From an uncultured Gammaproteobacteria bacterium (GTDB taxonomy: Bacteria > Pseudomonadota > Gammaproteobacteria > Ga0077536), in contig CALJHG010000030.1 of the NCBI GenBank assembly GCA_938075585.1, positions 1 through 32,061 on the forward strand: a stretch of DNA of 32,061 nucleotides. The letters are read 5' to 3'. Below the pieces are notes generated by a model. It worked only from the letters and a program-made list of their open reading frames with translations. It did not search any database and had not been told where the DNA came from. The number at the start of each line of letters is the position of its first letter. Within the stretch, counting starts at the first letter, position 1. Below, one piece after another: positions 1 to 32,061 of the stretch. The position numbers and the translations under genes were made by a program.

Positions 1-243
1 AATCGGATTTATGGAGATAATTTTGTCAAAGCACTGTCGTCTGTTAGCGCTAAAGTATATGTAATGCCATCTGCAACCGATGCTTATTTTCCGCCCGAGG
101 ATAGCCGTAATGAGGTTAGCCTTATGTCTACCGCAACGTTGAAGACAATACAATCGGAATGGGGACATTGGGCTGGTTCTGGACGCTGCGCTGCTGATAC
201 TGCATTTATTAATGATCAATTATTGGAGCTACTTGAGACGTGA
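1..243 (+). CDS. C-terminal fragment of an alpha/beta hydrolase, homoserine O-acetyltransferase (MetX)-like
   Basis: Open frame 1 from the window edge to TGA at 241-243: NRIYGDNFVKALSSVSAKVYVMPSATDAYFPPEDSRNEV...QSEWGHWAGSGRCAADTAFINDQLLELLET. The GHxAG...D..FI tail resembles MetX-like hydrolases. Partial at the 5' end. Confidence 0.6.
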   Translation, partial: NRIYGDNFVKALSSVSAKVYVMPSATDAYFPPEDSRNEVSLMSTATLKTIQSEWGHWAGSGRCAADTAFINDQLLELLET

Positions 244-1529
244 AACTAAATAATCTTACTGCTACTCAAGCCGCCGAATTACTGGCACGTAAAGAGATTA
301 GTTCCGTTGAGTTGACTCAGGCGTGTTTAGACAGAATAGCCGAGAGAAACCATGACGTGGGTGCGTTTGTGCATATTGATCCTGAGTTTTCATTAAAGCA
401 AGCAGCTATTGCTGATGCGTCTGAAAGTAAATCTAAGTTACATGGAGTGCCTTTCGGTGTTAAGGACGTTATCGATACTAAGGATTTTCGCACTGAACGA
501 GGCACAGTCATCCATGAGGGCCGTCAACCTCTAGAGGATGCAAAATGTGTGAAGTTAATGCGAGAAGCTGGAGCGGTCTTGCTTGGTAAGCTGGTTACTA
601 CTGAGTACGCGATGTTTACTGCTAACGAGACACGTCATCCATTGGATCTGAATCGGACAGCGGGTGGTTCGTCAAGTGGAACGGGTGCCGCAGTGGCAGA
701 TAATATGGTACCTATTGCGTTTGGCAATCAAACAGCGGGCTCTCTTATCCGCCCCGCGGCTTTCTGCGGTGTTTACGGGCTTAAACCTAGTCATGGTACG
801 ACCGATGGTACGGGCATTTTACCTTTACAATTATATTTCGACACGCTGGGTTATATGGCAAGAGATGTTGAAGATCTTAAAGACTTTTATTCTATTGTTA
901 GCGGTATTGACCAAAATAAAACATGGCCGGAGGCTCGCAAACCTCGGATTGGATTATGTCGAACATTTCAGTGGGACTTCGCCGATCGAGAGAGCCAAGA
1001 AGTGCTAGAGAAAACTGGAGAGCAATTTCAGTCGCTTGGTATCGATGTTGTTCCGTTTGAGTTACCCGTTGCTTATGAGAATTTAGTGGAGGTACATCGA
1101 CGAATTCTCTACAAAGGGATAAGTGACTCTCTTTCAGTCGATTATGAAACTGCTTCTGATTCAATGAGCAAAGGACTAATCGATGTTATCGAAGAGGGTC
1201 AAGCTTGTTCTCAAGATGCTTTCTTGGCGGCATTTAAGTTGGCAGATGCCTGTCGCTCTGGGGTAAATGAGATCCTCAAAGACGTAGACGCAATTATTTG
1301 CCCGAGCGCGCCTGGCGAAGCGCCAGAGGGTTGGGGTACCGGTAGCCCTATATTCCAAGTAATGTGGACTTTACTCGGCGTGCCTTGTCTAAATTTACCA
1401 GTAGGTTTTGGACCCAATGAGATGCCCTTAGGCATACAGTTGATTGGTCGACGAAATGACGACGCAACTATTTTATCACTCGGCCAACATGTCATGAAGA
1501 ACTTTCGCTCAATTAAAATCGAGAAATAG
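240..1529 (+). CDS. Amidase (amidase signature family, GatA/AmiE-like)
   Basis: 429 aa, GTG start overlapping the previous stop. Contains the amidase signature HGVPFGVKDVIDT...GGSSSGTGAAVADNMVPIAFGNQTAGSLIRPAAFCGVYGLKPSHG. Confidence 0.93.
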   Translation: MKLNNLTATQAAELLARKEISSVELTQACLDRIAERNHDVGAFVHIDPEFSLKQAAIADASESKSKLHGVPFGVKDVIDTKDFRTERGTVIHEGRQPLEDAKCVKLMREAGAVLLGKLVTTEYAMFTANETRHPLDLNRTAGGSSSGTGAAVADNMVPIAFGNQTAGSLIRPAAFCGVYGLKPSHGTTDGTGILPLQLYFDTLGYMARDVEDLKDFYSIVSGIDQNKTWPEARKPRIGLCRTFQWDFADRESQEVLEKTGEQFQSLGIDVVPFELPVAYENLVEVHRRILYKGISDSLSVDYETASDSMSKGLIDVIEEGQACSQDAFLAAFKLADACRSGVNEILKDVDAIICPSAPGEAPEGWGTGSPIFQVMWTLLGVPCLNLPVGFGPNEMPLGIQLIGRRNDDATILSLGQHVMKNFRSIKIEK

Positions 1530-1533
1530 TGGT

Positions 1534-1848
1534 ATGTCGAAAATTAAATTGTTTTTAGCTTCAGAACTAGAAGTTAACCAGATCCGTCAAGTTGAGTTGG
1601 ACGCTCGTGAGCCCATAGCGATTTATAACTTAGACGGAGAATATTTTGCTACCGATGATACGTGCACGCATGGAAATGCATCGATGGCCGAGGGTGATAT
1701 TGATGGCAGTGAAGTTTATTGCCCCTTTCATATGGGCGCTTTCGATATTCGGACAGGTGAGGCGACAGTTGCTCCTTGCAGTGTCCCTCTGAAAACCTAT
1801 GAGGTTGGTATTGAAGATGGTTATCTTTTTATTTTAATGGAAGATTAA
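1534..1848 (+). CDS. Rieske [2Fe-2S] ferredoxin-like protein
   Basis: 104 aa with Rieske motifs CTHG (CxH) and CPFHMGAFD (CxxH). Confidence 0.93.
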   Translation: MSKIKLFLASELEVNQIRQVELDAREPIAIYNLDGEYFATDDTCTHGNASMAEGDIDGSEVYCPFHMGAFDIRTGEATVAPCSVPLKTYEVGIEDGYLFILMED

Positions 1849-2606
1849 TGAAGTATAGAACTTACCGAATAGGGCAAATCGTGCCTAGCTCGAATATCAC
1901 GATGGAAACAGAGGTGCCTGAGATGCTTTTAAGAGCTGAGGTTCCCGAGGACGTGAGATTTACGTTCCATTCATCAAGGGCGCCTATGAAAAATGTTTCC
2001 GCCGAAGAATTAGCACGAATGAATTCTCATATGGAACGTTGTGCGATTGAATTGACCGACGCTCGGATGGATGTCATTGCGTCTGCTTGTTTGGTCGCGA
2101 TCATGTCACAAGGGACCGGGTTTCATCGAACGGTGGAAGAAAATTTGAAGCTAGTGACGTGTGATGACGCACCTGATACTAGGATCCTGACCAGTGCAGG
2201 ATGCCTTGTCGACTCCTTAAAAGCGATTGGAGCTAGACGTGTTGCCTTGATTACGCCGTATATGAAAAACCTGACTGCGTTAGTTGCGGGCTACATAGAG
2301 CACGAGGATATTGAGGTTTTAGATACTATTTCTCTCGAAATTCCTAATAACTTAGAGGTCGGCAGTCAAGATCCGAATAATCTGCTTAAGATCGTTCATC
2401 AACTCAAAACAGCGGAAGCAGATGCAGTGATCTTATCCGCGTGTGTGCAAATGCCGTCGCTTGCCGCGCTAGCTGAAGCGCAAAAGATGTTTAGTGTGCC
2501 GGTGTTGTCTACAGCCGCTGCTACGGTGTTTCAAATTCTTCGGTCCCTGAATTTGCCAACTGCTGTTCCAGACGCGGGTGATCTTTTATCTGGGCGGTAT
2601 AGTTAA
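1848..2606 (+). CDS. Maleate isomerase / arylmalonate decarboxylase-like protein (Asp/Glu racemase superfamily)
   Basis: 252 aa, ATG overlaps the preceding TAA (TAATG). Two Cys-centred motifs (ASACLVAIMSQGTGFH and ILSACVQMPSL) at the spacing of the two catalytic Cys of the family. Confidence 0.8.
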   Translation: MKYRTYRIGQIVPSSNITMETEVPEMLLRAEVPEDVRFTFHSSRAPMKNVSAEELARMNSHMERCAIELTDARMDVIASACLVAIMSQGTGFHRTVEENLKLVTCDDAPDTRILTSAGCLVDSLKAIGARRVALITPYMKNLTALVAGYIEHEDIEVLDTISLEIPNNLEVGSQDPNNLLKIVHQLKTAEADAVILSACVQMPSLAALAEAQKMFSVPVLSTAAATVFQILRSLNLPTAVPDAGDLLSGRYS

Positions 2607-2610
2607 CCAT

Positions 2611-3747
2611 TCATAGTGTCCGCGCGATAATTTCTTTCATTACCTCGCTCGACCCCCCCGCAATACGAGTTATCCTCTGACCAGCCCATAGTCTAGCGAT
2701 AGGGTATTCCCACATGTAGCCGTAACCACCAAAAAGCTGCAAGCAATCGTCTAAGACTTCGCACATAGTCTCAGTAGCGAAGAGCTTGGCCATAGCGGCG
2801 TCATTGGCATCTAACGCTTCCATCATATGAAGCTCAAGACAATGATCGATGAAGTTACGCACTACAGTAGCTTTGGTCTTTGCTTCTGCCAATTTAAATC
2901 GTGTATTTTGGAATGAAAAAATAGTCTTCCCGAAAGCTTCTCTGTCTTTAGTATATTCGACAGTTTCTGATAAAGCTGCTTCAATAGTGGATGCGGCTCT
3001 TATTCCTACTATCAATCTTTCTTGCGCGAGTTCCTCCATAAGATACTTGAAACCCATGTTTTCTTTCCCAATCATCCTATCAGGAGTCACTTTGACATTA
3101 GCGTAAAAAAGCTCAGAAGTGTCTTGCGCCTTCCAACCGATTTTTTCTAAGTTTCGCCCCCTAGTAAAACCACCGTCATTTCGTTCAACTACTAGCAGGC
3201 TTATCCCTTTCGCCCCAGCAGTGGCATCTGTTTTACAAGCTGTGATGACTAGATCAGCCAGATGCCCATTAGAAATAAAGGTTTTCTGACCATTCAATGT
3301 ATAGTCATCCCCGTCTCTGACCGCCGATGTTTTTATTCCCGCCAGATCACTACCAGCACCTGGCTCAGTCATAGCTATAGCCCCAATTATTTGGCCAGAA
3401 CACATTCCTGGCAGCCATTTTTTCTTTTGTTCTTCAGTGCCGTGGTTGAGGATATATGGCGCTACTATTCCCGAATGGAGATGAAACGCCACCCCGCTAG
3501 CATCCACTTTCGCCAATTCTTCAGTAACTATAGCGGTGTGTAAGAAGTCACCGCCAGGCCCACCATACTCGGCCGGCACAAAAGAACAAAGTAGTCCATT
3601 TTCGCCGGCCGACTTCCAGACTTCGCGACTGACAACTCCGTCTTTTTCCCATTGTGGGTGAAAGGGTACAATTTCTTTTTCAACGAACTTTTTAACGGTT
3701 GTTCTAAAGATCTCATGATCCTCAGAATAGACAGTTCGTTCTAGCAT
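2611..3747 (-). CDS. Acyl-CoA dehydrogenase
   Basis: 378 aa with ACAD motifs AIAMTEPGAGSDLAGI, GQKTFISNG, and C-terminal QLFGGYGYMWEYPIARLWAGQRITRIAGGSSEVMKEIIARTL. Confidence 0.95.
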   Translation of the reverse strand: MLERTVYSEDHEIFRTTVKKFVEKEIVPFHPQWEKDGVVSREVWKSAGENGLLCSFVPAEYGGPGGDFLHTAIVTEELAKVDASGVAFHLHSGIVAPYILNHGTEEQKKKWLPGMCSGQIIGAIAMTEPGAGSDLAGIKTSAVRDGDDYTLNGQKTFISNGHLADLVITACKTDATAGAKGISLLVVERNDGGFTRGRNLEKIGWKAQDTSELFYANVKVTPDRMIGKENMGFKYLMEELAQERLIVGIRAASTIEAALSETVEYTKDREAFGKTIFSFQNTRFKLAEAKTKATVVRNFIDHCLELHMMEALDANDAAMAKLFATETMCEVLDDCLQLFGGYGYMWEYPIARLWAGQRITRIAGGSSEVMKEIIARTL

Positions 3748-4024
3748 TACCGACTCCTTAAATTTGACGTCAATTGAGCTGCCTAAGCCTTAGCTTGAGA
3801 CTGATTTCAAACAACTTATAGCAGCTCTTACCAATCATTACCCAGGAAACTTAGTACAATCACGTTACTGCAATAGACTATAGTTTATTTTTAACAGATT
3901 TTTCTGAATAATGTTACATTTAGTAGGTTTCGCATCTAATTTAGTGTTGCTGAAACTTTTATAGCTTTAGCAAATTCTGCGAAAGGGTAGTTTTAAATAC
4001 GATACAAATTGAGGGGCTTTGATA

Positions 4025-4894
4025 ATGAATTTAGGAAAATACGGCGTCTTCACGTTTACGGACATGCTAGGAGCTCCCGAACTGAGCGAGTTAGCGAAAC
4101 GCGTTGAAGACTTAGGTTATTCAACACTTTGGTATCCTGAGGCTTTTAACTACGAAGCATTTGGCCTAGGAAATTATTTGCTCAGCGAGTCGTCTAGCCT
4201 TGTGGTCGCAAGTGGTATAGCAAACATGTATGCGCGTGATCCGGCCGCGTCCGTTATGGGGTGCAATACGCTGAATGCATTGTCAGGAGGTAGATTCATT
4301 CTGGGCTTAGGGGTTTCGCATGCGCCGCTAGTTTCTGATATGCGAGGCCACGAATATAAAAAACCTGTCGCTACTATGCGGAAATATTTGGATGATATGG
4401 ATCAGGCTTGGGAGGCGCTAGGAGGTGCTCCTGCAGAAAAGCAGGTCATGCTGGCGGCTCTTGGCCCAAACATGTCGGCACTTGCAGCCGAGCGTACTTT
4501 AGGTGCCTTCCCCTACAACATAACACCCGAACAAGCCCAACTTTCTCGAAAAGCTATGGGAGATAGGGGAGCCATTGTGTGCGAGCAAAAAGTCTGTCTT
4601 AGTACCAACGCTGAAGAAGCCAGAGCCGCTGCCAGAGCCGCATTGGGGCCGTATCTCCCATTACCTAACTATTATAAAAACTGGTTTAGGCTAGGCTTTG
4701 ATGAAACCGATCTAGAAAATGGCGGTAGCGATAGACTGATGGACGCTATGGTTATCTGGGGATCAAGTGAAGAGATCGACGAAAAATTAAACGGATATTT
4801 TGATAATGGAGCGGATCAGGTAGTGATCCAACCCATCCGGCCTGATGGCCAGCCTGGCCCCGATTGGGCGGCACTAGAGGCCCTAGCAAAGTAA
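4025..4894 (+). CDS. LLM-class (luciferase-like, F420-type family) oxidoreductase
   Basis: About 290 aa: GKYGVFTFTDMLGAPELSELAKRVEDLGYSTLWYPEAF...LNALSGGRFILGLGVSHAPLV. Likely ATG at 4025; the ORF track starts at TTG 4019. Confidence 0.85.
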   Translation: MNLGKYGVFTFTDMLGAPELSELAKRVEDLGYSTLWYPEAFNYEAFGLGNYLLSESSSLVVASGIANMYARDPAASVMGCNTLNALSGGRFILGLGVSHAPLVSDMRGHEYKKPVATMRKYLDDMDQAWEALGGAPAEKQVMLAALGPNMSALAAERTLGAFPYNITPEQAQLSRKAMGDRGAIVCEQKVCLSTNAEEARAAARAALGPYLPLPNYYKNWFRLGFDETDLENGGSDRLMDAMVIWGSSEEIDEKLNGYFDNGADQVVIQPIRPDGQPGPDWAALEALAK

Positions 4895-4939
4895 AAAGGC
4901 TCTACGGACTATAACCTCTGTCTGTTTTGAAATGTTACT

Positions 4940-4972
4940 GGTCACCCACTTAGGTGGCCCTCATTTTATTTT
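4940..4972 (+). terminator. Putative Rho-independent terminator after the LLM oxidoreductase gene
   Basis: GGTCACC-CACTTA-GGTGGCC hairpin (7 bp, one G-T pair) followed by the T-rich tract CTCATTTTATTTT. Confidence 0.5.
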
Positions 4973-4990
4973 GTAAAGGAAAACCCAAAA

Positions 4991-5773
4991 TTGTTTAGTT
5001 ATGTAGATAAGTCCATAAGGCAACGACTGGAAGTTCAAGGCTTACTTCGGGTTTTAAACAAGGACGGAATCGCTGTCGATCCCGATGACGGCTCCGCATT
5101 TATGTCATTGCTCGGACCTGTGCCAATTCCTCGAATGATAGATGGTATTGAAGTCGTGCTTGAGTGGTACCCGTTTGTAAGACGGACGGAGTTGTCTACC
5201 GTTTTAGAGTCTGCAAAAGAGGTAGAAAATGGAGGGGAAGAGGCTTTTCGAAATTTGTTGAGTAACTCTATGTTAGTTAATTCAGTATTTGCCTTACCTA
5301 ATTTCACTGCAGCTAGTAACCCTCTAGTCCGAGTCCATTCCTGTTGTCTGACGGGTGATATTTTTGGTTCTAAAAGGTGCGATTGTGGCCCTCAATTGGA
5401 TGCAGCATTTTCTCAAATGAAGCAAGATGGCGGAGGTGCTGTAGTTTATATGAGTGGTCATGAAGGTAGGGGAATTGGCCTTTGGGCTAAAGCCATTACC
5501 TACTTATTACAGGATGCAGGGCAGGATACGTATGAAGCAAATACGGCTCTTGGTCTCCCAGAAGATTGCAGGGATTTCAGCGAAGCAGCTGTAGTATTGC
5601 GGTTTTTGTTGAATAATCGACCTATTCGACTTTTATCTAATAACCCGGATAAAAGCGCCGCGCTTAGGGAAAATGGTCAGCAGGTCTCAGAGCACGTTCA
5701 GCTGATTGCCGGTGTTTGTGAACATAACCAAAGGTATATGGATGCCAAAAGGGACAGAGGACATAAAATCTAG
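4991..5773 (+). CDS. GTP cyclohydrolase II-like protein (RibA family, divergent)
   Basis: 260 aa, TTG start after AAAGGA. Contains RVHSCCLTGDIFGSKRCDCGPQLDAA (Zn Cys ligand pattern), GHEGRGIGLWAKAITYLLQDAGQDTYEANTALGLPEDCRDF, IRLLSNNPDKSAAL. Confidence 0.85.
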   Translation: MFSYVDKSIRQRLEVQGLLRVLNKDGIAVDPDDGSAFMSLLGPVPIPRMIDGIEVVLEWYPFVRRTELSTVLESAKEVENGGEEAFRNLLSNSMLVNSVFALPNFTAASNPLVRVHSCCLTGDIFGSKRCDCGPQLDAAFSQMKQDGGGAVVYMSGHEGRGIGLWAKAITYLLQDAGQDTYEANTALGLPEDCRDFSEAAVVLRFLLNNRPIRLLSNNPDKSAALRENGQQVSEHVQLIAGVCEHNQRYMDAKRDRGHKI

Positions 5774-5895
5774 TAAAGTCGATAGTTACCAGTGCTAGCG
5801 AATTCAATGACTACAGAGTTACAATACTTAGTCGTCTCTTGCTGAGGGTCGGGGGCGTGAAAAATCTACTGTTTTTATTTTAAAGAGGGGCCAAT

Positions 5896-6780
5896 ATGAT
5901 ATATCCGTTAAAATCGAAGTGTACAATGGGTTTGAAATTAATCGTCGTGTCTTTTTTTATGGTTTTTTTGACCCCGTCTTTTGCTGGCCACCATGACGAA
6001 AAGTTGATTAAGTTATTTCAAGTTAACAGCGGGATTATCGAGATGGATAAAGGCTATCTCACTGCGATGCGTGATGTCGGTACGATTATCAAGGTGCCTG
6101 TGGCAATGTATATCATTGACCATCCTAGGGGGTTGGTTCTTTACGATACTGGTACTAATGTTGCAATAGCTGATGGTAACTGTGCTAGCTATTGGGGTGA
6201 AGGACTGTGTGCTGCTTTTCATGGTAAGCAAACACGCGACGAGGTGATTGATCGTTGGCTAGAGAAATTTGGCTATTCGGTTTCCGATGTTAAATATGTA
6301 GTGACTTCGCACATGCATCTAGATCACGGTGGAAACACCGAAATGTTCCCGAATGCGGTTCATGTGGTGCAGAAAGCGGAAATGCAGGCAGCGTGGTGGC
6401 CCGAAAAATTTCAGCGTGCAGCATTTGTTTTGGCCGACTATGATGACGCTAGAGACTTCGACTACCTGCAGTTAGAGGGAGATTTTGATTTGTTTGGAGA
6501 TGGCACCATGGTTGTTTTGGATACCAAGGGTCATACTCAAGGACATCAGTCACTGATGGTGAAACTTAAGAATACCGGAACACTTTTATTGGCAGGTGAT
6601 GCGGTTTATACACCTGAAAATGAGAATGGAGTGACCCCAGGTATAACTTGGAGTACGAATGAATCAATGAAATCGATAGATAGATTGAAAATGATTCGTG
6701 ACAGGGAACAAGGTGAGATCTGGTACTCTCATGGACGTGCCCAATTTGACTCCCACAAGCACGATAGTGCCTACGACTAG
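5896..6780 (+). CDS. Metallo-beta-lactamase-fold hydrolase, N-acyl homoserine lactonase-like, with N-terminal signal peptide
   Basis: 294 aa with hydrophobic leader LKLIVVSFFMVFLTPSFAG and HxHxDH motif TSHMHLDHGGN; LLAGDAVYT and DTKGHTQGHQS motifs. Confidence 0.85.
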   Translation: MIYPLKSKCTMGLKLIVVSFFMVFLTPSFAGHHDEKLIKLFQVNSGIIEMDKGYLTAMRDVGTIIKVPVAMYIIDHPRGLVLYDTGTNVAIADGNCASYWGEGLCAAFHGKQTRDEVIDRWLEKFGYSVSDVKYVVTSHMHLDHGGNTEMFPNAVHVVQKAEMQAAWWPEKFQRAAFVLADYDDARDFDYLQLEGDFDLFGDGTMVVLDTKGHTQGHQSLMVKLKNTGTLLLAGDAVYTPENENGVTPGITWSTNESMKSIDRLKMIRDREQGEIWYSHGRAQFDSHKHDSAYD

Positions 6781-6800
6781 ATAGTTTTTCTATTTGAGGC

Positions 6801-7742
6801 TTGACGAGTATGAGTGAGCCTCTTTTGGAACTCCGGAATGTATGGAAGCGTTTCGGTCGGTATGAGGTATTAAAACATTTAAATCTGTCCGTTGGTAAAG
6901 GTGAGATAGTTGGTCTTCTCGGGCCAAATGGCTCCGGAAAAACTACTACTCTTAGAATTGCGGCAGGGTATTCCTGGTCCGACAAGGGGCAGGTTCTGAT
7001 ATCTGGTGAGGGCGTTTTTCCTAACGCGCCTTTTAGCAGGAGGGATGTAGGCTATTTGCCCGAGAAGGTACCACTTTACGATCCTTTCCGTGTGTCGGAA
7101 TACCTGAATTTTCTTGCCTCAGTGCGCGGCCTTCGCGGACAAATAGCCAAAGATGCTGTTCAGCGTGTTTTGCAAGAGCTTGATTTATCTGCTGTCGAAG
7201 GAAGGTTGATTGGTCATTTATCTAAAGGCTTTAGACAGCGCGTTGGGCTCGCGCAGGCGCTTTTATCGCAACCTAAGATACTCTTGTTGGACGAACCGAC
7301 AAATGGCCTTGATCCAGGTCAACTAGTAGAGGCACGAGATATGATACGCCGTGCCTCAAAAGATCGGGCAGTAATTTTTTCTACGCACATAATGCAAGAA
7401 GTGTCAGCTCTATGCACTAGAGTAGTGTATCTGCTTGATGGGAACCTTCGTTTAATTCCACTCGTCAGCGATTGGTCTATCGGGGGTACCATAAAGGCTC
7501 GTGTTCGTTGCGAGACTATTGATATATTGCTGACCAAAATAGGTCAGCTTTCTCCAGATATACGCTCCGAAAGAATTGATCAAGGCGAGAATATTTTTGA
7601 CCTTGAGCTAGATTGCTCTAGCGATCTGCGAGGAGAGTTATCTGCACTACTTGTGACGAGCGGAGAGCTACTTTCCTTTCAGTCTGAAACCTTGAGTTTA
7701 GAGAAGCGCGTGTTGAAACTGTTGGACGAAAAAGGGAAATAA
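6801..7742 (+). CDS. ABC transporter ATP-binding protein (GldA-like)
   Basis: Walker A GLLGPNGSGKTTT, signature HLSKGFRQRVGLAQAL, Walker B KILLLDEPTNGLDP. The likely ATG is a few codons into the ORF (MSEPLLELRNVWKRFG). Confidence 0.93.
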   Translation: MTSMSEPLLELRNVWKRFGRYEVLKHLNLSVGKGEIVGLLGPNGSGKTTTLRIAAGYSWSDKGQVLISGEGVFPNAPFSRRDVGYLPEKVPLYDPFRVSEYLNFLASVRGLRGQIAKDAVQRVLQELDLSAVEGRLIGHLSKGFRQRVGLAQALLSQPKILLLDEPTNGLDPGQLVEARDMIRRASKDRAVIFSTHIMQEVSALCTRVVYLLDGNLRLIPLVSDWSIGGTIKARVRCETIDILLTKIGQLSPDIRSERIDQGENIFDLELDCSSDLRGELSALLVTSGELLSFQSETLSLEKRVLKLLDEKGK

Positions 7743-7743
7743 G

Positions 7744-8460
7744 TTGGGTCTATATCAGTTCACTGCGCTAATAAAACACGAGTTAAAATATTACTTTGTG
7801 ACTCCTATAGCTTACGTAGTGATTGCTGTCTTTTGGTCAGCTAGTGGTTTTTTTTTTAGTTTCAATCAATTATTTGTAAGCGCAATAAATATGGTGAGCG
7901 CTTTTCATAACATGAGTTTGCTTCTGATGCTTATGATTCCTTTCTTGTCGATGAGAACATTTGCAGAAGAAAGACAGAATAATACGTTAGAGCTTCTTAT
8001 GACTCTGCCAATATCGGAGGCGGCGCTAGTTTGGGCTAAATATTTAGCCCTCATGACGATAGTGTTATTGATGCTGTTAGGCAGTGCCGTGGCTGTCGCA
8101 ATTCTCAGTTATTTTGGCGATCCCGATTACGGACCGATTGTTGGAGGTTACATCGGAATCTTTTTATTGGCTGCTAGTTTTTCTGGAATAGGCGTTCTTA
8201 TGTCGTCAATTTCCACTAATCAGATAGTGGCTGCCGCTCTCACCTGGTTTTGTTTGCTTTTAATGTGGTTTGCAGATTATGGTGCCTCTTTGTTTCCCAG
8301 TTCCTGGCTTGTTTATTTTTTTCAATATATTTCGTTTTCGGTCCACTATCTAGATCTCATTCGTGGAGTTCTGACGAGAGGAACACTAATATATTTTATA
8401 AGTGTGATTTTTCTCACTTTAGTAGTTTCAGTTCAGATACTCAGAGTAAAGCGAAGCTAA
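7744..8460 (+). CDS. ABC transporter permease (ABC-2 / GldF-like)
   Basis: 238 aa hydrophobic protein with PFLSMRTFAEERQNNTLELLMTLPISEAALVWAKYLALM, typical of ABC-2 permeases. Starts 2 nt after the upstream stop. Confidence 0.88.
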   Translation: MGLYQFTALIKHELKYYFVTPIAYVVIAVFWSASGFFFSFNQLFVSAINMVSAFHNMSLLLMLMIPFLSMRTFAEERQNNTLELLMTLPISEAALVWAKYLALMTIVLLMLLGSAVAVAILSYFGDPDYGPIVGGYIGIFLLAASFSGIGVLMSSISTNQIVAAALTWFCLLLMWFADYGASLFPSSWLVYFFQYISFSVHYLDLIRGVLTRGTLIYFISVIFLTLVVSVQILRVKRS

Positions 8461-8463
8461 AGT

Positions 8464-9831
8464 ATGGCCGTCAGATTTAAAAAGAGATCGCGACTGATAT
8501 TGTTACCTCTTGTGTCGGTATTTATCTTTACTGTGGCTTTAAATTTTTGGGCGCACCAAAACCCCGCGAGAATCGATTTGACATCGGGCCACGTATACAC
8601 CCCAGATTCAAACGCGCTTGCTATCGTGGGAGGTTTGACTAAATCAATCAATATCACTTTTTTTTATGATGTTCGAAGCCGAGCGATGCAGGATGCACGT
8701 TACTTATTGGAATACTATGCACAACTATCACCTTATATTAATTTATCTGCACACGACCCAGTTCTGGAGCCAGCAATTGCGGAGCTGCATCAGGTGAAGT
8801 TTGCTGGTGCTGCTATTTTTGAGAGTAGTGGCCGGAGAGTCAGGCTAGAACAGCTTGACGAAGTACAATTTCTTAATGCGCTCATTCGCGTCTCTAGTGA
8901 TGCCGCAGGATTAGTCTGTTTTACTGATGGACATATAGAGAGTAACCCATTTAGTTTTCAATCTCATGACCATATCGAAAATGATGATCACGGCCATGAT
9001 CATTCGTTTGGTGGGCGACCACTTACCCTACATGAAAGGCATGGAATGGGAATGGCCAAGAATGCGTTGGAGACGATGGGATATAAGGTCGAGCAGAGGT
9101 TGCTGCTTGGAGGACCGAATGCTTTAGCGGATTGCTCTGTTGCAGTTGTCGCCTCGCCTCAAGCAGCTTTTTCTGCGAGAGAGAGCGCACAACTTGATAC
9201 ATATCTTAGAAATGGCGGACACGGACTATTTATGCTGGAACCATTTATCGAGAACGGATTGGATGAGCTGTTGGAAACTTACGGCATTGCTGTGTCGTTG
9301 ACCAGAATCGTGGATTCGAAAAATTACTACTGGACTGACCCGGGTACCCCTGCTGTGACAAACTATGAGAGGCATCGTCTGACTCGGAACTTACCACTTT
9401 CTTTTTTCCCTGGGGTGGCTGAAATCAAGCCTGCTGCCAATGGCATTCCCTCCGATGTTTCGATAGCACCGCTGATAAATACGAGCGAAGACTCCGTTAT
9501 CGCTAATCAAGATGAGCTCCAAGCTCGATCCCGAACAATTATGGTACTCGCGTCGAGAGAAATGAGTGGGGGAAGAATCATTGTTATTGGTGATGGAGAC
9601 TTTTCTACTAATTCCTTTTTCGGGGCTCTTGGTAACGGGCAATTGTTTCTCAATAGTATCAGCGAGTTATTGGATCAGAATAAGTTGGTTGATATAGTGC
9701 CGAGAAATTACGAATTAGGTACGATGCGGTTAAGTAATATTCAGCTAAAGAGTGTTTTTATCATCACGATCGTAGTGATTCCTTTTAGTTTGGTCATGAT
9801 TGGTCTGCTTGTTTGGCGCAGTCGGAGATAA
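8464..9831 (+). CDS. GldG-like ABC-type auxiliary/substrate-binding protein
   Basis: 455 aa with N-terminal TM (LILLPLVSVFIFTVALNFWA), RIDLTSGHVYTPDSNALAIVGGLTKSINITFFYDVRS, and C-terminal TM (SVFIITIVVIPFSLVMIGLLVWRSRR). Operonic with the ATPase and permease. Confidence 0.82.
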   Translation: MAVRFKKRSRLILLPLVSVFIFTVALNFWAHQNPARIDLTSGHVYTPDSNALAIVGGLTKSINITFFYDVRSRAMQDARYLLEYYAQLSPYINLSAHDPVLEPAIAELHQVKFAGAAIFESSGRRVRLEQLDEVQFLNALIRVSSDAAGLVCFTDGHIESNPFSFQSHDHIENDDHGHDHSFGGRPLTLHERHGMGMAKNALETMGYKVEQRLLLGGPNALADCSVAVVASPQAAFSARESAQLDTYLRNGGHGLFMLEPFIENGLDELLETYGIAVSLTRIVDSKNYYWTDPGTPAVTNYERHRLTRNLPLSFFPGVAEIKPAANGIPSDVSIAPLINTSEDSVIANQDELQARSRTIMVLASREMSGGRIIVIGDGDFSTNSFFGALGNGQLFLNSISELLDQNKLVDIVPRNYELGTMRLSNIQLKSVFIITIVVIPFSLVMIGLLVWRSRR

Positions 9832-10370
9832 CGGTGGGGTATCTATGGACGCTTCTGATGTGCATTGGAGTATTTTTGGCGTTCGATTCTTTTCGATCCA
9901 AGCCGCATCTGGGTCAAGAGCATTATCATGGTATGCAGGATGCTGGACAACTTTTATTATCTCGCCCATTCGAAATTTCGATTATTTTAGAAACCAAGCA
10001 ATTTACCTTCGTACAAGAAGGCGATGATTGGAGATATGTGACCCAAGAGGCATACGGTAATAGTCTGCAAGACTTGTTTAATGATGCTTTAACATTACTT
10101 TTAGTTGCTAAGGTCGAGAGAACTTTTTCTGTGCTCAAAACTGAGTTAAGTGACTATGGCATTAACGAGGAGGCACTTACCCTAGTGGCGACTGCTGAAA
10201 ATACAGACTTAAGTATCAGACAACGGTTTAAGTTCGGTAATGTTACACCAGATCTTTTTGGACAATACGTTTACGACGAGCAGGGCGCAGTAGTTCATAT
10301 TATACCTGCGTATCAAGGTCAGAATTTGAGAGATCTAATACTCCGCGTATCAGGTATAACTAATTACTGA
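9813..10370 (+). CDS. DUF4340-like membrane-anchored protein of the ABC/Gld-like operon
   Basis: 185 aa, overlaps the end of the GldG-like gene, N-terminal TM, EGDDWRYVTQEAYGNSLQDLFNDALTLLLVAKVE...LSDYGINEEALTL. Assigned largely by context. Confidence 0.6.
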   Translation: MAQSEITVGYLWTLLMCIGVFLAFDSFRSKPHLGQEHYHGMQDAGQLLLSRPFEISIILETKQFTFVQEGDDWRYVTQEAYGNSLQDLFNDALTLLLVAKVERTFSVLKTELSDYGINEEALTLVATAENTDLSIRQRFKFGNVTPDLFGQYVYDEQGAVVHIIPAYQGQNLRDLILRVSGITNY

Positions 10371-10488
10371 CGTATTTTCAGTTTGTAAAACTACGTCTAA
10401 AACCATTTTAGGATGGTATGGACTTATAGCTGAGAATTGACCCATAATTAGTGTTTCATAAAATAGATTTGCGATAGGGGAGATTGCG

Positions 10489-12369
10489 GTGAAGTTTGCA
10501 TCAAGACTGGTTTTAATCGTTACGTCAATATTATTGAGTTCTGGAGCTTTCTCCTCCGAAGACGGCAAGGCCGTCTATGACAAGCAATGTGCAAGCTGTC
10601 ACGATAATGCAGCTGGTCGAACACCTACAAAAAAAATGCTAAATGATCTCTCGGCGCAAGCCATCGTTACATCCCTCGAGACGGGTGTTATGCGTGTGAT
10701 AGGTCAGTGGAACATGGACGGAAGTCAAAGGGTGGCGGTCGCTGAATATTTGTCTGGGGAAAAATACGATGCCGCATGGGCTGCTGATGATAGTAATAGC
10801 TGCGCGTCGTCTGCTTTGGTGTCCAGTGATCCCTTTGAAAAACCGCACTGGAATGGCTGGGGTAATGGTGATGAGAATGCTCGTTTTCAACGTGCGGACA
10901 TGGCGGGATTAACTAAGGCAGATGTGGCTAATTTAGAGCTAGATTGGGTTTTCGCCTTTCCGGGCGAGACTAATGTCGAGAGTCAACCGACAGTGGTTGA
11001 TAATCGGATTTATATGGGCAGTAAAAGTGGCTTGTTGTATATGCTGGATGCCCGAAGCGGTTGCACATATTGGACGTTCCAAGCCGGCAGCAGTATTAAG
11101 AACTCAGTACTGATTAAGCAGGTTGGAGACGATGATAGGCTGATGGCATTTTTCGGAGATATTTCTGGTTGGATTTACTCATTAGATGCGATAACCGGCG
11201 AGTTAATTTGGAAAATTAGAGGCGACTCTCACCCCGCTGCCCGAATAGTAGGTGGAATACAGCATCATGATGGCTCCTTGTATGTGGGTATGACGTCGTT
11301 AGAGGAAGGGCTTGCTATAGACCCTAATTATTCTTGTTGCTCCTTTCGTGGAACAATTTTAAAAGTTGACGCTGCGACTGGGCGGACTATTTGGCAAACA
11401 TACACAATTGATGAGACGCCAAAAGCGCGGGGTAAAAACAAGCGCGGCAATTCTGTTATGGGTCCCTCTGGGGCAACGGTTTGGTCCGCGGTCACTTTGG
11501 ATAAGAAGTTAAACCGACTGTATGCGGCTACTAGTGATAACTACTCCCAACCCGCTACGGGTACTTCAGACTCTATCGTCGCTTTATCAATGAGTACCGG
11601 TAAGATCGAATGGGTTTATCAAGGACTTGTGGGTGATGCCTGGAACGCAGCTTGTCAGAATGGTACAGGTGAAAATTGTCCAGATGACGCAGGTCCCGAT
11701 GAGGATATGGGCTCGTCTCCAATGCTAATGACTTTGCCGTCGGGGAAAAGAATTTTGGCGGCTGGTCAGAAGACCGGTGTCTTGCATGTTATGGATCCTG
11801 ACAACAATGGAAAACTGTTGTGGCAAAAGAAGTTGGCGGAGGGTGGTATCTTAGGCGGCATCGAGTGGGGTCCCGCTAATGATGGAGAGCAGATTTATGT
11901 GGCTGCGGCAGATGCTACTTGGCGAGAGCAAAGATTTCTTTCCGCTGATACTGAACTGAACCCCGAGACAGGAGGTGGTATGTTCGCGCTTGATCCCGCA
12001 AGCGGTAAAATTAATTGGGAGGCTCCTCCCGGTAGTTGTGAGGGTCGGATTGGATCTCCAAATAAGTGCAGTCCTGCCCAAAATGCCGGAGTGACAGCAA
12101 TTCCGGGTGTCGTTTTTTCGGGAGCTTTAAGTGGAATTCTAAAGGCTTACGACACCGAAAACGGCCAAGTCGTCTGGGAGTACGATACTGTCAGAGATTT
12201 CAGTTCGGTCAATGGTGCGAAAGCTCGAGGAGGGGCATTAGATGGCCCAGGCACCGTCGTGGTGGATGGTACTGTTTTTGTGACATCCGGATACGCTAAA
12301 TTTGGCGCGCATGGAGGCAATGTATTGCTGGCGTTTAAGCCAAAAAATCAATTGACGATGAACGACTAA
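10489..12369 (+). CDS. Cytochrome c-PQQ dehydrogenase, polyvinyl-alcohol dehydrogenase-like quinoprotein
   Basis: 626 aa with signal peptide, N-terminal heme motif CASCH, repeated beta-propeller W motifs (GLLYMLDARSGCTYWTFQAG; GWIYSLDAITGELIWKI; GTILKVDAATGRTIWQTY), and adjacent Cys-Cys (NYSCCSFRG) as in quinoprotein alcohol dehydrogenases. Confidence 0.88.
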   Translation: MKFASRLVLIVTSILLSSGAFSSEDGKAVYDKQCASCHDNAAGRTPTKKMLNDLSAQAIVTSLETGVMRVIGQWNMDGSQRVAVAEYLSGEKYDAAWAADDSNSCASSALVSSDPFEKPHWNGWGNGDENARFQRADMAGLTKADVANLELDWVFAFPGETNVESQPTVVDNRIYMGSKSGLLYMLDARSGCTYWTFQAGSSIKNSVLIKQVGDDDRLMAFFGDISGWIYSLDAITGELIWKIRGDSHPAARIVGGIQHHDGSLYVGMTSLEEGLAIDPNYSCCSFRGTILKVDAATGRTIWQTYTIDETPKARGKNKRGNSVMGPSGATVWSAVTLDKKLNRLYAATSDNYSQPATGTSDSIVALSMSTGKIEWVYQGLVGDAWNAACQNGTGENCPDDAGPDEDMGSSPMLMTLPSGKRILAAGQKTGVLHVMDPDNNGKLLWQKKLAEGGILGGIEWGPANDGEQIYVAAADATWREQRFLSADTELNPETGGGMFALDPASGKINWEAPPGSCEGRIGSPNKCSPAQNAGVTAIPGVVFSGALSGILKAYDTENGQVVWEYDTVRDFSSVNGAKARGGALDGPGTVVVDGTVFVTSGYAKFGAHGGNVLLAFKPKNQLTMND

Positions 12370-12376
12370 ATTAGTG

Positions 12377-13033
12377 TTAGAACAGCTCCGCTAAGCCCAA
12401 TGGTCTTTGTTCTGCGTCGCCCTCGAAAGGAGCTTCATCTTCAAATGGCATACTGGATTGGCCACAAACGAACTGACTAGTAATGCACGCGATGTGAATA
12501 CCGTGAAGGCGAGCTGTTTCTCGATCACTTTGGGGCGGAGCTATTTCAGATGACTCATCAATGTTAGCCTGCGCCATCACGCCGACATAGCCGCCAATAC
12601 GGTTCAAGTCGTTTTCACTGCCTTCAGAGGAGTAGTGGCCACCCAATATGGGTTGTGGAACCCAAATCATTGCCATCTGACTTGCAAAAATAAACATTTG
12701 ATTTAGACAATTAAGTTTGTCTCCAGAGCGTCCTGCCGAGACGGTGAAACCAGAAGCGATTTTATTTTTCCACATCCTTTTTAACCAGACTTCTCCTGCC
12801 AGTTTTTCTACGAATAGTTTGAACTTGCCAGAGACGCTTCCAATGTAGGTGGGAGAACCAAAAACTATTGCTTGTGAGCCATGCAGCAGTGACCAATTTT
12901 CCTCAACTTTATCAACGTGTACTAGGTGCCCAGAAGCATTCTTTATAGAATTAATACCAGATGCTATTGAGTTAGCGAGAACCTCAGTTTGGCCCTTAAA
13001 ATTGCTGTCATATACGATACTTATGTTAACCAC
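12377..13033 (-). CDS. Flavodoxin / NAD(P)H-quinone oxidoreductase-like flavoprotein
   Basis: ISIVYDSNFKGQTEVLANSIASGI (FMN phosphate loop), AIVFGSPTYIGSVSGKFKLFVEKL. The ORF opens at 13108, but a GTG start near 13033 (VVNISIVYDSN) fits the fold better. Confidence 0.82.
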   Translation of the reverse strand: MVNISIVYDSNFKGQTEVLANSIASGINSIKNASGHLVHVDKVEENWSLLHGSQAIVFGSPTYIGSVSGKFKLFVEKLAGEVWLKRMWKNKIASGFTVSAGRSGDKLNCLNQMFIFASQMAMIWVPQPILGGHYSSEGSENDLNRIGGYVGVMAQANIDESSEIAPPQSDRETARLHGIHIACITSQFVCGQSSMPFEDEAPFEGDAEQRPLGLAELF

Positions 13034-13230
13034 TTCTTTCCTGCTACGAATATTTTTCAAGGGCCTAGTATCAGTGGTTTCTAGTATGGGGTCTACTGTT
13101 CTGGGCAATATAGCTGACTAGACGATGTGCGACTTATACTGACAAGTCCGTTTAACGCATATATATGTTGACTATTTGTCCTTAAGTAGCAATTATTGGA
13201 TTTAGTGGCATTTTTTTGTATAGAGGGATT

Positions 13231-14127
13231 ATGGACAGATGGACCGAGATACGTACCGCTTACCAGGTCGCCAAATTTGGCACGGTAAGTGCTGCAGCTG
13301 ATAGCTTGGGGATCCACCGAGCTACAGTGATTCGGCATATTGATGCCTTAGAGGCTGAGCTTGGTGGTAAGGTTTTTCATCGTCACGCGCGCGGATATAC
13401 CGTCACAGAAGTTGGTGAAGACTTGATGCGAGTGGCGCAGCGAACGGAAGAGCATTTCGAAGGCTTAGCTGGACGAACTAAGGGCAGGGCTGGGGAAATA
13501 ACCGGGGAGCTAATACTCACCTCACCCAAGGGAATTAGTCCCCTGTTGCTGCCGGTCATACGCTCTTTTCAGCATCTGAATCCTCAAACGAGGGTTAATT
13601 ATCGTACCAGCCCTGAACTCTTCAGGTTGGAATATGGCGAGGCCCATGTAGCAGTAAGAGCTGGACGTAAGCCCACTGATCTGGATAACGTCGTATTACC
13701 CTTTTTATCCATTCGAAGAGCATTGTATGCGCACAAGAATTACTTGCAGTCATTCGACATGAAGATACCTAAAAATAAAAGCGAATATGCGAAACATACT
13801 CTCGTGACGACTGATGGAAATACTTTTGTGCACGATCTTTTCAAGAGTTGGATTTCTGACAATATTCCGGACGAGACTAGACGTTTTGTCAGCACGAGTT
13901 ATCTGATTGGCGAGGAGGCTGTGTACAATGGAATTGGAATAGGATTTTGTCCTACTTTTGTCGCCGCAGAGAAACCTGACCTAGTAATGATCGCTCCTCC
14001 GCGCGAAGAGTGGGATGTGAAGCTTTGGATCTTGTCTCACGGGGATATATTTCGAACTGCAAAAGTTCAAAGCTTTTTAAAGCTTCTCAGGGATGATAAT
14101 TATCTTTCGAGCTTTTCGTTCTCCTAG
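13231..14127 (+). CDS. LysR-family transcriptional regulator
   Basis: N-terminal HTH MDRWTEIRTAYQVAKFGTVSAAADSLGIHRATVIRHIDALEAELGGKVFHRHARGYTVTEVGEDL, followed by a substrate-binding-domain-like region. Divergent from the flavodoxin-like gene. Confidence 0.92.
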   Translation: MDRWTEIRTAYQVAKFGTVSAAADSLGIHRATVIRHIDALEAELGGKVFHRHARGYTVTEVGEDLMRVAQRTEEHFEGLAGRTKGRAGEITGELILTSPKGISPLLLPVIRSFQHLNPQTRVNYRTSPELFRLEYGEAHVAVRAGRKPTDLDNVVLPFLSIRRALYAHKNYLQSFDMKIPKNKSEYAKHTLVTTDGNTFVHDLFKSWISDNIPDETRRFVSTSYLIGEEAVYNGIGIGFCPTFVAAEKPDLVMIAPPREEWDVKLWILSHGDIFRTAKVQSFLKLLRDDNYLSSFSFS

Positions 14128-14146
14128 CAATTTAAAGAGAGCTTCT

Positions 14147-14322
14147 GATGAGCCTGATCGAATTGGCAATTCGGTTTTTCTTAATCGCAATCGTTGTGGA
14201 GATTTGTTACGGATTACTAGTGAAATGTCACACTTATAACTTTAGCGATAGCATAAGTAGTCTGCAACTAGGTATGATCAGCAGACTTGTTGGATTGCTT
14301 CACTATGCTTTGCTGGTCCTCT
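14147..14322 (+). pseudogene. Possible truncated N-terminus of a sterol desaturase/fatty acid hydroxylase-like membrane protein
   Basis: MSLIELAIRFFLIAIVVEICYGLLVKCHTYNFSDSISSLQLGMISRLVGLLHYALLVL then TAA. The E..Y.......YN..D...SL.LG pattern resembles the family N-terminus. No His-box domain follows in any frame. Confidence 0.4.
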
Positions 14323-14655
14323 AATTACTCAATTAGTCTCTGTTTTCGATATTACTCCATACCTTTGTCTATAAGAGGATCTTTCTTCTCTATAGTGGTT
14401 TTTCTCATCTCTTACAGTTTGCAAATTACGGCGCTGCAAAAAGCTAAATTTGTGTACCCTTCGGAGTGAGGTTAATTACCACACACAAAGAAATTGACAA
14501 AATCTATTTCATACAGGCAGACTAGTTTGAGTGATTCCTCTACTGGTGCGTAGAGAAATAGGGAGCGTTTCGTTTTTATTTTATCATAAGTCCGTGCTTA
14601 TACATTGCTCCTGGCCAAATTTTTAACTTGTTTAAATTTGAGAAGGGTGACAATT

Positions 14656-15066
14656 ATGGGGCGTAAAACGGGTGTCCAAGAAAACAGAAGTCATGTGCAA
14701 TCTGATGACTTTATTACTCGAACTCATGTTCTTCCTCTGCTAGTTGACAAAAATAAGCGAGAACAACTTATCGAAGAGCATCGTAAAAATCCAATAGGTT
14801 TGCCAGGGAAGAGAGGGCGAGCAGCAGTTCGCCATAGTGCAGATCTGGCGCGCGTGTTAGATAAATTCCGACGCCAAGGGATGGATGGTAAGTACGTGAG
14901 AGTATGCGTAACTCCGCACACTGGCTATAAGATTGGGATCACTTCGGGAGTACGAGGGGTGCCAGTTAAAATATTAAGCAAGATCTATCCGTCAGAAGAT
15001 GCGTGTGAGCATGCTATTTTCAAGAAGCGCGTAACTGACTTACTTAAGAAATATAAGTGCTTGTAA
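14656..15066 (+). CDS. N,N-dimethylformamidase small (alpha) subunit-like protein
   Basis: MGRKTGVQENRSHVQ...LIEEHRKNPIGLPGKRGRAAVRHSADLARVLDKFRRQGMDGKYVRVCVTPHTGYKIGITSGVRGVPVKILSKIYPSEDACEHAIFKKRVTDLLKKY, directly upstream of the large-subunit gene. The track ORF starts at 14605, but ATG 14656 follows GAAGGG. Confidence 0.65.
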   Translation: MGRKTGVQENRSHVQSDDFITRTHVLPLLVDKNKREQLIEEHRKNPIGLPGKRGRAAVRHSADLARVLDKFRRQGMDGKYVRVCVTPHTGYKIGITSGVRGVPVKILSKIYPSEDACEHAIFKKRVTDLLKKYKCL

Positions 15067-15133
15067 AAAGTTCAATACATGCGAACTAAGTCAAACAATT
15101 TTATCTAAAGCATTTTCAAAGAGGGGAGCTTTA

Positions 15134-17491
15134 ATGTTAAGAATTACAGGTTATAGCGATAAGTACTCGGTCTGTCCCGGCGATCGGCTTAAGTTTTACG
15201 TGAATTCCGAAAAAAAAGAAAGTTATGATGTTGATATTGTAAGACTAATTCATGGAGATACAAATCCTGATGGTCCTGGATTTAAAGAGAAGGTAATTAA
15301 AGCGCCGTGTAACAAAAGCTATGAGGGGAAAAGCCAAAAAATTCATGGTGGTTCTTACGTCTGCGTTCAGCCAGATCATCGAATGGATACCTCAAGTTTT
15401 ACTCTGCAGGCTTTCATTTTTCCGACTACTCCCGATAAAGGGGTTCAGGGTCTGATTACCAAATGGATTGAGCCACAGCAAAGTGGGTTTGGAATGTTCA
15501 TAGATGAAAACGGATGCTTGGCATGTTGGGTAGGAAATGGGAAAGGACAGGTTGCCAAGATCTCTAGCAAAAAGCCACTGATGCGTAAGGTTTGGTATTT
15601 GGCTGCGGTCTCTTATGACGCGAAAACGCGGCGCATAAAGATCATACAAGAGCCTGTGGTCACACCTACTAATGGTGGTCTTGGTCTTTCGATGTTACAT
15701 CCGTCATCACACACGACTGGATCAGTCTCTCAGGTAGTCAAAGTCAAACCGGAACTTAATACTTCACCTTTGTTGATCGCAGCAGCTACTAAACGAATTA
15801 ACTCAGGCCGGTGCGTAAAAGGTGATCATTATAAAGAGGCACTTGAGGAGTTTCCGTTACCAGAGCAAGACTGTGTTTATAACGGTAAGATCGATAGGCC
15901 CCGCTTCTCTAACAAGGCGTTGGACAAACATGAGATCCATACCTTGGCAAGAGGGTTTGAAACGTCTCCCGCAGATCTGCGCGCATCAGTGGTAGCGGCG
16001 TGGGATTTTCATGCGAATATTTCTGATAATATTGCGTCATGTCAAGTTATTGACGTATCTCCTAACAAGCTGAATGGTTTTATCATTAATTTGCCGGTTC
16101 GAGGCATGACGGGCTATAACTGGACCAGTGATGATATTGTGTATCATCATGTGCCGCACGAATACGGGGCTATTCATTTTCATGATGACGATATTGATGA
16201 TGCACGGTGGGAAGAAAGCTTCAGCTATGAAATCCCGAAAAATTTAAAAAGCGGCATCTATGGTGCGCGTTTGCGTATAGGGGGCAAAGAATCGCCAGAG
16301 ACGGAAGATTATGTGCCATTTTTCGTGAGACCTCCGCTCGGTAAAGCGACTGCAAAGGTCTGTTTTATTGTGCCGACTAATTCGTATTTGGCATATTCTA
16401 ACGACAACTTGGCTACCAACTCGGTAGTAGCTGAATTATTGGCTGGTCGTGTCCCTATTATGCAGGCGTCTGACTTATACCTGAATGAACACCGTGAGTA
16501 TGGACTGTCAACGTACTCATGTCACTCTGATGGCAGTGGCGTTTGTTACTCGACACGCCTTCGTCCAATTCTCAATATGAGGCCAAAATATCGTCACTGG
16601 CTTTCACCGTCATTATGGCAGCTTAATGCTGATCTTCACCTGACGGACTGGTTAGAAGAAAAGGGCATTGAGTATGACATTCACACAGATGAAGATTTAG
16701 ACCGCGAAGGAGTTGATTTGTTAAATCGATACCAAGTGGTGTTAACTGGCAGTCATCCTGAGTACTCTTCTGAAAATATGCTAGTAGCCTATGAGTCTTA
16801 CCAGCAGGCTGGTGGACGATGGATGTATATGGGGGCCAACGGATTCTATTGGGTCAGTCAGTACCATCCAAATAATTCAAATATTATTGAAGTCCGAAAA
16901 GGGGAGGCTGGGACTCGTGCGTGGACCGCTAATCCCGGCGAGTACAATAATGCTTTTGACGGTAAGTACGGTGGCATGTGGCGGGCTCGAGGACGCATGC
17001 CGACAAAAGTATGTGGTTTGACATTTACGGCCTACGGTTTCGATGTTTCTACTTTTTATAGAAGGGAGCCGGATTCGAATCGTAAAGAGTGTGCTTGGAT
17101 CTTTAAAGGTATCAAGGATAATGAGATTATTGGTGATTTTGGACTAGTTGGCGGAGGTGCTGCTGGTCTCGAGATCGATCGATATGATTTGGAGTTCGGT
17201 ACACCGCATGAAGCATTTTTACTCGCACGTTCAGAAGGTCATACCGATCTTATGATGCAAGTGAACGAAGAAATACATTTTACAGTCCGCGGGTATTATG
17301 GAGGCGGCGACGAGAATCCGATGGTACGGGCTGATATGATTTATTACAAAACGCCAAATGATGGGGCATTATTTGCTCCTGGTTCGTTAGCTTGGTGTGG
17401 CAGTTTGTCTCATGATAACTACAATAATAATGTTTCAAAACTGACTGAAAATGTGTTGCGAGGGTTTTTAAAGCCCGGTGCTTTACCTTAG
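15134..17491 (+). CDS. N,N-dimethylformamidase large (beta) subunit-like protein
   Basis: 785 aa, AGAGGGGAG RBS. LamG-like N-terminal region (TSSFTLQAFIFPTTPDKGVQGLITKW...LAAVSYD), then SGIYGARLRIGGKESPETEDYVPFFVRPPLGKATAKVCFIVPTNSYLAYSND and VVLTGSHPEYSSENMLVAYESYQQAGGRWMYMGANGFYW. Confidence 0.85.
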   Translation: MLRITGYSDKYSVCPGDRLKFYVNSEKKESYDVDIVRLIHGDTNPDGPGFKEKVIKAPCNKSYEGKSQKIHGGSYVCVQPDHRMDTSSFTLQAFIFPTTPDKGVQGLITKWIEPQQSGFGMFIDENGCLACWVGNGKGQVAKISSKKPLMRKVWYLAAVSYDAKTRRIKIIQEPVVTPTNGGLGLSMLHPSSHTTGSVSQVVKVKPELNTSPLLIAAATKRINSGRCVKGDHYKEALEEFPLPEQDCVYNGKIDRPRFSNKALDKHEIHTLARGFETSPADLRASVVAAWDFHANISDNIASCQVIDVSPNKLNGFIINLPVRGMTGYNWTSDDIVYHHVPHEYGAIHFHDDDIDDARWEESFSYEIPKNLKSGIYGARLRIGGKESPETEDYVPFFVRPPLGKATAKVCFIVPTNSYLAYSNDNLATNSVVAELLAGRVPIMQASDLYLNEHREYGLSTYSCHSDGSGVCYSTRLRPILNMRPKYRHWLSPSLWQLNADLHLTDWLEEKGIEYDIHTDEDLDREGVDLLNRYQVVLTGSHPEYSSENMLVAYESYQQAGGRWMYMGANGFYWVSQYHPNNSNIIEVRKGEAGTRAWTANPGEYNNAFDGKYGGMWRARGRMPTKVCGLTFTAYGFDVSTFYRREPDSNRKECAWIFKGIKDNEIIGDFGLVGGGAAGLEIDRYDLEFGTPHEAFLLARSEGHTDLMMQVNEEIHFTVRGYYGGGDENPMVRADMIYYKTPNDGALFAPGSLAWCGSLSHDNYNNNVSKLTENVLRGFLKPGALP

Positions 17492-17495
17492 ACCT

Positions 17496-17843
17496 ATGAA
17501 GGATCGCAGCTCGCATATGCCATTGATTTCGCCACCGACCGGAAAACATGTCTTGCCAACGCGAAAAGAAGACTTGTCTAGTTTGGAGCAGGCGGTCACT
17601 GGAGGGCTCGACCCTGATAAATTGAGTGACCTGGCAGAGGTTCTGTTTGCGTTTAATAATTATAGAGTCGGGCCCATGAAAGGGTTTTACGTCGTGGTTG
17701 AAATTGAACCAGCAAAGAAATGGTGCGTTGGTCAACTATGCGCGGATCGGTCTAAACCCCTCAAGCTCTTTGACAAAAAGCTTTACAAAACCTCTAAAGG
17801 TGCGCAAAGAGCGGCTGAAAGACTGCGAGTCAGTAATGCGTAG
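17496..17843 (+). CDS. Second small DMFase-alpha-like ORF, apparent paralog of 14656..15066
   Basis: MKDRSSHMPLISPPTG...LSDLAEVLFAFNNYRVGPMKGFYVVVEIEPAKKWCVGQLCADRSKPLKLFDKKLYKTSKGAQRAAERLRVSNA aligns by eye with the upstream small ORF (see findings). Confidence 0.6.
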   Translation: MKDRSSHMPLISPPTGKHVLPTRKEDLSSLEQAVTGGLDPDKLSDLAEVLFAFNNYRVGPMKGFYVVVEIEPAKKWCVGQLCADRSKPLKLFDKKLYKTSKGAQRAAERLRVSNA

Positions 17844-17991
17844 ACCGAACCGAATGCTTGCTGATGAGTCTCATTTTATTGATTTTAGTGAATCTCGAGT
17901 TTTCGTTACGCGCGAAAATCTAGTTATTGCTGTGGATTCAATATTTGCCGTATGCAGGTTTCCCAGCGACGGAGCAGATCAGTTAGTTTAA
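17836..17991 (+). CDS. Possible translationally coupled small ORF (51 aa), unknown
   Basis: ATG at 17836 overlaps the preceding stop (17841-17843): MRRPNRMLADESHFIDFSESRVFVTRENLVIAVDSIFAVCRFPSDGADQLV. Short and without a recognised family. Confidence 0.3.
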   Translation: MRRPNRMLADESHFIDFSESRVFVTRENLVIAVDSIFAVCRFPSDGADQLV

Positions 17992-18048
17992 AAGAGCTGA
18001 GGTTTATGTCTCACTTCTACGGCTTGTTGCCAAGGTGCCGGATTGTTT

Positions 18049-18297
18049 TTAACCGCCTTCGATAGCGGGTATGAAATTCACTTGGCTACTTGGTGTCACT
18101 TCTTCAAGTAGCCAATCTTGAAATATTTCGCCATCGATTGCTACTGCAAGTCCTTGGTTAAGTCTGGCATCGATCCCTGGATATAACTTACTTAGTTCTT
18201 TAACAAGGTCTCTAATATTGTCGCCATCAACTCTATGGTCGGTCCGTCCCTCGCAGAACGACCTGGCAACTTCTATCGGTACGACGACATCAGCCAT
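18049..18297 (-). CDS. MoaD/ThiS-like beta-grasp sulfur carrier protein
   Basis: 82 aa: VKELSKLYPGIDARLNQGLAVAIDGEIFQDWLLEEVTPSSQVNFIPAIEGG. Ends with the C-terminal Gly-Gly typical of MoaD/ThiS; located just downstream of a Mo-hydroxylase large subunit. Confidence 0.82.
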   Translation of the reverse strand: MADVVVPIEVARSFCEGRTDHRVDGDNIRDLVKELSKLYPGIDARLNQGLAVAIDGEIFQDWLLEEVTPSSQVNFIPAIEGG

Positions 18298-18310
18298 AGA
18301 TGAGCTGCAG

Positions 18311-20596
18311 CTATTCAGCGTCGATAGCAGCGAGTATTTTAGGAGGTGACATTGGAAGATCCGTCATCCTAATTCCGATAGCATGCGACACTGCATTCGC
18401 GACAGCTGCTAATGGAGGTACGATTGGTACCTCTCCTACACCTCTGACTCCGTAGGGATGCCCTGGGTTGGGAACTTCTACGATAATCGCATCTATCATC
18501 GGCATATCAGATGCAACAGGCACTCGATAGTCGAGGAATCCGGTATTTTGAAGCTGGCCTTCTTTGCCGTAAACATATTCTTCGTTGAGTGCCCAACCAA
18601 TACCCTGTACAGCACCACCTTGCATCTGACCTTCAACATAGCTCGGATGAATTGCAGTTCCTACATCTTGCACCGCGGTATACTTGAGAACAGTTACGTG
18701 TCCAGTTTCAGGATCCACCTCGACATCGCAGATGTGGGTGGCGAATGCCGCGCCGGCCCCCTTCGCATTGATATTAGCTTTGCCACTGATAGCCCCACCA
18801 GTTTTCCCAGCCATCGCGGCTATATCAGCGATAGTCATAGGCTTGTGGACGTCAGTTTCGATACAACAAGCGCTACCATCTTTCCATTCCACTTGATCAA
18901 AATCGACGTCCCATATTTTAGCAGCGCGGCGCTTCATGTCATTTACTGCATCCTCCGCAGCCTCTACCACAGCTTTACCAGTGGCGAACGTAACTCGACT
19001 TCCCCCAGTAAGATCGGAGTAGGGGACTGATTCCGTGTCAGCAACCAGTGGTTTGATATTCTGCAATTCTATTCCTAGCACTTCAGCAGCCATTAACGCC
19101 ATAGAAGCTCTCGAACCACCAATATCGGGGCTACCGGTCGCCACAATCACTGTACCATCAGGATTGACCATCACCGATGCCGATGATTGACCGCCTATGT
19201 TGAACCAAAACCCTGAAGCGACACCTCTGCCTTGATTGGGGCCAAGAGGCGAGTTGTAATGATCCGTAGTTTGGGCTTCAGTGAGTGTTTCTAGACAACC
19301 TATACGAGGAAACTTCACGCCGTAGGGGGCTTGCGTTCCTTCCACCGCTGCATTTTTAATACGAAGCTTTAGAGGATCTATTTTTAGTTGCTCTGCCAAC
19401 TCGTCCATGGCCGATTCAACAGCAAAGGCCGCGACTGGAGCTCCCGGTGCCCTATACGCTGCCGCTTTTGGTCTATTGACTACTACGTCCCAACCAACAC
19501 AAGAAACGTCTTTTAGGTTGTAGGGCGCAAAGCCGGTCATACAACCGAGTCCCACCGGCGAGCCAGGAAAAGCACCGGCTTCATATTCCATTTCGAGTTC
19601 GCCAGCAACGATGGTGCCGTCATTTTTAGCCCCAATTTTTGCTCTAGCGTGACCTCCGGAAGTAGGGCCGGTAGCTCTCATTACTTCATCTCGAGTCATA
19701 ACCATTTTTACTGGTCTGCCAGCCTTTTTAGCCAGCAAAACGGCTAGGGGCTCTAAGTAGACGATAGTTTTACCGCCAAAACCACCACCGATCTCACTTG
19801 GAATTACTTTGATTTTCGAAGTATTCATCGCTAGTAGCTTAGCCACTAGAGCCCTGACCATGAACTGACCTTGGCTAGAACTCCATATGGTGGCCATATC
19901 ATCTGCATTAATATCAGCCACGCAAGCATGCGGCTCTATGTATCCTTGGTGCACTGTTTGCGTGGTATAGTCTCTCTCAACAATGATGTCGGCTTCTTTA
20001 AATGCCTTGTTAACATCACCGAGTTTGAACTCCGCACGACTAGCCACATTTGAAGACCGACTAGGCGTAGGCTCTACGCCAGAAGTTTTCATTCCTTTGT
20101 GTAAGATTGGCGCGTTTTTTTTCATCGCCTCCGAAACCGTCATTACTGGTTTTAAGACTTCGTACTCAACTTCAATTAACGCCAAAGCTTTTTCTGCAAT
20201 TTGGGGCGATGTTGCGGCTACTGCGGCTACCGCATGACCATCGTAGAGTACCTTGTCGCGGGCGATGACATTGCGCGACATGTCGAAGAAGCTTACAGTC
20301 ACTTCGCCAACTGCTTTGTCCGAAGGATCGAGCGTCGGAAAATCTTTTCCAGTCACCACTGCTTTAACGCCCTTCAGCTTGAGGGCTTTCGTAGAATTAA
20401 TACTCTTTATTTTAGCGTGAGCGTGTGGACTCCTCACTACGCGCCCGTGAAGCATTCCGTTCATCGTGAAATCAGCGCCGAAGTTAGCCCGCCCAGTAAC
20501 CTTATCTACTCCATCCGGTCGTATAGGTCTTGTGCCTATATGACGAAATTTCTTCTCACCGTCAATTAATTCAAGGTAGTCCTTTTCGTTTCCCAT
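18311..20596 (-). CDS. Xanthine dehydrogenase-family molybdopterin-binding (large) subunit
   Basis: MGNEKDYLELIDGEKKFRHIGTRPIRPDGVDKVTGRANFGADF..., GGGFGGKT, AAAYRAPGAPVAAFAVESAMDELA, GVGEVPIVPPLAAVANAV. Likely ATG at 20596, with the ORF open to 20689. Confidence 0.94.
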   Translation of the reverse strand: MGNEKDYLELIDGEKKFRHIGTRPIRPDGVDKVTGRANFGADFTMNGMLHGRVVRSPHAHAKIKSINSTKALKLKGVKAVVTGKDFPTLDPSDKAVGEVTVSFFDMSRNVIARDKVLYDGHAVAAVAATSPQIAEKALALIEVEYEVLKPVMTVSEAMKKNAPILHKGMKTSGVEPTPSRSSNVASRAEFKLGDVNKAFKEADIIVERDYTTQTVHQGYIEPHACVADINADDMATIWSSSQGQFMVRALVAKLLAMNTSKIKVIPSEIGGGFGGKTIVYLEPLAVLLAKKAGRPVKMVMTRDEVMRATGPTSGGHARAKIGAKNDGTIVAGELEMEYEAGAFPGSPVGLGCMTGFAPYNLKDVSCVGWDVVVNRPKAAAYRAPGAPVAAFAVESAMDELAEQLKIDPLKLRIKNAAVEGTQAPYGVKFPRIGCLETLTEAQTTDHYNSPLGPNQGRGVASGFWFNIGGQSSASVMVNPDGTVIVATGSPDIGGSRASMALMAAEVLGIELQNIKPLVADTESVPYSDLTGGSRVTFATGKAVVEAAEDAVNDMKRRAAKIWDVDFDQVEWKDGSACCIETDVHKPMTIADIAAMAGKTGGAISGKANINAKGAGAAFATHICDVEVDPETGHVTVLKYTAVQDVGTAIHPSYVEGQMQGGAVQGIGWALNEEYVYGKEGQLQNTGFLDYRVPVASDMPMIDAIIVEVPNPGHPYGVRGVGEVPIVPPLAAVANAVSHAIGIRMTDLPMSPPKILAAIDAE

Positions 20597-20598
20597 GA

Positions 20599-21075
20599 TT
20601 ATTCTCCTCTCATTTCTGCAGCAGCATTCATTACGGCTGTTACGATTTTGTCGTAACCGGTACATCGACAAAGATTGCCGGCAAGCCAATAGCGTGTTTC
20701 GGTTTCTGTCGGATTAGGGTTCTCGGCTAATAACGCCTTAGCGGCAACTATAAATCCTGGTGTACAAATACCGCATTGCAACGCAGCTTCCTGGAGAAAG
20801 TGCTTTTGAATAGGGTGCAAATCGTCCCCATCCGCTATACCTTCAATCGTTTCAATATCTTTCCCTTCAGTTTCTACGCCCAATACGAGACAGGCACAAA
20901 CGAGTCGACCATCTAGGGTAATACTGCATGCACCACAGTCTCCCGAAGAGCAGCCTTCCTTACTGCCGGTCAATCCTAATTCATCTCTAAGGCAATCTAA
21001 GACGGTTTGCTCTGTTCCGCACAAGAATTCTGCAGGATCTCCGTTAATCGTAGTTTTTACGTGATATTTGGCCAT
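20599..21075 (-). CDS. Xanthine dehydrogenase-family [2Fe-2S] small subunit
   Basis: EGCSSGDCGACSITLDG and QCGICTPGFIVAAKALL...LAGNLCRCTGYDKIV: two canonical 2Fe-2S cluster domains. Confidence 0.96.
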   Translation of the reverse strand: MAKYHVKTTINGDPAEFLCGTEQTVLDCLRDELGLTGSKEGCSSGDCGACSITLDGRLVCACLVLGVETEGKDIETIEGIADGDDLHPIQKHFLQEAALQCGICTPGFIVAAKALLAENPNPTETETRYWLAGNLCRCTGYDKIVTAVMNAAAEMRGE

Positions 21076-21945
21076 TTAATTTCCCCTCGCGCGTTCAAGA
21101 GCAATCGTTGCTGCTCTGCGCGCTAGCACGCCAGCAACTTTTGTTCGGTACTCTACTGTACCTCGTTTATCGTCTATTGGGTCACATGCAGCACTGGCGG
21201 CAAGTGAAAGTTCTGTCAATGCCTCATCATCAACCTTGGTCCCAATAATAGCACTTGCAGCTTTTGCGACTAAGAGTGGTTTGGGAGCCACTGCACCAAG
21301 TGAAACTCGTGCTTCCGAGCAAACTCCTACTTTATCCAACGTCAAGCTAACACTGGCGCCAACCACGGCGATATCCATTTCAGTTCGAGGTATGAATCTA
21401 AGATAAGCATCCCCCGAGCGTTTAGGCCGAGGAGGTAAGAAAAAGCTTACAACAAACTCACCAGTTTTTAGAGATGTTTTCCCCGGCCCAAGGACAATGT
21501 CTTCGACTTTTGAGGTACGCAATCCCTTAGGACCGGCAATCTTGCAAGTGGCTCCAGCTGCTATTAAGCCGGGCACGCTATCTGCAGCAGGCGATCCATT
21601 ACATAAATTACCCCCTAGCGAAGCTCTACCCTGAATTTGGGTTGAACCGATCAATTCTAGTCCTTCTACCACGCCGGGCCATGCTTTGTTTATTGCTTTG
21701 TGTGCTCCAAGTTCAGCTCCAGAAACTGCCGCCCCAATAGTAAAGCCGTTTTTCTCTTTTTTAATGGAGCGTAATTCAGGGATATTCTTTATATCAACAA
21801 TCATAGAGCCAGACATTCTTCCGGCGCGAAGTTGCACAAGGAGGTCGGTTCCGCCGGCTAACACTCTTGCTTTTCCTTTAGACGCTGAAAGAATTTTCAC
21901 CGCTTCCTTTACTGACTTGGGACTGCTGAATTGTAAGTCTGACAT
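21076..21945 (-). CDS. Xanthine dehydrogenase-family FAD-binding (medium) subunit
   Basis: FSSPKSVKEAVKILSASKGKARVLAGGTDLLVQLRAGR, GASLGGNLCNGSPAADSVPGL-type FAD motifs. Confidence 0.94.
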   Translation of the reverse strand: MSDLQFSSPKSVKEAVKILSASKGKARVLAGGTDLLVQLRAGRMSGSMIVDIKNIPELRSIKKEKNGFTIGAAVSGAELGAHKAINKAWPGVVEGLELIGSTQIQGRASLGGNLCNGSPAADSVPGLIAAGATCKIAGPKGLRTSKVEDIVLGPGKTSLKTGEFVVSFFLPPRPKRSGDAYLRFIPRTEMDIAVVGASVSLTLDKVGVCSEARVSLGAVAPKPLLVAKAASAIIGTKVDDEALTELSLAASAACDPIDDKRGTVEYRTKVAGVLARRAATIALERARGN

Positions 21946-22017
21946 GGTGCCCCCCGGGGTTACTTATTTTTGTATACGTGTCTCTATCCTATTTTAGACC
22001 ATCTTTGTCCTAGTTGT

Positions 22018-24363
22018 TTAGTTTTTCGGAAGATTCAAGACGCCTTTAGCGATAATATTCCTCTGGATCTCATTAGACCCTCCATAAATTGTAGCTGGTC
22101 TAGCATTATAAAATTGCGACATGACATCTACTTCACTATCTCCAAACGCGATTTTTCCAATGTTTGCGCCCTCGGCGCCGGCAGTTTCTACCATTAGTTC
22201 AGAGAGTCTCGCAAAAGTTTCGGTACCCCAGATTTTAAGTAGCGACACGTCCGGCCCCAAGGTCTCGCCACGTCGGACAATATCAGCGAACTGCTGATAA
22301 GTGGACTCTAAATCAAGAACGTTTAACTTTAATCGCGTCAGTTTTTCGCGGAACGTATTTTTATCGAATATGCCAGAGGCTTTGGCAAGCACTTCAAGGC
22401 GTTTGACCGCGTATTGGGATTGTTTTGGACTGCCAATAAATATTCGTTCAAACGACAACAGTGCTTTAGCTATTGTCCATCCTTCATTAATTGCTCCCAC
22501 TAGACAATCCGCGGGTACTTTTACGTTATCAAGAAATACCTCACAAAATTCTTCGTCACCGGCCAGATTTTTAATAGGGCGTATAGTGATGCCAGGCTGA
22601 TCTAAATCAATTAAGAAGAAGCTTATTCCTTCTTGAGGTTTCCCTTCTTTGGACGTGCGAGCGAGGCAAAACATGTGGGTCGCATCTTGGGCTAACGTAG
22701 TCCAGGTTTTTTGACCGTTAATGATGAATTCATCGCCGTTGGCGATAGCTTCAGTTTTTAGACTCGCTAGATCGGAGCCAGCATTGGGCTCAGAATATCC
22801 TTGGCACCACACTTCTTCTCCGGCTAAGATCTTTGGTAAATATCGTTCTCGCTGGTCAGCTGTTCCGTGTTTAATCAGTAATGGTCCGACCATTTGTATA
22901 CCCATATCGGGAGCTCGACCTATTCCACACCGTTCTTGCTCTTCAATAAATATCAGCATCTTTGCTGGAGAAAGTCCCATTCCTCCATGTTCGGTAGGCC
23001 ACGCGGGCGCGACCCAGCCTTTTTCGGAAAGTCTGAGGTACCAAAATTTAATTTGATTCCATCGCGGCCTTTTCGATGGGTAGCGCATTTCAGTTGGATA
23101 CTCTGACTCGAAAAAATGCCGAACAACGCTGCGAAATTTATCGTCATCCATCCCATCCCAGTTTTGATCATTTGTATCAGTCAGTTCTACTTTTAAAACA
23201 GATTCGTTACTTTCACTTGCTTCGTTTGGAAACATAGCAGACGAGTCACAAAATTTTTCGACCAAGAAGCTACTATTTCCATGCTTGGCAGACAGTACGA
23301 GAGCTCTGTTAACGTATAAGCCGACATCACATTCTTCTGTGAATCCCATGCCCCCGTGCATTTGTACCGCCTCTCTCGTTATCAACAGAGCTGCTTCATT
23401 AGAACGATATTTGGCGCGGCTACTCGCGTGCAGTCTGTCTTGAACATTAGGAAATTTATCAAATTCCGAAAGGACCTCGTCCACTACCGCCGACGCTAAT
23501 GATTTCTGTATGAAAAGATCTACCGCACGATGTTGCAAGGCTTGAAAACTTCCGATTGTACTGCCAAATTGCTTTCGCACCTTTAAATATTCAATAGTGA
23601 TGTCAAAGGCGTTCTCTGCTAATCCGACTAGATAGGCACTAGTCATTACCCTTGCCTGATCTCTGACATAGTCCATCGCCTCTAATACCGAACCACCGGC
23701 AGCTAGTAGGCTGGTTTCATCCAGGTGGACATCATCCAGTATGATCTTCCCGCTATAGGTGCCATCAGCACACTCAGTTAAATTCAAGGAAAGTCCGCCA
23801 CAATCTCGCTCAATATAAAATAACGCTGTGGACTTTTTCAGATCCGCACAGACTATGTAGCCATCCATGAGATCTGCGCCACTGATCCCAAATACTTGAC
23901 CATTTAATTTGTACCCCCCCGGTACCGCACTCGCGTCAACTACTTCTTCTTGAGTACCAATATATTCTCCAGGCTCGACTAGCCCACATGAGAGGAGCAG
24001 TTCTCCAGTGATCACCTTAAGCAAAAGATTTTGATTCTCAGGAAAATAAGACAGTAAGGTGGCCGCGCTGCTGACCTCTATTAGTGGCTCAGGAGCCACG
24101 ACTTTACCTAGTTCTCGAGCGACTACCCCCAGGCAGGTAGCACTAAGCCCTAATCCACCGAGATTTTCTGGGACAGTGATTCCGACCCAACCTAGCTCAC
24201 ACATCTCACGCCAAATAGTTTTGTCAAAAGAATGTTTTTTTTCGTGAAGATCGCGTAATCGAGAGACTTCTAAATTTCCCGTACTGAAAGAGACTGCACT
24301 GTCTCGGAGCATATCAATTATTTCATGTTCACTTCCGTCGCTTTCTGTTGCAACCTGACCCAT
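22018..24363 (-). CDS. Fused two-domain acyl-CoA dehydrogenase (tandem ACAD domains)
   Basis: 781 aa. The first ACAD-like half ends with AVQMHGGMGFTEECDVGLYVNRAL; the second has EVWCQGYSEPNAGSDLASLKTEA, GQKTWTTLAQDATHMFCLARTS, YGGSNEIQRNIIAKGVL. Confidence 0.92.
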   Translation of the reverse strand: MGQVATESDGSEHEIIDMLRDSAVSFSTGNLEVSRLRDLHEKKHSFDKTIWREMCELGWVGITVPENLGGLGLSATCLGVVARELGKVVAPEPLIEVSSAATLLSYFPENQNLLLKVITGELLLSCGLVEPGEYIGTQEEVVDASAVPGGYKLNGQVFGISGADLMDGYIVCADLKKSTALFYIERDCGGLSLNLTECADGTYSGKIILDDVHLDETSLLAAGGSVLEAMDYVRDQARVMTSAYLVGLAENAFDITIEYLKVRKQFGSTIGSFQALQHRAVDLFIQKSLASAVVDEVLSEFDKFPNVQDRLHASSRAKYRSNEAALLITREAVQMHGGMGFTEECDVGLYVNRALVLSAKHGNSSFLVEKFCDSSAMFPNEASESNESVLKVELTDTNDQNWDGMDDDKFRSVVRHFFESEYPTEMRYPSKRPRWNQIKFWYLRLSEKGWVAPAWPTEHGGMGLSPAKMLIFIEEQERCGIGRAPDMGIQMVGPLLIKHGTADQRERYLPKILAGEEVWCQGYSEPNAGSDLASLKTEAIANGDEFIINGQKTWTTLAQDATHMFCLARTSKEGKPQEGISFFLIDLDQPGITIRPIKNLAGDEEFCEVFLDNVKVPADCLVGAINEGWTIAKALLSFERIFIGSPKQSQYAVKRLEVLAKASGIFDKNTFREKLTRLKLNVLDLESTYQQFADIVRRGETLGPDVSLLKIWGTETFARLSELMVETAGAEGANIGKIAFGDSEVDVMSQFYNARPATIYGGSNEIQRNIIAKGVLNLPKN

Positions 24364-24460
24364 TTAATATTCCTTTTATGATCGGTACTTATTATTCCAT
24401 AATAGATCGGAATTAGATTTGAGAAAACGTTAAGTTTCAAAAAATAAGGGGAAATATCTA

Positions 24461-25237
24461 ATGAATGCACAAGTAGTAAAAACTGAACTAGTGGAAGACG
24501 GGGTAGCGTTAGTCACGCTCGCAAATCCCCCGGTGAATGCCCATAGTCAGCAGCTCTTGTCGGAGGTGGCGTCCACTTTTGATCAGCTTAGTGATAGAGC
24601 TGACGTTCGAGTAGCTATTTTGACTGGAGAGGGTAAATGTTTTTGCGCCGGTGCAGACATCAAAGAAAGAATGGCTACTGTACCAGAGCCTGGAGACCAT
24701 TGGCAGAATAGCCGACGCGCAAGAGAGGCTTATCATAGTATTATGGAGTGTCAGGTACCTGTCATCGGGGCACTGAATGGCGTTGCGTTGGGGGGAGGGC
24801 TAGCGTTAGCTGCGTCCTGCGACATACTCTTAACCAGCGAGCTTGGCTGTCTAGGTTTGCCAGAGATAAATGTAGGCCTATTAGGTGGTGGGAGGCATGC
24901 GCAAAGGCTTTTTTCTCACTCTAAATTGCGTCGTATGATGTTGACTGGCTTACGAGTATTCGGTCCGGAACTCTATCGGTTGGGGGTAGTGGAAGAATGC
25001 GTCCCAGCTGATGAACTTGGTGAAACTGCGCTTGATTTAGCTCGTGAAATAGCTGAGAAAAGTCCGGTCGCTATTAAGTTGGCAAAGCAAGGTCTCAATC
25101 AAATAGAAGAAATGAGTCTTAGGGACGGCTATAGGCATGAACAAAATCTGACGGCTGAGGTGCGTAAATCGGCGGACTCTAAGGAAGCGATGCAAGCATT
25201 CGTAGAAAAGAGAAAGCCTGTATTTACTGGCAATTAA
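24461..25237 (+). CDS. Enoyl-CoA hydratase/isomerase
   Basis: 258 aa crotonase fold: LTGEGKCFCAGADIKERM, VIGALNGVALGGGLALAASCDILLTSE, PEINVGLLGG. Confidence 0.95.
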   Translation: MNAQVVKTELVEDGVALVTLANPPVNAHSQQLLSEVASTFDQLSDRADVRVAILTGEGKCFCAGADIKERMATVPEPGDHWQNSRRAREAYHSIMECQVPVIGALNGVALGGGLALAASCDILLTSELGCLGLPEINVGLLGGGRHAQRLFSHSKLRRMMLTGLRVFGPELYRLGVVEECVPADELGETALDLAREIAEKSPVAIKLAKQGLNQIEEMSLRDGYRHEQNLTAEVRKSADSKEAMQAFVEKRKPVFTGN

Positions 25238-25289
25238 TCGAATATTAGCGATAATGACAATCAGAAGTTTAAGAAAGAGATAATCCTAA

Positions 25290-26387
25290 ATGAGCCAGAC
25301 ATACAGTGATAGTGCATTCGCGATCCGAACTGACTTAGCCGCGGTGCACGGCGCGACGATGGAGTCCTTTTGTGCGCCGGGGACTTGGTTCGATGCTAAG
25401 GAAAGACGAGAGATTGTCGCTTTAAGCAGACGAGCTAGAGCTGAGCGAGGATTTGAGATTTTAGGCTATATTGACGAGGTTCTAGATATTGGCCTACCCT
25501 CTGGTGCTCTTAAATTAATTGATATGGTTTCATGCGAATCGGAGAAGATAGATAAGAATTTTTATCTAGACCTGATATCTAACGGGTTACTCGCTGAGCA
25601 GTACGTAGAGATCGTAGGTCTCGTGACTAGGGCAGTAAGTGTAGACACATTTTGTCGCTCGTTAGGCCTGTCAATGCGATTACTGGCCGATGCCAGAGAT
25701 GGAGTGCCCTCCAGAGCAATACCTGATACTGCGGTAATAGATCACGCGTGGGTGCCGATTATCCCAGCTGGTTCTAAAGGTGGGGCGCCCGCGACAGCAC
25801 TTTACGGAGAGACTGATTTTGTGGCGAATATTTTTAGCGCTCTGAGTTTAGTACCAGGCGAAGCGAGTGGTGTTATGCAATTAGGGCAGACACAGTATGT
25901 CGGCATGAATGATTTTCAAAACTTTAAATTTTTTCGGGATGAAAATTTCAGCCGTGCTCAGTTAGAATTAGTCGCGGCGCGAATTTCCGCTCTTAATAAT
26001 TGTTTTTACTGAACTACGTGGCATACCCAGCTACTTCGTGCAAGTGGCCAGGCTAACGGTAGTAATTTTAATCTTGGTGGCGTCGTAAATAATGATGTGG
26101 ATACAGAGGTTGAACATGCGGATATTCTACTGGCGTACGCAGATGCAATTTACGCTAGTGATAGCGATGAGCTGGAGAGAACTCGCGAGCAGGTTCATAG
26201 CCGGATGGGAAGTGGAGCCACTATCGAGGCGGCTGCTACTGCGGCAAATTTTAGTATGCTCGATCGGGTCGCTAATGCAGTTGGTATTCAAATTGAAAGC
26301 ATGGCTATCGAGCAAACCGAAGATTTCCGGGGTGAGCTCGGTATCAACCAATACGTTTCTGCGGCAAACACGCTCGGAAATTTATAA
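25290..26387 (+). CDS. AhpD-like (carboxymuconolactone decarboxylase/alkylhydroperoxidase-like) selenoprotein; Sec at in-frame UGA 26010-26012 (residue 241 of 365)
   Basis: ORFs 25290..26012 and 26097..26387 are in the same frame, separated only by TGA. Read-through gives ...RAQLELVAARISALNNCFY-U-TTWHTQLLRASGQANGSNFNLGGVVNNDVDTEVEHADILLAYADAIYAS...EAAATAANFSMLDRVANAVGIQIES..., matching the AhpD CxxCxxxH architecture with the second Cys as Sec. selA/selB/selC lie adjacent. Confidence 0.9.
26026..26052 (+). promoter_or_regulatory. Putative bacterial SECIS element
   Basis: Immediately 3' of the UGA: CCCAGCTACTT-CGTGC-AAGTGGCCAGG. Stem 26030-26036 pairs with 26042-26048 (7 bp, one U-G), a 2x2 internal loop, then a CC/GG extension. 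Apical loop CGUGC has G at its second position, 26 nt after the UGA. Confidence 0.75.
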
Positions 26388-26414
26388 AGTATTTCTCGTC
26401 AGGGAGGTAAGTTG

Positions 26415-27827
26415 GTGAGTGATCTTAACACTCGTTTACGAGACCTGCCCTCGATTGATGAATTACTCCGTTCACCAGAGGGTGACGATCTCTGTAGCTT
26501 ATATGGAAGTGACCTTGTCACGGGTCATCTGAGAACAGCTCTAGAAGAAGACCGAAAAGCACGTCTACAAAAAACAAGTAACGAAGCACCGTTTCGCATA
26601 CAAGAATTTCTAAGTAGTGTGAGGCAAAGCCTTGAGATTTTCTTTACAACTGACTTACGGTCGGTATTCAATTTAACTGGTACTGTACTGCACACTAATT
26701 TGGGACGCTCGCCGCTACCTAGCGAGGCAATCGAGGAAATAGCTCGCGTGTCTTCTGGGGCGAGTAATATTGAGTACGACCTCGGGAGTGGTAAGCGAGG
26801 CGACCGTGATAAATTGGTCGAAAGATGGGTTTCCCATCTCACAGGCGCAGAGGCCGCGACGGTTGTTAACAATAATGCTGCCGCAGTACTGCTCGTTTTA
26901 AATACGCTGGCCAGACGAAAGGAAGTCCCAGTATCAAGGGGAGAGTTAGTGGAAATAGGTGGCTCGTTCAGGATCCCCGATGTAATGTCTCGCGCGGGCA
27001 GTAAGTTAGTCGAAGTAGGGACAACTAACCGGACGCATTTGGACGACTTCTCGCAGGTACTTTCAAATAAAACGGGCTTAGTAATGAAGGTCCATACCAG
27101 CAATTATGTTGTTGAAGGGTTTACTTCTGAAGTACTGGACGAACAATTGTCAGAGCTTTGTCGAGCGCATAACGTGCCCTTTGTTAATGACTTAGGAAGC
27201 GGTACGTTACTTGATCTGTCTTCCTACGGGTTACCCAAAGAAGAGACAGTCGCGGAAAGTTTAGCGCGAGGTGCTGATTTGGTTACTTTTAGTGGTGATA
27301 AATTACTAGGCGGACCCCAGTGCGGCATTATCGCGGGGAAAGCAGACCTAATTGCACGAATTAAAAAGAATGCTCTTAAGCGAGCATTGCGGGTTGATAA
27401 GCTTACTATGGCGGCATTGGGTGCGGTGCTTAAGTTATATGTAGATCCAGTCCGGGTTATCCAAAAAGTTCCCACATTAAAGCTACTGACTAGATCGCGC
27501 GCTGATATTCTGGCCGTAGCCAGAAGAATAAGTGGGCCGTTGCAGACAGTATTAGGATCTGATTACTCTGTAGAAGTGGCTGAAATGAAAAGTCAGATAG
27601 GCAGCGGTGCAATGCCTATAGATCTTTTACCCAGTGCAGGTCTGAGGATAGAGCCTAAGAAAAAGAATAGCCGGATGCTCCGAAAAATTATTTCAAGCTT
27701 TAGGCAATTACCCAAGCCAGTAGTTGGGCGGGTAAATGATGATGCGCTTGTCTTTGATCTTCGATGCTTAGAATTGGAGACTGAGTTCTTGCAACAACTA
27801 TCTTTGCTGAAGATTGCTCGAGAGTAG
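26415..27827 (+). CDS. selA: L-seryl-tRNA(Sec) selenium transferase
   Basis: About 470 aa: LPSIDELLRSPEG, FNLTGTVLHTNLGRSPLPSEAIEEIARVSSGASNIEYDLGSGKRGDRD, TFSGDKLLGGPQCGIIAGKADLI (PLP Lys). GTG 26415 (or TTG 26412) after AGGGAGG. Confidence 0.97.
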   Translation: MSDLNTRLRDLPSIDELLRSPEGDDLCSLYGSDLVTGHLRTALEEDRKARLQKTSNEAPFRIQEFLSSVRQSLEIFFTTDLRSVFNLTGTVLHTNLGRSPLPSEAIEEIARVSSGASNIEYDLGSGKRGDRDKLVERWVSHLTGAEAATVVNNNAAAVLLVLNTLARRKEVPVSRGELVEIGGSFRIPDVMSRAGSKLVEVGTTNRTHLDDFSQVLSNKTGLVMKVHTSNYVVEGFTSEVLDEQLSELCRAHNVPFVNDLGSGTLLDLSSYGLPKEETVAESLARGADLVTFSGDKLLGGPQCGIIAGKADLIARIKKNALKRALRVDKLTMAALGAVLKLYVDPVRVIQKVPTLKLLTRSRADILAVARRISGPLQTVLGSDYSVEVAEMKSQIGSGAMPIDLLPSAGLRIEPKKKNSRMLRKIISSFRQLPKPVVGRVNDDALVFDLRCLELETEFLQQLSLLKIARE

Positions 27828-27829
27828 TA

Positions 27830-29746
27830 ATGATTATTGCTACGGCGGGTCATGTGGACCATGGAAAGACTCTGCTTATCAAGGCGTTAACCGGCGTGGA
27901 TACCGATCGGCTTCCGGAAGAAAAAAAACGCGGTCTGACAATTGATTTAGGCTTTGCATATCACGATCTCGGCGACGGTAAGTCAACCGGGTTTATAGAC
28001 GTGCCTGGTCATGAACGTTTTGTAAAAACGATGATCGCCGGTGCAGTAGGTATCGACGCGGTCCTCTTTATCGTAGCTGCCGACGACGGCCCTATGCCTC
28101 AGACGGAAGAACACCTCGCTATTTTAGAATTGCTAGGGATTGAAAAAGGAGTCGTTGCTTTAACAAAGATCGATCGGGTCTCCGAGGAGAGAGTGGAAGA
28201 GGTAAAGGGGCAGTGTGTTTCATTGTTTGAGACCACATGTTTGAAAGGACTACCTGTTATACCCGTGTCTGTCCCTGAAAATATCGGCGTTGAAAAGTTA
28301 AGAATTGAGCTTCTTGGCCTCAGGCATATCTCTTCTCTAAAGAAAGCTGATAATAATTTTAGGATGGCGATTGATCGAAGCTTCACATTAAAGGGTGCTG
28401 GCCAAGTGGTCACTGGAACTATTTTTGATGGACGAGTTGAGGTAGATGATGTCTTGAACCATATTCCAAGTGGGGGAGAACTTAGGGTCCGGTCGTTGCG
28501 TGCGAATAATGAAGATGTCGGCCTAGCCATCGCTGGGCAGCGAGCGGCGCTAAACTTGGTGAGCAGTAAAAAGTTTGCTGCGTCTATGAATCGAGGTGAT
28601 TGGGTAGTCTCGAGTGCCGCGAATTTTGTGGTAAAGCGACTCGATGTCCGAATTCAGGTGCTCGTTAACGAAGGCAAGCCTCTCGCGAATCGAACGCCAG
28701 TGCATTTACACTTAGGCGCAGCCGATGTTACCGGACGCGTCATCACTTTTGACCGTGTCGGAATTTTGCCAGGGAATAATTCATTTGCTCAGTTGATCCT
28801 TGACGAGCCAATTCATGCGATCTGTGGTGACCGATTTGTGTTGAGAGATCAGGCAGCGAGTCGAACCTTTGCAGGTGGGGTTGTCGTCGAGGTATTTGCA
28901 AAGCCTTATAGAGCAAAGTACCGAGACCAACGAATTGCCCAGCTTGATGCAGTCTCGGCGACTTCGATAGAAGCTGCACTGCAATCACTAGTGCATATTA
29001 GTCCGCATGGCGTGGATCTGTCTGAGTTTGCCAAGGCGAATAATCATACGTTAGAGAACTTATTGAAAATAACAATGGCAATTTCTTCGTTGCACATCGT
29101 AGTGGGAGAGTCGCCTTTAGTATTTTCAGCTAAGCAAATTGCAGGGCTTCGAGATCGCCTTATTCAAGCGATGAAGAAAGCGCATAAAGCGGGATTAAAT
29201 AAAGTAGGGTTATCGGAATCGATGATAAAGAATGAGTTTGGTGGCAATATTAGTCTCGAGCTTATCAGGTCGCTACTAGAGTCTGCGGTTGGAGATAATT
29301 TAATAGAGCGTATTGAAGGTTTGTTTCGACTTAAAACGTTCAAAGCGAAGCGTTCTAAGACTGACGAGCTTTTGTGGCAACGTGTTGAGCCGCTTATTGC
29401 GGTGAAAGATTTCAAGGTGCCAGTCGTACATGAGTTACAGTCGTCATTAAATATAGATATGAAGCTGCTGAAGAGTTTTCTTCTACGATCTGCTAAGGAT
29501 GGTTACATAGTACAGATCAGTGAAAGGCGATATTTCGCGACAGATGCCGTGGAGAAACTTAAACAGCTGGTTGTTAAGATGTGTCAGGATGGATCTCTAA
29601 ACGAGTTTACCGTGGCAGATTTCCGAAGTTATTGTGGGATAGGTCGTAATGCGGTCGTTGAAATTCTAGAGTATTTTGATCGCGTCGGTTTTACACGTCG
29701 AGAAGGTTCTTCGAGAAAGATTTTGAAAAAACATCATGGTTTGTAA
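27830..29746 (+). CDS. selB: Selenocysteine-specific elongation factor
   Basis: [44 protein letters not shown]...[46 protein letters not shown], plus C-terminal winged-helix region ([35 protein letters not shown]). Confidence 0.97.
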
Positions 29747-29759
29747 GGGGGAGCTTGGT

Positions 29760-30995
29760 ATGAAGAATGTGCACATAGACACTGACCAAGGCGAAATAAA
29801 TGGCTCTATCGATCCGAAGTTTGAGAGAGTTTTAGATGTCTTTGTTGATAATTTTGTTAGTAAGAATGAAGTAGGGGCAAGTTGCGCCCTGACCATCGAG
29901 GGAAATTTGGTAGCTGAGCTCTGGGGAGGCAAGCGATCTGTTAACGGAGACTCTTGGGATAGAGATATGGTCTGTACAGTGTTTTCAGCAACGAAAGGAG
30001 CTATGGCAATTTGTGCGCATATATTAGCGGACAGGGGTCAGTTAGATTTAGATACCCCCATTTCAAAGTATTGGCCTGAATTTGGTTGTAAGGGCAAAGA
30101 AAGCGCGACAGTTAAAATGGCTCTCGATCATACTCTGGGAGTGCCTCACGTGAGGGGAGCTCTGAAAGAGGGTGCTTTTTATGATTATGATTACATGGTA
30201 GAGCGAGTAGCTGACGAAGAAGCATTTTGGGAGCCAGGCACTCGTGGCGGCTATCACGCAATCACAATGGCCTGGACAGTGGGCGAGATAATCCACAGAG
30301 CGTCCGGAGTACGATTAGGTGATTTTTTTCAGAAACAAGTCGCAGAACCGCTTGGGTTGGACTTCTGGATAGGAGCACCGTCGTCAGTAGATAGCAGGAT
30401 CTCACCAATGATAGCTGCCGAACCTGATGAAGCCTGGATGAATACACGGTTTGTTCAAACTGCACTTGCCGGTGGAGAAACGCCTACGCACTTATTCTTA
30501 CGCGATTTCCCGCTAATGGATCCTAATAAAACGGAATGTCATCGCGCTGAAATAGGTTCCGCAGGTGGAATAACGAATGGTCTGGGTCTAGCCTTGATGT
30601 ATGAGCCGCTAGCGATGGGCGGTAAAACTAGTAGTCACTCTCTATTGAGTCCAGATGCGGTACAAAATATGAGTCGTGTTAGCGCAGCGTCTCATGAAGA
30701 TGCAACACTTCTAATCCCTACGCGCTTTTCTCAAGGATTCATGAAAACTATTGATAACCGGGCCCGAGAAGACGCCGTTAATTCAAGTCTAATCATCTCA
30801 GACGCGGCATTCGGACACGTGGGTGCTGGTGGCTCAGTAGGGTTCGCAGATCCTGACTGTGCTATGAGTTTCGGCTATGCGATGAATCGAATGGGAACCG
30901 GAATATTAATGAATGAACGCGGTCAAAATCTGATCGATGCTGTCTATGAGTCTCTTAGTTATAGAGGAGATAAAAGTGGTGCTTGGAGTAAGTAG
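29760..30995 (+). CDS. Beta-lactamase-family serine hydrolase (class C/EstB-like esterase)
   Basis: SxxK motif FSATKGAMAICAHILADRGQLDLDTPISKYWPEF, GYHAITMAWTVGEIIHRASG, GHVGAGGSVGFADP. Likely ATG 29760. Confidence 0.92.
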   Translation: MKNVHIDTDQGEINGSIDPKFERVLDVFVDNFVSKNEVGASCALTIEGNLVAELWGGKRSVNGDSWDRDMVCTVFSATKGAMAICAHILADRGQLDLDTPISKYWPEFGCKGKESATVKMALDHTLGVPHVRGALKEGAFYDYDYMVERVADEEAFWEPGTRGGYHAITMAWTVGEIIHRASGVRLGDFFQKQVAEPLGLDFWIGAPSSVDSRISPMIAAEPDEAWMNTRFVQTALAGGETPTHLFLRDFPLMDPNKTECHRAEIGSAGGITNGLGLALMYEPLAMGGKTSSHSLLSPDAVQNMSRVSAASHEDATLLIPTRFSQGFMKTIDNRAREDAVNSSLIISDAAFGHVGAGGSVGFADPDCAMSFGYAMNRMGTGILMNERGQNLIDAVYESLSYRGDKSGAWSK

Positions 30996-31033
30996 CTCTG
31001 GATTGAGCCTTTCTGTCTGATACGATACAACTT

Positions 31034-31127
31034 GGAAGAGCGTCGTCCCCGGTGGGGCGCGCGGCCTTCAAAGCCGTTGAGCCGCTGTTAAGGCGGCGGG
31101 TGGGTTCGACTCCTACCTCTTCCGCCA
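31034..31127 (+). tRNA. selC: tRNA-Sec, anticodon UCA, genomically encoded CCA
   Basis: GGAAGAGCGTCGTCCCCGGTGGGGCGCGCGGCCTTCAAAGCCGTTGAGCCGCTGTTAAGGCGGCGGGTGGGTTCGACTCCTACCTCTTCCGCCA. Six-bp D stem CGTCCC/GGGGCG with CGGT loop, anticodon loop CTTCAAA, long variable arm GCCGC/GCGGC, T loop TTCGACT, CCA end. Confidence 0.96.
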
Positions 31128-31226
31128 TTTCTTGGTCTAAAAAAGTCCAAAAACGTCCGTAAACTATTAAATTATATCTATTTTTTCTGATATACTGTTT
31201 CCAACGGTTTCCAGCCAAATTCATAG

Positions 31227-31267
31227 AAGTACCAACAATTTGATGGTACTTTTGTTGGTACTTTTTT
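31227..31267 (+). terminator. Perfect 12-bp inverted repeat with T tail between selC and the integrase (possible terminator or integrase-arm region)
   Basis: AAGTACCAACAA (31227-31238) and TTGTTGGTACTT (31252-31263) are exact reverse complements, followed by TTTT. Confidence 0.5.
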
Positions 31268-31308
31268 GACCTAGGAATAGATACCAACAATTTTTAGGAG
31301 GAATTGTT

Positions 31309-32061
31309 GTGCATCGGTTATCAGCTACGAAGGTTAAGCAAGCCAAGCCACGAGAGAAAAGCTATAAATTAGCTGATGGAGGTGGTTTGTGCTTGTTGAT
31401 AAGACCAACCGGTAAATACTGGCGATACAATTATCGGTTCCTAGGGAAGCAAAAGACCGTAGCCCTTGGAGTATTTCCAGACGTGAGCTTAGCTGAGGCA
31501 CGTAAACGTCATTTAAAAGCGAGAGAGTTACTGTCTGAAGATACCGATCCGTCCGAGGTCAAAAGAGTACAAAAATTTACGAAAGAACTGTCTTCAGAGA
31601 ATACTTTTAGGTGCATAGCGGAAGAGTGGTTTCAGGTTCATATGCTGGATAAATCTAAGAAGCATAAAGACAGAGCGGTATACATGCTGAGTACAGATCT
31701 TTACCCAGTGCTCGGATCGCGGCCCATAGCATCCATCAAGCCTACCGAGGTGCTTGCGGCGCTCAGAAAAATTGAAGCACGCGGCGTCGACGCAGCTAAA
31801 GCTAAAAGTTTAACTAGTCAGATTTTTAAATATGGGATTTCAACTGGGCGCTGTGAAAATGATCCGTCTCGAGATCTTGCAAGTGCTCTCAAGAAAAAGC
31901 GAAAGAAGCATCACACTGCAATCACGACTCCCAAGGAAGCCAAACAGTTAATGACAGCGATACATGGCTATGACGGCACTCCGGTTGTTAAAGCTGCACT
32001 GGAAATTTCTGCGTTGACGTTCCAGAGACCAGGAGAGATCCGGCATATGGAATGGAGCGAA
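31309..32061 (+). CDS. Tyrosine recombinase / P4-type phage integrase (truncated by window end)
   Basis: GTG start after AGGAGG: MHRLSATKVKQAKPREKSYKLADGGGLCLLIRPTGKYWRYNYRFLGKQKTVALGVFPDVSLAEARKRHLKARELL...FRCIAEEWF...ALEISALTFQRPGEIRHMEWSE (catalytic-domain R box). Missed by the ORF track because no stop lies in the window. Confidence 0.95.
   Translation, partial: MHRLSATKVKQAKPREKSYKLADGGGLCLLIRPTGKYWRYNYRFLGKQKTVALGVFPDVSLAEARKRHLKARELLSEDTDPSEVKRVQKFTKELSSENTFRCIAEEWFQVHMLDKSKKHKDRAVYMLSTDLYPVLGSRPIASIKPTEVLAALRKIEARGVDAAKAKSLTSQIFKYGISTGRCENDPSRDLASALKKKRKKHHTAITTPKEAKQLMTAIHGYDGTPVVKAALEISALTFQRPGEIRHMEWSE

Follow-up and report, generated by a model that had tools for sequence, protein, structure and literature searches.

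A dimethylformamidase-family locus with paralogous small-subunit-like genes on both sides of the large-subunit gene

N,N-dimethylformamidase (DMFase) is an iron enzyme that hydrolyses the solvent dimethylformamide (DMF) to dimethylamine and formate. The form from Paracoccus (parDMFase) is an alpha2beta2 enzyme whose large subunit alone is inactive, and its active site belongs to the few known iron sites built from two tyrosines and one carboxylate (PMC7686228). The small subunit of DMFase is needed for activity and its origin is unknown (PMC7686228). Here we consider a locus that raises the question of whether such an enzyme can have a third subunit. It lies on a 32,061-nt stretch of DNA (positions 1 to 32,061 of contig CALJHG010000030.1, assembly GCA_938075585.1, forward strand) from an uncultured marine Gammaproteobacteria bacterium (Ga0077536); this whole stretch is referred to below as the window. 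A gene for a DMFase-like large subunit is preceded by one short open reading frame (ORF), small1, and followed by another, small2 (Table 1).

Table 1. Features of the three-gene locus, in window coordinates
Feature	Position	Strand	Basis
LysR-type regulator, upstream neighbour of the three-gene unit	13216..14127	+	PF03466, PF00126
small1, DmfA1-type small (alpha) subunit	14656..15066	+	ATG to stop, 136 aa
Large (beta) DMFase-family subunit	15134..17491	+	ATG to TAG, 785 aa
Insert in the pentraxin-like region, residues 230-246	15821..15871	+	alignment of large subunits
Y421 codon, corresponding to Fe ligand Y399 of parDMFase	16394..16396	+	6lvb_A alignment; role from PMC7686228
Y461 codon, corresponding to Fe ligand Y440 of parDMFase	16514..16516	+	6lvb_A alignment; role from PMC7686228
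H541-P-E543, corresponding to catalytic H519 and Fe ligand E521	16754..16762	+	6lvb_A alignment; role from PMC7686228
small2, arm-less small1 paralogue	17496..17843	+	ATG to TAG, 115 aa

The small1 and large genes are 67 nt apart, and only 4 nt lie between the stop codon of the large gene and the most likely start of small2; an alternative in-frame GTG at 17478 would make small2 overlap the large gene. A scan for promoters and terminators returned nothing exceeding shuffle expectation. Elsewhere the window carries genes for an amidase-signature enzyme (PF01425; 240-1529) and for a relative of Asp/Glu racemase or arylmalonate decarboxylase (1848-2606). ORFs at 26412-29746 read by eye as SelA and SelB, which suggests that the host may use selenocysteine.

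The large subunit was readily placed. In a search against solved structures its residues 3-782 match the Paracoccus DMFase chain 6lvb_A (E 8.5e-187), and its domains, PF13385 (E 1.6e-11) and PF20254 DMFA2_C (E 2.5e-93), give the DMFase-family build of a pentraxin-like/LamG stretch joined to a DMFA2_C catalytic domain. Alignment with 6lvb_A retains both tyrosine ligands, the carboxylate ligand and the catalytic histidine, so that the two-tyrosine, one-carboxylate iron site is present in full; N547 and F693 of 6LVB are likewise kept, as N569 and F716. Moreover, Y421, Y461, E543 and H541 are all invariant columns in an alignment with the paralogues from the same genome. Judging from these conserved ligands, the large subunit would bind a mononuclear Fe(III) on Y421, Y461 and E543, with H541 nearby, and would hydrolyse a small amide with a substituted nitrogen, releasing an amine and a carboxylic acid.

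The upstream protein is a DMFase small subunit. On its own small1 matches the parDMFase small subunit 6lvb_B weakly (phmmer E 0.021), while its family profile, which includes DmfA1 of Paracoccus plasmid pAMI2, reaches 6lvb_B with E 1.4e-26. A small1 hidden Markov model (HMM) built without Paracoccus sequences still finds the annotated pAMI2 DmfA1 (E 9e-20), establishing homology of small1 to 6lvb_B and DmfA1. By contrast, small2 found no match in Pfam, NCBIfam or the PDB either as a single sequence or as a family profile, and its profile gave no direct match to 6lvb_B in the PDB search. Because small2 is tied to DmfA1 through small1 only, we describe it as belonging to a paralogous family rather than as a DmfA1; it is the first described member of an unnamed family. 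A Pfam family is also lacking for small1, and both small proteins are annotated as hypothetical.

A link between the two small proteins had been proposed by eye from an ungapped alignment over 34 positions and from a DLA-VL--F pattern common to both; the alignment is real, with 11 of 34 positions identical by hand count, and so is the shared pattern, provided that a 3-residue gap is admitted. BLASTP of small1 against small2 gave 29.6 bits (E 3e-6, as a single comparison), and their Smith-Waterman score of 67 was not equalled by any of 2000 shuffles (mean 26.6, sd 4.5). Aligning the two families with hhalign returned a probability of 96.9% (E 1.7e-10) over 74 columns. Together these three tests rule out a chance likeness between the small ORFs. 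When the HMMs were run against all six-frame ORFs of 116 loci, each recovered members of the other family and no third ORF, and the small2 profile also finds the small1-type proteins of Paracoccus pAMI5 and Halalkalicoccus. The original prediction had named unrelatedness in a profile search as grounds for its rejection, and the profiles instead show kinship. The resemblance is clear in some pairs only: at a paralogous locus of the same genome, on contig C3, the two small proteins have no pairwise similarity and are visibly related only through their families. The columns invariant in small2 are N, G, P, V, Q, D, P and A, with no invariant Cys or His, and an EHAIF.KR motif that is conserved in small1 has been lost.

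Is small2 a genuine component of the locus? Relatives were examined as the nearest 80 of 532 loci found in GTDB species genomes. Both small genes occur in 77 of these, the other three ending at contig edges, and the holders of the three-gene unit include SAR11/Pelagibacteraceae, Pseudothioglobus, Thioglobus-like bacteria, other alphaproteobacteria and gammaproteobacteria. The predicted small-large-small order prevails (69/80) without being universal, since eight loci read large-small2-small1; even there all three genes have stayed together despite the rearrangement. Among 58 whole genomes around that of the window, 24 contain small2. Comparison of coordinates places each of the 43 strong matches no more than about 80 nt from a large gene; the weaker matches to the small2 profile proved to be small1 genes, apart from a single short fragment. 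A sample of 399 genomes spread evenly over the phylum yielded matches only in the window's own genome and to one small1-type gene adjoining a large gene, from which we conclude that the small2 family is restricted. At 68 of 101 large-small2 junctions the stop and start codons share 1 or 4 nt; the 101 include some loci twice owing to the overlap of two collections. The median pN/pS is 0.11 for small2 and 0.10 for small1, from pairs that are not independent, and small2 is under purifying selection, with the same constraint as small1. Conservation and pN/pS show that the ORF after the large gene is maintained at the protein level, and rule out that it is not a real gene. The picture of a DMFase large subunit flanked by two paralogous small ORFs holds up: both are conserved and under selection, and the unit is syntenic across a broad clade. 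A search of the relatives for gene fusions that might reveal contact found none, the open frames around small2 spanning at most 256 aa.

The history of the unit was followed in trees. A tree of 33 large subunits groups those from three-gene loci, with two rows from contig edges, in a single clade (100/99) that excludes the two-gene ones; contig-edge loci aside, the second small gene is present throughout that clade. The tree is unrooted, and some long outgroup branches and a pAMI2 row trimmed to 508 aa leave the branching order among the two-gene DMFases unsure. All small2 proteins form one clade (100/100), and the small1 proteins of three-gene loci form another (96/98). The window's genome holds two further DMFase loci. 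That on contig C3 repeats the small1-large-small2 order and represents, with Aminobacter plasmid copies, a subtype that branches separately in the large, small1 and small2 trees alike; this repetition indicates that the third gene has long been kept with its partners. The other (L005 2635-5287; G000:C3:29025-31274) has small1 and large only, with a short small subunit of about 108 aa and an antisense gene next to it. At one further locus (L016 3491-10158) complete units of both subtypes stand in tandem, as small1-large-small2-small1-large-small2. From the trees, the duplication may have occurred at the base of the three-gene clade and been followed by rapid divergence; alternatively it may be older, the two-gene lines having lost the copy. 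One orthologue of the large gene, 88% identical (L009, near 5789; G004:C33), has an in-frame TGA at the codon for Trp597. Selenocysteine was rejected here because throughout the family this position is an invariant Trp; the gene is intact in other relatives, and the paralogues from the window's genome all have the Trp. More probably the gene is broken, or the TGA is an error of sequencing or assembly.

Predicted structures point to what small2 has kept and lost. The AlphaFold model of small2 is confident (pLDDT 88.9, pTM 0.75) and consists of a helix (40-53), three strands (59-71, 75-83 and 89-97) and a second helix (100-113). In small1, modelled as part of a larger prediction, helices at 12-31, 33-45 and 63-73 are followed by strands at 81-87 and 91-96 and a helix at 115-133; the element lists of the two models therefore give the same core order. 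An N-terminal helical arm is missing from small2, in alignment and model alike, and is present in small1 as two extra helices, which in the model correspond to the arm described in 6LVB. In parDMFase the N-terminal helix of the small subunit is wedged between a pair of large subunits, making contact with domain II (PMC7686228). Foldseek matched the small2 model to nothing in the PDB at E <= 0.001, and 6lvb_B was not among the best 50 matches. At one relative's locus (L018) the three genes happen to share a frame, and their read-through translation could therefore be folded as a single chain. The result (pLDDT 66.6, pTM 0.48) had a catalytic domain that was itself poorly folded and just 7 alignment rows over small2, as rows for small2 alone had fallen onto small1 in the joint alignment. 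Among large subunits, the insert at residues 230-246 is present in 90% or more of those from three-gene loci and in no more than one third of the two-gene ones, and a second insert in the pentraxin-like region, residues 181-185, is common to the former and missing in most of the latter. We regard both as candidates, no more, for elements on which small2 might dock.

Taken together, these results lead us to favour, with a probability of roughly 0.72, the reading that the three genes encode one DMFase-family amidohydrolase with a third, paralogous subunit. As the third gene is a distant copy of the small-subunit gene, the large subunit is likely to work with two kinds of small partner rather than one. 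We suggest that small2 arose by duplication of small1, keeping a helix-strand-strand-helix core and losing the arm and the EHAIF.KR motif. It would be translated from the same message in matched dose by translational coupling, and would take a second place on each large subunit to give a small1-large-small2 protomer, where it may be required for stability, substrate entry or specificity. Against this reading we count that operon neighbours can act at other steps, that 6lvb_B did not appear among the best 50 Foldseek matches of the small2 model, and that PF11927 (see below) is missing from the window's genome.

The strongest competitor, although improbable, makes small2 an assembly factor that loads iron, helps the large subunit to fold or delivers small1, and stays outside the finished enzyme. 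A small, tightly coupled protein that strictly co-occurs with the large gene would suit this role, as would the absence of the arm by which small1 is anchored at the dimer interface, and two-gene DMFases are active without small2 (PMC7686228). However, small2 is a paralogue of a structural subunit and not of a known chaperone, it has no invariant Cys or His with which to handle a metal, and its distribution tracks one large-subunit clade, as a subunit's would. Somewhat less probable again is that small2 exchanges with small1 on some of the large subunits, in a mixed small1-small2-large2 assembly or as two isoenzymes, and so switches substrate range or stability. The homology and the shared order of core elements would allow such an exchange, and many loci encode both small proteins on one transcript; yet small2 is without the arm that in 6LVB makes the contacts between large subunits (PMC7686228) and without the motif conserved in small1, and the matched tight coupling of the two suggests that both are needed at once. 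It is very improbable that small2 lies next to an ordinary two-subunit DMFase by chance or as an unrelated gene, for although two-subunit relatives exist, one of them in the same genome, and the C3 pair shows no pairwise similarity, both small genes recur in nearly all of the nearest loci across alpha- and gammaproteobacteria, every strong small2 match in the 58 genomes adjoins a large gene, and small2 is under purifying selection and a profile homologue of small1.

As to substrates, parDMFase prefers N-methylformamide over DMF by catalytic efficiency (PMC7686228, Table 1). In P. aminophilus the pAMI2 gene pair is needed for DMF use and the related pAMI5 pair is not linked to it (PMC4543880), which counsels caution in deducing a substrate from homology. 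The window's genome encodes a gamma-glutamylmethylamide synthetase (TIGR03105, 654 bits, above cut-off), consistent with methylamine use. PF11927, which we take to be the dimethylamine demethylase family, was not found in that genome, so that the section of a DMF pathway dealing with dimethylamine is not evident there. The three-gene unit has a flotillin gene (PF15975) beside it in SAR11, in Thioglobus and on an Aminobacter plasmid (L028 267-2255, L046 1226-3955 and L118 5727-7484). In the window's own genome no flotillin gene was found, and flotillin was rejected as a partner there. In Thioglobus a rhodopsin gene is present as well, and the SAR11 and Thioglobus surroundings resemble the flotillin-rhodopsin (FAR) cluster of PMC10308929. 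A tentative and rather doubtful extension is that ocean bacteria, SAR11 among them, possess a three-component iron amidohydrolase in which an arm-less small2, seated at a new site, adapts the enzyme to an N-methylated amide of natural origin and so feeds methylamine metabolism.

Looking forward, such an enzyme, if real, would constitute an unrecognised marine route of organic nitrogen and C1 use. A clade in which a duplicated small subunit has been kept as a second component also amounts to a natural experiment in the role of the small subunit. For annotation, two proteins called hypothetical, small1 and small2, can now be placed by family. The flotillin-rhodopsin cluster of SAR11 and Pseudothioglobus carries the three-gene form and not the textbook two-gene form, so that expressing the SAR11 or Pseudothioglobus enzymes from two genes may yield inactive or incomplete protein.

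The closest characterised system is Paracoccus DMFase (parDMFase, PDB 6LVB-6LVE; DmfA1/DmfA2; plasmid pAMI2 of P. aminophilus). Its large subunit aligns end to end with that of the window, at about 42% identity for the pAMI2 protein, with every active-site residue kept, and in both cases a homologous small-subunit gene lies directly upstream of the large one. Unlike the window, pAMI2 has two genes and one small subunit, with no small2 homologue beside dmfA1-dmfA2, and its large subunit would lack the 181-185 and 230-246 inserts, as judged on the other two-gene relatives with the pAMI2 row left out. N-acetyl-(R)-beta-phenylalanine acylase (8huy, 8i59, 8i5a) is more distant, sharing a homologous C-terminal catalytic region (E 2.6e-125). 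In the open-access DMFase papers examined, two subunits are described throughout and no three-gene form was found; within that scope the proposed three-subunit form would be a variant of the DMFase family for which we found no published description. A DMFase gene has been noted in the SAR11 FAR cluster, and the passages of PMC10308929 examined name a single DMFase, with no mention there of a small-large-small unit or of paralogous small proteins; its reference genome, AG-390-L03, is the source of one of our loci (L063), which has small1-large-small2. The DMFase small subunit of Halalkalicoccus jeotgali (L119 2413-2955) is annotated 'inner-membrane translocator', a label that is probably wrong, and the 'inner membrane translocator' named in PMC10308929 for the FAR cluster may reflect the same error. 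In Aminobacter niigataensis, plasmids pcAMD1 (strain MD1) and p1 (strain DMFA1, a name that hints at DMF degradation) carry recognisable small1, large and small2 genes, the small ones annotated as hypothetical proteins only. Plasmid p1 has a flotillin-domain gene directly upstream of the unit and an ABC transporter downstream, extending the flotillin link of the FAR cluster to a terrestrial plasmid with no rhodopsin gene in the stretch examined. The Aminobacter plasmid large subunit is 54% identical to that of the window and belongs to the sister subtype, that of the C3 paralogue.
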